NCBI RefSeq assembly: GCF_017573465.1
Contig: NZ_JAGEPF010000004.1
Span: 310,001 to 374,000, forward strand
Source: Actinomadura violacea
GTDB lineage: Bacteria > Actinomycetota > Actinomycetes > Streptosporangiales > Streptosporangiaceae
Direction: 5' to 3'
Length of the DNA: 64,000 nt
Shown here one piece after another: positions 1 through 64,000 of the stretch. A program made the position numbers and the translations under genes. Each line of letters opens with the position of its first letter. The first letter of the stretch is position 1. Under the pieces are notes generated by a model that was not told where the DNA came from, searched no databases, and was given only the letters and a program-made list of their open reading frames with translations.

Positions 1-116
1 CGGCGGTGGAGAAGGAGTCCGGCGAGCGGCTGGAGCTGAAGGTGGACGTCGGGGGGATGTCGGAGGAGGAGGTCGAGCGGTCCCGCAAGGCCCTCTCCCG
101 GGTGCAGGTGAGCTGA
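1..116 (+). CDS. C-terminal fragment of an unidentified protein (5' end outside window)
   Basis: An open frame enters the window (first complete codon at base 3) and ends at TGA 114-116, leaving 37 residues rich in Glu/Arg/Val and ending RVQVS. It lies 16 bp upstream of the Fn3-like gene, so it is probably the previous cistron of the GTPase operon. Loci of this type often carry an Hsp70-like ATPase here, but the fragment is too short to show it. No motif is recognisable. Confidence 0.6.
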   Translation, partial: AVEKESGERLELKVDVGGMSEEEVERSRKALSRVQVS

Positions 117-132
117 GGGCCGGCGCGCCGCG

Positions 133-2781
133 GTGACGTTCGACGAGGAGTACCGGCGGGAGGTGCTGGAGCCGGCGCGGGCCGCGGGCGACCAGCCGCC
201 CGAGGACCTGCGCGTCCGGTACGCGCTGGCCGACCCGCTGACCGGGCCGGGCGTCGAGGCGCGGGTGAAGCAGGTGCGGCAGTGCTGGCGGCGGGCCCGC
301 GGCCAGCTGAAGTACCGCCGGCTGATCGACCGGCTGGAGGCCGAGCACCGGGAGCTGGCGCCGCTGTTCGCCGCCGCCGGGCGCGGCGACCTGCGGGCCC
401 TGGAGCAGCGGCTCGCCGGCGGCCGGGAGCGCGGCGAGCGGCGCCGCGCGCAGGCCCGCGCCGGGCTGGCGGACGCGGCCGGGTTCCTGCGCATGGTGGC
501 GCCCGCGGAGGTCGAGGCGATCGCCCGGACGGGCGGCGTCGCGCGCGCCGAGCTGGAGGCGCTGGCCGCCGCGGAGGGCGTGACGGTCCGGGAGCCGGAC
601 GCGCTGCCGTCCGCCGCGCCGTACCCCGCGTACCGGAAGGTCCGCGAGTCGCTCGGCGTGCTGGGCAAGCGGCACCTGCCGGACTTCCTGTTCGGGGCGC
701 GGATCGCGGGCCCGATCCGGGTGCTGGACGGGTTCGCCGCGCCCGCGACGCCGGGAGCACCCGGCGCGTCGGCGCTGCGCGGCGGGGTCCTGAAGCTCGA
801 CGCCGACGCGGTCGCCGCGGCCGGGGACGAGTGGGCGCGGCGCAGCCGCGACACCAGCACCACCCATGCCGGGACGGTCCTCGCGGCGCTGCGGTCGGGC
901 GCCGACCTCGCCGAGCTCGTCCGGTACGACATCGTGGACCGGCTGCGGGAGCGGTTCCGGCAGCGCGCGTCCGAGCGGGCGCTGCTGCGGTACGCGACCG
1001 AGGACCTCGGCGTCCACGCCGAGGACGCGCGGCGGCTGGTGTTCGCGGTGGTCCGGGAGACCGGGCTGGGCCCGGGCGGCGGCCTGGCCGGGCGGTTGCG
1101 CGCGCTGCTGGACGCGGGCGAGGTGTTCGCGGCGGCGGAGCTGGCGGACGCGTCCGGGGTCCCGGCGGCCGCTCAGGGCGATCCGGCGGAGGAGGAGGTG
1201 CTCGCCGCGGAGGCGCGGCACCGCCTCGACACGGCGCTGCGGCTGCGCGAGACCGCCGCGGCCGAGCCCGACCCGGACCGGGCGTGGCGGCTGCTCGCGG
1301 ACGCGCTGCGGCTCGTCCGGGACCTGCCCGGCGCCCGCGACCACCAGCAGCGGCTGCCGCCGCGGCCCGTCCCTTCGCTGCGCGCGGACATCGACACGGG
1401 CGCCGTGCGGCTGTCCTGGGAGCCGTCGCCGTCGACCGGCGGCGAGATCGAGTACGCGCTGGTGCGGCGGGCCGGGCGCCCGCCGCGCGGCGCGGGCGAC
1501 GGCGACGCGGTCGACGGGGAGCGCGACGAGCGGCCGCCGGTGAACGTCCCGCTGTACTACGGCGCGGTCGCGGTGCGCGGCGAGGCCGCCGCGCCGCCCG
1601 CCGTGGCGGGGCCGGTCGTCGTGCGGCCGGAGCCGGCCGAGGTCGAGCTGCTGTCCGGGGACGGGCAGGTCACCGGCCGGTGGCGGTGCCCGGCGGAGGC
1701 GGCGCGGGTCGTCGTCGTCCGGGACGGGACGCCGGTCGAGGCGGGCCGCGACGGGTTCCGCGAGCGGGTGCCGAACGGCCGCACGCACCACTACCTGGTC
1801 AGCGCCGTCTACCTGGACGAGGCGGGCCGGGAGGTCGCCACGCCGGGCGTGCGGGCGTCGGTGACGCCGAGCGCGCCGCCCGTGCCGGTCTACGAGCTGG
1901 CCGCCGAGCCCGACCCGGCCGACCCCGGCCTGCTGCGGGTGCGGTTCGCGCCGCCCGCGCACGGGACGGCGGAGCTGGTGCTGTCGGCGGGGCCGCCGCC
2001 GTGGCCGCGCAGCGCGCTCGTCCCGGTCGAGGAGGTGCGGCGGGAGACGCGGCGGCTCGCGGGGACGCCGGCGGCGGGCGGCCTCGCGGTGCGGCCCGGC
2101 GCGGGCGGCTGGCTGCTCGCGGTGACCGTCGCGGAGGGCACCGCCGCGATCGGCGCCTACCACCGGTACGTGAACCTGCCGCCGCCGCGCCGGCTCGTCG
2201 CCGAGCGGCGCGGCGACCACGTGCACGTCGGGTTCGACTGGCCGCCGGACGTCGCGGAGGTCGACCTGGTGTACCGCGTCGGCCGCGACCCGGCCCGCTC
2301 GCCCGGCCCGGACGGGGAGCGCCGCGAGACCGTCACCCGCGCCGCGTACGACACCCAGGGCGGCGTGCGGCTGCCCGTCCCCGAGGACGAGCCGGTCGCG
2401 CTGACGGTCGCGGCGGCCGGCACCGTCGGCGGGGCGCGGGTGACCGGCCCGCCGGTGACCGCCGAGGTCGAGGCGCGCACCGTCGTCCGCTACGACGTGG
2501 CGCGGTCGGGGCCGCCGTGGCGGCGGTCGCTGACGCTCCGGTTCACCTGCTCGCGACCGCTGCGGGTGGCGCGGCTGTCGCTGGTGCTGCGGCGCGGCCG
2601 GGTGATGCCGCACCGGGCCGGCGACGGCGAGACGCTCGGCACGTGGGAGCAGGTGCCGGTGCCGGGCGAGCTGTCGGTGGCCGTCCCGGACGCGTCCGCG
2701 CCGTACTGGCTGCGCTGCTTCGCCGATGATGATGTCATCGAACTCACCGATCCCCCGATCCGCCGACTCCAGGTCCCGTGA
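133..2781 (+). CDS. Fn3-like multi-domain protein of a GTPase system
   Basis: An 882-residue cytoplasmic-looking protein with no signal peptide or membrane segment. The N-terminal ~400 residues are charged, Ala/Arg/Glu-rich and helical; a conserved-looking segment near 35-70 is rich in Arg, Trp and Tyr. From about residue 410 to the end come roughly five immunoglobulin/Fn3-like beta modules, seen as repeated 'VRLSWEP', 'VTGRWRCP', 'LRVRFAPP' and 'VHVGFDWP' strands. The GTG start at 133 follows the previous stop by 16 bp. The stop overlaps the next start as GTGA, so it is translationally coupled to the GTPase gene at 2778. Proteins of this shape are known beside double-GTPase systems. A scaffold or sensor role is inferred; the exact family is not recognised. 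Confidence 0.75.
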   Translation: MTFDEEYRREVLEPARAAGDQPPEDLRVRYALADPLTGPGVEARVKQVRQCWRRARGQLKYRRLIDRLEAEHRELAPLFAAAGRGDLRALEQRLAGGRERGERRRAQARAGLADAAGFLRMVAPAEVEAIARTGGVARAELEALAAAEGVTVREPDALPSAAPYPAYRKVRESLGVLGKRHLPDFLFGARIAGPIRVLDGFAAPATPGAPGASALRGGVLKLDADAVAAAGDEWARRSRDTSTTHAGTVLAALRSGADLAELVRYDIVDRLRERFRQRASERALLRYATEDLGVHAEDARRLVFAVVRETGLGPGGGLAGRLRALLDAGEVFAAAELADASGVPAAAQGDPAEEEVLAAEARHRLDTALRLRETAAAEPDPDRAWRLLADALRLVRDLPGARDHQQRLPPRPVPSLRADIDTGAVRLSWEPSPSTGGEIEYALVRRAGRPPRGAGDGDAVDGERDERPPVNVPLYYGAVAVRGEAAAPPAVAGPVVVRPEPAEVELLSGDGQVTGRWRCPAEAARVVVVRDGTPVEAGRDGFRERVPNGRTHHYLVSAVYLDEAGREVATPGVRASVTPSAPPVPVYELAAEPDPADPGLLRVRFAPPAHGTAELVLSAGPPPWPRSALVPVEEVRRETRRLAGTPAAGGLAVRPGAGGWLLAVTVAEGTAAIGAYHRYVNLPPPRRLVAERRGDHVHVGFDWPPDVAEVDLVYRVGRDPARSPGPDGERRETVTRAAYDTQGGVRLPVPEDEPVALTVAAAGTVGGARVTGPPVTAEVEARTVVRYDVARSGPPWRRSLTLRFTCSRPLRVARLSLVLRRGRVMPHRAGDGETLGTWEQVPVPGELSVAVPDASAPYWLRCFADDDVIELTDPPIRRLQVP

Positions 2782-4025
2782 TGACCAGACCCCTCGCCCG
2801 GCTGCCGGGCGCGTCCGCGCGGCTCTTCCCCCGGCAGGGCGTGACCTGCCCGTACTGCTTCGCGTCCGTCGCGCCGCAGCGGATCCTGTTCCGCTGCCGC
2901 GGGCAGGCGGGGCGGCGGCAGGGCTGCGCGCCCGTCCTCGACGAGCGGCTCGCCGCCTACACCGGGTCGACGGCGGGCGCGTCGCTGCCGCCGGTGTTCG
3001 CCGCGCCGGGCCGCAAGGGCCGCGCCGACTGCCCCGAGTGCGGCGTCCCGACGGGGAACCGGGCGTGCCCGGAGTGCCACAACCCGCTGCCGTCGGCGTA
3101 CTGCGACTCCCCCGGCCGGATCGTCGCGCTGGTCGGCGCGAAGAACGCGGGCAAGAGCACCTACATCGCGGTGCTGCTGCACGAGCTGATGAACCGCGTC
3201 GGAACGGAGCTGGACGCCTCGCTCGTCGCGTGCGACGACCGGACCATCGAGCGCTACAAGCGCGACTTCGCGCGCCCGCTGCTGGAGGAGCGGCGGCTGC
3301 TGCCGACGACCGCGAGCGCCGCGACCGGGCCGCGCGAGCCGCTGGTCTACCTGCTGACGCGGACGCGCCGCGCCCGGTTCGCGCGGGCGCGCAACGACTC
3401 CCTCGCGCTGGTGCTGTTCGACACCGCCGGCGAGGACCTGCGCTCCCGCGAGGTCACCGACCTGCACCTGCGGTACCTGGAGGCGGCGGACGCGATCATC
3501 TTCCTCGTCGACCCGCTGGAGCTGGCGGGGGCGCGCGCGGGGGTGTCCGACACCGTCCCGGAGCCGCGCGGGTCCGCCGACGATCCGGACAGCGAGCCGC
3601 TGAACATCATCGCGCGGGTCACCGACGCGCTGCGGCAGCGGCACGGCACCCGTCCCGGCGAGCCGCTGCCGGTGCCGGCCGCGGTCGCCCTCACCAAGAT
3701 CGACGCGCTGCGCCCCGACCTGCTGCGGCAGTCGGCGCTGCGCCGCTCCCGCACCGGCGCGGGAGTGCTCGACCTCGACGACCGGGACGCGGTGAACGAG
3801 CAGGTCAGGGCACTGCTGCACGATTGGCAGGCGGGGCAGCTCGACACCTACCTCGGCCAGCAGTACGCCGAGCACGCGCTGTTCGGGCTGTCGGCGCTCG
3901 GCGGCGTCCCCGAGGACGGCCGGGTCGGCGCGGGCGGCGTCCGCCCCCACCGCGCCGAGGACCCGCTGCTCTGGCTGCTGTACCGGTTCGGGATGCTCGA
4001 CGGCGTCCGGCCTGGAGGTTCGTGA
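2778..4025 (+). CDS. Zinc-ribbon TRAFAC-class GTPase (double-GTPase system, soluble partner)
   Basis: A 415-residue predicted GTPase. Two Cys pairs begin the protein: CPYC at 24-27, then CPEC-x7-CPEC around 85-99, a zinc ribbon. The P-loop GAKNAGKST lies at about 120-128, the G3 motif DTAGED near 215 and the G4 motif TKID near 306. The order P-loop, DxxG, xKxD is typical of TRAFAC GTPases; this variant resembles the 'double-GTPase' families (DO-GTPase) found next to GAP1 proteins. It has no membrane segment. The start overlaps the upstream stop (GTGA; an ATG at 2781 is an alternative) and its own stop overlaps the next start the same way, so the genes are probably made in fixed ratio. Likely role: a nucleotide-dependent switch working with the membrane GTPase at 6750. 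Confidence 0.82.
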   Translation: MMTRPLARLPGASARLFPRQGVTCPYCFASVAPQRILFRCRGQAGRRQGCAPVLDERLAAYTGSTAGASLPPVFAAPGRKGRADCPECGVPTGNRACPECHNPLPSAYCDSPGRIVALVGAKNAGKSTYIAVLLHELMNRVGTELDASLVACDDRTIERYKRDFARPLLEERRLLPTTASAATGPREPLVYLLTRTRRARFARARNDSLALVLFDTAGEDLRSREVTDLHLRYLEAADAIIFLVDPLELAGARAGVSDTVPEPRGSADDPDSEPLNIIARVTDALRQRHGTRPGEPLPVPAAVALTKIDALRPDLLRQSALRRSRTGAGVLDLDDRDAVNEQVRALLHDWQAGQLDTYLGQQYAEHALFGLSALGGVPEDGRVGAGGVRPHRAEDPLLWLLYRFGMLDGVRPGGS

Positions 4026-6745
4026 CGGTGGCTTGGCAGCTGCACTACACCTCCGCGCGGCGCGGGCCGACCGGCCGGGCCGGGTTCCAGTTCGTCGCCG
4101 AGACGCCCGGCCTGCCCGACGGGCTGCGCGCGGCCGTCACGCCGTACATGTCGTACCGGCCGCCCCCGGACGCGCCGCTGTCCCCCGACGACGCCGAGCT
4201 GAGCGCGTTCCCCGTCTCGCTCCTCTACGACCTGGTGGACGGGCGGCCGCTGCTGCTGCGCTGCCGCTACCTGGGCCGCGACTACTCGGGCCGGTACGGC
4301 AACTTCTTCGCGCACGCGGTGGTCGCCGACCCCGACGAGCTGGAGGGGCTGCGCCCCGCCGAGCTGTGGCACGCGCCGATGTGGACGCCGCTGCCGGGCG
4401 GCGGCGACCTCGACGAGCTGGACGACCTCGCGCCGGGCGCCGCGCTCGACCCCGAGTCGCTCGCGGCGTGGCTCGCGGCGTCCGGGCCGGCCGACCCGTA
4501 CGGGACGCTGGCGCGGCTGGTCGACGCGGTCGCCGACGTCCTCGGCCGGGGGCACGGCCGGATCGTGCTGGTCGCCGCCGACGTCGAGCTGATCGCCCGC
4601 TGGATCGCCGTGGTGTCGTACTCGCTGCCGGTCGCGGCGACGGCGCGGCTGTCATTCGTCACCTACACCGCCGACCCCGACGGCGCCGCGCAGCGCCTCG
4701 TCGGCACGACACCGGACGTGTGGGCGGCGGTGCGGCACCACGCGTCGCATGCGCTGGCCGTCGACCTGCACGGCGGCCTCACCGGCGCGGGCGAGGCGTC
4801 GCGCTTCGCGCGGGCCGTCGCGGCGTGCTGGCGCGACGCCGACTTCCCCGGCCTCGACGCGCTCGGCGAGCTCGCGCCGCCGGCCGGCGCGGCGCCGCCC
4901 GAGCCCACGGCGCTGGAGGGCGCCGCGACGCTGCTGGCGCTGTGCCGCCGCGAGGGCCCCGTGACGCCGGACGAGGAGAGCGCGGCGGCGGCGCTGCTGG
5001 CGAGGCCCGGCGCGCACGTCCCGGACTGGGTGTGGCGCGACCTGGCGCCGGGCGTCGCGTCGATGGGGCTGGAGCTGGCGCTCGCCGTCCACGGGCAGGC
5101 CCTCGCCGCGGGCGCGACCGGCGTCGCGCGCGACTGCGCGGCGCGGATCGCGGTGCTCGCGCTGTCGGACCCGGCCGCGCGGGAGCGGATGCCGGAGCTG
5201 CCGGAACGCGCCGACGAGCTGGAGCCTCGCGTGTCGCAGGCGCTCGCGGACGCGCCCGACCTGGCGGAGGTCGCGGCCGTCGCGGCGGTCGCCGCCCGCG
5301 CCGGAACCCGCCTCGACCTGGACGAACTCGCCTCTGCGGCGGCGGGACGGGCGCGCCTCGGCGCCGCCGACCTGCCCGCCGCGCACCGCGCCTGCCCGCC
5401 CGCCGCACGCGACGCGCTGCTCGACGGCGCCGTCACCGGCCTGGCCGCGGCGGCGCGCCGCGAGCGGGCCGCGGCGCTCACCCCGGCGACCTGCGACCTG
5501 CTCTACGAGCACGCCGCCGACCGCCTCCGCGCCGTCCCCGCGGTCGCGATACCGGTGCTCGCCTCGATCGGCCGCCGCGACCGTCCGCGCCGCATCACGA
5601 TCACCGCGGAACTCCTCCGCCTGACCGGCCCCACCACCCCGCAGGACGCGGCCCCAACCGGCGGCCCGACCACCGAAAGCGCCCGCCCAGACACGGAACC
5701 GCACTCCCGCACGGAAGCGCACTTCCGCACGGAATCGCACACCGGCGCGGCACCGCATTCCCACCCGGAAGCACGCCCCGGCGCGGCACCGCACTCCCGC
5801 ATGGAATCGCGCCCCGGCGCGGCACCGCGCTCCGGCGCGGCACCGCGCTCCGGCGCGGCACCGCGCTCCGGCGCGGCACCGCGCTCCGGCGCGGCACCGC
5901 GCCCCGGCGCGGCACCGCGCCCCGGCGCGGCACCGCGCTCCGGCGCGGCACCGCGCCCCGGCGTGGGACCGCGCTCCCGCGGGGAAGCGGGCTCCGGCGC
6001 GGAGGCCGGGAGGTCCGGGCGGGCGGGTCGCTCGGCGGACGTCGACGCGGCGCTCGCGGAGGTGTGGGCCGCGCCGCCTTCGGCGACCGAGTGCGTCGAC
6101 CTGCTCGACGCGTTCGGCAAGGAGCTGGCGGACCGCCCGGTGCTGGCCGTCCTGCCGTCGCGGACGTTCGAGCGCCTCGGCTGCGACGCCCTCGCCGGCG
6201 CGGAGAGCCTGCGGCTCGCGGCGCGCGTGCAGGCCGTGCTGCCGGACGGGCGCGCAGCCGCGGACGCCGCCGCCGTCCGCGCCTACGCCGACGCGATCAC
6301 CGCCTCCCGCCCGGACGAGGCGGCGCGGGCGATGGACGCGCTGGCGGGCGCGCGCGGCGCGTCGGCGCGGCTCACCGGCGAGTCGTTCGAGGCGGCCGCG
6401 CGGCATCTGTGCCGCCGCCCGCCGGCGTTCCGCGCCGCGCTGCTCGCCGCCGTGCCCGCGCCCGTCCGGGCCCGGATCGCCGCCCGCTGGACCGCCGAGC
6501 TGCCCGCGCGCGCCCGCGCCGGCCGCGCCCAGCTGCGCGGCGCCGACGTCGAGCGCCGCGACGACCTGATCGAGATCGTGCTGCGGCTGCGGACGCGCGG
6601 GATCGCCGAACCGGGCCTGGAGGCGTGGGCGCGCGCCGCCGCGGGCCGCTGGCTCGCCGCCCGGCAGCTCGACGCGCGCCTGGCCGGCCGGCCGGAGCTG
6701 CGCGCCGCGCTGAAGGACCTCCTCGCCGGGGACGGGGAGGGGTGA
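4022..6745 (+). CDS. GTPase-associated protein 1-like (GAP1), with repeat-expanded linker
   Basis: A 907-residue protein starting at a GTG that overlaps the GTPase stop. The N-terminal ~150 residues (WQLHYTSARRG, PYMSYRPPPD, GRYGNFFAHAVV) match my memory of the GAP1 N-terminal domain that accompanies double-GTPases. An alpha-helical, Ala-rich middle region follows. Residues ~555-670 are a low-complexity linker, His/Glu/Arg-rich at first and then (RSGAAP)n, coded by an 18-bp tandem repeat. A helical C-terminal domain ends the protein. There is no signal peptide or transmembrane helix. Its place between the two GTPase genes suggests it is their effector or adaptor. The linker is unusual and likely varies in length between strains. 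Confidence 0.75.
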   Translation: MTVAWQLHYTSARRGPTGRAGFQFVAETPGLPDGLRAAVTPYMSYRPPPDAPLSPDDAELSAFPVSLLYDLVDGRPLLLRCRYLGRDYSGRYGNFFAHAVVADPDELEGLRPAELWHAPMWTPLPGGGDLDELDDLAPGAALDPESLAAWLAASGPADPYGTLARLVDAVADVLGRGHGRIVLVAADVELIARWIAVVSYSLPVAATARLSFVTYTADPDGAAQRLVGTTPDVWAAVRHHASHALAVDLHGGLTGAGEASRFARAVAACWRDADFPGLDALGELAPPAGAAPPEPTALEGAATLLALCRREGPVTPDEESAAAALLARPGAHVPDWVWRDLAPGVASMGLELALAVHGQALAAGATGVARDCAARIAVLALSDPAARERMPELPERADELEPRVSQALADAPDLAEVAAVAAVAARAGTRLDLDELASAAAGRARLGAADLPAAHRACPPAARDALLDGAVTGLAAAARRERAAALTPATCDLLYEHAADRLRAVPAVAIPVLASIGRRDRPRRITITAELLRLTGPTTPQDAAPTGGPTTESARPDTEPHSRTEAHFRTESHTGAAPHSHPEARPGAAPHSRMESRPGAAPRSGAAPRSGAAPRSGAAPRSGAAPRPGAAPRPGAAPRSGAAPRPGVGPRSRGEAGSGAEAGRSGRAGRSADVDAALAEVWAAPPSATECVDLLDAFGKELADRPVLAVLPSRTFERLGCDALAGAESLRLAARVQAVLPDGRAAADAAAVRAYADAITASRPDEAARAMDALAGARGASARLTGESFEAAARHLCRRPPAFRAALLAAVPAPVRARIAARWTAELPARARAGRAQLRGADVERRDDLIEIVLRLRTRGIAEPGLEAWARAAAGRWLAARQLDARLAGRPELRAALKDLLAGDGEG
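5809..5970 (+). repeat. 18-bp coding minisatellite, nine units
   Basis: Nine head-to-tail 18-bp units of gcgctccggcgcggcacc (some with gccccg, the last diverged) lie inside the GAP1-like gene. In frame each unit reads Arg-Ser/Pro-Gly-Ala-Ala-Pro. From about 5690 to 5808 a looser, older version of the same repeat is visible with His/Glu/Met substitutions. The period is a multiple of three, so copy-number changes keep the frame. The reverse strand is also open through the repeat. Confidence 0.95.
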
Positions 6746-6749
6746 GCCC

Positions 6750-8474
6750 GTGCAGATCGTGATCGTGCTGCTGCTGGCCGCGGTGTGGGCCGCCGCGATG
6801 TGGCTCGGGTTCTGGTACGTGTTCCCGGTGCTGTTCCCCGCGACGCTGATCGTCGCGGGCGCCGCCGCGCTCGGCGTGTACTACCTCAACGCGTGCCGCA
6901 CGCTCGCCCCGTCCGCGCTCGACGGCCCGTCCCCCGTCGCCGCACCGGACGTCGCCTACCGCAACTACCTGCTCGTCCAGGTGTGGCGCGACTGGTGGAC
7001 GATCAGCCGGACCGTCGTCCCGCAGGTGTACCGGATCGCGTCCGGCATCGTCGTCCGGCTCACCCGGACGCTGCTCGGCGGGCTCTGGGGGTTCTTCGCG
7101 TTCCCGATCTGGGTGGCGCTGTGCGCCGGGATCGTCGCGGCGGCCGTCCCGGCGGCGGCGTTCGTGCTGGCGCTGACCGTGCTGTACGGGGTCGTCGCGG
7201 CGGTCGGGCTGGCGGCGTGGCTGGCGTGCGTGCTGGTCCTCGCGGCGGTCGAGAGGGTCTTCATGGCGTACGGGCGGATCCTGCAGACCTGCCCGCACCC
7301 GTTCTGCTACGAGCGGATCGGCCTGCCCGAGTACGAGTGCCCCGGCTGCGGCGCCCGCCACGCGCGCCTGTCGCCCGGCGCCGCCGGGGCGTTCCGGCAT
7401 GTGTGCCGGTGCGGCGCGCGGTTGCCCACGACCGTCCCGCTGGGCCGGTTCCGGCTCGCGGCGTACTGCCCGCACTGCGGCGGGCGCCTCCCCGAGCGCA
7501 TTGGGCGCGTCCGCGTCGAGCCGCTGCCGTTCGTCGGCGGGCCCGCGGCGGGGAAGACCACGTTCATGTTCCTCGGCATCCGGGCGCTGCACGCGCGCGC
7601 CCGGTCCCAGCACGGGCGGCTGGCGTTCGTGGAGCAGCGGCACGCGCAGGCGTACGCGGGCGCGATCCGCGAGTTCCGGCGCGGCGGGCGGCCCGCCAAG
7701 ACCGGCCCGGAACTGCCGCTCGCCACCATGGTCGACGTCGACCTGCCCGGCCGCGCCCGCCGCATCCTGTACCTGTTCGACCCGGCGGGCGAGCACTACA
7801 CCGGCGCGACCGAGGTCGAGTCGCTGCGCTACCTCGACCACGGCGAGGCGCTGCTGTTCGTCGTCGACCCGTTCGCGCTCCCCCAGGTCCGGCGCGCCCT
7901 CGCGCAGGACGAGCGGGACCTCGTCGACCACGCCGCCGCGTCCTCGGAGGAGGACCCCGCCGACACCCTGCAGCGGGTCCTGAACGACCTGCGCTCCCGT
8001 CCCGACCAGGGGCGGCAGAAGCGCGTCGCCGTCATCGTCACCAAGACCGACCTGCTCGTCCGCACCGAGATCGGCCGCTGCCTCGGCCACGACGGCGACG
8101 TGCGGGCCTGGCTGGACGGGGTCGGGCTCGGCAACACCGTCCGCACCCTGGAGCAGGTCGCCGGGCAGGTCCGCTACTTCGCCTCCGGCCTCGCGACCGA
8201 GCCCGCCGACGTCGCCGACCTGCTCGGCTGGGCGTCGGGCCTCGCCCCCGCCGCCCCGTCCGGCGGCGACCACCCCGTCACCGCCGGCGACGCGCAGGAA
8301 GTCCCCGGCACCGCGCCGCTGCGCGCCCCCTGGCCGGTCCGCGGCCGCGGCTCCGGCCGGGTCCCCGCCGGCTACCAGGCCGGACGCTGGGCCGTGCTGT
8401 GCGGGCTGTCGGTGCTGACCGTCGCGGCCGTCACCGGCGCGGTCGTCGCCGCCGCCGAGCGATTCCCGTTCTGA
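6750..8474 (+). CDS. Membrane-anchored zinc-ribbon GTPase (second GTPase of the system)
   Basis: A 574-residue membrane GTPase. Residues ~1-50 form one or two hydrophobic helices and ~110-165 two or three more. A Cys-rich ribbon follows (CYERIG, CPGCG, CRCG, CPHCGG; ~185-250). The P-loop GGPAAGKT is at 263-270, the DPAGE G3 motif at 344 and the G4 motif TKTD at 431-434. One C-terminal transmembrane helix ends at EERFPF-like residues (AERFPF). The GTG start lies 4 bp after the GAP1 stop with a strong upstream ggggagggg ribosome site; a GTG at 6742 is in another frame. With the soluble GTPase it makes a two-GTPase set, which suggests threshold sensing at the membrane. It is the last gene of the operon. 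Confidence 0.8.
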   Translation: MQIVIVLLLAAVWAAAMWLGFWYVFPVLFPATLIVAGAAALGVYYLNACRTLAPSALDGPSPVAAPDVAYRNYLLVQVWRDWWTISRTVVPQVYRIASGIVVRLTRTLLGGLWGFFAFPIWVALCAGIVAAAVPAAAFVLALTVLYGVVAAVGLAAWLACVLVLAAVERVFMAYGRILQTCPHPFCYERIGLPEYECPGCGARHARLSPGAAGAFRHVCRCGARLPTTVPLGRFRLAAYCPHCGGRLPERIGRVRVEPLPFVGGPAAGKTTFMFLGIRALHARARSQHGRLAFVEQRHAQAYAGAIREFRRGGRPAKTGPELPLATMVDVDLPGRARRILYLFDPAGEHYTGATEVESLRYLDHGEALLFVVDPFALPQVRRALAQDERDLVDHAAASSEEDPADTLQRVLNDLRSRPDQGRQKRVAVIVTKTDLLVRTEIGRCLGHDGDVRAWLDGVGLGNTVRTLEQVAGQVRYFASGLATEPADVADLLGWASGLAPAAPSGGDHPVTAGDAQEVPGTAPLRAPWPVRGRGSGRVPAGYQAGRWAVLCGLSVLTVAAVTGAVVAAAERFPF

Positions 8475-8587
8475 CCCGCATGTGACGGATCGCACCTCCT
8501 GACGCGGCAGATAACGGACCGTCATCCGGTTACACCCTCTCGGAGCCGCCCGGACCCGCGGCTTCCCTTCGACCGAGAGGTGGGAAC
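8475..8587. promoter_or_regulatory. Intergenic region with imperfect inverted repeat
   Basis: This 113-bp gap separates the GTPase operon from the nitroreductase gene. Around 8511-8532 the sequence taacgga...tccggtta forms an imperfect inverted repeat with one bulged base. It could be an operator or weak terminator. A clear ribosome site (gagaggtggga) precedes the ATG at 8588. No convincing -35/-10 pair was seen. Confidence 0.3.
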
Positions 8588-9196
8588 ATGACGACGATCG
8601 CGCCCGAAGGGCTGCTCGCCATCGACGACGCGACCCAGGACCTGCTGTTCCGCGAGGCCCGCACCGCCAACGCGTTCAGCGCCGAACCCGTGACCGACGA
8701 GCAGCTGCGCGCGATCTACGACCTCGTCAAGTGGGCGCCGACCGCGATGAACGCCCAGCCGCTCCGGCTCGTCGCCGTCCGCACCGCCGAGGCGCGCGAG
8801 CGGCTCCTGCCGCTGATGGCCGAGGGCAACCGGGCCAAGACCGCCTCCGCGCCGCTGACCCTCATCGTCGCCGCCGACGAGGACTTCCACGAGCACCTCC
8901 CGGTCACCTTCCCGCACAAGGAGGGCGCCCGCGAGGCCCTGCACGACAGCCCGGGCCGCCCCGCCATGGCCCGCTTCAACGCCTCGATCCAGCTCGGCTA
9001 CCTCATCCTCGGCATCCGCGCCGCCGGCCTGGCCGCCGGGCCCATGGCGGGCTTCGACGCCGCCGCCGTCGAGCGGGAGTTCCTCGCGGGCAACCAGCGC
9101 GCGATCGCCGTCGTCAACGCCGGCAGGCCCGGCCCGGACGCCTGGTTCCCGCGCAACCCCCGCCTCGGGTTCGAGCAGGCCGTGACGATGGTGTAG
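8588..9196 (+). CDS. Nitroreductase-family protein (malonic semialdehyde reductase RutE-like)
   Basis: A 202-residue FMN-dependent oxidoreductase of the nitroreductase fold, normal length for the RutE/HadB-like subgroup. Typical marks are the early F(R/S)-x-A-R-T-A-N-A-F segment with 'KWAPTAMNAQP' (residues ~50-60) contacting FMN, and the C-terminal 'GLAAGPMAGFD' segment. RutE-type enzymes reduce malonic semialdehyde to 3-hydroxypropionate with NAD(P)H in pyrimidine degradation; no other rut gene is near, so the substrate is open. It is soluble and cytoplasmic. Followed 79 bp later by an efflux gene on the same strand, possibly as a small detoxification unit. Confidence 0.82.
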   Translation: MTTIAPEGLLAIDDATQDLLFREARTANAFSAEPVTDEQLRAIYDLVKWAPTAMNAQPLRLVAVRTAEARERLLPLMAEGNRAKTASAPLTLIVAADEDFHEHLPVTFPHKEGAREALHDSPGRPAMARFNASIQLGYLILGIRAAGLAAGPMAGFDAAAVEREFLAGNQRAIAVVNAGRPGPDAWFPRNPRLGFEQAVTMV

Positions 9197-9275
9197 GTGT
9201 GTTCTCGCAGGTGGGCGACCCCCTGCCCGACCCGCAGCCGCTGCCCCGCCGGCCGGCCCGAACGACGGAGGACCG

Positions 9276-10514
9276 ATGACCGAGGCGGCGACGCCGACCG
9301 ACGCCGAACCCGGAGCCGTCCGCCGGCCCGACCGCCGGCTCGCGCTGATCGTGGTGCTGGGCGCGCTGACCGCGATGGCGCCGCTGTCGATCGACATGTA
9401 CCTGCCGGCGCTGCCCCGCGTCGCCGCGGACCTGTCGACCGGGGCGATGCAGGCGCAGCTCACGCTGACCGCCTGCGTGATCGGCCTGGCCGTCGGCCAG
9501 GCCGTCGCGGGGCCGCTGAGCGACGCGCTCGGCCGGCGCCGGCCGCTGCTCGCCGGGCTCGCCGCGTACGCCGTCGCGTCGCTGCTGTGCGTCGCGGCGC
9601 CGAACGTGGAGACGCTGATCGCGCTGCGGGTCGTGCAGGGCGCGGCCGGCGCGGCGGGGATCGTGATCGCGCGCGCCGTCGTCCGGGACCTGTACGACGG
9701 GATCGCGGCGGCGAAGTTCTTCTCGACGCTGATGCTGGTCAACGGGCTGGCGCCGATCCTCGCGCCGGTCATCGGCGGGCAGCTGCTGCGGGTCATGCCG
9801 TGGCCCGGCGTGTTCGGCGTGCTCTCCGGCATCGGCGTCGCGCTGCTCCTGGCGACGCTCGCCGGGCTCGGCGAGACGCTGCCGCCCGGGCGGCGGGAGA
9901 CCGGCGGGCTGCGCGCGACGCTGCGGACGTTCCGGGCGCTGGCGGGCGACCGGACGTTCACCGGCCCCGGGCTGGCGCTCGCGCTGGCGTTCGCCGCGAT
10001 GTTCACCTACATCTCCGGCTCGCCGTTCGTGCTGCAGGACATCTACCACCTGTCGCCGCAGGCGTTCAGCGTCGCGTTCGGCGTGAACTCGCTCGGCATC
10101 GTCGCGGCGGGGCAGCTCAGCGGGTGGCTCGCCGGGCGCGTCGCGCTGGGCCGGCTGCTGGCCGCGGGGCTGGCGACCGTCGCCGCGGGCGGGCTGCTCC
10201 TGCTCGCCGCGGTGCTGGCCGGCGGCGGGCTGCCCGCGGTGCTGCCCGCGCTGTTCCTCGTCGCGTCCGGGCAGGGGCTGATCATGCCGAACGCGACGGC
10301 GCTCGCGCTGGCCGACCGGCCGCCGCGGGTCACCGGGAGCGCGTCGGCGCTGCTCGGGCTGTCGCAGTTCGCGCTCGGCGGCGCCGCCGGGCCGCTCGCC
10401 GGGATCGCCGGGCCGCGCACCGCGCTGCCGATGGCGGTGACGATCGCGGTGCTGTCGCTGCTCGCCGCCGCCGTCGCCGCGGCCGCACCGTCGAGGGTTG
10501 CGTCAGCGAACTGA
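9276..10514 (+). CDS. Bcr/CflA-type MFS drug efflux transporter
   Basis: A 412-residue major facilitator protein with 12 predicted transmembrane helices. The segment PLSIDMYLPALP in helix 1 is characteristic of the Bcr/CflA (DHA1) group. GPLSDALGRRRPLL between helices 2 and 3 is MFS motif A. It should export small drugs or metabolites by proton antiport from the cytoplasmic membrane. ATG start after gaccgatg-type context; the upstream gap of 79 bp contains no visible terminator, so it may be cotranscribed with the nitroreductase. It ends 19 bp before the LLM oxidoreductase, which has its own promoter. Confidence 0.87.
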   Translation: MTEAATPTDAEPGAVRRPDRRLALIVVLGALTAMAPLSIDMYLPALPRVAADLSTGAMQAQLTLTACVIGLAVGQAVAGPLSDALGRRRPLLAGLAAYAVASLLCVAAPNVETLIALRVVQGAAGAAGIVIARAVVRDLYDGIAAAKFFSTLMLVNGLAPILAPVIGGQLLRVMPWPGVFGVLSGIGVALLLATLAGLGETLPPGRRETGGLRATLRTFRALAGDRTFTGPGLALALAFAAMFTYISGSPFVLQDIYHLSPQAFSVAFGVNSLGIVAAGQLSGWLAGRVALGRLLAAGLATVAAGGLLLLAAVLAGGGLPAVLPALFLVASGQGLIMPNATALALADRPPRVTGSASALLGLSQFALGGAAGPLAGIAGPRTALPMAVTIAVLSLLAAAVAAAAPSRVASAN

Positions 10515-10533
10515 CCGTGCGTACGGTCGGGAC
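10498..10533 (+). promoter_or_regulatory. Leaderless promoter for LLM oxidoreductase
   Basis: TTGCGT (10498-10503), an 18-bp spacer and TACGGT (10522-10527) form a good sigma-70-type promoter. Six bases later comes the GTG at 10534, with no ribosome site, so the transcript probably starts at the GTG itself. The promoter overlaps the end of the efflux gene. Confidence 0.6.
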
Positions 10534-11439
10534 GTGATCGTTCGCATCGGCATGGCACCCGCGTCCGGCGCACTCGGACCCGACTCCCTCACCGCCCTCG
10601 CCCTCGGCCTCGAACGCGAGGGCTTCGACTCGCTCTGGGTCTCCGAGCGGGCGTCCGGGCCGACGCTCGACCCCGTCGTCGTGCTGACGCACGCGGCGGC
10701 GCTGACCTCCAGGATCAAGCTCGGCACCGCGGTGATGACGGTGCCGGGCCGCTCCCCCGCCCTGCTCGCCAAGGAGCTGGCGTCGCTGGACGTGCTGGCG
10801 CGCGGCCGGCTGCTGCCCGCGTTCGGGCTCGGCCAGCGGCTGCCCGCCGAGCAGCAGGCGTTCGGCGTCCGCCGCGAGGAGCGCGCCGAGATCTTCGAGG
10901 AGGCGCTGCCGCTGCTGCGCCGCTTCTGGGCCGGCGACGCCGTCGTCCACGACGGCCCGCGCTTCCGCTACGACGGGCTGCGGATCGAACCGCGGCCCGT
11001 CAAGGGCGGCTTCGACGTGTGGATGGGCGGGACGTCGAACGCGGAACTGCGCCGCACCGGGCGGCTCTCGGACGGCTGGCTCGCCGCGTTCACCACGCCC
11101 GCGGAGGCCGAGCGCGGCCGGACCGCGGTGCAGGACGCCGCCGCTGCCGCCGGACGCGAGATCGAGGAGGAGCACTTCGGCGCCGTCGTCCCGTACCGGC
11201 GCGGCCCCCTGCCGGAGGAGGCCGCCGCGCGGTTCGCCCGCGTCCGCCGAATCAGCGGGCCCGCCGATCCCGCCGATGTCGTCCCCGACCTCGACGGCCT
11301 GGAGGCGCACCTCGAGCGGCTGGTCGACGCGGGCCTGTCGAAGTTCGTGCTGGCGCCGTTGTCGGCCCCCGCCGACTGGGACGCCGAGCTCGCCGACGTC
11401 CGCGACGCCGCCCTACACCTCCAGACCCGAGCCCGTTGA
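10534..11439 (+). CDS. LLM-class F420/flavin-dependent oxidoreductase
   Basis: A 301-residue luciferase-like monooxygenase-fold protein. Indicators are the TIM-barrel start 'VRIGMAPASG', 'EREGFDSLWVSER', 'RIKLGTAVMTVPGRSP' and 'LLPAFGLGQR', normal for F420-dependent actinobacterial members. It probably catalyses hydride transfer from F420H2 or a flavin; the substrate cannot be read from sequence. The GTG at 10534 is chosen because it sits six bases after a -10 box. An open frame upstream from 10498 overlaps the promoter and is not credible. It ends at a strong inverted repeat shared with the convergent TetR gene. Confidence 0.82.
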   Translation: MIVRIGMAPASGALGPDSLTALALGLEREGFDSLWVSERASGPTLDPVVVLTHAAALTSRIKLGTAVMTVPGRSPALLAKELASLDVLARGRLLPAFGLGQRLPAEQQAFGVRREERAEIFEEALPLLRRFWAGDAVVHDGPRFRYDGLRIEPRPVKGGFDVWMGGTSNAELRRTGRLSDGWLAAFTTPAEAERGRTAVQDAAAAAGREIEEEHFGAVVPYRRGPLPEEAAARFARVRRISGPADPADVVPDLDGLEAHLERLVDAGLSKFVLAPLSAPADWDAELADVRDAALHLQTRAR

Positions 11440-11496
11440 CTTGCGGCGTGTCGGCCTTATGAAGGGCGGTTTGAGGACGACACGCCGCAACTCAAC
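11435..11496. terminator. Bidirectional terminator / long inverted repeat
   Basis: Arms 11435-11452 and 11479-11496 pair over 18 bp with one mismatch (core ttgcggcgtgtc, perfect 12 bp). The loop is 26 nt and itself holds cctt-atg-aagg. It lies between the convergent LLM and TetR stops, so it should stop transcription from both sides. No long T-run is present, as is common in actinobacteria. Confidence 0.65.
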
Positions 11497-11509
11497 GGTG
11501 ACCACCCGG

Positions 11510-12139
11510 TCAGTCGAGGGCGGCGAGGATGAAGTCGGCGACCTCGGCGGCGAGGTCGGCGGCGGGCTTCGGGCCGTCCGCCCGGTACCAGCGCGGGAGC
11601 TGGTTGACCATGCCGAGTGCGACGATCGCGACGGTGTCGGCGGGCGTCGGGGTGGTGAACGAGCCGTCCCGCCTGCCCTGCTCGACCAGGGCGCGGAAGG
11701 TGTTGTGGTAGCGGCGGCGGTCGGCGCGCACGGCGTGCATGCGGGCGTCGTCGAGGCGGTGCCACTCGCGGCTGAACACCTTCGCCTCGTCGACGTGCTC
11801 GGCGGTGCTGAGGATCAGCCCGGTCAGCACCTTGCGGACGGCCTCGCGCGGCGGGAGCCCCTCGGCGAGGACGGCGTCGAGGTCGGCGAGCTGCCGGGCG
11901 ATCAGCGAGTGGTAGATCTCGTAGAGCAGCGCGTCCTTGGAGTCGAAGTAGTGGTAGAGGGCGCCCTTGGTGACGTCGGCGGCCTCGACGATGCCCTGGA
12001 CGGAGGCCCCGTCGAAGCCGCGTTCGGCGAAAAGCCGCAGCGCCGCGGCGAGGATGCGCCGCTCCACGGGGCTGCGCCGCACCGGCGCGGCGTCCCCGCC
12101 GGGCTCCGCCGCGGCGGCCGTAGGCTGGGTCTCGGTCAT
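11510..12139 (-). CDS. TetR-family transcriptional repressor (next to lactonase)
   Basis: A 209-residue TetR regulator. After a short Ala/Pro-rich tail, the helix-turn-helix spans about residues 25-75 (ILAAALRLFAERGF, VTKGALYHYFDSK). The rest is the helical ligand domain. The ATG at 12139 is chosen because GGAGGAG lies six bases upstream; longer frames reach 12328 but cross the operator region. It is divergent from the phosphotriesterase-like gene at 12240, with a perfect 14-bp palindrome between them, so it most likely represses that gene and itself. The ligand may be a lactone or ester substrate of its neighbour (inference). Confidence 0.88.
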   Translation of the reverse strand: MTETQPTAAAAEPGGDAAPVRRSPVERRILAAALRLFAERGFDGASVQGIVEAADVTKGALYHYFDSKDALLYEIYHSLIARQLADLDAVLAEGLPPREAVRKVLTGLILSTAEHVDEAKVFSREWHRLDDARMHAVRADRRRYHNTFRALVEQGRRDGSFTTPTPADTVAIVALGMVNQLPRWYRADGPKPAADLAAEVADFILAALD

Positions 12140-12182
12140 CGGCGCTCCTCCCATTGACGCGCCCGCGTCCACGGACATAGCT

Positions 12183-12210
12183 TGCCAGAAACCGACCGGT
12201 CGGTATGCAT
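12183..12210. promoter_or_regulatory. TetR operator palindrome inside divergent promoter
   Basis: accgaccggtcggt (12191-12204) is a perfect 14-bp palindrome of a kind common for TetR repressors. On the plus strand it sits between TTGCCA (12183-12188) and a -10-like TATGCA (12204-12209), so bound repressor would block the lactonase promoter. It also lies 52 bp upstream of the TetR start. Confidence 0.65.
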
Positions 12211-12239
12211 CCGTCCGGCCTGGATCGAGGGAGACCCTG

Positions 12240-13217
12240 ATGCCCGCAGTCGAGACCGTCCGCGGACCCGTCGACGTCGCCGCCCTGGGCCGCACGTACA
12301 TGCACGAGCACGTCTTCTGCCTCAGCACCGAGAACGTCGAGAACTACGGCGCGGGCGACTGGTGGGACGAGGAGGAGAAGGTCGCCGACGCGGTGGCCAA
12401 GCTCCGCGAGCTGCCCGCCCGGGGCATCACCACGATCGCGGACCCGACGGTGTGGGGGCTCGGCCGCTACATCCCGCGCATCCAGCGGATCGCCGAGCAG
12501 GTCCCCGAGCTGAACATCATCGCGGCGACCGGCCTCTACACCTACAACGACCTGCCGTTCCAGTTCCACTACCGGGGTCCGGGCACGCTGATGGAGGGCC
12601 CGGACCCGATGACCGCCGACTTCGTCCGCGACCTGACGCAGGGCATCGCCGACACGGGCGTGAAGGCGGCGTTCCTCAAGTGCGCGATGGACGCGCCGGG
12701 CCTCACGCCCGGCGTGGAGCGGGTGCTGCGGGCCGTGGCGGGCGCGCACCGCGAGACGGGTGCCCCGGTGACGGTGCACACCGAGAGCTCCAGCCACGCG
12801 GGGCGGACGGTCGTGGAGATCCTCGGCAAGGAGGGCGTCGACCTCGGCAAGGTCGTCATCGGGCACGCCGGCGACAGCAACGACCTCGACTACCTGATGG
12901 AGCTGGCCGACACCGGCGCGATCCTCGGCATGGACCGGTTCGGGCTGGACGCCATCAACTCCACGGCCGACCGGGTCGGCACGGTCGCGGCGCTGTGCGA
13001 GCGCGGCTACGCCGACCGGATGGTGCTCAGCCACGACGCGAGCTGCTTCATCGACTGGTTCGGGCCGGACCCGGCGACCGTGCCGGCGTTCGCGCCGAAC
13101 TGGAACTACCGGCACATCAGCGACGACGTGCTGCCCGCGCTGCGCGAGGCGGGCGTGCCGGACGCGCAGATCGACCAGATGCTCGTCGCGAACCCGCGCC
13201 GGTACTTCACCCGCTGA
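12240..13217 (+). CDS. Phosphotriesterase-family metallohydrolase (lactonase-like)
   Basis: A 325-residue amidohydrolase-superfamily enzyme of the PTE group. All binuclear-metal ligands are present: H22-x-H24 (MHEH), K147 (bridging carbamylated lysine, in FLKCA), H180 (VHTES), H209 (GHAGD) and D266 (SHDAS). Length and the lack of a signal peptide fit cytoplasmic PTE-like lactonases, which open lactone rings such as N-acyl-homoserine or aliphatic lactones and have weak phosphotriesterase activity. The ATG at 12240 has gaggga upstream. Its last 11 bp overlap the convergent permease gene. Controlled by the divergent TetR. Confidence 0.88.
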   Translation: MPAVETVRGPVDVAALGRTYMHEHVFCLSTENVENYGAGDWWDEEEKVADAVAKLRELPARGITTIADPTVWGLGRYIPRIQRIAEQVPELNIIAATGLYTYNDLPFQFHYRGPGTLMEGPDPMTADFVRDLTQGIADTGVKAAFLKCAMDAPGLTPGVERVLRAVAGAHRETGAPVTVHTESSSHAGRTVVEILGKEGVDLGKVVIGHAGDSNDLDYLMELADTGAILGMDRFGLDAINSTADRVGTVAALCERGYADRMVLSHDASCFIDWFGPDPATVPAFAPNWNYRHISDDVLPALREAGVPDAQIDQMLVANPRRYFTR

Positions 13218-14946
13218 GGACGCGCGCGACGGGCCGGGTGGCGGCGCGGCGGGCGGGCACGGCCGTCAGCACGGCGATGGCGAGCAGCGCGGCCGGGACG
13301 ACGGCGGCGAGCCAGGCCGCCGGCACGCCGGCCCCGGCGTGGCCGCCGCCGAGGGCGAGCGCCGCGCGGTGCACCAGCAGCCCCAGCGGGACGCCGGCGA
13401 CGGCCGCGACGGCGCCGGGCAGCAGCTGCGCGGCGGCGAGCCCGGCGGTGACCTGGCCGGGCGTGGCGCCGAGCACGCGGATGAGCGCGGCGGGCCGGGC
13501 CGTGTCGAGCGAGGTCGTCCAGGCGGTGAGGACGGCGTTGACGGCGGCGAGCAGGAGCAGCGCGAGCGACAGGACCAGGACGATCTCGCCGATCCGCTCG
13601 GTCACCGGGTTCCCGGCGCCCGGCACGAAGTCGGGCCCGGCGGCGCCCGCGTCCTTGCGCGCCACGTCCCGGTGCAGCGCGAGGGCGGCGACGACCATCG
13701 CGACGGTGACGGCGGTGCTGAGGGCGGCGAGGACGGTCCGGCGCGGGCGGCGGGCGGCGACCCGGACGCCGAGCAGCAGCGGGACGGGCAGCCGCGCCGA
13801 CAGCGCGACCGGCCGGGACCGGCGTCCCGGTCCGCGCACCGGCTCGGTCAGCGCGCGAGCCGTGCTGATCCGCGCGCCGCGCAGCGCGGGGACGGCCGTG
13901 GCGGCGGCGGTGACGGCGAGCGCGGCGAGCAGCACGGCCGCGACGGTGCCGGGGGTGGGGGCGGGGGCCGTCCCGGTGCCGAGCAGTCCGGCGTTCGGGC
14001 CGGTCAGCGCCGGGGAGACGGCCCAGCCGGCGAGCAGGCCGAGGACGCCCGCGGCGAGCGCGAGCGCCAGGTGCTCGGCCATCAGCACGGCCGTGACCAG
14101 GGCGGGGGTCGCGCCGGCGGCCTTGAGCAGGCCGACGCGGCGGCCCTGCTCGGCGAGCCGGGCGCCGACCAGCAGCGCGACGCAGAGTCCGGCGAGGATC
14201 GCCAGCGCCCACGTGCCGCCGAGCAGCGCGCCGTTGGCGAGGTGCAGCTCGCTGGTTGCGTAGGCGCCGATGTCCTGGGCGGAGCGGACGCCCGGGTGCG
14301 CGGCGGCGAACGCGGGCGCCGCCGCGGGGTCGGTCAGGCGCAGTGGCACCGTCCAGCGGGTGGCCGCTGCCGCGGGCGCCAGCCGGGCCGTGTCGGCGCG
14401 GGTCAGCCAGACCAGCCCGGGCGTCGCGGACGGGTAGGGGGCGCGCGCGGCCGTCACCGCGATGCCGGCGACCCGGAAGTCCCGTCCGGCCAGGACGATC
14501 CGGTCGCCGGGGCGGACGTGCAGCGCGCCGGCGAACGCGCGTTCGACCACGGCCGTCCCCGGGGAGAGCCAGCGCCCGGCGGTGACGTAGGGCCGGTCGA
14601 GGTCGGACGGTGCGGTGTCCCGCCCCTGGACGACCGCGTTGACCTGCGTGTTCTTTGCCCGCAGCGAGGTGGAGAGGGTCGGCTGGGGGCGGCCGGCCTT
14701 CGCCACGCCGTCCGCGTGGGCCAGGGCCCGCAGTGACGCGGCGTCGGTCATGGTCGCGACCGCGTCGGGCGCGGCCGTGGCCGCCCTGGTCCGCTGCCAG
14801 GGCGCGCCGGCGGCGTCGCGGACGAGCAGCCCGAGGGTGAGCGTGGTGGCGGCCGCCGCGACCGCGATCACGAGCAGCAGCGCCTGCGCGGGCCGCCGCC
14901 TCAGGTCGCGCAGGGCGAGCCGGGCGACGATCAGGGTCCGTCCCAT
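13207..14946 (-). CDS. FtsX-like ABC transporter permease without a nearby ATPase
   Basis: A 579-residue membrane protein. It has one N-terminal helix (residues ~20-42), an extracytoplasmic domain to ~240, then repeated helices in two FtsX-type blocks (one about 250-350 after the extracytoplasmic domain, one at the C-terminus). This is the shape of actinobacterial MacB/LolC-type permeases for peptides, lipids or drugs. Such permeases need an ATP-binding subunit, normally the neighbouring gene; none is visible on either side here. Its stop overlaps the lactonase by 11 bp. A promoter with an operator-like palindrome lies directly upstream, so expression is probably repressible. Confidence 0.8.
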   Translation of the reverse strand: MGRTLIVARLALRDLRRRPAQALLLVIAVAAAATTLTLGLLVRDAAGAPWQRTRAATAAPDAVATMTDAASLRALAHADGVAKAGRPQPTLSTSLRAKNTQVNAVVQGRDTAPSDLDRPYVTAGRWLSPGTAVVERAFAGALHVRPGDRIVLAGRDFRVAGIAVTAARAPYPSATPGLVWLTRADTARLAPAAAATRWTVPLRLTDPAAAPAFAAAHPGVRSAQDIGAYATSELHLANGALLGGTWALAILAGLCVALLVGARLAEQGRRVGLLKAAGATPALVTAVLMAEHLALALAAGVLGLLAGWAVSPALTGPNAGLLGTGTAPAPTPGTVAAVLLAALAVTAAATAVPALRGARISTARALTEPVRGPGRRSRPVALSARLPVPLLLGVRVAARRPRRTVLAALSTAVTVAMVVAALALHRDVARKDAGAAGPDFVPGAGNPVTERIGEIVLVLSLALLLLAAVNAVLTAWTTSLDTARPAALIRVLGATPGQVTAGLAAAQLLPGAVAAVAGVPLGLLVHRAALALGGGHAGAGVPAAWLAAVVPAALLAIAVLTAVPARRAATRPVARVLSG

Positions 14947-14954
14947 GGTGCTTA

Positions 14955-14983
14955 TAGATAACGGTTATCCATGGGAAGGTCAA
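14955..14983 (-). promoter_or_regulatory. Promoter and operator of the permease gene
   Basis: Read on the minus strand: TTGACC (14983-14978), 17-bp spacer, TATCTA (14960-14955), then 8 nt to the ATG, so nearly leaderless. The odd palindrome GATAAC-n-GTTATC (14957-14969) covers the -10 box and spacer end, a typical repressor position. No regulator gene for it lies next door. Confidence 0.65.
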
Positions 14984-15049
14984 GAACCCGACCGCAGGAC
15001 TAATCCCCCCGGATCGGGAATCATGGGAGGAAACTGCTAGGAGGCGCCG

Positions 15050-16138
15050 GTGAACGAGGTCTTCGAGCATCGCGGTCTCCGTGCCGCGATCCCCATGCTG
15101 CTGGTCGCGCTGCTGGTCCTCGTCGCGCCCGGCTGCCAGGCGCTGAACGGCGGCGGCGCGGGACCCGAGGACGTCCCGCCGCCGGTCCGGACGGCGGTCG
15201 CCAAGCACGAGAAGCCGAGCGGACGGCGCCCCGGCGTCGTCAACATCGACACCGAGCAGGGCCTGAACAGCACCCGCGCCGCCGGGACCGGCATCGTCAT
15301 GGACCCCGCGGGACTGGTGCTGACCAACAACCACGTCATCCAGGGCGCCACCACCATCAAGGGCACCGACACCGACAACCGGCGCTCCTACACCGCGCAG
15401 ATCGTCGGCTACGACCGGCAGAGCGACGTCGCGGTGATCCGGCTGTTCGGCGCGTCCGGGCTGAAGGCCGCCGTGTTCGGCGACCCGTCCTCGACGGGCG
15501 TCGGCGACCCGGTCACCGCCGTCGGCAACGCCGGCGGCAAGGGCGGCACCCCGACGGTCGTCACCGGCAAGGTCACCTCCCTGGACCAGACGGTCACCGC
15601 CCGCGACGACAGCGACGGCACCTCCGAGCGGCTCACCGGCATGATCGAGACGAGCGCGCCGATCCGGCCGGGCGACTCCGGCGGGCCGCTGCTGAACACC
15701 CGCGGCCGCGTCATCGGCATCAACACCGCGGCGTCGGCCTCGTTCACCGTCGGCAAGTCCAAGCCGAAGGGCACCCACCGCGGCTACGCCATCCCGTCGG
15801 ACCGGGCGCTGGCGATCGCCCGCCAGATCGCGCGCGGCCAGGCGTCGGCGACCGTGCACATCGGCCGCACCGCGATGCTCGGGGTGAAGGTCCGCTCCTC
15901 CGACACGCAGGGCGCGCAGGTCGTCGAGGTCGTGCCCGGCACCCCGGCCGACGAGGCCGGCGTTCCGGTCGGCGCCACGATCATCTCGCTGGGCGGCGCC
16001 GCGGTCGACTCGCCGACCGCGCTGACCGGGCTGATGCTCGCGCACCATCCCGGCGAGACCGTCCGGCTGGAGTGGTTCACCGGGCAGGGCGCGCGCATGG
16101 CCGCCTCGCTCCGCCTGGCCGACGGCCCGCCGCAGTAG
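15050..16138 (+). CDS. HtrA-like S1C serine protease, lipoprotein, with PDZ domain
   Basis: A 362-residue secreted protease. An N-terminal hydrophobic segment ends in APGC (Cys29), a probable lipobox that would tether it outside the membrane. The trypsin-like catalytic triad is H95 (NNHV), D126 (SDVAVI) and S210 (GDSGGP). Residues ~275-355 form a PDZ domain for substrate binding. This is the DegP/HtrA design used for envelope protein quality control. The GTG start has AGGAGG five bases upstream. It is divergent from the permease gene, with a 103-bp shared control region. Confidence 0.88.
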   Translation: MNEVFEHRGLRAAIPMLLVALLVLVAPGCQALNGGGAGPEDVPPPVRTAVAKHEKPSGRRPGVVNIDTEQGLNSTRAAGTGIVMDPAGLVLTNNHVIQGATTIKGTDTDNRRSYTAQIVGYDRQSDVAVIRLFGASGLKAAVFGDPSSTGVGDPVTAVGNAGGKGGTPTVVTGKVTSLDQTVTARDDSDGTSERLTGMIETSAPIRPGDSGGPLLNTRGRVIGINTAASASFTVGKSKPKGTHRGYAIPSDRALAIARQIARGQASATVHIGRTAMLGVKVRSSDTQGAQVVEVVPGTPADEAGVPVGATIISLGGAAVDSPTALTGLMLAHHPGETVRLEWFTGQGARMAASLRLADGPPQ

Positions 16139-16206
16139 CCGGGGGCGCGCGACGGCCTCCGGCGTGCGACAGTGGAGGTCGACCCCCGACCACGAGGATG
16201 TGCACA

Positions 16207-18483
16207 ATGACCCGCCAGGCGCCCGCCGATGACTTCGACGACACCGGGATGCGGGTGTCGAAACCGAAGGCGTGGGCGGCGGGCGTCCCGGGCGTCGCGG
16301 CGGCGCTGCGCCAGTCCTACGACCAGATGGGCGCCCGCCGGACGGCGCTGACGCTGCTGCGCGTCAACCAGAAGCAGGGGTTCGACTGCCCCGGCTGCGC
16401 GTGGCCGGAGGGCGACCACCGGCACGTCGCGGAGTTCTGCGAGAACGGCGCCAAGGCCGTCGCGGAGGAGGCGACCACCCGGCGCGTCACCCGCGAGTTC
16501 TTCGCCGCGCACACCGTCGCCGAGCTGGGAGAGCGCTCCGACCACTGGCTCGGGCAGCAGGGCCGTCTCACCGAGCCGATGCTGAAGCGCGCCGGATCCG
16601 ATCACTACGAGCCGGTCCCGTGGGACGAGGCGCTCGGGCTGCTGGCGTCCGAGCTGACCGCGCTGGACTCCCCCGACGAGGCCGTCTTCTACACCTCGGG
16701 GCGCACCAGCAACGAGGCGGCGTTCGCCTACCAGCTGTTCGCCCGCGCGTTCGGCACCAACAACCTGCCCGACTGCAGCAACATGTGCCACGAGTCGTCG
16801 GGGTCGGCGCTCGGCGAGACGATCGGCATCGGCAAGGGCTCGGTGCTGCTGGAGGACCTCTACCAAGCCGACCTGATCTTCGTCGTCGGGCAGAACCCCG
16901 GCACCAACCACCCGCGGATGCTGTCCGCGCTGGAACGGGCCAAGAAGGACGGCGCCCGGATCGTCGCGGTGAACCCGCTGCCCGAGGCGGGGCTGATGCG
17001 GTTCAAGAACCCGCAGCGGGCGTCCGGCGTCACCGGGCGCGGCACCGCGCTCGCCGACCGGTTCCTGCAGATCCGGCTGAACGGCGACCTCGCCCTCTTC
17101 CAGGCGCTCAACCGGCTGCTCCTGGAATCGGACGCGCCCGACGCCCTCGACCGCGAGTTCCTCGACGCCCACACCCACGGCTTCGCGGAGTTCGAGGCGC
17201 ACGTCCGCGGCCTGGACTGGGACGACGTGCTGGAGGCCACCGGGCTGACCCGTGGCGAGATCGCCGCGACGCTCGGCGACGTGCTCGCCGCGAAGCGGAT
17301 CGTGGTGTGCTGGGCGATGGGCCTCACCCAGCACCGCAACTCGGTGCCGACGATCCGCGAGGTCGTCAACTTCCTGCTGCTGCGCGGCAACATCGGCCGG
17401 CCCGGCGCGGGCGTCTGCCCGGTGCGCGGGCACTCCAACGTCCAGGGCGACCGGACGATGGGCATCTACGAGAAGCCCAAGCCGGAGTTCCTCGACGCGC
17501 TCGCCGCGGAGTTCTCCTTCGAGCCGCCGCGCGAGCACGGCCTCGACACCGTCGACGCGATCCGCGCCATGCGCGACGGCAAGGCCAAGGTGTTCTTCGG
17601 CATGGGCGGCAACTTCGTCCGCGCCACGCCCGACTCCGACGTCACCGAGAAGGCGCTGCGCTCCTGCCGGCTGACCGCGCAGGTGTCGACGAAGCTGAAC
17701 CGCTCGCACGCGGTGACCGGCGAGCTGGCGCTGATCCTGCCGACGCTCGGCCGCACCGAGCGCGACGAGCAGGCGTCCGGGCCGCAGCTGGTCTCCGTCG
17801 AGGACTCGATGGGCATGGTGCACGCCTCCCGCGGCCGGCTCGCGCCCGCCTCCGAGCACCTGCTGTCGGAGGTCGCGATCGTCTGCCGCCTCGCCCGGGC
17901 GGCGCTCCCCGGCTCCGGCATCGCCTGGGACGCGATGGAGCGCGACTACGACGTCATCCGCGACCACGTGTCCCGGGTCGTCCCCGGCTTCGCCGACTAC
18001 AACGCCCGCGTCCGCGAGCCCGGCGGCTTCACGCTGCCGCACGCGCCGCGCGACGAGCGCCGCTTCCCGACCGCGACCGGCAAGGCGAACCTGACGGTGA
18101 ACGGGCTGGAGGTGCTGCGGGTCCCGGAGGGCCGGCTGCTGCTGCAGACCGTCCGGAGCCACGACCAGTACAACACCACCATCTACGGCCTGGACGACCG
18201 CTACCGCGGCATCAAAGCGGGCCGCCGCGTCGTGTTCGTCAACCCCGCCGACCTCGCCGTCCTCGGCATCGCCGACGGCGCCACGGTGGACCTTGTCTCC
18301 GAGTGGTCCGACGGCGTCGAGCGGCGCGCCCCCGCGTTCCGCGTCGTGGCCTACCCGACGGCGCGCGGCTGCGCCGCCGCCTACTTCCCGGAGACGAACG
18401 TCCTGGTACCGCTCGACAGCACGGCGGACGTCAGCAACACCCCGACCTCCAAGTCCGTCATCGTGCGGCTGATCCCGGCCTGA
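16207..18483 (+). CDS. FdhF/YdeP-family molybdopterin oxidoreductase
   Basis: A 758-residue molybdenum enzyme of the YdeP type, normal length. N-terminal Cys residues C61, C64 (CPGC) and C78 (FCENGA) are in the usual place. 'SNMCHESSGSALGETIGIGKGSV' appears in pieces around residues 197-220 and marks the bis-MGD binding region; 'LRGNIGRPGAGVCPVRGHSNVQGD' follows near 390-415. Its electron partner and substrate are unknown; E. coli YdeP is linked to acid resistance. The ATG at 16207 is preferred over an in-frame ATG at 16198 because gagga sits eight bases upstream. It stands alone, followed by a gene with its own leaderless promoter. Confidence 0.85.
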   Translation: MTRQAPADDFDDTGMRVSKPKAWAAGVPGVAAALRQSYDQMGARRTALTLLRVNQKQGFDCPGCAWPEGDHRHVAEFCENGAKAVAEEATTRRVTREFFAAHTVAELGERSDHWLGQQGRLTEPMLKRAGSDHYEPVPWDEALGLLASELTALDSPDEAVFYTSGRTSNEAAFAYQLFARAFGTNNLPDCSNMCHESSGSALGETIGIGKGSVLLEDLYQADLIFVVGQNPGTNHPRMLSALERAKKDGARIVAVNPLPEAGLMRFKNPQRASGVTGRGTALADRFLQIRLNGDLALFQALNRLLLESDAPDALDREFLDAHTHGFAEFEAHVRGLDWDDVLEATGLTRGEIAATLGDVLAAKRIVVCWAMGLTQHRNSVPTIREVVNFLLLRGNIGRPGAGVCPVRGHSNVQGDRTMGIYEKPKPEFLDALAAEFSFEPPREHGLDTVDAIRAMRDGKAKVFFGMGGNFVRATPDSDVTEKALRSCRLTAQVSTKLNRSHAVTGELALILPTLGRTERDEQASGPQLVSVEDSMGMVHASRGRLAPASEHLLSEVAIVCRLARAALPGSGIAWDAMERDYDVIRDHVSRVVPGFADYNARVREPGGFTLPHAPRDERRFPTATGKANLTVNGLEVLRVPEGRLLLQTVRSHDQYNTTIYGLDDRYRGIKAGRRVVFVNPADLAVLGIADGATVDLVSEWSDGVERRAPAFRVVAYPTARGCAAAYFPETNVLVPLDSTADVSNTPTSKSVIVRLIPA

Positions 18484-18488
18484 CCGTC

Positions 18489-18500
18489 TAGGCTCGGGGC
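18489..18500 (+). promoter_or_regulatory. Leaderless -10 element
   Basis: TAGGCT (18489-18494) stands exactly six bases before the ATG at 18501, and there is no ribosome site. This is the standard layout of actinobacterial leaderless genes. No good -35 was found. Confidence 0.5.
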
Positions 18501-19169
18501 ATGACGAATCTGCCGGAACACTCCGGTACTCCCGGCCCGGCGGAGATGCGGGCGGGCGACGCCGACCGGGAGCGCGTCGCGCAGGTGCTGCGCGACGCGG
18601 CCGGCGAGGGCCGGCTCACGCTCACCGAGCTCGACGAGCGGCTCGACGCGGTGTACGCGGCGAAGACCTACGCCGAGCTGGAGCCGATCACCCGCGACCT
18701 GCCGGCGGCGGGAGCGCCCGCCGCCGCGCCCGCGCCGCAGTCCGGCGCCGACTGGCGGCCCGTCGAGGGCGCGCCGTCCTGGTCGTCCGGCATCGGGATC
18801 ATGAGCGGCTTCACCCGGACCGGCGTGTGGAACGTCCCGCGCTCGTTCTTCTCGTTCGCGTTCTGGGGCGGCGGCAAGATCGACCTGCGCGACGCCCGGT
18901 TCGCCGAGAAGGAGGTCGTGATCTGGGCGTTCGCGCTGATGGGCGGCGTCGAGATCGTCGCGCCGGAGGACATCTCGGTGCACGTCAAGGGCCTCGGCAT
19001 CATGGGCGGCTTCGACCACGGCGCGAGCGCCGCGGGGGTGCCCGGCTCCCCCACGGTCGTCGTCAAGGGCTTCGCGTTCTGGGGCGGCGTCGACGTCAAG
19101 CGCCGCGCCCGGCGGAACGAGAAGAAGCTGCGCAAGGAGCTGAAGAAGCGCGCGGACGGCGGCGGCTGA
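18501..19169 (+). CDS. DUF1707 / LiaF-like membrane-stress protein
   Basis: A 222-residue protein. Residues ~15-70 are a DUF1707 (SHOCT-like) helical domain with the usual 'RAGDADRERVAQVLRDA' start and 'LDERLDAVYAAKTYAEL'. A Pro/Ala linker follows, then repeated beta motifs 'MSGFTRTG', 'FWGGGKIDLRDA', 'MGGVEIVAP' and 'MGGFDHG', as in the C-terminal domain of LiaF-type cell-wall stress proteins. It ends in a Lys/Arg-rich tail. No transmembrane helix is evident. The likely role, sensing of envelope damage, is inferred from family. It converges on the THEP1-like gene with a 13-bp gap. Confidence 0.82.
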   Translation: MTNLPEHSGTPGPAEMRAGDADRERVAQVLRDAAGEGRLTLTELDERLDAVYAAKTYAELEPITRDLPAAGAPAAAPAPQSGADWRPVEGAPSWSSGIGIMSGFTRTGVWNVPRSFFSFAFWGGGKIDLRDARFAEKEVVIWAFALMGGVEIVAPEDISVHVKGLGIMGGFDHGASAAGVPGSPTVVVKGFAFWGGVDVKRRARRNEKKLRKELKKRADGGG

Positions 19170-19182
19170 CCCCGCCGCCCGG

Positions 19183-19752
19183 TCATCGGCGCCGGACGAG
19201 TTCGCCGAGGTAGAGCGACATCATCCGGGTGAGGCTGTCCCTGTTCGCCTCGGTCAGCAGGAACGTCTCGACCCCGGCGCGCTTCTTGAGGGCGTCGGTC
19301 CACGGGGTGCTGCGCAGCACGATCGTGCCGAACACCAGGGCGTCGCTCTCGTCGGAGAGAAGGCCGAGCACCGCGTCCTTGAACGCCTCGGAGTAGAGCT
19401 GCATCGGGCCGATCTCGTCCAGGACGAGGATCGCTCCGCCGGGGTGCTCGGCGGCCTTGCGCATGAGCGGCACGCAGACGTTCTCCAGAAAGTCCAGCTC
19501 GATGCCGTAGCGGCCGACGCCGGCGCTGTTCGGGCGGCCGACCCGCAGCGGGCTCGCCGAGTCCACCGAGGCGAGGACGCCTTCGCCGCCGTCCAGCGAG
19601 GTCAGCCCGAACCCGCGGCGCGCACCGTCCCGCCGGACCTCGCCCGCAAAGAAGCCCGCGAAGTGCTCGCGGCCGACCGCGTCGACCACGCGCCGCACGG
19701 CGGTGGTCTTCCCGGCGCCCTTGTCGCCGGTGAGGAGCAGGAATCGTCCCAT
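19183..19752 (-). CDS. THEP1-like nucleoside-triphosphatase
   Basis: A 189-residue P-loop NTPase of the THEP1 (NTPase_1) family. Walker A GDKGAGKT is at 9-16 and Walker B ILVLDEIG at ~108-115 (D112, E113). THEP1 proteins hydrolyse NTPs slowly and without strict base preference. It is the last gene of the seven-gene caspase/CHAT operon, 32 bp downstream of the caspase. In this context it may remove NTPs or a nucleotide signal made by the upstream kinases (inference). Length is normal and both motifs are intact, so it is probably active. Confidence 0.82.
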   Translation of the reverse strand: MGRFLLLTGDKGAGKTTAVRRVVDAVGREHFAGFFAGEVRRDGARRGFGLTSLDGGEGVLASVDSASPLRVGRPNSAGVGRYGIELDFLENVCVPLMRKAAEHPGGAILVLDEIGPMQLYSEAFKDAVLGLLSDESDALVFGTIVLRSTPWTDALKKRAGVETFLLTEANRDSLTRMMSLYLGELVRRR

Positions 19753-19784
19753 GTCGCGTCCTAGTGTCGAGCGGCTCCGCGCCG

Positions 19785-20555
19785 CTATCTGAAGATCGGG
19801 AGGTGCGCTCCCTTGACCGTGCCGTGCATCACCGGGTTCTGCCGCGACCGGCTGTAGGCGGACACGCCCTCGTGGACCCGGTCGTAGAGGGTCGACAGGC
19901 CGATGCGCTCGCCCCCGTCGCGCGAGGTCAGCTCCTTGCGCAGGAAGTAGGTGAAGATCCCGTGCCGCAGGGACGGGTCCTCCCAGGCGACCTCGTCGTC
20001 GGCGGCGGCGCCGAGGAAGACGGTGCCCTCGCCGAGCCGCAGGTCGGCGAGCCGGACCGCGGCCCGGTTCTCCCGCCGGCGGGCCGCGAGCACGGGGCCG
20101 GCGATGCCGCGCCCGCCGGAGAAGCCGCTGAAGCAGGCGTCGGTGACGAACACGACCAGCGCCGCCGGGAGCCGCGCGGCCAGCCGCGCCAGGTCCAGCT
20201 CGACGTCGATCGACGTCGCCAGCAGCGAGTCGTACCCGCTGTCGTGGCAGACCAGGTACCGCGAGGCGACCGGCGCGGCGGGCGCGCCCAGCTCCGGGGA
20301 GCCGTGCCCGGCGAAGTAGACCAGGACCACGTCGCCGGCGGACGACGCCCGGGGAAGCTCCACCCCGATCGCGTGCATGATGGCCGCGCGGGTGGCCCGG
20401 TGGTCGAACAGCTCGGTGACCTCGACGGAGTCGGAGAACGAGGAGCCCCGCAGCATCGCCGCGACCGACTCGGCGTCGCTGCGCGCGAACCGCAGGTCGT
20501 CGATGGCCGGGTCGAGGTAGGCGTCGATGCCGATGACGACGGCGTGCAGGCGCAT
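19785..20555 (-). CDS. Caspase-family cysteine protease (C14, metacaspase-like)
   Basis: A 256-residue stand-alone caspase domain. It opens with the core strand RLHAVVIGIDAY. The catalytic dyad is H84 in YFAGHGSP and C141 in FVTDACFSG. A segment with 'GTVFLGAAADDEVAWED' and 'HGIFTYFL' forms the second half of the fold. No signal peptide or fused domain exists, so control must come from partner proteins, most obviously the CHAT-STAND protein encoded first in the operon. The ATG overlaps the PfkB stop by one base (TGATG). Predicted role: executing protease in a suicide or defence cascade; the substrate could be an operon neighbour. Confidence 0.88.
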   Translation of the reverse strand: MRLHAVVIGIDAYLDPAIDDLRFARSDAESVAAMLRGSSFSDSVEVTELFDHRATRAAIMHAIGVELPRASSAGDVVLVYFAGHGSPELGAPAAPVASRYLVCHDSGYDSLLATSIDVELDLARLAARLPAALVVFVTDACFSGFSGGRGIAGPVLAARRRENRAAVRLADLRLGEGTVFLGAAADDEVAWEDPSLRHGIFTYFLRKELTSRDGGERIGLSTLYDRVHEGVSAYSRSRQNPVMHGTVKGAHLPIFR

Positions 20556-21475
20556 CAGGCCGGCCCCGCCTTCCCGGGCGCCCCCGCCTTCCCGGCCCCC
20601 GTTCCGGCGAGGTCGGTGAGCATCTCGCAGGTCAGGCCGTCGCCGTAGCCGCGCAGGCCGAGCGGGCCGGGCACGGGCCGGTCGAGGTCGCGCGCCACGC
20701 CGCCGCGCGTGCGCAGCGCCTGCCGGTAGACCGGCCCGGCGCGGTAGCGCAGCACGGTCGCGCCGACGTGCTCCAGCAGCAGCCCGGCCGTCTCGTCGAG
20801 GTGCCGGGCGGTGAGCGTCTCACCGCGGTCGCCGAGGCCGAGCAGCCGCCGCGCGGACGACAGCTCGGACACCAGCCCGTGGACCGGCCCCACCGCCGCG
20901 GTGATCGACGGGACGTCCGGGAAGTGGCGGTGGAACTCGTGCGGGACGATGTCGAGCAGCAGCTTCACGCCCGCCGCGGCGGCGCCGGCCGCGATCTCGC
21001 GCACGCTCCCGTACGTCGGCGCGGCCTTCCGGCTCAGGCTGAGGCCGGACAGCCAGACCGCGTCCACCTCGGGCACGGCGTCGAGCGCCGCGTTCACCGC
21101 CGCGCCGCACAGCCCCTCGTTGGCGGTGCCGCGGGACGCGAGCATGGCGCGCGAGCCCGACGAGCCGTAGGCGATGACCGCGCGGCCGGTCGGGCGGCGG
21201 TCGTCGACCGCCAGATGATGCCGGTACCCCGCGTCCGCGAGCGCCGCGGTGAGCATCCGCCCGGCGGCGTCCGCCCCGACCGCGCCGACGATCACCGGGG
21301 TGTGGCCGTACCGGACGGCCGCCGCGGCGAAGTGGTAGGACGTGCCGCCCGGCAGGTCGGCCAGCGGCGTCCAGAGCGAGAAGTCGCCGCCGTCCCGCGC
21401 GAGGGCGGAGTCGAGCGCCACCTCCTCCTCGACGACCGTGTCGAGGCAGAGGTCGCCGAGGACGAGCACCTTCAC
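20555..21475 (-). CDS. PfkB/ribokinase-family kinase
   Basis: A 306-residue sugar or nucleoside kinase (317 if the upstream ATG at 21508 is used). The start KVLVLGDLCLDTV, the 'LPGGTSYHFAAAAVRYG' ligand loop near residue 40 and 'GAVGADAAGRML' follow the family plan. The C-terminal active-site motif is GYGDGLTCEM instead of the usual GAGDxF, keeping the catalytic Asp. The family phosphorylates sugars or nucleosides (ribose, adenosine, pseudouridine). Between an NDP kinase and a caspase, nucleoside phosphorylation is an attractive guess. The GTG at 21475 starts the conserved fold; no clear ribosome site was seen for either start. Confidence 0.75.
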   Translation of the reverse strand: MKVLVLGDLCLDTVVEEEVALDSALARDGGDFSLWTPLADLPGGTSYHFAAAAVRYGHTPVIVGAVGADAAGRMLTAALADAGYRHHLAVDDRRPTGRAVIAYGSSGSRAMLASRGTANEGLCGAAVNAALDAVPEVDAVWLSGLSLSRKAAPTYGSVREIAAGAAAAGVKLLLDIVPHEFHRHFPDVPSITAAVGPVHGLVSELSSARRLLGLGDRGETLTARHLDETAGLLLEHVGATVLRYRAGPVYRQALRTRGGVARDLDRPVPGPLGLRGYGDGLTCEMLTDLAGTGAGKAGAPGKAGPA

Positions 21476-21536
21476 GCCGGCCGCCCGGCGCCGCGCCCGT
21501 ACCCGCATCCGCGCTGCGGCGCGGCCGCGCCGGGGC

Positions 21537-22079
21537 TCACCGCGAGGCCGTGTCCGCGCACCAGATCCCGATCTCCCTCCGCGCCTCGGCCGCGTCGCCG
21601 GAGGCGTGCACGATGTTCCACAGCGCCCGCTTCTCCCGGAAGCTCGCCGTCACGACGTCGGCGCAGTGGCCGCCGCGCAGCGACCCCGCCTCGGCCCGCA
21701 GCGGCAGCGTCGCGCCGACGATCCGCCGCGTCCTGCCGACCGCCGACGGGCCCGCCACCTGCAGCACCACGATCGGCCCCTCGCACAGGTAGTCGACCAG
21801 CCGCATCCGGATCAGCCGGCCGACGTCGGACGCGCTCTGGCAGCCGGTGAGCGCGCGCCAGTCGACCCCGTCGTCGCGCAGCGCCGCGATCGCCCGGCTC
21901 CCGGCGTTCTCCAGCCACTCCGGGTCGTCGGTGTAGTGGGCCAGCACCTGCTCCCGCGTCGCCCGCGCCAGCCGCAGCCCGACGAGGCGCAGGCCGGCCC
22001 GCTCGAGCCGGCCGATCACCGTCCCGACGAGCCCGCGCGCGACGCCGTCGGGCTTGACGATGACCAGGGTCGTCTCCAC
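21537..22079 (-). CDS. Nucleoside-diphosphate kinase family protein
   Basis: A 180-residue protein. 'TLVIVKPDGVARGLVGTVIGRLE' (given here in parts: K9, P10, D11) is the standard NDP kinase opening. The catalytic His is H158 in NIVHAS, with N155, R135 and T124 in their expected places. Compared with ~140-residue enzymes it has an insert of about 35 residues after HYTDDPEWLEN (residues ~55-95), known in some divergent NDP kinases. It should transfer the gamma phosphate from NTP to NDP. The start is a GTG two bases after the GTP cyclohydrolase stop, so the two are surely coupled. This is unlikely to be the housekeeping copy. Confidence 0.8.
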   Translation of the reverse strand: METTLVIVKPDGVARGLVGTVIGRLERAGLRLVGLRLARATREQVLAHYTDDPEWLENAGSRAIAALRDDGVDWRALTGCQSASDVGRLIRMRLVDYLCEGPIVVLQVAGPSAVGRTRRIVGATLPLRAEAGSLRGGHCADVVTASFREKRALWNIVHASGDAAEARREIGIWCADTASR

Positions 22080-22081
22080 CG

Positions 22082-22687
22082 CTAGACGCCCTCGCGGTTG
22101 AGCGCGCCGATCGTGTAGCCGCGGGCCAGCTTGTCCTCGTAGTAGGGGCGGAGCGCCGGATGCTCCTCGAGGTCGACCGCGACCGAGTGCGTCCCGCTCA
22201 CGGTGACGTCCCGGTCCCGCAGGCCCTTGGCCTTGTCGGGGCTGTCGGACAGCAGCAGGACGGACCCGACCCCCAGGTCGTGGAGCACGGCCGCGGCGCC
22301 GTGGTAGGTCCGCCGGTCGGCGGCGTAGCCGAGCCGGACGTAGGCCTCCGTCTGCGGGATCGACTCGCGCTCGGCGAGGTCGGCGGCCAGCATCAGCGCC
22401 ATGTGGCCGTTCCCCCGGCCGTCCTGGTCGAGCCAGACGATGACGCCCCGGCCGTGCTCCTTGATGAAGATCTGCGCCGAGATGAGCTGCTCCCGGCAGT
22501 CGCATTCGACGCTGTTGAAGACATGCGCGGAGATGCAGTCGGAATGGACCCGGCAGGGGACGTCCGCGGCGCCCTCGACGTCGCCGTGGACGAGAACGAT
22601 CGCCTGGTCGTGCCCGTCGTAGTAGAGGATCTCGCGCCACACTCCGAACGTGGTCCGCAGGGACCTTTCGGCGAGCCGCCTGACCAT
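22082..22687 (-). CDS. GTP cyclohydrolase II-like enzyme (RibA paralog)
   Basis: A 201-residue protein. The zinc ligands C51, C62 and C64 (SDC...ECDC) are intact, as is the Asp/Arg pair D124/R126 (AADRR) equivalent to D126/R128 of E. coli RibA. The loop is QDGRGNGH rather than QEGRNIGL, and the Tyr of the R-A-Y-A-L segment (E. coli Y105) is Ala102 here, with the nearby Lys now Leu98. GTP cyclohydrolase II opens GTP to a diaminopyrimidine, formate and pyrophosphate. No other riboflavin gene is near. It may make an altered product, deplete GTP, or be a captured, weakened domain. The ATG has gaggtg about nine bases upstream. Confidence 0.78.
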   Translation of the reverse strand: MVRRLAERSLRTTFGVWREILYYDGHDQAIVLVHGDVEGAADVPCRVHSDCISAHVFNSVECDCREQLISAQIFIKEHGRGVIVWLDQDGRGNGHMALMLAADLAERESIPQTEAYVRLGYAADRRTYHGAAAVLHDLGVGSVLLLSDSPDKAKGLRDRDVTVSGTHSVAVDLEEHPALRPYYEDKLARGYTIGALNREGV

Positions 22688-22722
22688 TGTCTCTCACCTC
22701 GGTTCCGGGGGCCGGCCCTCCG

Positions 22723-22977
22723 TCACGGCCGGCGCAGGCCAAGATTGTCGAAAAGCATGTCCTGCAGCGCCATCACATGACTGCAGGTGTTCCTGGCCGC
22801 ATAGAAATCGCACGTGCAACTCCAGTTCCCGTCCGAGAAGGAGATGTCGCGCTCCGCGTGCTCGGACCGCATCGTCACCCGGAATTCGCGCAGCGTCATC
22901 CGTTCGGGTTCGGCGGCGTAGCGTCGGGCCTTCGCGCGTTTCGCGGCGATCGCGCGGTCCTCTTCGTCAACGTTCAC
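22723..22977 (-). CDS. SWIM zinc-finger mini-protein
   Basis: An 84-residue protein with a charged N-terminus (Asp/Glu, then Lys/Arg/Ala) and a C-terminal SWIM finger: C54-x-C56-x8-C65-x-H67 followed by VMALQDML. SWIM fingers bind nucleic acid or protein partners. Its ATG overlaps the STAND gene stop (ATGA), so it is made together with that protein, and 35 bp separate it from the cyclohydrolase. Its small size suggests an adaptor or sensor subunit. A second, larger SWIM protein occurs in the MoxR-vWA system at 57169. Confidence 0.82.
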   Translation of the reverse strand: MNVDEEDRAIAAKRAKARRYAAEPERMTLREFRVTMRSEHAERDISFSDGNWSCTCDFYAARNTCSHVMALQDMLFDNLGLRRP

Positions 22978-25748
22978 GGAATCTTCCGATCATCTCTGCC
23001 GTCCACCGCGGCCGGCAGCGGGACGCCCGCCGCCGCGGCCCAGCCGGCGATCTCCTTGGTGAGCCCGATGTTCAGCCGGCGGGCGAGGTCGGCGGCCGCG
23101 GCGGCGCGTTCGGCCGCCTCGTCCGGGGCGCCGCGGGCGGCGGCGAGCATGGCCTGCCCGTACTGGGCGTGAGCGATCCACACGAGGTCGTTCAGTCCTT
23201 CCGAAATGTGCCGGCTCTCCCGGAACAGCCGTTCGGCGGCCGGCACGTCGCGGCGTTCCAGAGCGAGTTTCGCCAGCTGGAACAGCGTCGCCTGCTCGGT
23301 CACCGGGTCGCCGACCGCGCGTTCGATGGCGAGCGCCTCGAGATAAAGCTCCTCAGCGGCGTCCATGATGCCATCCGCGTGCTCGATGCGGGCCAGTTCA
23401 TGAAGTGTCTTGGCGCGATTCCGTTCCTCCCCGTTCGCCTCACGAACAGTGCGAACCCGCTCAAACAACCGCCGGGCCCCGGTCAGGTCGCCCCGGCGGT
23501 ACAGCACCTTTCCGAGCTGGTGGTCGATGTCGGCGAGATCCCGGACCGCGCCGGCGGAATCGGCCTCGGCGAGCTCCCGCCCGGTGCGGTACGCGGTCTC
23601 CGAACCGTCCAGGTCGCCGCACCGGTACAGCACCTGCCCCATGCCGCGCAGGGCGGTCAGCTCGTCGTGCCGGCGCCCGAGCGCGCGCGCCGCCTCGCCG
23701 GCCAGCCGGTAGTCGGCGGCGGCCTGGTCGAACTCGGCCAGCCGGTAGCGCACCAGCCCCCGCACGAGCAGGAAGCCGAGCCGGGCGGACGCGCCGTCGG
23801 GGATCATCGCCGCCGCGGACTCCCCGAGGTCGAGGAGCTCCTTCGCGACCAGCCACGGGCCCCGCCGCACCAGCGGCAGCCCCGCGTCGCCGGCCACCGC
23901 GGTGCAGTAGGCGGTGATCTCCTTCCACATCCCGAGCTCCCCGGCGAGCCGCAGGGTGCGCCGGACGTTGCCGAGCTCGTCGCCCGGGTGGTCCGCCGGC
24001 TCGGCCGCCAGGGACGCCTGGAGCGCGAGATGCCTGCCGGCCAGGGAGCGGACCTTCTCGTCGGACAGCCCGTCGTGGCGCGAGCGCAGGTGTGCGACGA
24101 CGAGCGGGTGCATGACGCAGTGCACCTCGCCGGCGTGGTCGTAGCGCCCGATGATCTCCGCGCCCTGCAGCCCGTTGAGCACCTCGGAGCACTGGGCGAG
24201 GGCGGCGTCCCCGGCGCCCGCGGCCCGCACGAGACCGCGCCAGGTGCTCTCCCGGCAGCGGTCCTCGAACACCGCCCAGGCGTCCAGGAAGTCGGCGGTG
24301 AGCGGGAGCTTCTTCTCCAGCTTGCCGATGATCTGGCCGAGCACCTCGGAGTTGATCCCGGCGGGGCCGCGGACGCGGTGCCGCCGCAGGTCCTCCTTGA
24401 GCGTCGACCACGGCTGGCCGATGTCGAGGGCGGAGCCTGCCGAGACGAGCGTCCGCGGGTGGTTGAAGCACAGCTCGGCGGCGACCGCCATCTCGTCGCC
24501 GAGGATCCGCTCGGCCCGCTCCCGGCCGCCGAGCATGCTCGTCACGAGGTCCCGGCAGGCGGTGACGGGCAGGGACCCCACCGTGATGCGGTTGGGGCCG
24601 ACCAGCTCCGCGAACTCCTTCGGGTGGTCCTGCGACACGAGGATCGCGCGGCCGCCGACGCTGGTGTCCCACGAGGCGAGCAGCGCGCGCAGGTCCCGGA
24701 GCGCGCCGTCGGACGCGGACTCGAGGTTGTCCAGGACGAGCAGGCACCGGCTCGCCGACAGCCGCTGCGAGACCTGGGTGGCCAGGGCCGCCTCCGGCGC
24801 CCGCGCCAGCTCCCAGCCGAGGGCCCGCGCGACGCCCTCGGAGACCGGTTCGGCGCCGGGCCGGAAATAGCCGATGCCGTCGGGGAACCGCCATCCATAA
24901 CGGCTCGCCGCGGTCTGCGCCAGGGCGGTTTTACCGGACCCGGTGACCCCGGTGATCGCGATGAACGGCGAGTGCGTCCGCTCGCCGAAAAAGGCGTCGT
25001 AGATCTGCAGGGCCTCGTTCTCGCGGTCGAAGAACCGGTTATGCACGGCGGGAAAGCTGTTGTGCGGCGCGCACGGGGAGAACTTCGGCACGGCGCGCCC
25101 GCGCTCGACGTCGAAGACCGCGCCGCCCGCCGCCTTGCCCCGCACCCGCAGCAGCGGCCTGCCCTCCGGGCTCAGCCCGGACGCCTCCGCGGACGCCTCG
25201 GTCACCGCCCGCTCCGGGCTCACCCCGCTGAACAGCATCCGGTAGACGTCGGCGAGGACGGCCCGGGCGTGCGCGCGGGGGACGTCGCCCGCCACCGAGA
25301 TGGCGGTGACCTCGGCGGCCGACCGGGCGATGCAGTCGGCCAGCTCCTCGGTCGCGCAGCCGTTCAGGACGAGCAGCAGGTCGGGGCACTGCCGGAAGAG
25401 CCGCGCGAACCGCTCGTAGGACAGCCGCACCAGCAGGCCGTTCTCCGCCTCGAACTCCAGGTGCTCGCCGGTCGCGTGCATCGCGATGTGGACGACGTCG
25501 AACCCGCCGGCGGCGAGCGCCATCCGCAGCATGCCCACCGTCGGCGGGTTGAGCGCGACGATCTCGACGTCGACGCGCAGCTCGTCGAGGGCGCGGTAGA
25601 TCTCCTCGAGCTCGTGCCGGGGGTCCAGCCGCTCGGGGTCGTTGAGCGGGGACGGGGTGACGAGGAGGATGCGGTGCCGCGCGGTGCTGGCCGCCAGGCT
25701 CTCGGTCAGCGTCACGGGATGCCTGCTCGAACCCAAGGATCCGGACAT
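22974..25748 (-). CDS. CHAT protease - NB-ARC (STAND) - TPR protein
   Basis: A 924-residue three-part protein. Residues ~25-220 look like a CHAT caspase-like protease, with H91 (VHIAMHAT) and C131 (LVLNGCATEE) as the probable dyad. Residues ~235-500 are an NB-ARC/STAND ATPase with Walker A GVTGSGKT (267-274) and Walker B LLVLDN (336-341). From about 600 to 900 there are tandem TPR repeats, typical ligand sensors. STAND proteins oligomerise on ligand binding, which would activate the CHAT domain. It is the first gene of the operon, so it is the likely sensor and initiator, with the separate caspase at 19785 as a possible substrate. The ATG at 25748 has a weak GGGA upstream. Confidence 0.87.
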   Translation of the reverse strand: MSGSLGSSRHPVTLTESLAASTARHRILLVTPSPLNDPERLDPRHELEEIYRALDELRVDVEIVALNPPTVGMLRMALAAGGFDVVHIAMHATGEHLEFEAENGLLVRLSYERFARLFRQCPDLLLVLNGCATEELADCIARSAAEVTAISVAGDVPRAHARAVLADVYRMLFSGVSPERAVTEASAEASGLSPEGRPLLRVRGKAAGGAVFDVERGRAVPKFSPCAPHNSFPAVHNRFFDRENEALQIYDAFFGERTHSPFIAITGVTGSGKTALAQTAASRYGWRFPDGIGYFRPGAEPVSEGVARALGWELARAPEAALATQVSQRLSASRCLLVLDNLESASDGALRDLRALLASWDTSVGGRAILVSQDHPKEFAELVGPNRITVGSLPVTACRDLVTSMLGGRERAERILGDEMAVAAELCFNHPRTLVSAGSALDIGQPWSTLKEDLRRHRVRGPAGINSEVLGQIIGKLEKKLPLTADFLDAWAVFEDRCRESTWRGLVRAAGAGDAALAQCSEVLNGLQGAEIIGRYDHAGEVHCVMHPLVVAHLRSRHDGLSDEKVRSLAGRHLALQASLAAEPADHPGDELGNVRRTLRLAGELGMWKEITAYCTAVAGDAGLPLVRRGPWLVAKELLDLGESAAAMIPDGASARLGFLLVRGLVRYRLAEFDQAAADYRLAGEAARALGRRHDELTALRGMGQVLYRCGDLDGSETAYRTGRELAEADSAGAVRDLADIDHQLGKVLYRRGDLTGARRLFERVRTVREANGEERNRAKTLHELARIEHADGIMDAAEELYLEALAIERAVGDPVTEQATLFQLAKLALERRDVPAAERLFRESRHISEGLNDLVWIAHAQYGQAMLAAARGAPDEAAERAAAAADLARRLNIGLTKEIAGWAAAAGVPLPAAVDGRDDRKIP

Positions 25749-25907
25749 GCGGTCATTCCCATCGCAGCTGAGTACGGCGAAAGTTTACTCCAGCGCGTCA
25801 GGATATTGGAGTCCGAGAGTGGACACTATGCATTTGTACTGATTAGCCGCAGTCAGACATATCGGGATTGATGCCGTGCGCGGAAAGGCGCCCGCGGGAG
25901 GCGGCCG
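25749..25907. promoter_or_regulatory. Upstream region of the CHAT-STAND operon (AT-richer)
   Basis: About 160 bp between the STAND start and the tandem repeat. It is clearly richer in A+T than its surroundings (about 25780-25870), as expected for a promoter. Several -10-like boxes occur on the minus strand (TAAACT, AATATC), but none has a convincing -35 partner. No gene is seen here. Confidence 0.4.
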
Positions 25908-25971
25908 GCCGGCGAGACGGTCAGCCGGCGAGACGATCGGCCGGCGAGACGGTCAGCCGGCGATGCGGTCC
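25908..25971. repeat. 16-bp tandem repeat, four units, crossing a TetR stop codon
   Basis: Units 25908-25923, 25924-25939, 25940-25955 and 25956-25971 all match gccggcgagacggtca with one to three changes. The TetR stop codon (complement 25953-25955) lies at the end of unit 3, so unit 4 codes for the TetR C-terminus and units 1-3 are downstream. Looks like local replication slippage. Confidence 0.9.
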
Positions 25972-26669
25972 AGCCACTCCGCCAGCAGGGCCTGCTCGGC
26001 CGGGGACAGGCCGGACGGCGGTTCGGCCGCCAGCGCGGCGCGCAGCGAGACCGCCGCGGCGGCCCTGCCGTCCCGCTCCCCCGGCCCGCCGTCCGGCGGA
26101 TCGCCCTGGACGGTGACGGCCGCGAGGACGGCCTCGCGGGTGCGGACCGACAACTCGCCGCCCTCGTCGGCGCCACCCCCGTCGTCGCCGCCCGCGATGA
26201 GGGCGAGGACGACGCCGACCCCGGCGGCCTGGATCATCTGGGCCGCGGTCTCGACGGGGACGCGGAGCCGGCCCGCGCGGGCGACGGCGCCGACGAGGCC
26301 GAGCAGGATCGCGTACGCCTCGTCGACGGCGGGGCTGGTGCGCGCCGCCCGGTACATCAGCACGTAGAACGCGGGGTTGCGCAGGCCGAAGTCGACGTGC
26401 AGGTCCCAGCCGCGGCGCAGGTCGTCGACGGGGTCGCCGGTCGCGGGCTGGGCGCGCTTGCCGGCGAGGTACTCGGCCAGGCCGTGCGCGGCGACGGCGT
26501 CGAACAGTCCCTGCTTGTCGCCGAAGTGGTGGTAGAGCGTCGGGGCGCCGACGCCCGCCGCGGCGCAGATCGCGCGCGTGGAGACGGGCTCGCCGCCCGA
26601 CTCGGCGATGAGCCGGACGGCCGCCCGCAGGATCCGGTCGCGCCCGTCGGCGTCCTTCTGCGCACTCAC
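25953..26669 (-). CDS. TetR-family regulator (next to alcohol dehydrogenase)
   Basis: A 238-residue TetR protein. The helix-turn-helix is at ~10-58 (DRILRAAVRLIAESGG, VGAPTLYHHFGDKQ). The C-terminal part is long and has a Gly/Asp-rich insert near 165-180. It starts at GTG 26669, seven bases after a -10 box and touching a 12-bp palindrome, so it is probably leaderless and autorepressed. It is divergent from the zinc alcohol dehydrogenase at 26843, its likely second target. Its 3' end lies in the 16-bp tandem repeat. Confidence 0.87.
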   Translation of the reverse strand: MSAQKDADGRDRILRAAVRLIAESGGEPVSTRAICAAAGVGAPTLYHHFGDKQGLFDAVAAHGLAEYLAGKRAQPATGDPVDDLRRGWDLHVDFGLRNPAFYVLMYRAARTSPAVDEAYAILLGLVGAVARAGRLRVPVETAAQMIQAAGVGVVLALIAGGDDGGGADEGGELSVRTREAVLAAVTVQGDPPDGGPGERDGRAAAAVSLRAALAAEPPSGLSPAEQALLAEWLDRIAG

Positions 26670-26706
26670 AACATCGATGTTACAGAGACTGGGCGAGCGT
26701 CGTTAA
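26670..26706 (-). promoter_or_regulatory. TetR autoregulated leaderless promoter and operator
   Basis: On the minus strand TTAACG (26706-26701), 18-bp spacer and TAACAT (26682-26677) precede the GTG 26669 by seven bases. The perfect palindrome aacatcgatgtt (26670-26681) covers the -10 box and start point. Bound repressor would block RNA polymerase. A half-site (tcgatgt) recurs near 26755 upstream of the dehydrogenase. Confidence 0.65.
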
Positions 26707-26842
26707 CGCAGCAGTCGGCGGGCATGGGAGCAGGTGGGCCCGGGTCGGGGCGGGTCGATGTATCACCACTATAGAAGTCGTTATATCGTTGTTCGCAGGG
26801 GCCGCCGCTCGGGCCGGCCCCGTCCACGAGAGGAAACGCGAC

Positions 26843-27856
26843 ATGCGCAGCGCCGTTCTCACCGAAAAGGGCAAGCCGCTGGAGATCGTCGAGCGCGAGG
26901 TGCCCGAGCCCGGCCCCGGCGAGATCCTGGTGAAGGTCACCGCCTGCGGGATGTGCTTCTCCGAGGTCGGCCTCGCCCAGGGCCACTACCCGTTCGCGCG
27001 GTTCCCGACCGTCCCCGGCCACGAGATCAGCGGGGTCGTCGCCGCGCTCGGGCCGGGCGTCGAGTGGCCCGCGCCCGGCACGCCGGTGGGCGCCCAGTGG
27101 ATCTACGGCTCGTGCGGCCGCTGCGACCAGTGCGTCCGCGGCGACCAGATCCTGTGCACCGGCGCGCCCCGGCGCGTCACCGGCATCACCGACGACGGCG
27201 GGTACGCCGAGTACTTCGTCGCCCGCGCCGGGTTCGTCACCCCGCTGCCGGACGGGCTGGACCCGGTCGCGGCGGCGCCGCTGATGTGCGCCGGGATCAC
27301 CGCGTTCAACGGCCTGCGGCACGCGGGCGCGGCCGCCGGGTCGCGCGTCGCGGTGCTCGGCACCGGCGGCGTCGGCGAGATGGTGATCCGGTTCGCGGCC
27401 GCGATGGGCGCCCGCGTCGCGGTGGTGTCCCGGTCGCGCCGCGCCGAGGAGGAGGCGCGCCGGCGGGGCGCCGAGCTCTACGTCGCCACCGACGAGCAGG
27501 ACGCGGCCGAGGCGCTTCGGGGCTGGGGCGGCGCCGACGTCATCGTGAACACCACGCCGAGCACCGCGCCCGCGCAGGCCGCGCTCGGCGGCGTCGCCCC
27601 GGACGGCACCCTGCTGGTCCTCGGCGTCGGCGCCGAGAACCTCGCGGTGCCGCCGGCCCTGCTCGTGATGAACCGGGTGCGGGTGATGGGCAGCCCGTCC
27701 GGCTCCCCGCACGACCTGCGCGACACCCTCGCGTTCGCGGCCGCGCACGGGATCCTCCCGGACGTCACGCCGGTCACGCTGGACGAGGCGCCCGGCGTGC
27801 TCGCCACGATGACCGAGGGCCGCCACCACGGCCGCTCCGTCATCACCTTCGGCTGA
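26843..27856 (+). CDS. Zinc-dependent alcohol dehydrogenase (MDR superfamily)
   Basis: A 337-residue medium-chain dehydrogenase. Catalytic zinc site: C35 (ACGMC) with the GHE motif H60/E61 and a later Cys (LMCAG). Structural zinc Cys: C91, C94, C97 and C105. The Rossmann fold begins at VLGTGGVGEM. It should oxidise primary or secondary alcohols, or reduce aldehydes, with NAD(P). The ATG at 26843 follows gagaggaa and is preferred to an upstream in-frame ATG at 26789 that has no ribosome site. The region 26750-26790 upstream is AT-rich with -10-like TATAGA and TTATAT. Its last 14 bp overlap the convergent amidase gene. Confidence 0.87.
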   Translation: MRSAVLTEKGKPLEIVEREVPEPGPGEILVKVTACGMCFSEVGLAQGHYPFARFPTVPGHEISGVVAALGPGVEWPAPGTPVGAQWIYGSCGRCDQCVRGDQILCTGAPRRVTGITDDGGYAEYFVARAGFVTPLPDGLDPVAAAPLMCAGITAFNGLRHAGAAAGSRVAVLGTGGVGEMVIRFAAAMGARVAVVSRSRRAEEEARRRGAELYVATDEQDAAEALRGWGGADVIVNTTPSTAPAQAALGGVAPDGTLLVLGVGAENLAVPPALLVMNRVRVMGSPSGSPHDLRDTLAFAAAHGILPDVTPVTLDEAPGVLATMTEGRHHGRSVITFG

Positions 27857-29237
27857 ACCGCTTCCACGGCCGGGCCTGCTCGTAGGCGCGGCAGGCGGCC
27901 ATGACCAGGTCGTCGGCGTGCCGGGCGCCGACGACCTGGAGGCCGACCGGCAGCCCGTCCGCGGTGAGCCCGCACGGCAGGCTCGCCGCGGGCTGCTGCG
28001 TCATGTTGAACGGGTAGGTGAACGGGGTCCAGGACGTCCAGCGCGGCGACGGCGAGCCCGGCGGGACCTCCGGCCCGGCCTCGAACGCCGCGATCGGCAT
28101 GGTCGGCGTGAGCAGCAGGTCGTAGCGGTCGTGGAACGCGCCCATGATCCGGCCCAGCTCCATGCGGCGCGCGGTCGCGGTGAGGTACTCGACGGCCGAG
28201 TACCGGGCGCCCTGCTCGCAGATCTCGCGCAGGCCCGGGTCGAGCCGGGCGCGCTGCTCGGCGGTGAGGTGCTCGACGACCTTCGCGGCGCCCGCGAACC
28301 AGAGCACCTCGAAGTCGGCGACCGGGTCGGCGAAGCCGGGGTCGGCCTGCTCGACCTTCGCGCCCAGCTCGGTGAACGCCTCCGCCGCCGCGGCCACCGA
28401 GGCCGCCACCTCCGGGTCGACCCGGGCGAAGCCGAGGTCGGGGCTGAAGGCGACGCGCAGCCCGGTCAGGTCGTGCGGGCCGCCATCGGTGAACGGCGCG
28501 GCGGGCGGCGGGAGGGACGACCAGTCCCGGCCGTCCGCGCCGCACACCGCGTCCAGCAGCAGTTCCGCGTCGGCGACGGTGTTGGTCATGGGTCCGGTGT
28601 GCGCGAGCGTCCCGAACGGGCTGGCCGGGTAGTGCGGGATGCGGCCGTAGGTCGGCTTGATGGTGAAGACGCCGGTGAACGCGGCGGGGATGCGGACCGA
28701 GCCGCCGCCGTCGGTGCCGAGCGCGAGCGGCGCCATGCCCGCCGTGACGGCCGCCGCCGCGCCGCCGCTCGACCCGCCCGTCGTGCGGGAGGGGTCCCAC
28801 GGGTTGCGGGTGACGCCGGTGAGCGGCCCGTCGGTGACGGCCTTCCACGCGAACTCCGGCGTCGTGGTCTTGCCGACGAACACCGCACCCTGCTCGCGCA
28901 GCCGCGCGACGGACGGGGCGTCCTCCGTCCAGGGGCCGGCCGGGTCGATCGTGGTGGAGCCGCGCAGCGTCGGCCAGCCGCGGGTGAGCAGCACGTCCTT
29001 GATCGAGACGGGCACGCCGTCGAGCGTGCCGAGCGTCTCGCCGCGCCGCCACCGCCCGGCCGACGCCCGCGCCATCTCCAGCGTGGTCTCGGGGTCGAGC
29101 AGGCAGAACGCGTTGAGCTCCCGGTCGTCGCGGTCGATCCGCGCGAGGACGGCCTCGGCGGCCTCGACGGGTGACAGCGTCCCCGCCCGGTAGGCCTCCA
29201 GCAGCTCGGCGGCGGTCAGGTCTGCCGCGTCCGTCAT
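27843..29237 (-). CDS. Amidase-signature family hydrolase
   Basis: A 464-residue amidase. The Ser-cisSer-Lys triad is present: K80 (SIKDVL), S156 in GGSSGG, and nucleophile S180 in GTDGGGS. Length is typical. The family cleaves amides, carbamoyl groups or aryl amides. The ATG at 29237 has AGGAGGT nine bases upstream. It starts five bases after the 2-hydroxyacid dehydrogenase stop, so the two form an operon. That operon is driven from the divergent promoter at 30330-30358 under the GntR-type operator, linking it to the isomerase/aminotransferase genes. Confidence 0.87.
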   Translation of the reverse strand: MTDAADLTAAELLEAYRAGTLSPVEAAEAVLARIDRDDRELNAFCLLDPETTLEMARASAGRWRRGETLGTLDGVPVSIKDVLLTRGWPTLRGSTTIDPAGPWTEDAPSVARLREQGAVFVGKTTTPEFAWKAVTDGPLTGVTRNPWDPSRTTGGSSGGAAAAVTAGMAPLALGTDGGGSVRIPAAFTGVFTIKPTYGRIPHYPASPFGTLAHTGPMTNTVADAELLLDAVCGADGRDWSSLPPPAAPFTDGGPHDLTGLRVAFSPDLGFARVDPEVAASVAAAAEAFTELGAKVEQADPGFADPVADFEVLWFAGAAKVVEHLTAEQRARLDPGLREICEQGARYSAVEYLTATARRMELGRIMGAFHDRYDLLLTPTMPIAAFEAGPEVPPGSPSPRWTSWTPFTYPFNMTQQPAASLPCGLTADGLPVGLQVVGARHADDLVMAACRAYEQARPWKRFSRR

Positions 29238-29242
29238 GGCCG

Positions 29243-30271
29243 TTACCTCCTCTGCCCCGCGTACGGGATCGGTGCGCCGTCCGCGTCCGGGCGCACGTAG
29301 CCCAGCCGCTTGTCGACGACGTTGCGCAGTTCGCGGCCGTGCGCGAACCGGTCGAGGTTGTCGGTGAACAGCCGGACCAGCTCCTCGCGCCAGCCGGCCG
29401 CGTCGCCGGACATGTGCGGCGAGACGATGACGCCGGGCATCGCCCACAGCGGCGACGACGGCGCGAGCGGCTCGTCCACGAACACGTCGAGCGCGGCGCC
29501 CGCGATGGCGCCCGCGCGCAGCGCCTCGACCAGGTCGTCCTCGGCGACCAGCGGCCCGCGCCCGACGTTGATCAGCCGTGCGGACGGCCGCATCCGGGCG
29601 AGCGCCGCGGCGTCGATCATGTTCCGGGTGCCGGGGGTGAGCGGCGCGGCGAGCACCACGTAGTCGGCCTCGGCGAGCGCGTCGTGCAGCCGCTCCATCG
29701 GGTGGACGACGCCGAAGTCGGGGTCGCGGTCGCGGGCGGTGCGGCCGGCGCCCTCGACGCGCAGCCCGGCGGCGGTGAGCCGGCGGGCGATGGCGCGGCC
29801 GATCGGGCCGGTGCCGGCGACGAGCGCGCGGGCGCCGGTGATCCGCTCGGTCTCGCGGTGCCGCCACCGCCGCTCGCCCTGGAGCCGGACGGTGGTGTGC
29901 AGATCCTTGGCGAACGCCAGCACGAGACCGAGGACGTACTCGGCGATCGGCTCGTCGAACACCCCTCGCGAATTGGTGACGATGGTGTTGCCCTCGACCA
30001 GGTCCGGGAACAGCAGCCGGTCCACTCCGGCGCTGGCGATGTGCACCCAGCGGGGGCCGCCCTCGCGCGGCCACGCCGCCGCCAGCGCGTCCGACCAGAA
30101 GTCCCACATGAACAGCGCGTCGCAGCCCCGGAGAGCCCCCGCGAGCTGCGGTTTCCGCACGTAGTCGATGTGCGCGAGGCGCTCGGCGGCCGCCATCGCG
30201 GGCGGCGGGACGTCCCCTTGGAGCACCACCACGCGGGGCGGCTCGCCGGATGCGTTCGGACCATGCTCCAT
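29243..30271 (-). CDS. D-2-hydroxyacid dehydrogenase
   Basis: A 342-residue NAD(P)-dependent dehydrogenase of the D-isomer family. The Rossmann motif GTGPIG is at 153-158; active-site residues are R238 (INVGRGP), E267 (VDEPLA) and H286 (SPHMSG). It interconverts D-2-hydroxy acids and 2-oxo acids. It is the first gene of the operon with the amidase. The promoter predicts a ~52-nt leader; the ribosome site is weak. Its product or substrate could connect to the transaminase in the same regulon, which works on amino/oxo acids (inference). Confidence 0.87.
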   Translation of the reverse strand: MEHGPNASGEPPRVVVLQGDVPPPAMAAAERLAHIDYVRKPQLAGALRGCDALFMWDFWSDALAAAWPREGGPRWVHIASAGVDRLLFPDLVEGNTIVTNSRGVFDEPIAEYVLGLVLAFAKDLHTTVRLQGERRWRHRETERITGARALVAGTGPIGRAIARRLTAAGLRVEGAGRTARDRDPDFGVVHPMERLHDALAEADYVVLAAPLTPGTRNMIDAAALARMRPSARLINVGRGPLVAEDDLVEALRAGAIAGAALDVFVDEPLAPSSPLWAMPGVIVSPHMSGDAAGWREELVRLFTDNLDRFAHGRELRNVVDKRLGYVRPDADGAPIPYAGQRR

Positions 30272-30322
30272 CGGCGGTCACTTTCGGGGTTCCGGAATTT
30301 ACGGGAAGGCAACACGGGGAGG

Positions 30323-30363
30323 CATTGACACGCTAGGAACGCTTCGTAGGATTGTCAACAATC
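30323..30363. promoter_or_regulatory. Divergent promoters with GntR-type operator
   Basis: Plus strand: TTGACA (30325-30330), 16 bp, TAGGAT (30347-30352), driving the DUF3830 gene. Minus strand: TTGACA (30358-30353), 17 bp, TAGCGT (30335-30330), driving dehydrogenase and amidase. The operator gattgt-ca-acaatc (30350-30363) covers the plus -10/start point and the minus -35, so one bound dimer would silence both. The plus leader of ~160 nt up to 30518 holds no gene and no clear riboswitch fold. Confidence 0.75.
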
Positions 30364-30518
30364 AGCGGGGACGAACCGCCAGGTGGCCGCGCTGATCGTG
30401 CTGCAAGACCGTCGCAACCGTATTGCCCAAGGCCAGGACGCGTCCCAGAGCGCTCTAACGCAAGAGTCCTTTCGGGTGGCGACGCTCTCGCCCACCCCTG
30501 TCCACGGGGAGGTCCGGC

Positions 30519-31013
30519 ATGCCCAGGCTCATGACAATCTCACTGGAGAAGCGCGGCGTGTCCTGCGTCGCCGAACTCCTCGAGAAGGACGCGCCGCGCA
30601 CCTGCGAGGCGGTATGGCGCGCCCTCCCGCTCGGCGGGGACGCCTACCACGCCAAATACGCGCGCAACGAGGTCTACACGATGGTGGAGCGCTTCGCCGA
30701 GGAGGAGGTCGGGCTCGAGAACCCGACCGTGACCCCGATCCCCGGCGACGTCGTGTACTTCTCCTTCCCCGGCGGCATGCTCGACCGGGCGTTCAAGGAG
30801 GAGAAGAACATCCACGGGCTGCCCGGCGTCATCGACCTGGCGATCTTCTACGGCCGCAACAACCTGCTGCTGAACGGGGACGTCGGCTGGGTGCCCGGCA
30901 ACGTGTACGCGACGATCGTCGACGGGCTGGACCGGATGGCCGAGGCGTGCAACGACGTCTGGCGCTCCGGCGCGGTCGGCGAGCGCCTGGTCTACCGCCG
31001 GCACGGGTCCTAG
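30519..31013 (+). CDS. DUF3830 family protein
   Basis: A 164-residue protein of the DUF3830 family, recognised from 'LLEKDAPRTCEAVWRALPLGG', 'HAKYARNEVY', 'PGDVVYFSFPGG' and 'IFYGRNN' read as separate conserved blocks. Members have a cyclophilin-like barrel fold and occur beside Asp/Glu-racemase-like enzymes, but no activity is established. Soluble. The ATG has ggggaggtc upstream. It is followed four bases later by the isomerase gene and shares its promoter, so the two probably work on one substrate. Confidence 0.82.
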   Translation: MPRLMTISLEKRGVSCVAELLEKDAPRTCEAVWRALPLGGDAYHAKYARNEVYTMVERFAEEEVGLENPTVTPIPGDVVYFSFPGGMLDRAFKEEKNIHGLPGVIDLAIFYGRNNLLLNGDVGWVPGNVYATIVDGLDRMAEACNDVWRSGAVGERLVYRRHGS

Positions 31014-31017
31014 AGCG

Positions 31018-31791
31018 GTGGCCGCGCAGATGACATTCGACCCCACGCTGGTCGTCGGGCCCGAGCTGGTCGCCCAGCAGGGCATCGGCGTGGTCGCGCC
31101 GTTCGACTTCGCGCTCGACCGCGAGCTGTGGCGGTGGACGCCCGACGACGTGTCGCTGTTCATGACCCGGCTGCCGTACGTGCCGGTGCCGGTCACCGTC
31201 GAGATGGCCTCGGCGCTGTCGGACCACTCGATCGTCCGGCAGGCGACCCGGGACGTGCTCGCCCCCGAGCCGCTCGCGGTCGCCTACGCCTGCGCGTCCG
31301 GCAGCTTCATCCGCGGCAAGGCCGGCGAGCTGGCGCTGCACCGCACGATGGTCGCCGCAGGCGCGCCCGCGGTCGCCACCACGTCCGGCGCGCTGGTGGA
31401 GTCGCTGCGGCTGCTGAACGCGGGCCGGATCGCGGTGGTGACGCCCTACATCGACGCGGTCACCGAGCGGCTGGTCTCCTTCCTCGGCGAGTACGGCATC
31501 GAGGTGGTGTCGTCGGTCGGGATGGGGCTGCTCGGCCACATCTGGAAGGTCGGCTACGGCGAGATCGTCAGCGCGGTGTCGACGGTGGACCGGCCGGAGG
31601 CCGAGGCGGTGTTCATCAGCTGCACCAACGTGCCGACCTACGACATCATCGCGCCGCTGGAGCGGATGATCGGCAAGCCGGTGCTCACCGCCAACCAGGT
31701 GACCATGTGCTCGGCGCTGCGCGCGATGGGCCGCTCGGCGGCCGGTCCCGGGCAGTGGCTGGTGCAGCTCAGCAGCCCGACGGCCGCCTGA
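31018..31791 (+). CDS. Maleate isomerase / Asp-Glu racemase superfamily enzyme (two-Cys form)
   Basis: A 257-residue enzyme of the maleate cis-trans isomerase/arylmalonate decarboxylase group. Both catalytic cysteines are seen: C92 in YACASGSF and C202 in FISCTNVPT, the first attacking the double bond and the second acting as acid/base in the known family mechanism. 'IGKPVLTANQ' near 222-232 is also family-typical. The GTG at 31018 lies four bases after the DUF3830 stop; an ATG at 31030 is possible. It is the last gene of its operon. Substrate probably a small dicarboxylate or related acid (inference). Confidence 0.82.
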   Translation: MAAQMTFDPTLVVGPELVAQQGIGVVAPFDFALDRELWRWTPDDVSLFMTRLPYVPVPVTVEMASALSDHSIVRQATRDVLAPEPLAVAYACASGSFIRGKAGELALHRTMVAAGAPAVATTSGALVESLRLLNAGRIAVVTPYIDAVTERLVSFLGEYGIEVVSSVGMGLLGHIWKVGYGEIVSAVSTVDRPEAEAVFISCTNVPTYDIIAPLERMIGKPVLTANQVTMCSALRAMGRSAAGPGQWLVQLSSPTAA

Positions 31792-31840
31792 CACCCCTGA
31801 TCGGCCGACCCGTGATCAGGCAAGGCATGATCGATGAAGG

Positions 31841-31857
31841 TAGGATTGTCGACAACA
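31841..31857 (+). promoter_or_regulatory. GntR-type operator over short-leader promoter
   Basis: gattgtcgacaaca (31844-31857), core TTGTCGACAA perfect, overlaps the -10-like TAGGAT (31841-31846) and the first base of the ATG at 31857. The transcript would have only about four leader bases. No good -35 is visible. The same box geometry is seen at 30347 and 33347. Confidence 0.65.
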
Positions 31858-32639
31858 TGCAGAACAACGGTCCCGCCGCGGGGTTCCTCTACCCGGGCTA
31901 CAGCGCCGAGGACGACTATCCCGCGATCGAGCACGCGCTGCGAAGCGCGGGGGCGGGCGACATCAGCCTGCCGGTCGTGCACACGCTGATGCGCGAGGAC
32001 GCCCACCGAGTCGACGCGCTGCTGGACATCGGCGGCGACGACGTGCTCGGCGACGGTGCCCGCGAACTGCGCCGGCTCGGCGTGCGGGCCGCCGTGTGGG
32101 CGTGCACGAGCGGCAGCTTCGTGTTCGGCTGGGACGGCGCCGCCGCGCAGGTCCGGGGCGTCCGCGAGGCCGCGGGGGTGCCCGCGTCCAGCACGTCGTT
32201 CGCGTTCGTGCAGGCGGCGCGCGCGCTCGGCCTGCGCCGGGTCGCCGTGGCCGCGACCTACCCGGCCGACGTCGCCGAGCGGTTCGGCGCGTTCCTCGGC
32301 CACGCCGGCATCGAGGTGGTGGCGCTGTCCTGCCGGGGCATCGTCACCGCCGCCGAGGTCGGCACCCTCGGCCGCGAGGAGGTCCTGTCCTTCGTCGCGG
32401 CCAACGACCATCCCGACGCCGAGGCGGTGCTGGTGCCCGACACCGCGCTGCACACCGTGTCCTGGCTCGACGAGCTGGAGGAGCGGGTCGGCAAGCCGGT
32501 GCTCACCGCCAACCAGGTGAGCGTGTGGGAGGGGCTGCGGCTCGCCGCGGGCCCGGCCGGGCCCGCGCCGCGCGCCGGCCTCGGCCGGCTGTTCGCCGCC
32601 CCCGCCCCGGCACCGGGACGAGATCCCTGGCAGCTATGA
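31857..32639 (+). CDS. Maleate isomerase-like enzyme, divergent (second Cys replaced by Asp)
   Basis: A 260-residue paralog of the 31018 gene. The first cysteine is kept (C83 in WACTSGSF), but the position of the second is Asp195 (LVPDTALHT, against ISCTNVPT in the neighbour), while the following 'VGKPVLTANQ' is identical in style. Without the second Cys the enzyme cannot use the standard two-Cys isomerase mechanism; a different acid/base, a decarboxylase-like or a lyase reaction is possible. The ATG abuts the operator. It precedes the GntR gene by 16 bp, so the two are cotranscribed. Confidence 0.8.
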   Translation: MQNNGPAAGFLYPGYSAEDDYPAIEHALRSAGAGDISLPVVHTLMREDAHRVDALLDIGGDDVLGDGARELRRLGVRAAVWACTSGSFVFGWDGAAAQVRGVREAAGVPASSTSFAFVQAARALGLRRVAVAATYPADVAERFGAFLGHAGIEVVALSCRGIVTAAEVGTLGREEVLSFVAANDHPDAEAVLVPDTALHTVSWLDELEERVGKPVLTANQVSVWEGLRLAAGPAGPAPRAGLGRLFAAPAPAPGRDPWQL

Positions 32640-32655
32640 CGAAAGGGGCCCGCCG

Positions 32656-33315
32656 ATGGGCCGGTTGGGTGAGCTGGAACCCGTCCCCCGCAGGTCGACG
32701 GTCGAGATCGTGTCCGACGAGCTGCGCTCGGCGATCATGTACGGGGCGCTGGAGCCGGGCGCGCAGCTCGGCGAGGCGGAGCTGGCCGCGCGGCTCGGCA
32801 TCAGCCGCGGCCCGCTGCGCGAGGCGATGCAGCGCCTCGTCCAGGAGGGGCTGCTGGTCAGCGAGCCGCACCGCGGGCTCTTCGTGATCACCCTGGACGA
32901 GGGCGACGTCGAGGACGTCTACCTCACCCGGCTGGCGATCGAGCGGGCCGCCTGCCAGCTGATCATGCAGCGCAACCGGGGCGAGGCGGTCGCCCGGCTC
33001 ACCGAGGCGCTGGAGGCGCTGATCGAGGCGGCCCGCGAGCGCGACCGGGTCGCGATGAGCGACGCCGACCAGGCGTTCCACGAGGTGCTGGTCAGCTCGT
33101 CGGGCAGCCCGCGGCTGGAGCGGATGGCGCACACGCTGCTGGTCGAGACGCGGATGTGCCTGAACGCGCTCCAGGACACCTACCCCGAGCCGGATGAGCT
33201 GGTCGAGGAGCACCGCCGGCTGGTGGACGCGATCGGCGACGGCGAGGAGGAGCGGCTGCTCCAGCTGATCGAGGAGCACATGACCGACTCGATCCGGCGG
33301 CTGCGCAGCTCGTAG
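32656..33315 (+). CDS. GntR-family regulator with FCD domain
   Basis: A 219-residue regulator. The winged helix spans ~15-80 ('LGEAELAARLGISRGPLREAMQRL' in the usual position). The FCD domain has a probable metal site from D138, H142, H186 and H208, which usually binds a carboxylate effector. It is cotranscribed with the second isomerase. The palindrome with core TTGTCGACAA upstream of its own operon, plus two further copies on the promoters of the flanking operons, makes it the best candidate for their repressor. The ATG has gaaagggg upstream. Confidence 0.9.
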   Translation: MGRLGELEPVPRRSTVEIVSDELRSAIMYGALEPGAQLGEAELAARLGISRGPLREAMQRLVQEGLLVSEPHRGLFVITLDEGDVEDVYLTRLAIERAACQLIMQRNRGEAVARLTEALEALIEAARERDRVAMSDADQAFHEVLVSSSGSPRLERMAHTLLVETRMCLNALQDTYPEPDELVEEHRRLVDAIGDGEEERLLQLIEEHMTDSIRRLRSS

Positions 33316-33323
33316 GGGGTCCC

Positions 33324-33370
33324 TGGACAACCGGTCCGGGGCGACCTAGCGTGCAGATTGTCGACAATCT
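33324..33370 (+). promoter_or_regulatory. Aminotransferase promoter with GntR-type operator
   Basis: TGGACA (33324-33329), 17-bp spacer, TAGCGT (33347-33352). The operator agattgtcgacaatct (33355-33370) is a perfect 16-bp palindrome covering the expected start point (~33359). It is the best of the three copies and lies just after the GntR gene. Confidence 0.75.
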
Positions 33371-33383
33371 ACCGGAGGACGCC

Positions 33384-34649
33384 ATGGCTCAGCTCTCACC
33401 CCTGCTCAAGCAGGCCACCCCCGTCCTGGCCGAGCGCGGCGAGGGCGTGTACCTCTACGGCGCCGACGGCCGCCGGTACCTGGACTTCACCGCGGGCATC
33501 GGCGTCACCAACACCGGGCACTGCCACCCGCGCGTGGTCGAGGCCGCGCAGAAGCAGGTGGCCACGCTCATCCACGGCCAGTACACGACGGTCATGCACC
33601 GGCCGTTGCTGCGCCTGGTCGAGGCGCTCGGCGACGTCCTGCCGGACGGCCTGGACTCGCTGTTCTTCCTCAACAGCGGCAGCGAGGCCGTCGAGGCGTC
33701 CATCCGGCTCGCCCGGCACGCCACCGGACGGCAGAACATCGTCGTGTTCCACGGCTCGTTCCACGGCCGGACGATGGGCGCCGCCGCCCTCACCACCGCA
33801 GGCACCAAGTTCCGCGCGGGAATCGGCCCGCTGATGCCGGGCGCCGCCGTCGCGCCGTTCCCGCAGGCCTACCGGTACGGGTGGGACGAGGACGAGGCGA
33901 CCCGGTTCGCGCTGCGCGAGCTGGACTACGTGCTCGCCACGTCCAGCCCGGCGTCCGACACGGCCGCGTTCGTCGTCGAGCCGGTGCTCGGCGAGGGCGG
34001 CTACATCCCGGCGCCGCCCGCCTTCCTGGAGGGGCTGCGCGAGCGCGCCGACCGGCACGGCATCCTGCTCGTCGTGGACGAGGTGCAGACCGGGTTCGGG
34101 CGGACGGGCCGGTTCTGGGGCCACGAGCACTCGGCGGCCCGTCCCGACGTGCTGATCACCGCGAAGGGCCTGGCCAGCGGGTTCCCGCTGTCGGCGATCG
34201 CGGCGCCGGCGGCGCTGATGGAGAAGGCGCGGCCGGGGTCGCAGGGCGGCACCTACGGCGGCAACGCGGTCGCGTGCGCCGCCGCGCTCGCCACCCTGGA
34301 GGTGATCCGCGACGAGGGCCTGGTGGAGAACGCGGCCGTGCTCGGCGCCCGGCTGAACGAGGGCCTGCGCAAGGTCGCCGCCGACCACCCGGAGATCGGC
34401 GACGTGCGCGGCCTCGGGCTGATGCAGGCCAGCGAGTTCACCGGGCCGGACGGCGAGCCCGACGCGGCCGCCGCGCAGCGCGCCCACCGCGCCGCCGCCG
34501 AGCAGGGCCTGCTGCTGCTCACCTGCGGCGCGTTCGGCAACGTCGTCCGGATGATCCCGCCGCTGGTGGTGGACGCGTCCCAGATCGACGACGCCCTCGC
34601 GCTCTGGTCGGACGCGGTCGCCGCCGCGGTCGCCGCCGCGGTCGGCTAG
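33384..34649 (+). CDS. Class III PLP aminotransferase (GabT/omega-amino-acid type)
   Basis: A 421-residue transaminase. PLP lysine K261 (ITAKGLASG), D232 in VVDEVQTGFGRTG and the 'LNSGSEAVEASIRLAR' cofactor loop are all present. The family moves the amino group from omega- or beta-amino acids or amines to an oxo acid. The ATG at 33384 has ggagg seven bases upstream; an upstream ATG at 33351 would fall inside the promoter/operator. It is the last unit of the GntR regulon. Its stop overlaps the convergent small membrane gene by four bases. Confidence 0.88.
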   Translation: MAQLSPLLKQATPVLAERGEGVYLYGADGRRYLDFTAGIGVTNTGHCHPRVVEAAQKQVATLIHGQYTTVMHRPLLRLVEALGDVLPDGLDSLFFLNSGSEAVEASIRLARHATGRQNIVVFHGSFHGRTMGAAALTTAGTKFRAGIGPLMPGAAVAPFPQAYRYGWDEDEATRFALRELDYVLATSSPASDTAAFVVEPVLGEGGYIPAPPAFLEGLRERADRHGILLVVDEVQTGFGRTGRFWGHEHSAARPDVLITAKGLASGFPLSAIAAPAALMEKARPGSQGGTYGGNAVACAAALATLEVIRDEGLVENAAVLGARLNEGLRKVAADHPEIGDVRGLGLMQASEFTGPDGEPDAAAAQRAHRAAAEQGLLLLTCGAFGNVVRMIPPLVVDASQIDDALALWSDAVAAAVAAAVG

Positions 34650-34798
34650 GGCGGATCCTTGGGACCGGCCTTGCGGTAGACGATCGTCAGGACGACGACC
34701 AGCACGATCAGGGCCACAAGGACGATCGCGCCCTTCTCCAGCCGGTCCACCAGGATCTCGGTGACCACGTCGCCGTCACCGGCCGCGACGATCGCCAT
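34646..34798 (-). CDS. Small single-pass membrane protein (50 aa)
   Basis: A 50-residue protein starting at ATG 34798 with AAGGAG seven bases upstream. It has an acidic N-terminal ~20 residues, one strong transmembrane helix (GAIVLVALIVLVVVLTIVY, residues ~23-41) and a short basic tail. It begins inside the end of the preceding 110-residue membrane gene (23-bp overlap), so they form a pair. No family is recognised. Its stop overlaps that of the aminotransferase on the other strand. Confidence 0.65.
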   Translation of the reverse strand: MAIVAAGDGDVVTEILVDRLEKGAIVLVALIVLVVVLTIVYRKAGPKDPP

Positions 34799-35108
34799 CG
34801 CTCCGCTCCTTTTCCTGGGGCCGCTCTTCCCGGATCTGCGCCTGGTCCATGTAGTGCAGGGCGCCGCGGACGGCGAGCCGGCCGAGTTCGGCCCGGCCGC
34901 CGCCGCGCCGCCCACCGGGCGCGTCCGGGCGGCCGTCCGGGCGGGCGGCCCACGCCCGGACGGCCGGCTCGACCATCCGGCGGGCGCGGCCGAGCGCGCC
35001 GCGGCGCTTCAGCACGATCGCCACCGTGAACCCGGCGATGATCAGCAACGTTAACCCGCCGACGGTGATCGCGAAACGGATCAGCAGCACGTTCAACACC
35101 TCGTGCAT
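34776..35108 (-). CDS. Small membrane protein (110 aa), hypothetical
   Basis: A 110-residue protein. One transmembrane helix lies near residues 12-33 (ITVGGLTLLIIAGFTVAIV). A basic Arg/Gly-rich cytoplasmic region follows, with 'HYMDQAQIREER' near the end. The ATG at 35108 is preceded by ggagaagg. It is divergent from a TetR gene across a 96-bp region that holds inverted repeats, and may be its target. It overlaps the 50-residue gene downstream. Function unknown; such pairs can be membrane anchors or stress proteins. Confidence 0.6.
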   Translation of the reverse strand: MHEVLNVLLIRFAITVGGLTLLIIAGFTVAIVLKRRGALGRARRMVEPAVRAWAARPDGRPDAPGGRRGGGRAELGRLAVRGALHYMDQAQIREERPQEKERSDGDRRGR

Positions 35109-35151
35109 GTCCTTCTCCCCTCTCGGGCGGTGCGGTCGGCATGCGGTCTTA

Positions 35152-35198
35152 TTTAGCACGACCAAGCTAAAACTAGCGTAGCATGGACGTGCTATAAA
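35152..35198. promoter_or_regulatory. TetR operator region with two overlapping inverted repeats
   Basis: TAGCACGACCA (35154-35164) pairs with TGGACGTGCTA (35184-35194) with one mismatch. A second pair TTTAGC/GCTAAA (35152-35157, 35166-35171) overlaps it. The -10-like TATAAA (35193-35198) stands six bases before the GTG 35205, which suggests a leaderless TetR transcript; the aggagg between them is too close to act as a ribosome site. It also lies 44 bp upstream of the small membrane gene start. Confidence 0.55.
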
Positions 35199-35204
35199 AG
35201 GAGG

Positions 35205-35897
35205 GTGCCGAAGATCGTCGATCCCGAGGCCCGCCGCCGCGAGGTGGCCGAGGCCGTGTTCCGGGTCGTCCGCCGGGACGGCCTGGAACAGGCGTCGCTG
35301 CGCAACGTGGCCGCCGAGGCGGGGCTCGCGATCGGCTCCGTCCGGCACTACTTCGCCGGCCAGGGCGACATCATGGTCTTCGCGATGCGCTACTTCGCGG
35401 AACGGGCCGGAGAGCGGCTGCGGTTGCGCGCGGGGCGGCTCGCGGCCCCCGACCCGGCAGCGCCGCCCGCCGAGCACGTCGCGTCGATGGAGGCGCTGTT
35501 CGCCGAGCTGCTGCCGGTGGACACCGAGCGCCGCGAGGAGGCCGAGGTGTGGCTGGCGTTCGTCGTCGGCGCCCGCACCCGGCCCGGCCTGCGGCCGCTC
35601 GCCGCGGAGATGCACGACGCCCTGCGCTCGGTCGCCGAGCGCGTGCTGCGGGCCGCCGAGCGCGTCGGCGTCCTGCGGCCGGGCCTGGACATCGCGACCG
35701 AGGCGGCCCGGGTGCACACGCTGGTGGACGGGCTGACGCTGCACGCCGTCCTGCGACCGGAGAGCACCGTCCCGCAGGAGATGCGGGCGGTGCTGCGCCG
35801 GCACGTCCGCGAGCTCACCACCGTGCCGGCCGGCGACCTGCCCGAACCGCCCGGCCTGGACGACCTGCGCGCCGGCGCCGGCCGCGACGCCTGCTAG
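35205..35897 (+). CDS. TetR-family regulator (next to acyl-CoA dehydrogenase)
   Basis: A 230-residue TetR protein with a standard N-terminal helix-turn-helix (PKIVDPEARRREVAEAVF, LAIGSVRHYFAGQ) and a TetR_C-type helical domain. The GTG at 35205 fits the usual family N-terminus and a leaderless promoter. It is 34 bp upstream of the acyl-CoA dehydrogenase on the same strand, so both may be one transcript, with the regulator sensing acyl-CoA or fatty acids (inference). The inverted repeats upstream are its likely operator. Confidence 0.87.
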   Translation: MPKIVDPEARRREVAEAVFRVVRRDGLEQASLRNVAAEAGLAIGSVRHYFAGQGDIMVFAMRYFAERAGERLRLRAGRLAAPDPAAPPAEHVASMEALFAELLPVDTERREEAEVWLAFVVGARTRPGLRPLAAEMHDALRSVAERVLRAAERVGVLRPGLDIATEAARVHTLVDGLTLHAVLRPESTVPQEMRAVLRRHVRELTTVPAGDLPEPPGLDDLRAGAGRDAC

Positions 35898-35931
35898 ATT
35901 CCGAACCTCGTTCTAATCACGAGGAGGCGCG

Positions 35932-37071
35932 TTGACCCCCTGGCAGACCCCCGAGCGCGCGGCGCTGCGCGAACTCGTCCGCGACTTCACCGCGCGGGAG
36001 ATCGTCCCGTCGCTGCCGGAGTGGGAGGACGCCGGGGAGCTGCCCCGGTCGCTGCACCGCCGGGCCGCCGAGGCGGGGATCCTCGGCGCCGGGTTCCCCG
36101 AGGAGGCGGGCGGATCGGGCGGCGAGCTGTTCGACGCGCTGATCGTCGCCGAGGAGATCATCCAGGCGGGCGGGTCCGGCGGGGTCGTGGCGTCCCTGTT
36201 CACGCACGGCATCGCGCTCCCCCACCTCATCGCGTCCGGCGACAAGGACCTCATCGACCGGTTCGCGCGGCCCGTGCTCGCCGGCGAGAAGATCGGCGCG
36301 CTCGGCGTCACCGAGCCCGGCACCGGCTCCGACGTCGCCGGCATCCGCACCACCGCCGTCCGCGACGGCGACTCCTACGTCGTCAACGGCGCCAAGATGT
36401 TCATCACCTCCGGCGTGCGGGCCGACTTCGTCACCGCGGCCGTCCGCACCGGCGAGCCCGGCTTCGGCGGCATCTCCCTGATCGTCGTCGAGAAGGGCAC
36501 GCCCGGCTTCACCGTCTCCAAGGCGCTGCGCAAGATGGGCTGGCAATGCTCCGACACCGCCGAACTCGCCTTCGCCGACGTCCGCGTGCCCGCCGCGAAC
36601 CTGATCGGCGCGGAGAACAGCGGGTTCCTGCAGATCGTGCAGAACTTCGTCACCGAGCGGCTGTCGCTGGCCGTCCAGGCGTACGCGACCGCGCAGCGCT
36701 GCCTCGACCTCACGATGCAGTGGATCCGCGACCGCGAGACGTTCGGCCGCCCGCTGTCGTCGCGGCAGCTCGTCCGGCACAAGGTCGCAGAGATGGCGCG
36801 GCAGGTGGACGTGGCGCGCGCCTACACCCGCTCGGTCGCCGAACGGCACGCCGCCGGCGAGGACGTCCTCACCGAGACGGCGTACGCGAAGAACACCGCC
36901 GTGTACGCGTGCGAGCACGTCGTCCACGAGGCCGTCCAACTGCACGGCGGAATGGGCTACATGCGGGAATCGGAGGTCGAGCGCCATTACCGCGACGCCC
37001 GCCTCCTCGGCATCGGCGGCGGCACCAACGAGATCATGAACGAGATCGTCGCCAAGCGGCTCGGGCTATAA
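35932..37071 (+). CDS. Acyl-CoA dehydrogenase (isovaleryl-type active site)
   Basis: A 379-residue flavoprotein of normal length. FAD/substrate segments are 'GALGVTEPGTGSDVAGI' (124-139) and 'MFITSG' (156-161). The C-terminal loop is IGGGTNEI rather than YEGT, so the usual MCAD-type Glu is absent, but E242 in TERL matches the helix-G catalytic Glu of isovaleryl-CoA dehydrogenase. It should oxidise a branched or short acyl-CoA. The start is a TTG with GAGGAGG just upstream (spacer only four bases). It ends at a strong terminator. Confidence 0.85.
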   Translation: MTPWQTPERAALRELVRDFTAREIVPSLPEWEDAGELPRSLHRRAAEAGILGAGFPEEAGGSGGELFDALIVAEEIIQAGGSGGVVASLFTHGIALPHLIASGDKDLIDRFARPVLAGEKIGALGVTEPGTGSDVAGIRTTAVRDGDSYVVNGAKMFITSGVRADFVTAAVRTGEPGFGGISLIVVEKGTPGFTVSKALRKMGWQCSDTAELAFADVRVPAANLIGAENSGFLQIVQNFVTERLSLAVQAYATAQRCLDLTMQWIRDRETFGRPLSSRQLVRHKVAEMARQVDVARAYTRSVAERHAAGEDVLTETAYAKNTAVYACEHVVHEAVQLHGGMGYMRESEVERHYRDARLLGIGGGTNEIMNEIVAKRLGL

Positions 37072-37077
37072 CGCGGC

Positions 37078-37119
37078 GCGGCGCCCGGCGGGAAAGGGGG
37101 AACCGCCGGGCGCCGCTTT
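37078..37119. terminator. Bidirectional rho-independent-type terminator
   Basis: A perfect 14-bp stem (gcggcgcccggcgg, 37078-37091, with 37103-37116), 11-nt loop, followed by ttt. It lies between the convergent acyl-CoA dehydrogenase and lipase stops. Confidence 0.85.
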
Positions 37120-37129
37120 CCGGGTGGCC

Positions 37130-37987
37130 TCAGCCGAGCGGGTTACCGCAGTCGATGGGCCAGTACGGGCCCCAGACGTCGAGCGAGTTCTCCACGAACT
37201 TGATCATGACCGGGTCGAACGCGATGCCGACGTGCGCGTTGGTGTCGTTCGCGCACTTGTCCTGCAGCAGCACGTTCTGCGCGTTGGAGCCGTTCAGGAA
37301 CTCCGAGGTGTACGGGGTGACGACCTCGTCGTACTTGGTGGACAGCACGATGTACTGCACACCGGGCACCGTGTCGCCGCCCGCGTTGAGGTTCTTCAGG
37401 AAGTCGGAGTCGGTGATCTGCTCGCCCGCCGACGGCGCCGCCTTCACCACCGCCTGCGTGATGCCGAGCAGGCTGCCGAGCGCGACGAGGCCGTCCAGGT
37501 TCGTCCCGTGGTTGGACGGCACGATCCCGATCAGCTTGTTGACCTTCGACGCGCCGCCGAGGAACTTCAGGTAGTAGCGGGGCATCATCCCGCCCTGGGA
37601 GTGCCCGACCATGTCGACCTTCGACGCGCCGGTCGCGGCCAGCACCTTGTCGACGAACGCCGACAGCTGGCCCGCGGACGCGGCGATCTCACCGGTGCCC
37701 TGGATCGGGGCGTCCTTCGCGCCGCCGTAATTGAGCGCGTAGACGCAGTATCCGGCCTTCTTCAGCGCGGGCGAGAGCTTCTGCCAGTTGAACGCCATGT
37801 TCTCGAACGTGCCGTGCACCAGCACCACCGGGCGGGGGTGCAGGAACGACGGTTTGCAGTTCCAGTCGTTGGCGCCGTCCGGGCTCGTCTCCGCGTGCGC
37901 GGCGGGCGCGGCCACCGCGGACAGGCCGATGGCGGTGGGAATCGCCGCGGCGATGACGGCCCAGGACTTCAGTCGCCTGAAACGCAT
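37130..37987 (-). CDS. Secreted triacylglycerol lipase (class 2 / family I.7-like)
   Basis: A 285-residue alpha/beta hydrolase with a signal peptide (basic start, hydrophobic core, AHA|E cleavage after residue 32). The catalytic triad is S130 (GHSQGG), D220 (TKYDEVV) and H252 (NAHVGI). The oxyanion strand VVLVHGT is at 54-60. Two pairs of Cys may form disulfides. The family hydrolyses triglycerides or esters outside the cell. ATG 37987 is preferred over 37993 because aggga lies at proper distance. The ~150-nt leader contains a strong hairpin. Confidence 0.88.
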   Translation of the reverse strand: MRFRRLKSWAVIAAAIPTAIGLSAVAAPAAHAETSPDGANDWNCKPSFLHPRPVVLVHGTFENMAFNWQKLSPALKKAGYCVYALNYGGAKDAPIQGTGEIAASAGQLSAFVDKVLAATGASKVDMVGHSQGGMMPRYYLKFLGGASKVNKLIGIVPSNHGTNLDGLVALGSLLGITQAVVKAAPSAGEQITDSDFLKNLNAGGDTVPGVQYIVLSTKYDEVVTPYTSEFLNGSNAQNVLLQDKCANDTNAHVGIAFDPVMIKFVENSLDVWGPYWPIDCGNPLG

Positions 37988-38230
37988 GTTCATCTCCCTA
38001 AAGCGGGCACGCCGAAAGGAGGCCGGAACCGCGGGAGCGCGAATGCGGGTTCCGGCCGCGGATCGTCGTGGGGTCGGGGGTGGGTGCGGCGCCGCGTGAT
38101 CACCTGAGGTGCTGACAAGGTACGGCCGCTTTTCCGCGCGGTCTTGTAGCAAGACTCGTCACTTGCCCGCGGGGAATTGTCAGCCGGCTCACAAGCGGGC
38201 CCGCGCGCACGCCTTTCCACCTGCGGTTCG
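37988..38230. promoter_or_regulatory. Lipase upstream region with 5' leader hairpin
   Basis: No gene is seen. The arms 38021-38032 (ggccggaaccgc) and 38045-38057 pair with a single bulged base to form a hairpin in the lipase leader, 33 bp before the start; it could control translation or RNA stability. At 38141-38155 gtcttg-tag-caagac is a small inverted repeat in an AT-richer stretch that probably holds the promoter, though no certain -35/-10 pair was found. Confidence 0.45.
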
Positions 38231-38272
38231 GCGCCTTCCTACGACGCTTTCCCTGCGGCGCTTTCCTACGGT
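38231..38272. repeat. 14-bp imperfect tandem repeat at a TetR 3' end
   Basis: Three 14-bp units (gcgccttcctacga, cgctttccctgcgg, cgctttcctacggt) lie head to tail; the TetR stop codon (complement 38266-38268) is in the third. A looser copy precedes at ~38210. Confidence 0.6.
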
Positions 38273-38925
38273 GCCCCGACGAGCCCGTCGACCAGCGCGC
38301 GCAGGCCGTCGAGGTAGGTGTCCTGCGCGGTCAGCTCCGCCCAGCGGTCCGCGACCGCCGCCAGGCGGGGCAGCTCGCCCGGGTCGATGCCGGCGAACAC
38401 CCGCTCGCGGTAGGTCGGCCGCTCGTCGCCGGCCCGGCGCCGCGCCGCCGCGGCGCGCACGATGATCTCACCGGCGGTGTAGTACCAGATCGCCCGGTAC
38501 CCGTGGACGGCCCGCTCGGGGCTCAGCCCGCACTCCTCCAGGCCGTCCAGGATCCGCTCGACGAACCACAGCGCCGACCGCCCGAGCAGGTCGTCGGCAG
38601 TGAGCACCTCCGCGATCCACGGGCAGGCGGCGAGCGTCTCGCGGATCGCCGCCGCCGTCACCACGATCCGCTCGCGCGGGTCGGCGGGCAGCTCGGGCTC
38701 GCGCGCCATCCGCGCGGCGTAGTCGTCCAGCAGCAGGACGAGCAGCTGCTCCTTGTCGCGGACGTGGTGGTACAGCGCCATCGGCGTGCTGCCGACCTCC
38801 TTGGCCAGCCGCCGCATCGTCAGCCGGTCCACGCCCTCCGCGTCCACGATCCGGCGCGCGGTCTCGATGATCTCGGCGCGGGAGATCCGGGGCGGCCTGC
38901 CCCGCTGGGCGGACGGTTGCGGCAT
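38266..38925 (-). CDS. TetR-family regulator of the adjacent MFS pump
   Basis: A 219-residue TetR protein with the helix-turn-helix at ~12-62 (RAEIIETARRIVDAEG, STPMALYHHVRDKEQL) and a C-terminal domain like classical Tet repressors (TetR_C-type, 'PWIAEVLTADDLLG' in position). It is divergent from the 14-helix MFS gene, and a perfect 20-bp palindrome lies between them, so it very probably represses that pump and is released by a pump substrate. Confidence 0.9.
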   Translation of the reverse strand: MPQPSAQRGRPPRISRAEIIETARRIVDAEGVDRLTMRRLAKEVGSTPMALYHHVRDKEQLLVLLLDDYAARMAREPELPADPRERIVVTAAAIRETLAACPWIAEVLTADDLLGRSALWFVERILDGLEECGLSPERAVHGYRAIWYYTAGEIIVRAAAARRRAGDERPTYRERVFAGIDPGELPRLAAVADRWAELTAQDTYLDGLRALVDGLVGAP

Positions 38926-38943
38926 CCCCCCATCATCGCGGAC

Positions 38944-38990
38944 TCGACAGCCGGGCCCGCCGCCGGTTAGTTTTTATACATGTATAAAAA
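38944..38990 (+). promoter_or_regulatory. MFS leaderless promoter with 20-bp operator over the start codon
   Basis: tttttatacatgtataaaaa (38971-38990) is a perfect palindrome whose centre is the MFS ATG (38980-38982). Upstream TCGACA (38944-38949) and TAGTTT (38968-38973, six bases before the ATG) form a leaderless promoter; no ribosome site exists. The operator therefore covers -10, start point and first codons. Confidence 0.75.
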
Positions 38991-40437
38991 AGAACGGGCC
39001 CGTCCCTGGGCGGTGCTGGCGGCGGCATGCGTCGCCCAGTTCGTCTTCGCGCTCGACATGGCGGTCATGAACGTCGCGCTCCCGGCGATCCGGACCGCCC
39101 TCGGCTTCGCACCGGTCGGCCTGTCCTGGGTCGTCCACGTCTACGCGCTCGCCTTCGGCGGGTTCCTGCTGCTCGGCGGCCGGGCCTGCGACCTGTACGG
39201 GCGGCGCCGGATGTTCGTCCTCGGCCTGGCCGTGTTCGGGCTGTGCTCGCTCGCCGGCGGGCTCGCCCAGGCGCCGTGGCAGCTCGTCGCGGCGCGCGCC
39301 GGCCAGGGCCTCGGCGCCGCCGCCGCGGCACCGGCCTCGCTCGCCCTGCTGACCACCACGTTCACCGAGAGCCGCGCGCGGGTGCGCGCCCTCGGCGTGT
39401 GGAGCGCGATGAACGCGGCGGGCGGCGCCCTCGGCGTCCTCGCGGGCGGCGTGCTCACCGAGTACGCGGGCTGGCGCTGGGTGATGCTGGTCAACCTGCC
39501 GTTCGTCGCGCTCACCCTCGCGCTCGTCCCGGCGGGCGTGGCCGCCCACGCTCGCACGGGCCCGCGCGAGCGGATGGACGTCCCCGGCGCGGTCCTGGCG
39601 ACCGCCGGCTTCGGGCTGCTCGTCTTCGGCGTGGTGCGCACCGACGCCGTCGGCTGGACGGCCCCGGCGACCCTCGCGTGCCTCGGCGCCGCGGCCCTGC
39701 TCCTCGCGGCCTTCGTCGCCGTCGAGGCCCGGACGCGCGCGCCGCTCGTCCGGCTCGGCCTGCTGCGCGGCCGGTGGGTGGCGGGCGCGAACCTGATCGT
39801 CTTCCTGGCGGCGGCGGGCCAGTTCGCCGCGTTCTACTTCGTCTCCCTCTACATGCAGCAGGTGCTGCACATGGGCGCCGCCGAGACCGGCCTGGCCTTC
39901 CTGCCCTTCTCGGCCGGCGTCGTGCTCGGCACGCTGCTCGCGACCCGGGTCGCCGGGAACCGCTCGCCCCGCGCGGCGCTGATCCCGGGCAGCCTGCTCG
40001 CCGCCGCGGGCCTGGCCTGGTTCACCCGGATCAGCCCGGACGGCGGCTTCCTCACCGACGTGCTCGGCCCGTCGGTGGTCGGCAGCATCGGCATCGGGCT
40101 CGTACTCGCCCCCGTCGCCGCCGCCGCGACCACCGGGGTCGCGGCGCGGGAGGCCGGGATGGCCTCGGGGCTGCTCAACAGCTCCCGCCAGCTCGGCGGC
40201 TGCGTCGGCCTCGCCGCGCTCGCCACGGTCGCAGCCCACCGCACCGGCGAGGCGACGTCGCCGTCCGCCCTCAACGGCGGTTACGCCCTGAGCCTCACCG
40301 TCTCCGCGGCCCTGTTCGTCCTGGCCGCCCTCGTGGCCCTGGCCCTCCCTCGCCGGGAGACGGCCCCGTCCGCGCCGTCCGCCGCTCCGGCGGAGCACCC
40401 TCCGGCGCGGCTCCCGTCAGGGGAAACGCCGGCCTGA
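38980..40437 (+). CDS. DHA2-family (EmrB/QacA-like) MFS efflux pump
   Basis: A 485-residue transporter with 14 predicted transmembrane helices. Marks are 'FALDMAVMNVALPAI' in helix 1, the motif-A loop 'GGRACDLYGRRRMFV' between helices 2 and 3, and 'GAAAAAPASLALL' in helix 4. It exports drugs or cationic compounds by proton antiport. The N-terminus MYKKERAR is coded by the operator half-site itself. Under control of the divergent TetR. A terminator follows. Confidence 0.9.
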   Translation: MYKKERARPWAVLAAACVAQFVFALDMAVMNVALPAIRTALGFAPVGLSWVVHVYALAFGGFLLLGGRACDLYGRRRMFVLGLAVFGLCSLAGGLAQAPWQLVAARAGQGLGAAAAAPASLALLTTTFTESRARVRALGVWSAMNAAGGALGVLAGGVLTEYAGWRWVMLVNLPFVALTLALVPAGVAAHARTGPRERMDVPGAVLATAGFGLLVFGVVRTDAVGWTAPATLACLGAAALLLAAFVAVEARTRAPLVRLGLLRGRWVAGANLIVFLAAAGQFAAFYFVSLYMQQVLHMGAAETGLAFLPFSAGVVLGTLLATRVAGNRSPRAALIPGSLLAAAGLAWFTRISPDGGFLTDVLGPSVVGSIGIGLVLAPVAAAATTGVAAREAGMASGLLNSSRQLGGCVGLAALATVAAHRTGEATSPSALNGGYALSLTVSAALFVLAALVALALPRRETAPSAPSAAPAEHPPARLPSGETPA

Positions 40438-40443
40438 GAACGC

Positions 40444-40473
40444 AGGTGCCCGGCCTTGGCGGGCCGGGCACCT
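40444..40473. terminator. Bidirectional terminator
   Basis: Perfect 12-bp stem aggtgcccggcc (40444-40455) with 40462-40473, six-base loop, between the convergent MFS and CoA-transferase-family stops. Confidence 0.8.
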
Positions 40474-40480
40474 CGCGCGG

Positions 40481-41623
40481 TCAGGCCTGGGCGACGGCGC
40501 CGGCGGCGATCAGGGCGTCGACGTCGTCGAAGCCGAGGTCCTCCAGGACGGCGCGGGTCTGGCCGCCGGGCAGGACGGGCAGGCCGTCGGTGTCGGTGCC
40601 GGTGCGGGAGAAGCGCGGCGCCGGGGCGGGCTGGCGGTGGCCGGCGCGCTCGGGGAACACGTCGCGGGCGGTGTTGAAGGGGTGCTCCTTGGCCTCTTCC
40701 ATGGACAGGACGGGCGCCACGCACGCGTCGCTGGGCACGAAGACCTCGGTCCACTCGTCGCGGGTCCTGGCCTTGAACGCCGCGGCGAACCGCTCGCGCA
40801 GCTCGGGCCAGCCGGCGCGGTCCTGCTGGCCCGGCAGGCCCTCGGTGTCGATGCCGAGGCGCTTGACGAACTCGGCGTAGAACTGCGGCTCGATCGCGCC
40901 GACCGCCATGTGCTTCCCGTCGGCGGTCTCGTAGACGTCGTACCAGGGGGCGCCGGTGTCGAGGAAGTTGACGCCGCGCCGATCCTGCCAGAGGCCGCCC
41001 GCGAGGAAACCGTGGATGAAGGTGGACAGGTGGGCGGCGCCGTCCACGATGGCGGTGTCGACGACCTGGCCGCGGCCGCTGGTCTTGGCCTCCAGCAGGG
41101 CGGCGAGGACGCCGACGACGAGGTACATGCTGCCGCCGGCGAAGTCGCCGAGCAGGTTCAGCGGGACCTGCGGCGGGCCGCCGGCGCGGCCGATGGCGTG
41201 CAGCGCGCCGGTGATGGCGATGTAGCCGATGTCGTGGCCGGCGGTCTGCGCGAGCGGGCCCTCCTGGCCCCAGCCGGTCATCCGGCCGTAGACGAGGCGG
41301 GGGTTGCGGGCGAGGCAGTCGTCGGGGCCGAGGCCGAGGCGCTCGGTGACGCCGGGCCGGAAGCCCTCGAGGAGGACGTCGGACTTCTCGGCGAGGCGGA
41401 GCACGACCTCCCTGCCCTGCTCGCTCTTGAGGTCGACGCCGATCGAGCGCTTGCCGCGGTTGCTGAAGTCGGTGCCGCCGGTGGCGGCGCCCCGCACCGC
41501 GGACGCCCGGTCGACGCGGACGACGTCGGCGCCGAGATCGGCGAGCAGCATCGCGGCGAACGGCCCCGGCCCGATCCCGGCCAGCTCGATCACGCGCACT
41601 CCGGAGAGCGGCCCCTTGCCCAT
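40481..41623 (-). CDS. Alpha-methylacyl-CoA racemase (CaiB/BaiF family III)
   Basis: A 380-residue protein. H130 (QTAGHDIGY), D160 (LLGDFAGG) and E245 (AIEPQFY) line up, with a constant four-residue shift, with the catalytic H126/D156/E241 of the M. tuberculosis racemase MCR. This favours a racemase over a CoA-transferase. It inverts 2-methyl branched acyl-CoA so that beta-oxidation can proceed, fitting the acyl-CoA dehydrogenase nearby, though the genes are not in one operon. ATG with gaaagggg upstream. The 135 bp upstream (41624-41758) hold nothing recognisable. Confidence 0.87.
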   Translation of the reverse strand: MGKGPLSGVRVIELAGIGPGPFAAMLLADLGADVVRVDRASAVRGAATGGTDFSNRGKRSIGVDLKSEQGREVVLRLAEKSDVLLEGFRPGVTERLGLGPDDCLARNPRLVYGRMTGWGQEGPLAQTAGHDIGYIAITGALHAIGRAGGPPQVPLNLLGDFAGGSMYLVVGVLAALLEAKTSGRGQVVDTAIVDGAAHLSTFIHGFLAGGLWQDRRGVNFLDTGAPWYDVYETADGKHMAVGAIEPQFYAEFVKRLGIDTEGLPGQQDRAGWPELRERFAAAFKARTRDEWTEVFVPSDACVAPVLSMEEAKEHPFNTARDVFPERAGHRQPAPAPRFSRTGTDTDGLPVLPGGQTRAVLEDLGFDDVDALIAAGAVAQA

Positions 41624-41758
41624 CTGCAGCCCCTTTCGGTCCCCACCTGTGTCCGCCGGGACCCGGCTCCGGGGCGGTCTGCCCGCGGACGGCGCTGAAT
41701 CCCGTTCGGTAACCCTAGTGTGCCCGATCGCGGTAAGTGGGTGCTGACCCGGCCCCGG

Positions 41759-43333
41759 TCAGCGGGACGCGGCGGACAGCGCGACGGGGACGTTCGGGCG
41801 GTCCTGCGGCCGGGCGACGAGCAGCCGGTGCGCGGTCGTGGCGGGACCGAGCGGCCCGCGCGCCCGCGGCACGAGCCCGGACGCGGCGGCGGCGAGGTAG
41901 TACCAGCGGCCCGACGGCGCCTGCCACCAGGTGCCCGACACCGGGCGCCGGGCGTCGCAGCCGCCGGTGTCGCGGGGCCGGCCGGCGAGGAGCGTGGACG
42001 TCGCGGCCCCGCCGCCGTCGGCGTAGGTCGTCCGGGTGCAGAACCAGTCGGCGGACGCGCCGCCGTGCGGAAGCGTCCCGGACCAGAAGTCCCAGGCCAT
42101 GGCGGCGGTGACGGCCCGCGCCCGGGGCGGTTCGAGGCAGCCGAGGCGGTTCCAGATCCGGACCGCGCCGGGGCCGAGGCGGGCGGGCGGGGCGGGCCGT
42201 CCGGCGGGCGCGTAGGCGGGCGAGTGGTAGGTGAGGACGGCGGCGCGCGGCCCGCCGAGGTAGCCGAGGGTGCGGTCGCCGAGGTGGAAGAGCGGGCCGC
42301 GGCCGCAGGGGGTGCGGGCGGGCGGGGGCGCGACGACGCCGTCGCGGACGGGCAGGGCGGCGCCCGCGAGGGTGCGAGGCGCGGCGTCCCAGGGGGCGAG
42401 GAGGTAGCGTCCGCCGCCGAGGGCGATCGGGGCGGACGGGTCGGGGCCGATGGCTAGGACGTCCAGGCCGGGCGGGGCGTAGCGGGCGACGCGGTCGCCG
42501 CGCCGCAGCAGCGCGAGCGGCGCGCCGCCGGCGCGGCCCGCGTACAGGAGCTGGGCGGTGCCGCCGCCCGGACGGCGGCCGTCCCCGGCGGCGGCCCACG
42601 CCGCGGCGGCGCGGCGCAGGAACGCCCGGTCGCCGGTGAGGTCGCCGCGGGCCGGCCAGGCGTCCAGCGTGCGGGCGCCGCGGGTCCAGGCGGACGGTGG
42701 CGCGGCGGCGAGCCGCGGGACGGGGGCGGGGCCGCCGCCGGGCCGTCCGGACCCGGTGTGGATCAGCACGCCGACGAGCGCGGTGGTGAGGGCGGCGGCG
42801 GTCACCAGCGGCAGCGCCGACCGGGTGCGGACGGGCCGCAGGTGGTCGGGGTCGAAGCGCTCGGCGCGGTGCGGGACGGGGATCGCGACGGCGCAGGCGG
42901 CGTCGATGACCGGCCACGGGTCGCGCACCCGCAGCTCGCGGAGCTGGTCTCGGACGGCGTACTTCGGCAGGCCCTCGATGCGCAGCAGCACGTAGGCGAC
43001 CCGGACGTGCGGGTCCAGCTCGGCGAGCGCGGCGGTCAGCGCGGGGTCGGGCAGCCGCGCGGGCAGCGCGCGCAGCCAGGGGCCGAGGCCGATCTGCAGG
43101 CGGCGGGACGGGCGCAGCGCGCGGCGCAGCACGCGGGTGCGGCGGCGGGCGAGGCCCGGGGCGGTGCGGTCGCGGGGCCCGCGGGCGGTGGCGTCCACGA
43201 TGCGGCGGGCGATCGCCAGCCGGTAGACGCGCTTTCCGCGGCCCGGAAGAACGAAATACGCCATCCGGACGAGATTTCCGTAATGCGATTTTCTGGGCGG
43301 CGATGCCGGCTGCGCGATGACGTCCTCCGTCAC
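41759..43333 (-). CDS. Hypothetical single-pass membrane protein next to a Ser/Thr kinase
   Basis: A 524-residue protein from GTG 43333 (ggggag upstream; an ATG at 43396 lies in a repeat and is less likely). The N-terminal ~165 residues are cytoplasmic and basic; 'LDPHVRVAYVLLRIEGLPKYAVRDQL' (in parts, about residues 105-130) weakly recalls sigma-factor region 4 helices. One transmembrane helix is near 175-195 (LVTAAALTTALVGVLIHTG). The ~320-residue exterior part has Trp-rich motifs (WDFWSG, GTWWQAPSGRWYY) and four or more Cys, likely a beta fold. No family is recognised. It is divergent from the kinase gene at 43707. Confidence 0.6.
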   Translation of the reverse strand: MTEDVIAQPASPPRKSHYGNLVRMAYFVLPGRGKRVYRLAIARRIVDATARGPRDRTAPGLARRRTRVLRRALRPSRRLQIGLGPWLRALPARLPDPALTAALAELDPHVRVAYVLLRIEGLPKYAVRDQLRELRVRDPWPVIDAACAVAIPVPHRAERFDPDHLRPVRTRSALPLVTAAALTTALVGVLIHTGSGRPGGGPAPVPRLAAAPPSAWTRGARTLDAWPARGDLTGDRAFLRRAAAAWAAAGDGRRPGGGTAQLLYAGRAGGAPLALLRRGDRVARYAPPGLDVLAIGPDPSAPIALGGGRYLLAPWDAAPRTLAGAALPVRDGVVAPPPARTPCGRGPLFHLGDRTLGYLGGPRAAVLTYHSPAYAPAGRPAPPARLGPGAVRIWNRLGCLEPPRARAVTAAMAWDFWSGTLPHGGASADWFCTRTTYADGGGAATSTLLAGRPRDTGGCDARRPVSGTWWQAPSGRWYYLAAAASGLVPRARGPLGPATTAHRLLVARPQDRPNVPVALSAASR

Positions 43334-43360
43334 GGCGGGCCACTCCCCCTTCCGTTCCTG

Positions 43361-43440
43361 CACGGCGTTTCCCGGGCCGCGCCTTTCGCCGGGCACGGCG
43401 TTTCCTGGGCATGGCGTTTCCCGGGCACGGCGTTCCCGGC
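43361..43440. repeat. 16-bp tandem repeat upstream of the hypothetical membrane gene
   Basis: Five units of acggcgtttcccgggc (43362-43377, a degenerate 17-bp copy 43378-43394, 43395-43410, 43411-43426 and a truncated 43427-43440). It lies 28 bp upstream of the preferred start. The frame stays open through the repeat on the minus strand, which creates false upstream starts. Confidence 0.85.
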
Positions 43441-43706
43441 GCCGCGGAACCCGAGGTTAGGCGGCGCCGGCGCGCGGCGGAGCGAAATTGAGGCAACGAT
43501 GAGGAAGGTCAAAAGAAATGTCGCGCTATTTCCGTACGGAGACGGCGCGGCACGCCGGTGCGGGGACGCGGCGCGACCGGTTCCCCCACGCCCGATTCGT
43601 CCCCGTACTACGCTGTTGACCTCCGGGGGACCTCCCCGGCACGCCGCTCGCGCCCCCGCCGCGATGGCGCAGACCACCGGACGAGACGGAGAAGGACCCC
43701 CCGCCG
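43441..43706. promoter_or_regulatory. Divergent control region of kinase and membrane protein
   Basis: About 270 bp without a gene. The stretch 43480-43545 is AT-richer. On the minus strand TTGACC (43512-43507), 17 bp and AATTTC (43489-43484) make a possible promoter for the membrane protein, although the -10 is poor. No sure kinase promoter was found. A gagaagga ribosome site precedes the kinase ATG. Confidence 0.35.
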
Positions 43707-45497
43707 ATGACCGAGGACGTCCCGGGCTACCGGGTGCTGGAGCAGGTCGGCGAGGGCGGCTTCAGCATCGTCTACCGCGCGCACCAGGAGCGCCTGGACC
43801 GGATGGTGGCGCTGAAGGTCCTGTCGATCAGCGCGGTCGACGACGCGGCGATGCGCCGCTTCCAGCGCGAATGCAAGATCACCGGACGGCTGTCGGGGCA
43901 TCCGAACATCGTGACGGTGCTGGACACCGGGACGGCGAAGTCCGGCCGCCCCTACATCGCGATGGAGTACTTCGAGCACGGCGCGCTCACCGACCGGCTC
44001 GCCCGGGAGGGGCCGCTGCCGGTCGCCGAGGTGCTGCGGATCGGGGTGAAGATGGCGGGCGCGCTCGCCGCCACCCACGAGACCGACGTGCTGCACCGCG
44101 ACGTCAAGCCGCAGAACGTGCTGGTGTCGCGGTACGGGGAGCCGGCCCTTGCCGACTTCGGCATCGCCCGGCTGGTCGACTCGTTCGACGCCACGCACAC
44201 GCAGGCGTTCACCCCGCACCACGCCGCGCCGGAGGTGCTGGAGGGCAAGCCGCCGGGGGTCGCCTCGGACATCTACTCGCTCGGCTCGACGCTGTACCAG
44301 CTGCTCGCCGGGCGCCCGGCGTTCAAGGGCCCGCCGGGCGAGGGCATCGCGCCGCTGATGCTGCGCATCCTGAACGACCCGCCGCCGCGGATCCCGCGCC
44401 AGGACGTGCCCGCGCCCGTCGCCGACGTCATCGGGCGCGCGATGGCGAAGGCGTCCGAGCAGCGCTACGGCGGCGCGGTGGAGTTCGCGCAGGCGCTCCA
44501 GCAGGTGCAGGCCGGGCTGGGCCTGCCGGTGACGGACGTGGCGGCGAGCGGCGTGTCGGTCCTGCCGCATCCGACCGGGTCGCAGTCGGCGCTGCCGCTG
44601 CAGGACTCCTCGGCGGGCCCGCCGCCCGCGCCGCGGCTGTCGTTCCCCGAGCATTCGGGGCCGCCGCCGGTGCCGGACTGGGCGCCGACCACGCCGTCGT
44701 CGGCGCGGCGGCCCGAGGGCCCGGCCGCCGGCGCTCTGGCGCCCGCGCCGCCGTCGCCCTGGCATCCGGACGCCGCGTCCGAACCCCAGCAGCAGGCGCC
44801 GCAGCAGACGCCGCGGCAGGCGCCCCGCCAGGCGCCGCAGGGCCGGGAACGTCCGGCCCTCCAGGCCGCATGGCCGGTCGGCGCCTCGCAGGACGCGACG
44901 GACCCGTCGCACAACGGCGGGGCGACCACCCCGCACACCGCCCCGCACACCGCCCCGGCGCCGCCTCCGGGCCCGCCGGACGTCCCGGCCGGGCCGCCGC
45001 AGGACGGGCCGCGCCGCGGCCTCGTCATCGCGGCGGCGGTCGCGCTGGTCGGCGGGGCGGTGCTGGGCGTCGGCGCGCTGGTCCTGTCCCGCGGCGGCGG
45101 CGACGCGGACCCGCCCGGCCCGAACGAGACGAGCCGCACCCCCGCCGCGCCGGGGCAGCAGGGCGACGGTGAGGCGCCGCCGACCGCCGCGCAGAAGGCG
45201 GCCGCCCGTCCCCGGCACCTGACCGCCCGCCCGGTCGGCCGGACGGCGGTCCTGTCGTGGGCGCTGCCGCCGGCGGCGCGCGGGCTGCCGCTGCTGGTCC
45301 AGCGGCAGCCGGCAGGGAGCTCGCCGGTCCAGACGGCCAAGCCCGACTCGCTCTCGTTCACCGTGCCCGGCCTGCGGCCGAAGGCGCTCTCCTGCTTCCG
45401 GGTCGGCGCGGTGCTGCAGCTGCCGCAGGGCAAGGCCGCGGAGGTGGCGTGGTCGGCGCCGGCGTGCGTGCACAACAAGGCGCGCCCCGCGTCATAG
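43707..45497 (+). CDS. Transmembrane Ser/Thr protein kinase with extracellular Fn3-like domain
   Basis: A 596-residue PknB-type kinase. Kinase domain ~8-265: glycine loop GEGGFS, K37 (ALKVL), HRDVKPQN with D132, DFG at 150-152 and the APE region 'HHAAPEVLEG'. A Pro/Gln-rich juxtamembrane linker follows to ~430, with Gln-Ala-Pro repeats. One transmembrane helix lies at ~439-461. The outside part ends in a single Fn3-like domain (~500-590; 'HLTARPVGRTAVLSW'), which may sense cell-wall or protein ligands. It stands next to two Fn3/propeller envelope proteins, possible partners or substrates. Confidence 0.88.
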   Translation: MTEDVPGYRVLEQVGEGGFSIVYRAHQERLDRMVALKVLSISAVDDAAMRRFQRECKITGRLSGHPNIVTVLDTGTAKSGRPYIAMEYFEHGALTDRLAREGPLPVAEVLRIGVKMAGALAATHETDVLHRDVKPQNVLVSRYGEPALADFGIARLVDSFDATHTQAFTPHHAAPEVLEGKPPGVASDIYSLGSTLYQLLAGRPAFKGPPGEGIAPLMLRILNDPPPRIPRQDVPAPVADVIGRAMAKASEQRYGGAVEFAQALQQVQAGLGLPVTDVAASGVSVLPHPTGSQSALPLQDSSAGPPPAPRLSFPEHSGPPPVPDWAPTTPSSARRPEGPAAGALAPAPPSPWHPDAASEPQQQAPQQTPRQAPRQAPQGRERPALQAAWPVGASQDATDPSHNGGATTPHTAPHTAPAPPPGPPDVPAGPPQDGPRRGLVIAAAVALVGGAVLGVGALVLSRGGGDADPPGPNETSRTPAAPGQQGDGEAPPTAAQKAAARPRHLTARPVGRTAVLSWALPPAARGLPLLVQRQPAGSSPVQTAKPDSLSFTVPGLRPKALSCFRVGAVLQLPQGKAAEVAWSAPACVHNKARPAS

Positions 45498-45499
45498 CC

Positions 45500-45521
45500 G
45501 GCCGGCGGGCCGTCGCCGGCC
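45500..45521. terminator. Terminator between kinase and Fn3-propeller gene
   Basis: Stem ggccggcg (45500-45507) with cgccggcc (45514-45521), six-base loop, directly between the convergent stops. Confidence 0.55.
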
Positions 45522-47630
45522 CTACGGCCCGCACTTCCAGACGGGCGGGCCCGCGTAGCTCGTCCAGGCGCCCGGTGTGTCGACCAGGTAGCCGATGACG
45601 TATCCGGTCTTGCCGCCGTAGGTGATGTTGACGTACATGGCGCCGGTCAGGCTCGAATCCTTCGGGTGCGTGTATTTCACGCCCTGCACCTGGCAGTTCA
45701 CCGGGACCTTCGTCCCGTTGTTGTCGAACATGCTGCCGATCTCGGTGCCGCTGGTGGCGTTGGGCGTGGAATAGAGATAGCCGTAGGACTTGCCGTTGTT
45801 CTGGACGGGGTATTTCACCGCCGGGCCGGCGAGTTTCGCGGTGATGGACGTTCCGGTCCCTGCGCCGGCGGCGTTCGTCGCCGCGACGGTGAAGGTGTAG
45901 GAGCCGTTCGTCGCGACCTGCGCGAGGGTGGCGGAGGTGCCCGTCGCGGTCGCGCTTCCGGTGAGGGCGCCGTCCCAGGCGATCTTGTAGCCGGTGGTGC
46001 CGGCGCCGGCCGGGGCCGTCCACGCGAGCCTCGCGCCGCCGGACGCCGCCTGCGCCGTGAGACCGCGCGGCGCGCCGGGCGTCACGCAGGGCCGGACGGG
46101 GTCGCCGGCCTGCGACACCCGCTCGCCGGTGCGGCCGCGGGCGTCGCGGTACCGGACGGCGACGCGGAACCGGTACTCGGTGCCGCAGCTCCCGCCCTTG
46201 ACCGTGAACGTGTAGGCGCCCGCGTTCGCCGCGATCGCCCGCGGCGCGACCGACAGCCCCGCGGCGGCGCCCTTGAGCACGTAGCCGGTGATCCCCTCGC
46301 CCTGCGCGGGCTGGAAGTCGACCCGCATCGTCCCGGACCCGGGGGTGACGGTGAGGTTGGACGGCGCGGTCGGCGGCTGTCCGGGCCTCGGCGGGGGCGG
46401 GCTCTGCGGCGCCCGGAGCGGCGGCGGCGCGCCCTGGCCGCCGGGCGTCGGGATCGCGTGCCGCTTCGGCCCGCCGGGGACCCGGTCGCGGTACTTGTCG
46501 ATCCGCTTGCGGCCGCCCCGGTCGTCGATGACGACGGCGCGCGGGCCGGACGGGTCGTTCGCCCACAGCAGCCCGTCGCGGACGAACACCTCCAGCGTCG
46601 ACGGCCGTCCGGTGACGGGCACGGGCGCCTCGAAGCGGTTGGCCGCCGCGTCGTAGACCAGCAGCGACCCAGCAGTCTCGTCGGGGATGTAGACCTTGGC
46701 GCCGAGCATCTGCGGCGGCTGGTAGCGGTGCTTCGGCAGCGCGAGCCGGGCGCTGGTGTACCGGCCGGTGCCGGTGTCGACGGTGACCAGCGACCCGGTT
46801 CCGGGGACCAGCAGCGGGACGGTCGTGCCGGTGGTCGCGGGCGGGGCGAGCACTCCCCCGGCCCCGGCCCGCCGCACGGTCGTCGGCAGCGCGACGGTGA
46901 GGCGCGTCCCGGACGGCTTGACGACGGTCGCCGTGGCGGCGGTCGAGTCGGTGACGACGGGGTCGCCGGCCGCGATGGTCAGGGCGAGCGAGTCGCCGGC
47001 CTTGCCGACCGATACCGGGGTCTGGAGGCGGCCCGCCGCGAACGGCGCGACCTGCCCCTTGCTCGGGACGGGGACCCACAGCGCGCCGCGCCCGTCGATG
47101 CCGGCCTGGCCGAGCGGCGCGGGCAGCGTCGCGGACGCGCCGGCGGGCACCAGCGTGACCGGGTCGATCTGCTGGACGAGGCCCTTCGCCGAGTCGACCG
47201 TGTAGGCCCGTCCCGCGGCGGCGAGCACTTGGAGGCCGGCGCCGAGCGGGCGACTGGTGTCCACCTTGAGCTGCGCCGGGTCGAGCCGGCTGACGACACC
47301 GGTGTCGAGGTCGATGACGAGCACGGTCGCGCCGTCCTGGACGACCCGGATCCGGTGCCCGCGCATCTGCGGGACCACGGCGGTCTTGCCGTCGACCTTG
47401 GCGGCAGGGCCGTTGACGTGCACGACGGCGCCCTTGGAGCGGGCGCTCAGCCAGGCGCCGACGTCGGCGAGGTCGTACTTGGCGCTGGCGACGCCGACCC
47501 CGTACACGATCGCGGCGACGGCCAGCACGCCGACGAGCCCGACCGCGACCTGCCCGGTCATGCGGTCGCGGCGTAACACCCCCGGGAGGCCCACGTCCCG
47601 ATCACCCTTCCCCGTCGTCCCCGGGGTCAC
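45522..47630 (-). CDS. Membrane-anchored beta-propeller/Fn3 protein, paralog A
   Basis: A 702-residue protein with a short cytoplasmic head and one transmembrane helix (residues ~24-46, VAVGLVGVLAVAAIVYGVG). A beta-propeller-like region ~60-390 follows, with recurring 'GAGLQVLAAAGRAY', 'QAGIDGRGALWVPVP' and 'LWANDPSG'. Then come a Pro-rich linker, two Fn3 domains (~430-525 and ~530-620), and a C-terminal domain with 'YGYLYSTPN' and 'YVNITYGGKTGYVIG' that looks SH3-like. It is a close paralog of the protein at 53742-55910; the first 60 residues align almost without gaps. The GTG 47630 has no ribosome site; an internal GTG near 47594 has a better one. Its place downstream of a PLP dehydratase suggests shared transcription. 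Confidence 0.78.
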   Translation of the reverse strand: MTPGTTGKGDRDVGLPGVLRRDRMTGQVAVGLVGVLAVAAIVYGVGVASAKYDLADVGAWLSARSKGAVVHVNGPAAKVDGKTAVVPQMRGHRIRVVQDGATVLVIDLDTGVVSRLDPAQLKVDTSRPLGAGLQVLAAAGRAYTVDSAKGLVQQIDPVTLVPAGASATLPAPLGQAGIDGRGALWVPVPSKGQVAPFAAGRLQTPVSVGKAGDSLALTIAAGDPVVTDSTAATATVVKPSGTRLTVALPTTVRRAGAGGVLAPPATTGTTVPLLVPGTGSLVTVDTGTGRYTSARLALPKHRYQPPQMLGAKVYIPDETAGSLLVYDAAANRFEAPVPVTGRPSTLEVFVRDGLLWANDPSGPRAVVIDDRGGRKRIDKYRDRVPGGPKRHAIPTPGGQGAPPPLRAPQSPPPPRPGQPPTAPSNLTVTPGSGTMRVDFQPAQGEGITGYVLKGAAAGLSVAPRAIAANAGAYTFTVKGGSCGTEYRFRVAVRYRDARGRTGERVSQAGDPVRPCVTPGAPRGLTAQAASGGARLAWTAPAGAGTTGYKIAWDGALTGSATATGTSATLAQVATNGSYTFTVAATNAAGAGTGTSITAKLAGPAVKYPVQNNGKSYGYLYSTPNATSGTEIGSMFDNNGTKVPVNCQVQGVKYTHPKDSSLTGAMYVNITYGGKTGYVIGYLVDTPGAWTSYAGPPVWKCGP

Positions 47631-47672
47631 CGTAGACCGTTCGGTTCCGGCTTGCCCCGGTTTCTGGCGAGG

Positions 47673-48608
47673 TCAGGGGTTCTGAAGGGCCTCGGTGTAC
47701 GTCGGGACGGTGATGTTGCGGCCGGACACGACCACGACCGGCCGCCCGGTGATCTCGACCTTCCCGGCCAGCACCGCCGCGACGCCCGCCGCGCCCGCGC
47801 CCTCGGCGACCAGGCCGTGCTCGGCGAACAGCCAGCGCAGCGCGGTGCGGATCTCCGCGTCGGTGACCGCGGTGAGCGCCGCGTCCGCCCCGATCACCCG
47901 CGGCGTGACGCAGCCGGCCTCCAGGTTGCCGGGCAGCCCGTCGGCGAACGTCTCGCCGACCTCCACCTCGACGACCCGCCCGGCCGCGACCGACGCCGAC
48001 ACGCCGCGCGACACCGCCGACTCCACGCCGACGATCCGCACACCGCCGCGCTCGCGCGCCCACAGGCTGAGCCCGGCGAGCAGCCCGCCGCCGCCGACGG
48101 GCGCGATCACGGTGAGCGGGCCGTCCGCCTGCGCGTCCAGCTCCCGGCCGATGGTGCCCTGCCCCGCGATGACCGCCGGGTCGTTGTAGGGCGACACGTA
48201 GTGGCCCGGCAGCGTCATCGCGTGCGCCTCGGCCTCGTCGTAGGTGTCGCCGTGCTGGACGAGCCGGACCGGGAACGCGCCGATCCGCTCCACCTTCACC
48301 CGCGACGCCCGCGTCGACACGACCACCGTCACGTCCGCGCCGGACCGCGCCGCCGCGTACCCCATGCCGAGGCCGTGGTTGCCGGCGCTGGCGGTGACGG
48401 CGGGCACGCCGTCCGACAGCGCCGCCACGGCGGCCAGCGCACCGCGCACCTTGAACGCGCCGTTCGGCTGGAACGTCTCCAGCTTGAGCAGCGCGTCCGG
48501 CGCGAGCGCGGACGGGACGACGGGCGTCGGGGCGAGCACCCCGGACACCGCCTCCCACGCGAGCTCCAGGTCCAGCGAGCCCGGGGCGCGGACGGCGCGG
48601 GCCGTCAC
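47673..48608 (-). CDS. PLP-dependent threonine dehydratase-like enzyme
   Basis: A 311-residue fold-type II PLP enzyme. The Schiff-base lysine is in GAFKVRGAL, the cofactor phosphate loop is GGGGL, and 'SAGNHGLGMGYAA' is the substrate Asn/Ser loop. It is shorter than biosynthetic threonine deaminase and lacks an ACT regulatory domain, so it is a catabolic or serine/threonine dehydratase- or racemase-type enzyme. The GTG start overlaps the stop of the 59-residue gene upstream as GTGA. It is followed 42 bp later by propeller paralog A on the same strand. Confidence 0.85.
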   Translation of the reverse strand: MTARAVRAPGSLDLELAWEAVSGVLAPTPVVPSALAPDALLKLETFQPNGAFKVRGALAAVAALSDGVPAVTASAGNHGLGMGYAAARSGADVTVVVSTRASRVKVERIGAFPVRLVQHGDTYDEAEAHAMTLPGHYVSPYNDPAVIAGQGTIGRELDAQADGPLTVIAPVGGGGLLAGLSLWARERGGVRIVGVESAVSRGVSASVAAGRVVEVEVGETFADGLPGNLEAGCVTPRVIGADAALTAVTDAEIRTALRWLFAEHGLVAEGAGAAGVAAVLAGKVEITGRPVVVVSGRNITVPTYTEALQNP

Positions 48609-48784
48609 GACCCGTCCTCGGGCGTCTCGTCCAGCCGCTCGTGCAGCCGGTTCCGGATCTCCTCGGGCGTGTAGGCGCGGCGCCGCCGCTCCGAACGGAC
48701 GATCACCGCGCCGGTCGCCGCCACGCCGACGAACCCCGCGATGCCCAGCGCCTTCCACAGGCCGGCCCTTCTCCACCACCGCAT
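48605..48784 (-). CDS. Small single-pass membrane protein (59 aa)
   Basis: A 59-residue protein from ATG 48784. It has a basic N-terminus (MRWWRRAG), one transmembrane helix (~10-30, ALGIAGFVGVAATGAVIV) and a charged tail with RRRAYTPEEIRNRLHERL. Such tails occur in small actinobacterial membrane proteins of unknown role. Its stop overlaps the dehydratase start, so it is a real translated partner. Divergent from the papain-fold gene at 48803 with only 18 bp between. Confidence 0.7.
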   Translation of the reverse strand: MRWWRRAGLWKALGIAGFVGVAATGAVIVRSERRRRAYTPEEIRNRLHERLDETPEDGS

Positions 48785-48802
48785 GCGGCTACGGTATCGA
48801 TC

Positions 48803-49444
48803 ATGCCGGGCACGAGCATCTCCCTCGACGAGGCCGCCGACCTGACCCGCACCGGCGACGTGTGGCTGTTCCGCGGCCGGACGGCCGCCGACCGCGCTAT
48901 CCAGATGACGACGAACAGCCCGGTGAACCACGTCGGCATGGCGCTGGTCGTCGACGACCTGCCGCCGCTGATGTGGCACGCCGAGCTCGGCCGGTCGCTG
49001 CCGGACCTGTGGTCGGGCGGCCACCAGCGCGGCGCGCAGCTGCACGACCTGCGCGACGCGGTGCTGACCTGGGGCGACCGGTACGGGCAGCGGGCGTGGC
49101 TGCGGCAGCTCGACCCGCCGGCGTCGCGGGCGATGGAGGACGCGGCGCTGCGCGCGGTGGCCCGGCTGGACGGCACGCCGTTCCCGTCCACGTCGCGGCT
49201 GGCGTCGCGGTGGCTGCGCGGCCGGGTTCCGGTCCGCCGGCCGGCCGAGCGCGACATGAACCTGGAGACGGCGTTCTGCGCGGAGATCGTCGCGGTGACG
49301 TACCAGGCGATGGGGCTGCTGCCGAAGGGCCGCCGCCCGAACTGGTTCGACCCGGGCCGGTTCTGGAGCGGCGACGACCTGGACCTGGAGTCGGGCGCGG
49401 TCCTCGGCGGCGAGATCGCCGTCAGCCTGCCCGCTTCCCGCTAG
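48803..49444 (+). CDS. YiiX-like permuted papain-fold (NlpC/P60) protein
   Basis: A 213-residue protein. His in SPVNHVGMAL (~residue 49) precedes the Cys of AFCAEIVAVTYQAMG (~159), the order expected for circularly permuted NlpC/P60 peptidases of the YaeF/YiiX group. It may cleave peptide, amide or acyl bonds in the envelope; no signal peptide is present. The ATG at 48803 follows TACGGT (48790-48795) by seven bases and has no ribosome site, so it is probably leaderless. It ends by running 23 bp into the convergent TgpA-like gene. Confidence 0.78.
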   Translation: MPGTSISLDEAADLTRTGDVWLFRGRTAADRAIQMTTNSPVNHVGMALVVDDLPPLMWHAELGRSLPDLWSGGHQRGAQLHDLRDAVLTWGDRYGQRAWLRQLDPPASRAMEDAALRAVARLDGTPFPSTSRLASRWLRGRVPVRRPAERDMNLETAFCAEIVAVTYQAMGLLPKGRRPNWFDPGRFWSGDDLDLESGAVLGGEIAVSLPASR

Positions 49445-51608
49445 CGCGGGGGTCGCGGAGCGAGCGGGGGTGCAGTCGGCGGCGGAGCCGCCGCAGCCGC
49501 CCGGCCTTCGCGGTGACGAGGCGTCCGAGCTGGTCGGTGTGGTGCCAGGCCTGGTCGGCGGCGCGCGGGTCCGGACGGGACGCGGCGAAGCGGCTGCGGT
49601 TCACCAGGTCGGCGAGCGGCCCGAGATGCCCGCGGGCGTCCGCGCCGACATTGGACGCGCCGAACCGGGCGACCTCGTGCGCGGTCAGCGTCCGGGCGGT
49701 GGACAGGCCGACGTCCGCGAGGTGGTCGAGGGCCTGGTGCCAGGCGCCGGTGATGCGGTCGCCGGGCTCGCCCGCCCGGCGGCGCCTGCGGCGCAGCGCG
49801 GGCGCGAGCAGCACGGCCAGCAGGTACGCGAGGACCAGCGCGGCGGCGGCGACCGACGCGTACACCCACCACGGCGTGGGCGCCTCAGGGGCGGCGGCGG
49901 GCTTCGGCGGCGTCTTCTGCGGCGTCTTGCCGGGCCCGGACCCGCGCGTCTGCGACGCGGCGTTCTTCTGCGCCTGCTCGAGCTTCTTCTCCGTCTCACC
50001 GGCCGCGACGGAGTCGTTGTTCTTGGAGCGGCGCGCGCTGTCCGGCAGCGGGTTGAACCGGATCCAGCCGAGCCCCGCGAACTTGATCTCCGGCCACACC
50101 ATCACGTCCCCGGACCGGTACTGGACCGTGCCGCCCGAGCGGTTCCCGCCGTCGAAGCCGACGACGACCCGCGACGGCAGCCCGAGCGTCCGGGCGAGCA
50201 GCGCGTAGGCGGTCGCGAAGTGCTCGGGCGTGCCGCGCCGGCCCTCGCCGAGGAAGTAGTCGAGCTGCCGGTAACTGTGCCCGGGCGGCGCGGTCACGTC
50301 GTACCGGGCGTACCGCTTCAGGTACTCGGCGAGCATCGCCGCCTTCTGGATCGGCGACACCGCGCCCTGCGTCGCCGCCTCCGCGAACTTCCGGAACTCG
50401 GCGAGCTGCACGGGCGGCTTCGTCGCGCCCGGTCCCCACGGCAGCCGCCGGTCCGCACGCGCCTCCGCGTCGTCGGCGACGCCCGCGTCCGCCAGGTCGT
50501 CCGCCGACCACTCCGGAACCCGCGAATCGACCGTGTAGGTCTGCCCGGCGGCCAGCGGCTTCGCGGCGGCGAGCGCGCCGCTGGCCGGGTCGGCGACGAC
50601 GCCGAGGCCGTCCACCTGGCGGGGGCGGTCCGGCGCGGGCACGTACACGCCCGGCAGCGCGCCGATGGTGATGCGCTGCGCGACCTCGTGCTCCTTGCGC
50701 GGCTTCGGCCCCTCCGGCACCCGGCTCCCCGTCGGGACGAACCGGGCGGCGGACGTCCACGTCACGCCGTCGAAGGTGTCGAGGACGGCGAGCCGCTCGA
50801 TCTCGTCCCGCTTCGACGCCACCGTGAACATCACCTGGTCGGGGCTCAGCAGCCAGCCGCCGACGCGGTCGAGCGGGCTGACGCTGTCATGCTGCTGCGG
50901 CGGCGGCGCCTGCACCTGCTCGCGCGGGTTGTACGGGTCGGCGCTCACCGGCACGACCGGGCCCGCCGCCAGCGCGAGCGCGCCGAGCACCGCCGCGGCG
51001 GGCAGCCCGAACGCCGGCGGACGCCACGCCGGGCCGGACGCGGGCCCGTCCGCGCGGACGAGGACCAGCACCGCGATCAGCACGACGGTCGCGGCGGCGA
51101 GCGGCAGGTTCGAGCCCGGGCCGTCCACGCCGAGCAGCAGCGCGACCGCCCACACGCCGAGCGGCGGCACCGCCGGCAGCGCCCGCAGCCGCGTCCGCAG
51201 CGCGATCTCGGCGGACGCGAACGCCGCGAGCCACACCAGCACGTTCACCAGGACGAGGAACTCCGGCTTCGCCGGCGCGGGCAGCAGCGTGGTCAGGATC
51301 GACTTCCACGAGCTGAGCACCCCCTCCCGCAGCGTCTGCGGGAACGTGCCGTCGCCCAGCGCCGGACGCAGCACGGTCACCGCCGCCGTACCCGCCCACG
51401 CCGCCACCGTCAGCACCAGCGAGATCCACAGCGGCCACGGCCGGCTGCCCTTGCGCGGCCCCGACAGCAGCCCGGACAGCACCGTCGGGACCGCCGCGGC
51501 GACCGCCGCGACCGGCACCACCGGACCGAACCCGAACACGCGCTGGAACGCCAGCCCCGCGACCGCCGCCAGGCACGCCGTCACCACCAGCGAGACGTAC
51601 CGGGTCAC
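49422..51608 (-). CDS. TgpA-like membrane protein with degenerate transglutaminase domain
   Basis: A 728-residue protein. The N-terminal ~220 residues hold six or so transmembrane helices, followed by an outside domain, a transglutaminase-like core (~400-525), one further helix (~590-612) and a cytoplasmic C-terminus. In the core, 'RRGTPEHFATAYALLAR' has Pro461 where active members have Cys, 'DVMVWPEI' has Met503 where the HAW His is expected, and 'RFNPLP' has Asn519 for the catalytic Asp. The domain is therefore probably a binding module. GTG start overlapping the DUF58 stop (GTGA). Third gene of a MoxR-DUF58-TgpA operon for envelope assembly. Confidence 0.82.
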   Translation of the reverse strand: MTRYVSLVVTACLAAVAGLAFQRVFGFGPVVPVAAVAAAVPTVLSGLLSGPRKGSRPWPLWISLVLTVAAWAGTAAVTVLRPALGDGTFPQTLREGVLSSWKSILTTLLPAPAKPEFLVLVNVLVWLAAFASAEIALRTRLRALPAVPPLGVWAVALLLGVDGPGSNLPLAAATVVLIAVLVLVRADGPASGPAWRPPAFGLPAAAVLGALALAAGPVVPVSADPYNPREQVQAPPPQQHDSVSPLDRVGGWLLSPDQVMFTVASKRDEIERLAVLDTFDGVTWTSAARFVPTGSRVPEGPKPRKEHEVAQRITIGALPGVYVPAPDRPRQVDGLGVVADPASGALAAAKPLAAGQTYTVDSRVPEWSADDLADAGVADDAEARADRRLPWGPGATKPPVQLAEFRKFAEAATQGAVSPIQKAAMLAEYLKRYARYDVTAPPGHSYRQLDYFLGEGRRGTPEHFATAYALLARTLGLPSRVVVGFDGGNRSGGTVQYRSGDVMVWPEIKFAGLGWIRFNPLPDSARRSKNNDSVAAGETEKKLEQAQKNAASQTRGSGPGKTPQKTPPKPAAAPEAPTPWWVYASVAAAALVLAYLLAVLLAPALRRRRRRAGEPGDRITGAWHQALDHLADVGLSTARTLTAHEVARFGASNVGADARGHLGPLADLVNRSRFAASRPDPRAADQAWHHTDQLGRLVTAKAGRLRRLRRRLHPRSLRDPRASGKRAG

Positions 51609-52735
51609 CGGACGCCCCCGAGCCGCCGCCACGCCTCCGCCAGCCCGTCCAGGTCCGCCACGTCGACCATGTGCACGCCGGGCGGCGCCGACGCGGCCGA
51701 CTCCGGCCGCACCCGCAGCACCACCACCCGGTCGAACCGGCTCCGCACCGACGCGACCCGCCCGAGCTCCGCGCCGTCCCGCATGATCACCACGAGCGAC
51801 CCGCCCGCCGGGACGCGGCGCACCACGTCCACCGCCGACCGCGGGCCCGGCTCCGGCGCGACGGCCGTCAGCCGGTCGAGCAGCACCTCCACGTCGCCGG
51901 GACCGCCGCGCGTGTCCGCCACCGGCCCCGCGCCCGTCAGCACCCGCACCGGGAAGCTCGCCGACGCCGCGCCCGCCGCCACCGACGCCGCCGCGTCCAC
52001 CGCCAGCTCGAAGTCGTCCGGCTCCGGCCACGACTCCGGCCGCGCCTCCAGCACCACCGTCGTCCTCGGCAGGCTCGCGTCCACCATCTGCCGCACCATC
52101 AGCGTCCCCGTCCGCGCCGACGACTTCCAGTGGATGTGCCGCAGCTCGTCCCCGATCACGTACTCGCGCAGCGCGTGGAACGTCGCAGTCCCCGCCGGCG
52201 ACCGGTCGCTCGTCGGCCCTTCGAGATGGTGCGCCCGCCCCGACGGCAGCAGCGCGAGCGGCACCGTCCGCGGCCGCACCAGCAGTGTCCGGGGCGTCCC
52301 GTACTCGCGGACGCGGCGCGCCAGCCGCAGCGGATCCGACCGGACGAGCCGCAGCGGCCCCACCGGGATCTCGCCGCGCCGCTCCGTCGGCAGCCGGTAC
52401 GTCACGCTGCGGCTCCCGCCCGACCGCAGCCGCGGCACGTCCACCGCCACGTCGGTCGAGCCCGCCGCGTCCCGCGCGCTCAGCCCGCGCACCGCGCGCC
52501 CCTCGTTCTTCACGTGCAGCACGCCGACCGCCGGCTCGCCGCGCGCCACCTTCACCGGCGCGATGTCCCGGCGCACCGCCAGCCGCGGGCCCGGCAGCGT
52601 CCACAGCACCGCCGCGGCCACCGCCGCCAGCCCCGCGACCCCGAGCACCGCCGGCTCCGGATAGCCGAGCCACCAGCCCGCCGCGTACAGCGCCGCCGAC
52701 ACGGCCGCCGTCCCCCATCCGAGCGGCGTCAGCAC
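51605..52735 (-). CDS. DUF58 protein
   Basis: A 376-residue protein with two N-terminal transmembrane helices (~8-45) and the DUF58 signature 'REYVIGDELRHIHWKSSAR' near 190-208, followed by a vWA-like segment. DUF58 proteins act with MoxR ATPases in many bacteria, probably in assembly of envelope complexes. GTG start 26 bp after the MoxR stop; overlaps the next gene. There is no reason to doubt activity, but its biochemical role is unknown. Confidence 0.87.
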   Translation of the reverse strand: MLTPLGWGTAAVSAALYAAGWWLGYPEPAVLGVAGLAAVAAAVLWTLPGPRLAVRRDIAPVKVARGEPAVGVLHVKNEGRAVRGLSARDAAGSTDVAVDVPRLRSGGSRSVTYRLPTERRGEIPVGPLRLVRSDPLRLARRVREYGTPRTLLVRPRTVPLALLPSGRAHHLEGPTSDRSPAGTATFHALREYVIGDELRHIHWKSSARTGTLMVRQMVDASLPRTTVVLEARPESWPEPDDFELAVDAAASVAAGAASASFPVRVLTGAGPVADTRGGPGDVEVLLDRLTAVAPEPGPRSAVDVVRRVPAGGSLVVIMRDGAELGRVASVRSRFDRVVVLRVRPESAASAPPGVHMVDVADLDGLAEAWRRLGGVR

Positions 52736-52761
52736 ATCGAACCCCGTTCCCCGAGCGCCGG

Positions 52762-53745
52762 TCAGACGCCGGCGGCCTGCGGCGTCGGCACGTTCGCGAG
52801 GACCTCCCCGACCACGTCCGCACCGCCCCGCCCACGCAGCTCCGCCTCCGGCGTCACGATCAGCCGGTGCGCGATCACCGGCACCGCGAGGGCCTTCACG
52901 TCCTCCGGGACGATGTAGGACCGGCCGGCCGCCGCCGCCCGCACCCGCGCCGCCCGCAGCAGCGCCACGCTCGCCCGCGGGCTCGCGCCGAGCCGCAGGT
53001 CAGGGTGCTCGCGCGTCGCCGCGACGACCCGCACCACGTAGTCGTACAGCGGCGCCGCGACGTGCAGCCGCTGCGCGAAGTCGATCATCCGGGCGAGGTC
53101 CTCGCGGCCCATCACCGGCGGCAGCTGGTCCAGCATCGCGCCCGTCGGCGCGCCCGCCAGCAGCGTCACCTCCGCCTGGTGGTCGGGGTACCCCATCGAG
53201 ATCCGCATCAGGAACCGGTCGAGCTGCGCCTCCGGCAGGGGGTACGTGCCGTCCATGTCGACCGGGTTCTGCGTCGCGATCACCATGAACGGGCGCGGCA
53301 CCGGATGCGGCGTCCCCTCCACCGTCACCCGGCGCTCCTCCATGACCTCCAGCAGCGCCGACTGCGTCTTCGGCGACCCCCGGTTGATCTCGTCCGCCAC
53401 CGCCAGGTTCGCGAAGATCGGCCCCGGATGGAACTCGAACGCGCTCGTCCCCTGGTTGAAGATCGACACCCCGGTGATGTCGCTCGGCAGCAGGTCGGGC
53501 GTGAACTGGATGCGCGCCCACTTCGCCTCCACCGACGCCGACATCGCCCGGGCGAGCGTCGTCTTGCCGACGCCCGGCACGTCCTCGACCAGGAGGTGCC
53601 CCTCCGACAGCAGGCACACCAGCGCCAGCTCGACCTTGTCCCGCTTGCCGCGGACGATCCGCTCGATGTTCTGCGCCAGCGCCCCGAACATCTGCGCGAA
53701 CCGCCCCGCCAGCGCCTCCGGATCCACGCCCCCGTGCTCACTCAT
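52762..53745 (-). CDS. MoxR-family AAA+ ATPase
   Basis: A 327-residue AAA+ chaperone. Walker A GVGKTT is at 58-63, Walker B VADEINR has D118/E119, sensor 1 'ATQNPVDMDGTYPLPEAQLDRF' lies near 160-180 (given only as family mark), and a lid domain follows. The ATG overlaps the stop of propeller paralog B (ATGA) and the gene leads directly into DUF58 and the TgpA-like gene. MoxR ATPases remodel or load cofactors into partner proteins, often vWA/DUF58 types. Confidence 0.9.
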   Translation of the reverse strand: MSEHGGVDPEALAGRFAQMFGALAQNIERIVRGKRDKVELALVCLLSEGHLLVEDVPGVGKTTLARAMSASVEAKWARIQFTPDLLPSDITGVSIFNQGTSAFEFHPGPIFANLAVADEINRGSPKTQSALLEVMEERRVTVEGTPHPVPRPFMVIATQNPVDMDGTYPLPEAQLDRFLMRISMGYPDHQAEVTLLAGAPTGAMLDQLPPVMGREDLARMIDFAQRLHVAAPLYDYVVRVVAATREHPDLRLGASPRASVALLRAARVRAAAAGRSYIVPEDVKALAVPVIAHRLIVTPEAELRGRGGADVVGEVLANVPTPQAAGV

Positions 53746-55910
53746 GATCCGCACCCCCAGACCTTCGGCGAGGAGAAGGTTCCGGCGTTGGAATTCGGCG
53801 TCGCCACGTACAGGTCACTGACCCAGCGCTCGCGCCCGCCATAGTTGATCTTGTCCCAGATGTTGCTCTTGAGGCTCGGGTCGTTCTGGTCCGGCACCAT
53901 GTCGCCCTTCTCCTGGCAGATCACGGTCACCGGGTCCTTGAACCCTTGTGGGAACTTGCCGTCATGCGGCGACGTGCTATTCGGGCCGGTGTGCAGCCAC
54001 GTGCTGGTGCTGTTGTTGTTGTGGCCGTTGTAGACGACGGTGTGCTGGTTCGGGTCGAGGGTCACCGAGGTGCTCGCCGGGGTGGAGTCGCCCGCGCCGT
54101 TGTGGGCGGTCACGCTGATCGTGTGGGGCGTGATGCCGTTGGTCAGGCCGGAGACGTTCGCCGACGTGCCCTTGGTCGACGTCGAACCGCCCTGCCAGGT
54201 GACGTTGTACGTCACGTCGTAGCCGGACGACTTGGCCCAGGTGACGGTGGCACCGTGGTTCACGCCGGTGGCCTTGAGAGTGGTGGGCGGGCCCGGGGCC
54301 TGGCAGGCGGTGGCGCCGACCGTGCCGGACGGGCTGTAGGCCGTCTTGCCGTTCTTGCCCTTGTACTCGGCGGCGACCTTGTACTCGTAGGTCCGGCTGT
54401 TGCAGGCGAGGCCGCCGACGGTGAACGTCCCGCCCGGCGAGTCGCCGGGGAACTGCGCGGGCGTCGCACCCTTGACGGGCCGGTCGTCGGCGCCGAGCAG
54501 GACGAACCGGGTCACCGGGTAGACGCCCTGCGGCTGGACGGCGGGCGTGAAGCGGATCCCGATGGAGCCGTTGTCGCCGGACGCGAAGGGCGTGGGCGGG
54601 TCGGGCGCGGTCGGGTCCTGCTTCGCGGGCGGCCGCGGGGGCCGTCCGGCGGGCGGGACGGGGTCGTTGCCGCCGTGGCCGGGGCCGCCGCCGGTGTTGC
54701 GGTTGCCGTTCCCGTTGCCCGGTCCGGCCTTGATGGGGATGGGGCGGCGGTTGCTGCCCGGGACGTGGTCGTCGTACTTCTTGATGCGCTTGACCGCGCC
54801 GTTCGGGTCGAGCGCGAGCGCGAGGGCGCCGTCGGGGTCGTTCACCCAGAGCATGTGGTCGCGGGTGACGACCTCGATCGTCCCGCCGGGCCGGGTGGCG
54901 GGGATCGGGGCCTCCCAGGCGCCCTTGTCGGTGTTGAACACCAGCAGGCGCCCGGCCGTCCGGTCGGGGAGGTAGACGCGGGGGCCGAGGACGTTCGGCG
55001 CCTCGAACGCGTGGTGCGGGACGCGCAGCGCGACGGACTCGACGCGTCCGACGCCGGTGTCGAGCAGGTACAGCGAGCCGCCCGCGCCGAGCATCGGGAC
55101 GACCTGGCCGTCGGCGACGGGCGGGAGCCGCACGCCGTTCGCGGTCTTCGCGACGGGCGCGGGCAGGGTGATGCGCTGCGTGCCGTCGGGCCGGACGACG
55201 AGGGCGGTGGCGGAGGTGCTGTCGACGACGACGGGGGTCCCGGCGGCGATGGTGAGGGCGAGGCGGTCGCCGCCGCGGCCGGCGGTGACGGGCGTCCCCT
55301 GCCGGCCGTCCTGGAACGGGACGACCTGGCCGCTCTGCGGGACCGGCACCCACAGGCCGCCCTTGCCGTCGATGCCGGCCTGGCCGAGCGGCGCGGTGAG
55401 CGTCGCGGCCGGCCCGGCGGGCGCGAGGGTCAGCGGGTCGATCCGCTGGACGACGCCCTTGACGGAGTCGATGGTGTAGGCGTCGCCGGAGCCGGCGAGG
55501 ACCTGCAGCCCGGGCCCGCCCGCGGCCCGGCTTCCGGTGATCTTGAGCTGGGACGGGTCGATGCGGCTGACGACGCCGGTGTCGGTGTCGACGAGCAGCA
55601 CGGTCGTCCCGTCCTGGACGATCTTGATGTGGTGGCCGCGCATCTGCGGGACGACGGACGCCTTCCCGTCGACCTTGCCGGCCAGCCCGTTGGCGTGCAC
55701 GACGAGGCCCTTGGCGCCGGCGCTGAGCCAGGCGCCGACGTCGGCGAGCCGGTACTTGGCGCTGGCGGTCCCGACCCCGTAGACGAGCGCCCCCACGCAG
55801 AGCACGCCGACGAGGCCGGCCGCGAGCTGGCCGGTCAGCCGGTCGCGCCGGAAATGCCTCAGTACCCCGCGCGGTCCCGCGTCCCGCGCGGGGGATCGAT
55901 CCCCGTTCAA
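53742..55910 (-). CDS. Membrane-anchored beta-propeller/Fn3 protein, paralog B
   Basis: A 722-residue protein with the same layout as the one at 45522: one transmembrane helix (~28-50), propeller-like region with 'VPQMRGHHIKIVQDG' and 'QAGIDGKGGLWVPVP', a Gly/Asn/Pro linker (~395-450), two Fn3 domains (~450-620) and a Trp/Cys-containing C-terminal domain ending in VWGCGS. The start is a TTG with GAGGTG seven bases upstream. It is the first gene of the MoxR-DUF58-TgpA operon, overlapping MoxR by four bases, so it is probably the surface protein that this machinery serves. Confidence 0.8.
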   Translation of the reverse strand: MNGDRSPARDAGPRGVLRHFRRDRLTGQLAAGLVGVLCVGALVYGVGTASAKYRLADVGAWLSAGAKGLVVHANGLAGKVDGKASVVPQMRGHHIKIVQDGTTVLLVDTDTGVVSRIDPSQLKITGSRAAGGPGLQVLAGSGDAYTIDSVKGVVQRIDPLTLAPAGPAATLTAPLGQAGIDGKGGLWVPVPQSGQVVPFQDGRQGTPVTAGRGGDRLALTIAAGTPVVVDSTSATALVVRPDGTQRITLPAPVAKTANGVRLPPVADGQVVPMLGAGGSLYLLDTGVGRVESVALRVPHHAFEAPNVLGPRVYLPDRTAGRLLVFNTDKGAWEAPIPATRPGGTIEVVTRDHMLWVNDPDGALALALDPNGAVKRIKKYDDHVPGSNRRPIPIKAGPGNGNGNRNTGGGPGHGGNDPVPPAGRPPRPPAKQDPTAPDPPTPFASGDNGSIGIRFTPAVQPQGVYPVTRFVLLGADDRPVKGATPAQFPGDSPGGTFTVGGLACNSRTYEYKVAAEYKGKNGKTAYSPSGTVGATACQAPGPPTTLKATGVNHGATVTWAKSSGYDVTYNVTWQGGSTSTKGTSANVSGLTNGITPHTISVTAHNGAGDSTPASTSVTLDPNQHTVVYNGHNNNSTSTWLHTGPNSTSPHDGKFPQGFKDPVTVICQEKGDMVPDQNDPSLKSNIWDKINYGGRERWVSDLYVATPNSNAGTFSSPKVWGCGS

Positions 55911-56334
55911 TCCCCGTCACCTCTCGTCGCGCCGGGACCGCCCGCTCCGGAACTCGCGGCGGCACCTTGCGGCCGGTGCCGTCCCCACCGCGCCGGAACG
56001 AGCCTGGGAGACTCGGCGCGATCGGCACCTTAACGATTGTGCGGGCCACACCATAATGGGATTCGTCACATCTCACCTGGCGAATCACGATATTGCGGAG
56101 GTCGCAGGACGATCGGTGTGGCGTGGATCACATCCTCCCGAGAGGCGGGCCGGCGCTCGACGGCGACCGCGCGGCGACGCTGCGTAGAGGACGCGGACGC
56201 CCCCGCCTCATTGCGGCCGGGTCGCCCGATGTCGGTCCCGCCCGGTCTTCACCGGATCCGCGGCGACTCGAACCGAACGCGAACGTTATCCGCGACGTCC
56301 TAAGGTTGGGCATCCCCCGACCGACGACCCCGAG
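55911..56334. promoter_or_regulatory. Intergenic region, divergent
   Basis: About 420 bp without a credible gene. The AT-richer stretch 56028-56100 probably carries the promoter of the propeller-B operon; it holds an inverted repeat gattcg (56060-56065) / cgaatc (56081-56086). TAAGGT at 56311 is a -10-like box for the metallopeptidase gene. No clear -35 partner was found for either side. Confidence 0.4.
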
Positions 56335-57090
56335 GTGGACGTGGAACACGCAAGCATCGCCGACCTGTGGAACCGGGTGACGGGAACGCAGCCGGACCCC
56401 CCGTGGTGGCTGGTCGTGCTCGTCGGCGCCGTCGCGCTGGCCGCGGTGCTGCACGGCCCCACCTGGCGGGTCGCGCGCAACACGGTGACGATCGCGCACG
56501 AGGGCGGGCACGCGCTGATCGCGCTGCTCACCGGCCGCAAGCTGGACGGCATCAAGCTGCACTCCGACACCTCCGGCGTCACGGTCTCGCGCGGCAAGCC
56601 GCACGGCCCCGGCATGATCTTCACCGCGATGGCCGGGTACGTGACGCCGCCGCTGCTCGGCCTGTTCTTCGCGCTGCTGCTCGCCGGCGGCCGCATCACG
56701 CTGATGCTCTGGTTCACGCTCCTGCTGCTCGCCGCGATGCTGATCATGATCCGGAACGCCTACGGCGCGCTGTCGGTGATCGTGACCGGCGCGGTCGTCC
56801 TCCTGGTCTCCTGGTTCGGCAGCGCCGAGGTGCAGGCGGGGTTCGCCTACCTGGCCGCCTGGTTCCTGCTGCTGGCCGCGACCCGCCCGGTGATCGAGCT
56901 GCAGCGGATGCGGACCCGGCACATGGCGCCGAGCTCCGACGCCGACCAGCTCGCCCACCTCACCGGCGTCCCGGGCCTCGCCTGGGTCACCCTGTTCGGC
57001 GCCACCGCGCTCGTCGCCCTCCTCGCCGGCGGGGCCCTGCTGTTCCCCGACGTCTCCGTCCCCGGCATCCACTCCCTCCCCGGCTACTAG
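56335..57090 (+). CDS. M50-like membrane zinc metallopeptidase
   Basis: A 251-residue protein with six or so transmembrane helices. The zinc motif HEGGH (H55, E56, H59) begins a helix, as in site-2-protease-like M50B proteins; the later conserved Asp ligand is not certain. Such proteins cleave membrane substrates or are inactive relatives. GTG 56335 is used; a GTG at 56341 in the same frame is also possible. It lies upstream of the SWIM/MoxR/vWA operon but has a 78-bp gap and probably separate transcription. Confidence 0.78.
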   Translation: MDVEHASIADLWNRVTGTQPDPPWWLVVLVGAVALAAVLHGPTWRVARNTVTIAHEGGHALIALLTGRKLDGIKLHSDTSGVTVSRGKPHGPGMIFTAMAGYVTPPLLGLFFALLLAGGRITLMLWFTLLLLAAMLIMIRNAYGALSVIVTGAVVLLVSWFGSAEVQAGFAYLAAWFLLLAATRPVIELQRMRTRHMAPSSDADQLAHLTGVPGLAWVTLFGATALVALLAGGALLFPDVSVPGIHSLPGY

Positions 57091-57156
57091 GAGCGCTTCC
57101 GGCGCGCCCGCCGGGCGGTGGGGGAACGTCACGCGGAGAATGTCGGAGGGGGCGGA

Positions 57157-57168
57157 TAGTTTCGGGGT
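57157..57168 (+). promoter_or_regulatory. Leaderless -10 of the SWIM-MoxR-vWA operon
   Basis: TAGTTT (57157-57162) stands six bases before GTG 57169, without a ribosome site next to the start. No good -35 was seen. A Gly-rich purine stretch upstream (57144-57152) is too far for ribosome binding. Confidence 0.45.
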
Positions 57169-58467
57169 GTGAGCAGCGGTCGATGGGATCGGGGGCGGGT
57201 CGCCGCGCTGGCGCCGGACGCGGCCGCCGCGACGGCGGCCGGTGGCGTCGCCCGGCCCGCCAAGTGGAGCGGGGCGGGGTGCGACGCCGAGGCCGTCTGG
57301 GGCGAGTGCCAGGGCAGCGGCAAGAGCGTCTACCGGTCCTGCGCCGACCTGGCCGGGCCGGCGTTCCGCTGCTCGTGCCCGAGCCACAAGATCCCGTGCA
57401 AGCACGTCCTCGGGCTGCTGCTCCTGTGGTCGGACGGGACGGTCGAGGCCGGCGCGCGTCCCGGCTGGGTCGCCGAATGGCTGGAGCAGCGCCGCGAGCG
57501 GGCCGGTAGGGCGCAGGAGCGCAAGGCCGGGGCGCCGAAGGCGCGCGACCCGAAGACGGTGGAGCGCCGCGAGCGGCGGGTCGAGGACGGTCTCGCCGAG
57601 CTCGACCAGTGGCTGCGCGACCAGGTGACGCACGGGCTCGCGCAGGCGGAGAAGGCGCCCTACGGGCTGTGGGACGACGCCGCGCGGCGGCTCGTCGACG
57701 CGCAGGCGGGCGCACTGTCGGGGCAGGTCAGGGCGCTGGCGGCGATCCCTCGGCAGCCGGGCTGGCCCGACCGGATGCTGGAGGAGTACGCGCTGCTGCG
57801 GCTGCTCGTGCTGGCCTACCGGAGGCGCGGCGAGCTGCCCGCTGGGCTGCGCGACACCGTCCGCTCGCGGGTCGGGTTCACCGTCGCGCAGGACGACGTG
57901 CTCCGCGACGGCGAGCGGGTCCGCGACCGCTGGTGCGCGACCGGCTCGCGGGACTCCGTGCAGGACCAGCTCACGACGCGGCGCGTCTGGCTGCGCGGGC
58001 GCGAGACCGGGCGGCCGGCGCTCGTGCTGTCGTTCGCGGCGCCCGGCGCGAGCCTGGACTCCTCGCTGGCCGTCGGCACCGAGGTCGACGCGGAACTGGC
58101 CTTCTATCCGGGCGCGCAGCCGCTGCGCGCGCTGGTCGCCGAACGCCACGGCCCGGCCGTCGAGGCGGTGCCCGGCGGGACGTCCGTCGCGGGGTTCCTC
58201 GACGAGCACGCCGCCGCGCTGGCGAACGATCCGTGGCTGGAGCGCTGGCCCGCGACGCTGGAACGGGTGCGTCTAGCGCGAGGCGAGGGCGGCGCGCTGC
58301 ACGTCGTCGACGAGGCGGGCGACGCGCTGCCGCTGCGGATGGCGGACCCGTGGCGGCTGCTGGCGGTGTCCGGCGGCGGGCCCGTCGCGTTCGCCGGCGA
58401 GTGGACGCCGGACGGGCTGCGGCCGCTGGCCGCCTGGCAGGCCGACGAGGGGGCCGTGCTGCTGTGA
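57169..58467 (+). CDS. SWIM zinc-finger protein (YehQ-like)
   Basis: A 432-residue protein. The SWIM finger is C68-x-C70-x6-C77-x-H79 (FRCSCPSHKIPCKHV). A coiled-coil-like basic stretch follows at ~108-140, then helical and beta segments. In E. coli the YehQ SWIM protein accompanies YehL (MoxR), YehM and YehP (vWA), the same set as here. First gene of a five-gene operon in which every junction overlaps by four bases. Possible role: nucleic-acid or protein sensing for the MoxR-vWA pair (inference). Confidence 0.83.
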   Translation: MSSGRWDRGRVAALAPDAAAATAAGGVARPAKWSGAGCDAEAVWGECQGSGKSVYRSCADLAGPAFRCSCPSHKIPCKHVLGLLLLWSDGTVEAGARPGWVAEWLEQRRERAGRAQERKAGAPKARDPKTVERRERRVEDGLAELDQWLRDQVTHGLAQAEKAPYGLWDDAARRLVDAQAGALSGQVRALAAIPRQPGWPDRMLEEYALLRLLVLAYRRRGELPAGLRDTVRSRVGFTVAQDDVLRDGERVRDRWCATGSRDSVQDQLTTRRVWLRGRETGRPALVLSFAAPGASLDSSLAVGTEVDAELAFYPGAQPLRALVAERHGPAVEAVPGGTSVAGFLDEHAAALANDPWLERWPATLERVRLARGEGGALHVVDEAGDALPLRMADPWRLLAVSGGGPVAFAGEWTPDGLRPLAAWQADEGAVLL

Positions 58468-60062
58468 GCGGCTGGAACGAGCACGTCACCGCGGCGCTCC
58501 TCGGCACCGAGCGCCGCGACCCGCCCGTCCTGCCGGAGGCGCCGGACGGCCGCGGCACCGACCGGGCCGGCCGGCTGCTGGACCAGGCCGCGCTGCTGAC
58601 CGTCGCGCGGCGGGCCGGGCGCGTTCCCGGGCCCGGCGCCCTGGACCTGATCGCCCCGGCGCCCGCCGAGGACGCGCCCGTCGTGCCGCCCGCGGCGGCC
58701 GCCCGGCTCGCCCGGATCCTGCGCGGCGAGCAGGTCCAGGTGCTGCCCGAATGGCTGGACGCGGCGGCGGCGCGCGGGCTGCGGGTGCCGGCGCGGCTGC
58801 TGCCCGACCTGCTCGAACGCGGCCGCGGCGACCGGGTGCTGCGGCCGTCGATCGGCCGCGCGGCCGGGCGGCGCGGCGTGTGGCTGGCCCTGCGCAACAC
58901 CGACTGGGCGTACCTGGTCGGGGAGGGCGGCGACCCGGGCGGCGGCGCCGAGGTGTGGGAGACCGGCACCCGCAACCAGCGCGCCGCGCACCTGACCGCG
59001 CTGCGCGGCACCGACCCGGCGGCGGCCCGCGAGGCGCTGCGGGAGACGTGGGCGAAGGAGCCCGCGCCCGACCGCGCCGCCTTCCTCGGCACGTTCCGGA
59101 CCGGGCTGTCGCTCGACGACGAGGAGTTCCTGGAGTCGGCGCTGGAGGACCGCGGCAAGGACGTCCGGCAGCTCGCCGCCGACCTGCTCGCCCGGCTGCC
59201 CGGCTCGGCGTACGGGGAGCGGATGGCCGCGCGGGCCCGCGGCTGCCTGACCCCGCGGCTCCGCACCGTGCGCGGACGGGAGCAGACCTGGATCATGGTC
59301 GAGCCGCCCAGCGCGCACGACGAGGAGCTGGCGCGCGACGGCGTCCCGTTCCATCCCGGCGGGTCGTTCGCGCCCGGCGGCGGCGGGCGCCCGGTGGGGA
59401 CGCGGGCGGCCTGGCTGCGCGAGATCCTCGCCCGCACACCGCTGGGCACCTGGACGGACCTGTTCGGGCTGCCGCCGATGGAGATCGTCTGCCTGCCCGT
59501 CGCGGCGGCCGGGGCGGCCGAGGGACGGTCCGGCCGCGACGAGCAGGACGGCGACGCCCGCGACGTCCACATCGGGTGGGCGCGGGCCGCGCTGAAGCAG
59601 CACGACGCCGCGTGGGCGCGCGCGCTGCTGAAGGGCGGGGTCATGGTGGACGAGCCGGGCGCGCTCGCCGACCTGCTGGCGGTCCTGCCGGCCGGCGAGC
59701 GGGACGCCGCGGCGGCCGGCCTGATCCGCTGGGTGGAGGGCCGGTCCGAGCTGCCGCCGATCCTGGAGCGGGTGCCCGGACCGTGGACCGGCGACCTCGC
59801 CGCCGCCGTCGTCGGCACGCTCACCGCGTCCGCCGGGCGGCCGACCCGCCGCGACGAGCACGCCCTCACCCAGCTGTGCCGGCTCGCCGAGCAGCGGCTC
59901 GACCCGTCCGCCGCGGCCCGCCTCGAAACCCTGCTCACCGAACAGAACCGGCCGGCCGATCAGACGCCGGCCCCGCGGGAGCGGGCCGTGCCGCGGGCCG
60001 TCACCGCCCTGGTCGCCGCCCTGCGCTTCCGCGACGAGATGCTGAAGGAGCTCGCCCCGTGA
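58464..60062 (+). CDS. DUF5691 family protein
   Basis: A 532-residue soluble protein. It starts at a GTG overlapping the SWIM stop (GTGA) with 'WNEHVTAALLGTERRDPP', the usual DUF5691 opening. The remainder is alpha-helical and HEAT-like in look, with 'MEIVCLPV' and 'LTQLCRLAEQRLDP' blocks. No catalytic motif is visible. Its steady association with SWIM, MoxR, DUF5682 and vWA genes suggests a structural or adaptor subunit. Confidence 0.78.
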   Translation: MSGWNEHVTAALLGTERRDPPVLPEAPDGRGTDRAGRLLDQAALLTVARRAGRVPGPGALDLIAPAPAEDAPVVPPAAAARLARILRGEQVQVLPEWLDAAAARGLRVPARLLPDLLERGRGDRVLRPSIGRAAGRRGVWLALRNTDWAYLVGEGGDPGGGAEVWETGTRNQRAAHLTALRGTDPAAAREALRETWAKEPAPDRAAFLGTFRTGLSLDDEEFLESALEDRGKDVRQLAADLLARLPGSAYGERMAARARGCLTPRLRTVRGREQTWIMVEPPSAHDEELARDGVPFHPGGSFAPGGGGRPVGTRAAWLREILARTPLGTWTDLFGLPPMEIVCLPVAAAGAAEGRSGRDEQDGDARDVHIGWARAALKQHDAAWARALLKGGVMVDEPGALADLLAVLPAGERDAAAAGLIRWVEGRSELPPILERVPGPWTGDLAAAVVGTLTASAGRPTRRDEHALTQLCRLAEQRLDPSAAARLETLLTEQNRPADQTPAPRERAVPRAVTALVAALRFRDEMLKELAP

Positions 60063-61168
60063 CCGAACCCGCGACCGGAGATCCCCTGCCCGCCGGCGTG
60101 CTGCGCCCGCACGCCGAGCAGGAGTACGCCGGCGAGCTGGCCCGGCTGGCCGAGCACGACGACCGGCCCCGCCCGCCCGGCTGGCGGCTGTCGCCGTGGG
60201 CCGTCACGACCTACCTGCTCGGCGGCGAGCTGCCCGACGGCACGGCGATCGCGCCGAAGTACGTGGGGCGGCGGCGGCTGATGGAGGTCGCGGTGGCGAC
60301 CCTCGCGACCGACCGGGCGCTGCTGCTGCTCGGCGTGCCCGGCACCGCGAAGACCTGGGTGTCGGAGCACCTCGCGGCGGCGATCAGCGGCGACTCGACG
60401 CTGCTGGTGCAGGGCACGGCCGGGACGGCGGAGGAGGCGATCCGCTACGGCTGGAACTACGCGCGGCTGCTGGCGGAGGGCCCGTCGGAGAAGGCGCTGG
60501 TGGAGAGCCCGCTGATGCGGGCGATGCGGCTCGGCGCGGTGGCGCGCATCGAGGAGCTGACCCGGATGCCGTCCGACGTCCAGGACACCCTGATCACGGT
60601 GCTGTCGGAGAAGACGCTGCCCGTCCCGGAGCTGAACACCGAGGTGCAGGCGCGCAAGGGCTTCACGGTCATCGCGACCGCCAACGACCGCGACCGCGGC
60701 GTGAACGAGCTGTCCAGCGCGCTGCGCCGGCGGTTCAACACGGTGGTGCTGCCGCTGCCCGACACCGTCGAGGACGAGGTCGACATCGTGGCGCGCCGCG
60801 TCGACCGGATCGGCGCGTCGCTGGAGCTGCCGCAGGCCCCGGCGGGGCTGGAGGAGATCCGCCGGGTCGTCACCGTGTTCCGGGAGCTGCGCTCGGGCCT
60901 GACCGCCGACGGCCGCACGAAGCTGAAGTCGCCGAGCGGGACGCTCAGCACCGCCGAGGCCATCTCGGTGATCACCAGCGGGCTGGCGCTCGCCGCGCAC
61001 TTCGGCGACGGGGTGCTGCGGGCGGCGGACGTGGCGGGCGGTCTGGTCGGCGCCGTCGTCCAGGACCCGGTGTCGGACCGGGTGGTGTGGCAGGAGTACC
61101 TGGAGGCGGTCGTGCGGGACCGCCCCGAATGGCGGGACTTCTACCGCGCCTGCCGGGAGGTGTCTTGA
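60059..61168 (+). CDS. MoxR/YehL-type AAA+ ATPase
   Basis: A 369-residue AAA+ protein. Walker A GVPGTAKTW is at 92-100 and the Walker B end is ARIEEL (E165, E166). Sensor-1 region 'ATANDRDRGVNELSSALRRRF' follows (quoted in part; near 220-240). It differs clearly from the other MoxR in the window (52762), which has VADEINRG. It starts at GTG overlapping the DUF5691 stop. It probably remodels the vWA protein encoded last in the operon. Confidence 0.87.
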   Translation: MTEPATGDPLPAGVLRPHAEQEYAGELARLAEHDDRPRPPGWRLSPWAVTTYLLGGELPDGTAIAPKYVGRRRLMEVAVATLATDRALLLLGVPGTAKTWVSEHLAAAISGDSTLLVQGTAGTAEEAIRYGWNYARLLAEGPSEKALVESPLMRAMRLGAVARIEELTRMPSDVQDTLITVLSEKTLPVPELNTEVQARKGFTVIATANDRDRGVNELSSALRRRFNTVVLPLPDTVEDEVDIVARRVDRIGASLELPQAPAGLEEIRRVVTVFRELRSGLTADGRTKLKSPSGTLSTAEAISVITSGLALAAHFGDGVLRAADVAGGLVGAVVQDPVSDRVVWQEYLEAVVRDRPEWRDFYRACREVS

Positions 61169-63432
61169 CGGCCGGACGGGTCGAGGTCTTCGGGATCCGC
61201 CACCACGGGCCCGGGTCGGCGCGGGCGCTGCACGGCGCGCTGGAGGAGTTCGGGCCGGACGCGATCCTGATCGAGGGGCCGCCGGAGGCCGACGGGATCG
61301 TGGAGCTGGCGGGCGACCCCGGCATGGTCCCGCCGGTCGCGCTGCTGGCGTACTCCCCCGCGGGCCCGTCCGGCGGCCCGGCGGGCAAAGCGGGCAAGGA
61401 AGACCGCAAGGCCGCGTTCTGGCCGTTCGCGGAGTTCAGCCCGGAGTGGCAGGCGATCCGGTACGGGCTCGCGGCGGGCGCGGCCGTCCGGTTCTGCGAC
61501 CTGCCCGCCGCGAACCAGCTCGTCCCGCCCGAGGAGTCGGACGGAGACGCGGACGGCGCGGAACCGGGCGAGCGGCCGCCGGACGACGTCCGGCTGGACC
61601 CGCTCGGAACGCTGGCGAAGGCCGCCGGGTACGACGACCCCGAACGCTGGTGGGACGACGTCGTCGAGCACCGCCACGAGGGCCCGTCGCCGTTCCCGGC
61701 GATCGCCGAGGCGATGGCGGAGCTGCGCGAGACCGTGGCTCCCTCGCCCGCCGACCCGCGCGAGGAGCAGCGCGAGGCGCACATGCGCCGGACGGTCCGC
61801 CGCGCGCTGAAGGAGGGGTTCGAGCGGGTCGCCGTCGTCTGCGGCGCCTGGCACGTCCCGGCGCTGACGGCGAAGGTGCCCGCCACGCACGACGACCGGA
61901 CGCTGCGCGGCCTCCCGAAGACGAAGATCGCGATGACGTGGGTGCCGTGGACGCACGGCCGGCTCGCGGGCCGGTCCGGCTACGGCGCGGGCGTCCGCTC
62001 CCCCGGCTGGTACCACCACCTGTTCGCGGCGCCGGACCGGCCGGTCGAGCGGTGGCTGACCGGCGCCGCTCGGCTGCTGCGCGAGGAGGACCTGCACGTC
62101 TCGTCCGCGCACGTGATCGAGGCGGTCCGGCTGGCGGAGACGCTCGCCGCGCTGCGCGGCCGCCCGCTCGCCGGGCTCGACGAGGTCACCGAGGCGACCC
62201 GCGCGGTGCTGTGCGAGGGCGCCAAGGCGCCGGTCGAGCTGATCCGCGAGCGGATGGTGGTCGGGGAGCGGCTCGGCGCCGTCCCCGACCGGACGCCGAT
62301 GGTGCCGCTGCAGCGCGACCTGCAGGCCGAGCAGCGGCGGCTGCGGCTCAAGCCGTCCGCGCTCGGCAAGGAGCAGGACCTCGACCTGCGCAAGCCCACC
62401 GACCTGGAGCGCAGCAGGCTGCTGCACCGGCTCCGGCTGCTCGAAGTCGACTGGGGCGTGCCCGCGGAGAGCCGGTCGAAGGGCACGTTCCGGGAGACGT
62501 GGACGCTGGCGTGGCGGCCCGAGTTCGACGTCGAACTCATCGAGGCGAGCGCGTGGGGCACCACCGTGCGGGACGCGACCACGGCCCGCGCGGAGGCGAT
62601 GGCCGCCGGCGCCGCGGCGCTGCCGGAGCTGACGTCGGTCGCGGAGCGCTGCCTGCTCGCCGACCTCGGCGACGCGCTGCCCACGGTGATGCGGGCCCTC
62701 GCCGACCGGGCCGCGCTCGACACCGACGTCGCGCACCTGATGGCGGCGCTGCCCGCGCTCGTGCGCGCGCTGCGCTACGGGGACGTGCGCGGCACCCCGA
62801 CCGGTCCGCTGCGCACGGTCGTCGACGGCCTGGTCGTCCGCGTCTGCGTCGGCCTGCCGCCCGCCGTGTCCGGCCTCGACGACGACGCGGCCCGCGACTT
62901 CCTCGGGCACGTCGACGCCGTCCACGGCGCCCTCGCCCTGCTCGCCGACGACGGGCACCTGGAGCGCTGGCGCTCCGCCCTGGAGAACCTGATCGCCCGG
63001 CCCGACGCCCTGCACGGGCTGCTCGAAGGCCGCATCACCCGGCTGCTGCTGGACGCCGGGCGGCTGCACGACGTGCCCGCCCGGATGGCCCGCGCCGTAT
63101 CGGTGGGCGCCGCCCCGGCCCGCGCCGCCGCCTGGGTCGAGGGGTTCCTGTCCGGCGGCGGGCTCGTCCTCGTGCACGACGAGGAGCTGCTCCGGCTGGT
63201 CGACGGCTGGATAGCCGCGCTGCCCGCCGACGCGTTCACCGACGTCCTGCCGCTGCTGCGCCGCACGTTCGGCGCGTACGCCGCCGCCGAACGGCGCGCG
63301 ATCGGCGAGCAGGTCCGCCGGGCCGAGGCCGCGTCCGGGCCGTCCCGCCCGTCCGCCGGCGACCTCGACGAGAAGCGCGCGGCGCCCGCCGTCGCCACCG
63401 CCCTGCGCGTCCTCGGCTGGGAGGCCCGATGA
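61165..63432 (+). CDS. DUF5682 family protein (YehM-like)
   Basis: A 755-residue protein. The N-terminal domain has the conserved 'VFGIRHHGPGSARAL' and 'AILIEGPPEAD' blocks and 'VVCGAWHVPAL' near 225-236, reminiscent of a TraB/erythromycin-esterase-like fold with His and Glu that could be catalytic. A long helical C-terminus follows. The start is a TTG overlapping the MoxR stop (TTGA), with gggaggtg just upstream. Enzyme activity is possible but not shown for the family. Confidence 0.8.
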   Translation: MTAGRVEVFGIRHHGPGSARALHGALEEFGPDAILIEGPPEADGIVELAGDPGMVPPVALLAYSPAGPSGGPAGKAGKEDRKAAFWPFAEFSPEWQAIRYGLAAGAAVRFCDLPAANQLVPPEESDGDADGAEPGERPPDDVRLDPLGTLAKAAGYDDPERWWDDVVEHRHEGPSPFPAIAEAMAELRETVAPSPADPREEQREAHMRRTVRRALKEGFERVAVVCGAWHVPALTAKVPATHDDRTLRGLPKTKIAMTWVPWTHGRLAGRSGYGAGVRSPGWYHHLFAAPDRPVERWLTGAARLLREEDLHVSSAHVIEAVRLAETLAALRGRPLAGLDEVTEATRAVLCEGAKAPVELIRERMVVGERLGAVPDRTPMVPLQRDLQAEQRRLRLKPSALGKEQDLDLRKPTDLERSRLLHRLRLLEVDWGVPAESRSKGTFRETWTLAWRPEFDVELIEASAWGTTVRDATTARAEAMAAGAAALPELTSVAERCLLADLGDALPTVMRALADRAALDTDVAHLMAALPALVRALRYGDVRGTPTGPLRTVVDGLVVRVCVGLPPAVSGLDDDAARDFLGHVDAVHGALALLADDGHLERWRSALENLIARPDALHGLLEGRITRLLLDAGRLHDVPARMARAVSVGAAPARAAAWVEGFLSGGGLVLVHDEELLRLVDGWIAALPADAFTDVLPLLRRTFGAYAAAERRAIGEQVRRAEAASGPSRPSAGDLDEKRAAPAVATALRVLGWEAR

Positions 63433-64000
63433 ACGACGACCCGGAACGGATGCGGCGCTGGCGGCTGGTGCTCGGCGGCGAGAAGGCCGACGGCACCGGC
63501 GTCTCCCTGACCGGCGACGACGCCCGGATGGACGCGGCGCTGGAGAAGCTCTACGGGGCGGGCGACGCCGGCGGGGGCCGGCCGCGGCCGGGCCGGCGCG
63601 GCGCCGGGCTCGGCGACTCCGCCCCGTCGGTCGCCCGCTGGCTCGGCGACATCCGCACCTACTTCCCGTCCACCGTCGTCCAGGTGATGCAGAAGGACGC
63701 GATCGAGCGGCTCGACCTCACCCGGCTGCTGCTGGAGCCGGAGATGCTGGAGGCCGTCGAACCGGACGTCCACCTGGTCGGGACGCTGCTGTCGCTGAAC
63801 AAGGTCATGCCGGACCGGGCGCGGGAGTCGGCGCGCGCCGTGGTCCGCAAGGTCGTCGACGAGCTGGAGCGGCGGCTCGCGCAGCGGACCCGCTCGGCGG
63901 TCGGCGGCGCCCTCGACCGGTCCGCGCGGGTGCTGCGGCCGAAGCGGCTCGCGGACGTCGACTGGGACCGGACGATCCGCGCGAACCTGCGGCACTACCT
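63429..64000 (+). CDS. vWA-domain protein (YehP-like), 3' end outside window
   Basis: The first 190 residues of a protein starting at ATG 63429, overlapping the DUF5682 stop (ATGA). 'RWRLVLGGEKADGTG', 'SAPSVARWLGDIRTYFP', 'VVQVMQKDAIERL' and 'VEPDVHLVGTLLSL' are typical N-terminal blocks of YehP/CoxE-like vWA proteins. The vWA domain with its metal site should lie beyond the window end, so its MIDAS residues cannot be checked. Partner of the AAA+ ATPase in the same operon. Confidence 0.82.
   Translation, partial: MNDDPERMRRWRLVLGGEKADGTGVSLTGDDARMDAALEKLYGAGDAGGGRPRPGRRGAGLGDSAPSVARWLGDIRTYFPSTVVQVMQKDAIERLDLTRLLLEPEMLEAVEPDVHLVGTLLSLNKVMPDRARESARAVVRKVVDELERRLAQRTRSAVGGALDRSARVLRPKRLADVDWDRTIRANLRHY

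Follow-up and report, generated by a model that had tools for sequence, protein, structure and literature searches.

Gene content and boundaries of the locus

The window, the stretch of 64,000 nucleotides from the soil bacterium Actinomadura violacea that was analysed, contains seven genes in tandem on its minus strand (positions 19183-25748). These genes and their surroundings are:

22974..25748, minus strand: CHAT-STAND-TPR protein, 924 aa (Pfam AAA_22 and TPR_12; 8tl0 profile match)
22723..22977, minus strand: SWIM-type zinc-finger protein, 84 aa (SWIM just under the Pfam cut-off; resembles the Lentzea STAND C-terminus)
22082..22687, minus strand: GTP cyclohydrolase II (GCHII)-like enzyme of 201 aa that lacks the catalytic tyrosine (Pfam; 2bz0)
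21537..22079, minus strand: nucleoside diphosphate kinase (NDK), long type, 180 aa, GTG start (Pfam; 1xqi)
20555..21475, minus strand: PfkB/ribokinase-family protein, 306 aa, GTG start (Pfam; 6ilr, partial)
19785..20555, minus strand: caspase-type protease (C14), 256 aa, His-Cys dyad (Pfam Peptidase_C14)
19183..19752, minus strand: THEP1-type nucleoside triphosphatase, 189 aa (Pfam NTPase_1; 1ye8, 2i3b)
25749..25833, minus strand: upstream region conserved in KC06, probable promoter and leader (the 75% alignment extends upstream past the first start codon by 85 bp)
19170..25950, no strand: island (DNA missing between both convergent flanking genes in relatives)
18501..19169, plus strand: left flank, DUF1707/LiaF-like gene, outside the system
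25953..26669, minus strand: right flank, TetR-family regulator, outside the system

The intergenic gaps in transcription order, from the STAND gene to the THEP1 gene, amount to -4, 35, 2, 61, -1 and 32 bp, which agrees with the single operon of seven tightly spaced genes proposed in a preliminary description of this DNA. The start codons of the NDK and PfkB genes were assigned by reading the sequence. Third-position GC was 0.81-0.99 in the six ORFs that were measured in their own frame (all except NDK). The region upstream of the operon yielded no match to a sigma-70-type promoter.

Actinomadura sp. KC06 has counterparts of all seven genes in unchanged order, with 75% DNA identity over positions 19207-25833 of the window, and dN/dS values between the two loci (0.12-0.32) indicate purifying selection on all seven genes. 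The flanks around the operon are not shared between KC06 and the window. In all 29 readable relatives the two convergent flanking genes were found without the operon between them, and in 21 of these empty sites the intervening DNA comprised at most 70 bp. In the six loci that were compared the flanks align at approximately 77-94% and the operon is missing. The longest word common to both ends of the island has 10 bp. The operon is a sporadically gained island.

The putative switch and the two proteases

The 924-aa protein consists of a CHAT domain (residues ~1-210), a P-loop part (~240-372) and TPR repeats (~650-810). Pfam recognised TPR_12 and AAA_22 in it, the latter with 33.5 bits, which is above its cut-off; AAA_16 and nSTAND1 (20.4 bits) matched the P-loop part below theirs, and there was no Pfam match to NB-ARC at E 0.01. 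Of the STAND switch postulated earlier, the STAND-like nature could therefore be retained with AAA_22, but not the NB-ARC label. The Pfam CHAT model reached 16.6 bits in the window protein, below its cut-off of 24. CHAT matches were obtained in all three members at E values up to 1 (best 2.5e-5), and a profile built from the three sequences matched 8tl0, a CHAT protein of known structure, at E 4.7e-9, its His and Cys being aligned. The dyad residues, the His in HxxxHA and the Cys in VLNGC, are kept in all three members. By way of the 8tl0 profile, the STAND protein contains the domain with a His-Cys dyad that is required of a CHAT protease.

The 256-aa protein belongs to the caspases (Peptidase_C14, 57.8 bits; cut-off 21.4) and exhibits both the His and the Cys motif (AGHG and DACFSG). 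The operon does encode the two cysteine proteases that had been proposed, both with intact dyads. The model NF047832 for EACC1-associated caspases gave 74.3 bits, below its cut-off of 140. PADLOC recognised the caspase as defence-type and otherwise returned only marginal TPR and P-loop matches.

The SWIM assignment of the 84-aa protein is borderline, with 18.8 bits against a cut-off of 19.6; the scores in Lentzea (17.1 bits) and KC06 (19.1 bits) are also below this cut-off. Its gene overlaps the STAND gene by 4 bp, and in a distant Lentzea locus SWIM is fused to the C-terminus of the STAND protein, where residues 879-935 share 44% identity with the 84-aa protein over 59 aa (E 2e-14). The N-terminal 583 aa of the STAND protein found matches in two of 338 genomes of the family (E 1e-15), in a search that scored four first-look candidates per genome and that weak relatives may escape.

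The nucleotide enzymes

The GCHII-like protein was assigned by Pfam (GTP_cyclohydro2, 124.8 bits) and by its match to 2bz0 (E 2.7e-37). The three zinc cysteines (C54, C65 and C67 in E. coli) are present in all 120 matches listed and in 66 of 66 loci, and Arg128 is likewise kept in all 120 matches listed. Tyr105 of the E. coli enzyme is catalytic and needed for the normal riboflavin chemistry. It occurs in none of the 120 matches listed and in none of the 64 genome loci with a residue at this position, which is Ala in the window protein. The NCBIfam model TIGR00505 (ribA) scored 102.1 bits, below its cut-off of 205.85. Since this tyrosine is lost and the operon contains no other riboflavin gene, as had been noticed before, a riboflavin operon could be ruled out. 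Two further GCHII homologues are encoded elsewhere in the same genome, one of them in a 416-codon frame.

Close matches of the GCHII-like protein (83-100% identity) were found in two of 341 family genomes, the same two as for the STAND protein. Four more contain a relative with 46-51% identity and none of the operon partners. These searches scored eight or nine first-look candidates per genome, so that weak relatives may escape. The subfamily is mostly solitary, as 64 of 66 loci in genome_contigs had no partners in the DNA examined, and its basic chemistry must therefore be useful alone. Some relatives, in Nonomuraea, Herbidospora and others, appear by eye to lie in a biosynthetic cluster.

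The THEP1 protein (NTPase_1, 111.7 bits; cut-off 23.9) matches the structures 1ye8 and 2i3b, and the GK of its Walker A motif as well as DEIG are invariant in five of five sequences. The THEP1 family also occurs without operon partners in 17 other family genomes, where neither caspase nor STAND nor GCHII-like genes were present in the DNA examined near it.

The 180-aa NDK (Pfam, 98.4 bits) aligns with 1xqi at E 1.4e-39, including its insert without a gap. Lys9, Tyr49, Arg118, Thr124, Arg135, Asn155 and His158, which we take to be catalytic or NTP-site positions, are invariant in 11 of 11 sequences. The equivalog PRK00668 reached 101.3 bits, under its cut-off of 155. Matches with at least 66% identity were restricted to Actinomadura and to one contig on which GCHII-like and THEP1 matches lie as well. 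Of the 65 Actinomadura genomes, 63 lack this operon-type NDK.

The PfkB assignment rests on 30.1 bits (cut-off 25.8) and a match to 6ilr over residues 25-176 only (E 1.6e-5). Signature motifs of the PfkB family are GGxxxN and GAGD (TGAGD). Inspected by eye, the proteins from the window and KC06 read RGYGD, which retains the Asp with GYGD for GAGD, and have His for Asn. As the motifs are degenerate in this way, the ability to phosphorylate nucleosides previously ascribed to this protein has to be regarded as a guess.

The degenerate PfkB motifs would fit a reading in which phage attack on nucleotide metabolism is detected by the nucleotide enzymes, or drawn to them as bait, and the proteases are the sole effectors. 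The SWIM-STAND fusion of Lentzea points in the same direction, as does the acquisition of domains in inactive form described for related systems by Kaur et al. (2020, PMC7159879). However, the catalytic residues are kept in NDK, THEP1, caspase and CHAT, the GCHII-like protein retains its zinc ligands and Arg128, and selection is purifying throughout, so that we consider such a guard or decoy role unlikely.

Conservation of the gene set and the pairing of GCHII-like and THEP1 genes

The distant Lentzea locus keeps five parts, namely CHAT-STAND-TPR with SWIM fused to it, GCHII-like, caspase and THEP1, in a different gene order and with 28-40% identity (44% for SWIM). NDK and PfkB are missing there. 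Conservation of the gene set is thus complete in KC06 and partial in Lentzea, and of the four nucleotide enzymes originally counted as members the GCHII-like enzyme and THEP1 look core, whereas NDK and PfkB are seen only in Actinomadura-type loci. The Lentzea GCHII-like protein forms a basal branch of its family, apart from the other paired ones, so its association with the partners may be independent.

A caspase and a STAND gene adjoining the GCHII-THEP1 genes were directly observed in three loci only (window, KC06 and Lentzea). Indirectly, the GCHII-THEP1 pairing appears on many contigs: 18 contigs among the best 28 GCHII-like matches have 5 kb or more, and 13 of these apparently also carry THEP1, as inferred from equal lengths of the matched contigs and not from read DNA; two pairs were confirmed directly, on the window's own contig and in KC06. 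Altogether 16 contig sizes of at least 3 kb, including the own contig, are common to both lists. Six of the shared contigs have only 3.9-8 kb and both genes must therefore be close, whereas on longer contigs they may lie farther apart. The divergence of the two proteins is correlated (Mantel r 0.68, 17 pairs, 0 of 10000 permutations). Here, the short coincidences of 1157, 1213 and 2152 were judged to be chance and dropped, the one of 1319 (below 3 kb) was retained in the Mantel test, and a THEP1 contig of 12106, a size absent from the GCHII list, was omitted from the comparison. In the control comparison of GCHII with NDK only the three known loci coincided above 2 kb, plus three short coincidences, and that of THEP1 with NDK gave the same three, A. 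decatromicini and one short coincidence.

It was suggested beforehand that scattered nucleotide genes in related genomes, with only caspase and STAND staying together, would make these enzymes chance neighbours of the protease pair. The Lentzea locus without NDK and PfkB, and the many GCHII-like and THEP1 relatives without proteases, could be read in this way. Yet the seven-gene order is kept in KC06 although the flanks are not shared, GCHII-like and THEP1 genes stand again with STAND and caspase in Lentzea, and equal contig sizes point to their pairing elsewhere. An accidental neighbourhood is therefore highly improbable overall, and for GCHII-like, THEP1 and SWIM chance adjacency was rejected on the KC06 order, the Lentzea locus, the contig sharing and the SWIM fusion.

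Beyond these loci, a sample of 394 genomes of the class added nothing new, and a 356-genome sample of the family of the Lentzea genome gave one extra GCHII-like match without partners. IMG/VR yielded only two THEP1 matches of 22 residues and no GCHII-like match; among plasmids there were three THEP1 matches, all distant, and at E 1e-30 none to the GCHII-like protein.

A function outside of defence, in developmental cell death or in the formation of a GTP-derived specialised metabolite with the proteases as regulators, might be suspected for an actinomycete host with the cluster-borne GCHII-like relatives in mind. These relatives, however, lack STAND, caspase and THEP1, the absence of the operon NDK from nearly the whole genus is unlike a developmental programme, and none of the seven proteins matched a transporter or typical tailoring enzyme in Pfam. 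This makes such a function quite unlikely.

A possible conflict system with an enzymatic arm

The operon has the appearance of a bacterial self-defence switch of a kind not yet described. With a probability of about 45% we regard it as a sporadically transferred conflict system, probably for abortive infection or programmed death, in which proteases would be joined by an enzymatic arm acting on guanine nucleotides or NTPs. From the sequence features we infer a defence role, an order of events, a substrate and an effector or signalling status of the enzymes as follows. An invader or damage may be sensed by the CHAT-STAND-TPR protein and its SWIM partner through TPR and SWIM, upon which the STAND part would switch by NTP-driven oligomerisation. 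The CHAT protease would thereby be activated, and the separate caspase would act as a second protease. The tyrosine-less GCHII-like enzyme and the THEP1 NTPase would form the core enzymatic arm, acting on GTP or other NTPs, and either drain NTPs or convert GTP to an abnormal nucleotide of the formamidopyrimidine type. In the Actinomadura version NDK and the PfkB-like protein would be added to this arm. In favour of this reading are the island with its clean empty sites, the KC06 unit between other flanks, the close STAND and GCHII-like matches in the same two family genomes, the five parts kept in Lentzea, the contig sharing of GCHII-like and THEP1 genes, the intact dyads of both proteases and the recurrence of such modules in predicted conflict systems. 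Against it weigh the PADLOC result, the many GCHII-like and THEP1 relatives that stand without the partners, the small number of three loci in which caspase and STAND directly adjoin the GCHII-THEP1 genes, and the basal position of the Lentzea GCHII-like protein.

Alternatively, the GCHII-like enzyme could make a guanosine-derived molecule that switches on STAND or caspase, with THEP1 removing or resetting this signal and NDK and PfkB tuning the pool. The retained zinc and GTP-site residues together with the lost tyrosine would favour a new product over the riboflavin precursor, the pairing with THEP1 deduced from equal contig sizes fits as well, and enzymes for nucleotide signals are frequent in predicted conflict systems according to PMC7159879. 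As Pfam recognised no domain for binding small molecules in the operon other than the enzymes and STAND, this appears conceivable but rather unlikely.

A bolder and decidedly doubtful reading is that the GCHII, lacking its tyrosine, converts GTP by ring opening to a formamidopyrimidine nucleotide, which NDK (and PfkB) would raise to a triphosphate. This triphosphate would poison phage and host polymerases or, as a messenger, set off the CHAT-caspase cascade, and THEP1 would be the safety valve. If true, the logic would parallel, in bacteria, that of the chain-terminating nucleotides of viperin, coupled to proteolytic cell death. More generally, a STAND-protease death switch tied to a GCHII-like enzyme without its tyrosine predicts for bacterial immunity a novel product made from GTP or a novel effector that drains it. 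With few genes in a compact unit, clean empty sites and identified catalytic residues, this question is directly testable.

Comparison with known systems

The GCHII-like enzyme has the zinc site and the GTP-site residues in common with RibA (GTP cyclohydrolase II), but lacks the catalytic tyrosine and riboflavin partner genes in its operon. A GCHII paralogue of Streptomyces coelicolor, described by Spoonamore et al. in 2006, is said to have Met in place of the tyrosine and to stop at the formylated (formamidopyrimidine) product. The tyrosine would thus be replaced in both, by Ala here and reportedly by Met there.

The main text of PMC7159879 predicts several NTP-dependent conflict systems of multicellular bacteria, including MoxR-vWA ternary, GTPase-centric and EACC1-caspase systems, in which STAND, caspase and nucleotide modules co-occur repeatedly. 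As far as described there, these systems share with the operon an NTPase switch (STAND-type or other), caspase-superfamily peptidases and nucleotide-processing enzymes in one neighbourhood, as well as an actinobacterial and sporadic occurrence. Unlike them, the operon encodes no MoxR, vWA, VMAP or EACC1 according to Pfam. The lack of MoxR and vWA among the seven proteins excludes a MoxR-vWA ternary system; an EACC1-caspase two-gene system was rejected from the neighbours, as the caspase adjoins PfkB and THEP1, and NF047832 stayed below its cut-off. Cyclohydrolase, SWIM, nucleoside diphosphate, THEP1 and PfkB are not mentioned in the main text of that paper. A literature search, mostly of open-access articles, found neither GCHII together with THEP1 nor GCHII with anti-phage, and the articles that mention both THEP1 and caspase appeared unrelated.

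TPR-CHAT proteases such as Csx29 of Craspase, and 8tl0, resemble the operon in a CHAT domain with conserved His and Cys and in TPR repeats. Compared with Craspase, CRISPR gRAMP is absent from the seven proteins, CHAT stands N-terminal to a STAND-like P-loop, and a separate caspase is encoded alongside.

Composition of the operon

The seven genes are arranged in tandem and read from 25748 to 19183 on the minus strand of a genome of 11.17 Mb whose nearest named protein matches belong to Actinomadura, with intergenic distances of -4, 35, 2, 61, -1 and 32 bp. The operon with overlaps or short gaps that had been put forward in the preliminary description was recovered, with gaps ranging from -4 to 61 bp, a single coding strand and families assigned by Pfam or NCBIfam.

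Genes of the operon (basis of the assignment in brackets)
Gene 1, minus strand: CHAT-STAND-TPR protein, 924 aa (Pfam; CHAT by profile)
Gene 2, minus strand: SWIM protein, 84 aa (Pfam, just under its cut-off)
Gene 3, minus strand: GTP cyclohydrolase II (GCHII)-like enzyme, 201 aa (Pfam; NCBIfam ribA below its cut-off)
Gene 4, minus strand: nucleoside diphosphate kinase (NDK), 180 aa (Pfam; NCBIfam below its cut-off)
Gene 5, minus strand: PfkB-family protein, 306 aa (Pfam)
Gene 6, minus strand: caspase, 256 aa (Pfam; NCBIfam EACC1-type caspase model below its cut-off)
Gene 7, minus strand: THEP1-type NTPase, 189 aa (Pfam)

For the domain of the first protein that had been labelled NB-ARC, STAND-like P-loop is the better name, as Pfam yielded no NB-ARC match (AAA_22 above, nSTAND1 below the cut-off). 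CHAT was not called by Pfam in the full-length protein of the window; an N-terminal profile built from the window, Actinomadura sp. KC06 and Lentzea proteins matched 8tl0, a CHAT protein of solved structure, at E 4.7e-9, and both His and Cys fell into register. No recombinase was found by Pfam among the seven genes.

A shared core of five parts

Actinomadura sp. KC06 carries all seven genes in the identical order, and between window and KC06 all of them are under purifying selection (dN/dS 0.12-0.32). When the genome_contigs collection, described as covering 84,980 species, was searched with an alignment of GCHII-like proteins, 66 loci were obtained, KC06 among them. In one of them, L063 from Lentzea californiensis, genes for caspase, THEP1, STAND and GCHII-like proteins adjoin in this order, with 28-40% identity to the window. 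In the other 64 of the 66 loci the GCHII-like gene was the sole match among the seven (up to 9 kb per side, less on short contigs). The Lentzea SWIM domain is fused onto the C-terminus of STAND (44% over 59 aa to the SWIM protein of the window, E 2e-14; Pfam SWIM 17.1 bits, below the cut-off), which ties the window's stand-alone SWIM gene to STAND. The neighborhood of all seven families, which had been regarded as one unit, is thus conserved in KC06 and not in the Lentzea locus, where NDK and PfkB were not found. Together, the gene sets of KC06 and Lentzea and the Lentzea fusion define a shared core of CHAT-STAND-TPR, SWIM, GCHII-like enzyme, caspase and THEP1.

Within L063 (380-4590 and 9772-10676), a gene for an Mrr_cat endonuclease and one for a 672-aa protein lie upstream of the core, the latter without a Pfam match, although inspection by eye shows the CHAT-like motif NGCHTTEL in it; transposase and integrase-core genes come after the core.

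At the protein level, GCHII-like matches (best 120 of 614) and THEP1 matches (best 120 of 164) were paired by identical contig sizes. Sixteen sizes of at least 3 kb, the window's own included, were common to the listed GCHII-like matches and the top 49 THEP1 matches. Of the best 28 GCHII-like matches, 18 lie on contigs of 5 kb or longer, and 13 of these shared their contig size with a THEP1 match; lower in the list 2 of 25 did. The divergence of both proteins was correlated over 17 pairs (Mantel r 0.68, a value reached in 0 of 10000 permutations). Judging from matching contig sizes, not from read DNA, the two genes appear to be paired on many contigs. Since the Lentzea GCHII-like protein is placed basally in the family tree, outside a clade of 38 tips (support 0.85) that holds 15 of the 17 paired proteins, its association is either old or independent.

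NDK matches share three contig sizes (432806, 40544 and 13876 bases) with both GCHII-like and THEP1 matches. In A. decatromicini, NDK and THEP1 matches share a contig size of 457563 bases, and the species has no GCHII-like row of its own among the best 120 of 614 matches. As its NDK is 84% identical to that of KC06, one might guess that its GCHII-like protein is hidden within the 90% cluster of the KC06 protein, which has three members.

Among relatives the set is rare. The GCHII-like protein was detected (E 1e-40) in six of 341 family genomes, two of them close, namely the window's own and G275 (83%); the other four (46-51% identity) contained none of the operon partners. The N-terminal 583 aa of STAND (E 1e-15; four candidates scored per genome) were found in two of 338 family genomes, again the window's own and G275. 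Within the genus, NDK (E 1e-20) occurred in two of 65 genomes and caspase (E 1e-15) in five, with the same two close and three at 31-32%.

Active sites

The zinc cysteines of the GCHII-like enzyme are kept in all of the best 120 of 614 matches and in 66/66 loci, and Arg128 in 120/120 of these matches and in 64/64 loci with a residue there. Tyr105 (E. coli numbering), the catalytic tyrosine of riboflavin-type GCHII, is present in none of these 120 matches or 64 loci. The window protein has Ala at this position; Arg or Ala predominate among the listed matches, and the loci carry Ile, Val, Ala, Arg or Leu. A tyrosine-less paralogue from S. coelicolor reportedly halts at the formamidopyrimidine product. 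The tyrosine-less family is widespread in Bacteroidota, Chloroflexota and others (Aquimarina, Spirosoma, Dokdonia, Anaerolineae) without universal neighbors.

Five of the loci (L010, L017, L020, L022, L023; Nocardiopsaceae, Nonomuraea, Herbidospora, Planotetraspora), with GCHII-like proteins of about 46-51% identity, display by eye a conserved neighborhood of P450-like, BtpA-like and Rieske-like proteins and a permease. This may be a biosynthetic cluster with the same tyrosine-less enzyme.

The catalytic positions of NDK are invariant in 11/11 sequences, and the insert aligned gap-free to the nearest solved chain, 1xqi. The Walker A lysine and DEIG of THEP1 are invariant in 5/5 sequences, and the catalytic dyads of CHAT and caspase are present in window, KC06 and Lentzea. 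As PfkB aligns to ribokinases only N-terminally (residues 25-176 in the best match) and its signature motifs are altered by eye, activity of this protein appears doubtful.

The operon as an island

The operon forms an island. The DNA alignment of window and KC06 (75% identity) spans 19207-25833 and ends there, so that it covers an 85-bp leader and the operon except for its last 24 bp, but neither flank. Two convergent genes flank the operon:

18501-19169: DUF1707 gene
25953-26669: TetR gene

The TetR flank was matched (E 1e-60) in 36 of 65 genus genomes, including the window's own and excluding KC06. Of the 35 others, 34 were fetched, leaving out G270 (match at a contig end). Both flank genes were readable in 29 of these 34 loci, the DUF1707 gene not being found in five, and in 29/29 readable relatives the operon was absent between them. 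The spacing was at most 70 bp in 21 of the 29, and in the remaining eight it was 343 to 2247 bp, filled by other DNA. In three of these relatives (L129, L131, L132) 1.9-2.2 kb of other genes (reductase, glyoxalase and regulator by eye) occupy the site, which has thus gained or lost DNA more than once. The longest word common to both island ends is 10 bp. In the printed sequence a short repeated unit resembling GGCGAGACGGTCAGCC is located at about 25890-25960, directly 3′ of the TetR gene end.

Elsewhere in the window, an FtsX/MacB-type permease gene is located at 13207-14946 (minus strand); the stretch of about 13246-14957 is absent at this place in all five relatives' loci reaching there.

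Working model and comparison with known systems

Read most simply, the operon would encode a switch made of sensor and protease, together with enzymes forming an arm that acts on GTP or NTPs. This arm might serve as a nucleotide drain, in the synthesis of a toxic nucleotide or in the synthesis of a signal. PADLOC recognized the caspase only, apart from marginal TPR and P-loop matches. No description of such an operon was found in the literature searched, mostly outside subscription papers, and the terms cyclohydrolase, SWIM, nucleoside diphosphate, THEP1 and PfkB do not appear in the body of either of its two nearest papers (PMC7159879 among them). Predicted conflict systems of bacteria count STAND proteins with TPR sensors, as well as caspase-type proteases, among their established components (PMC7159879, PMC8195603). 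The logic of switch plus protease is already known, whereas no description of the GCHII-THEP1 arm was found in the literature searched.
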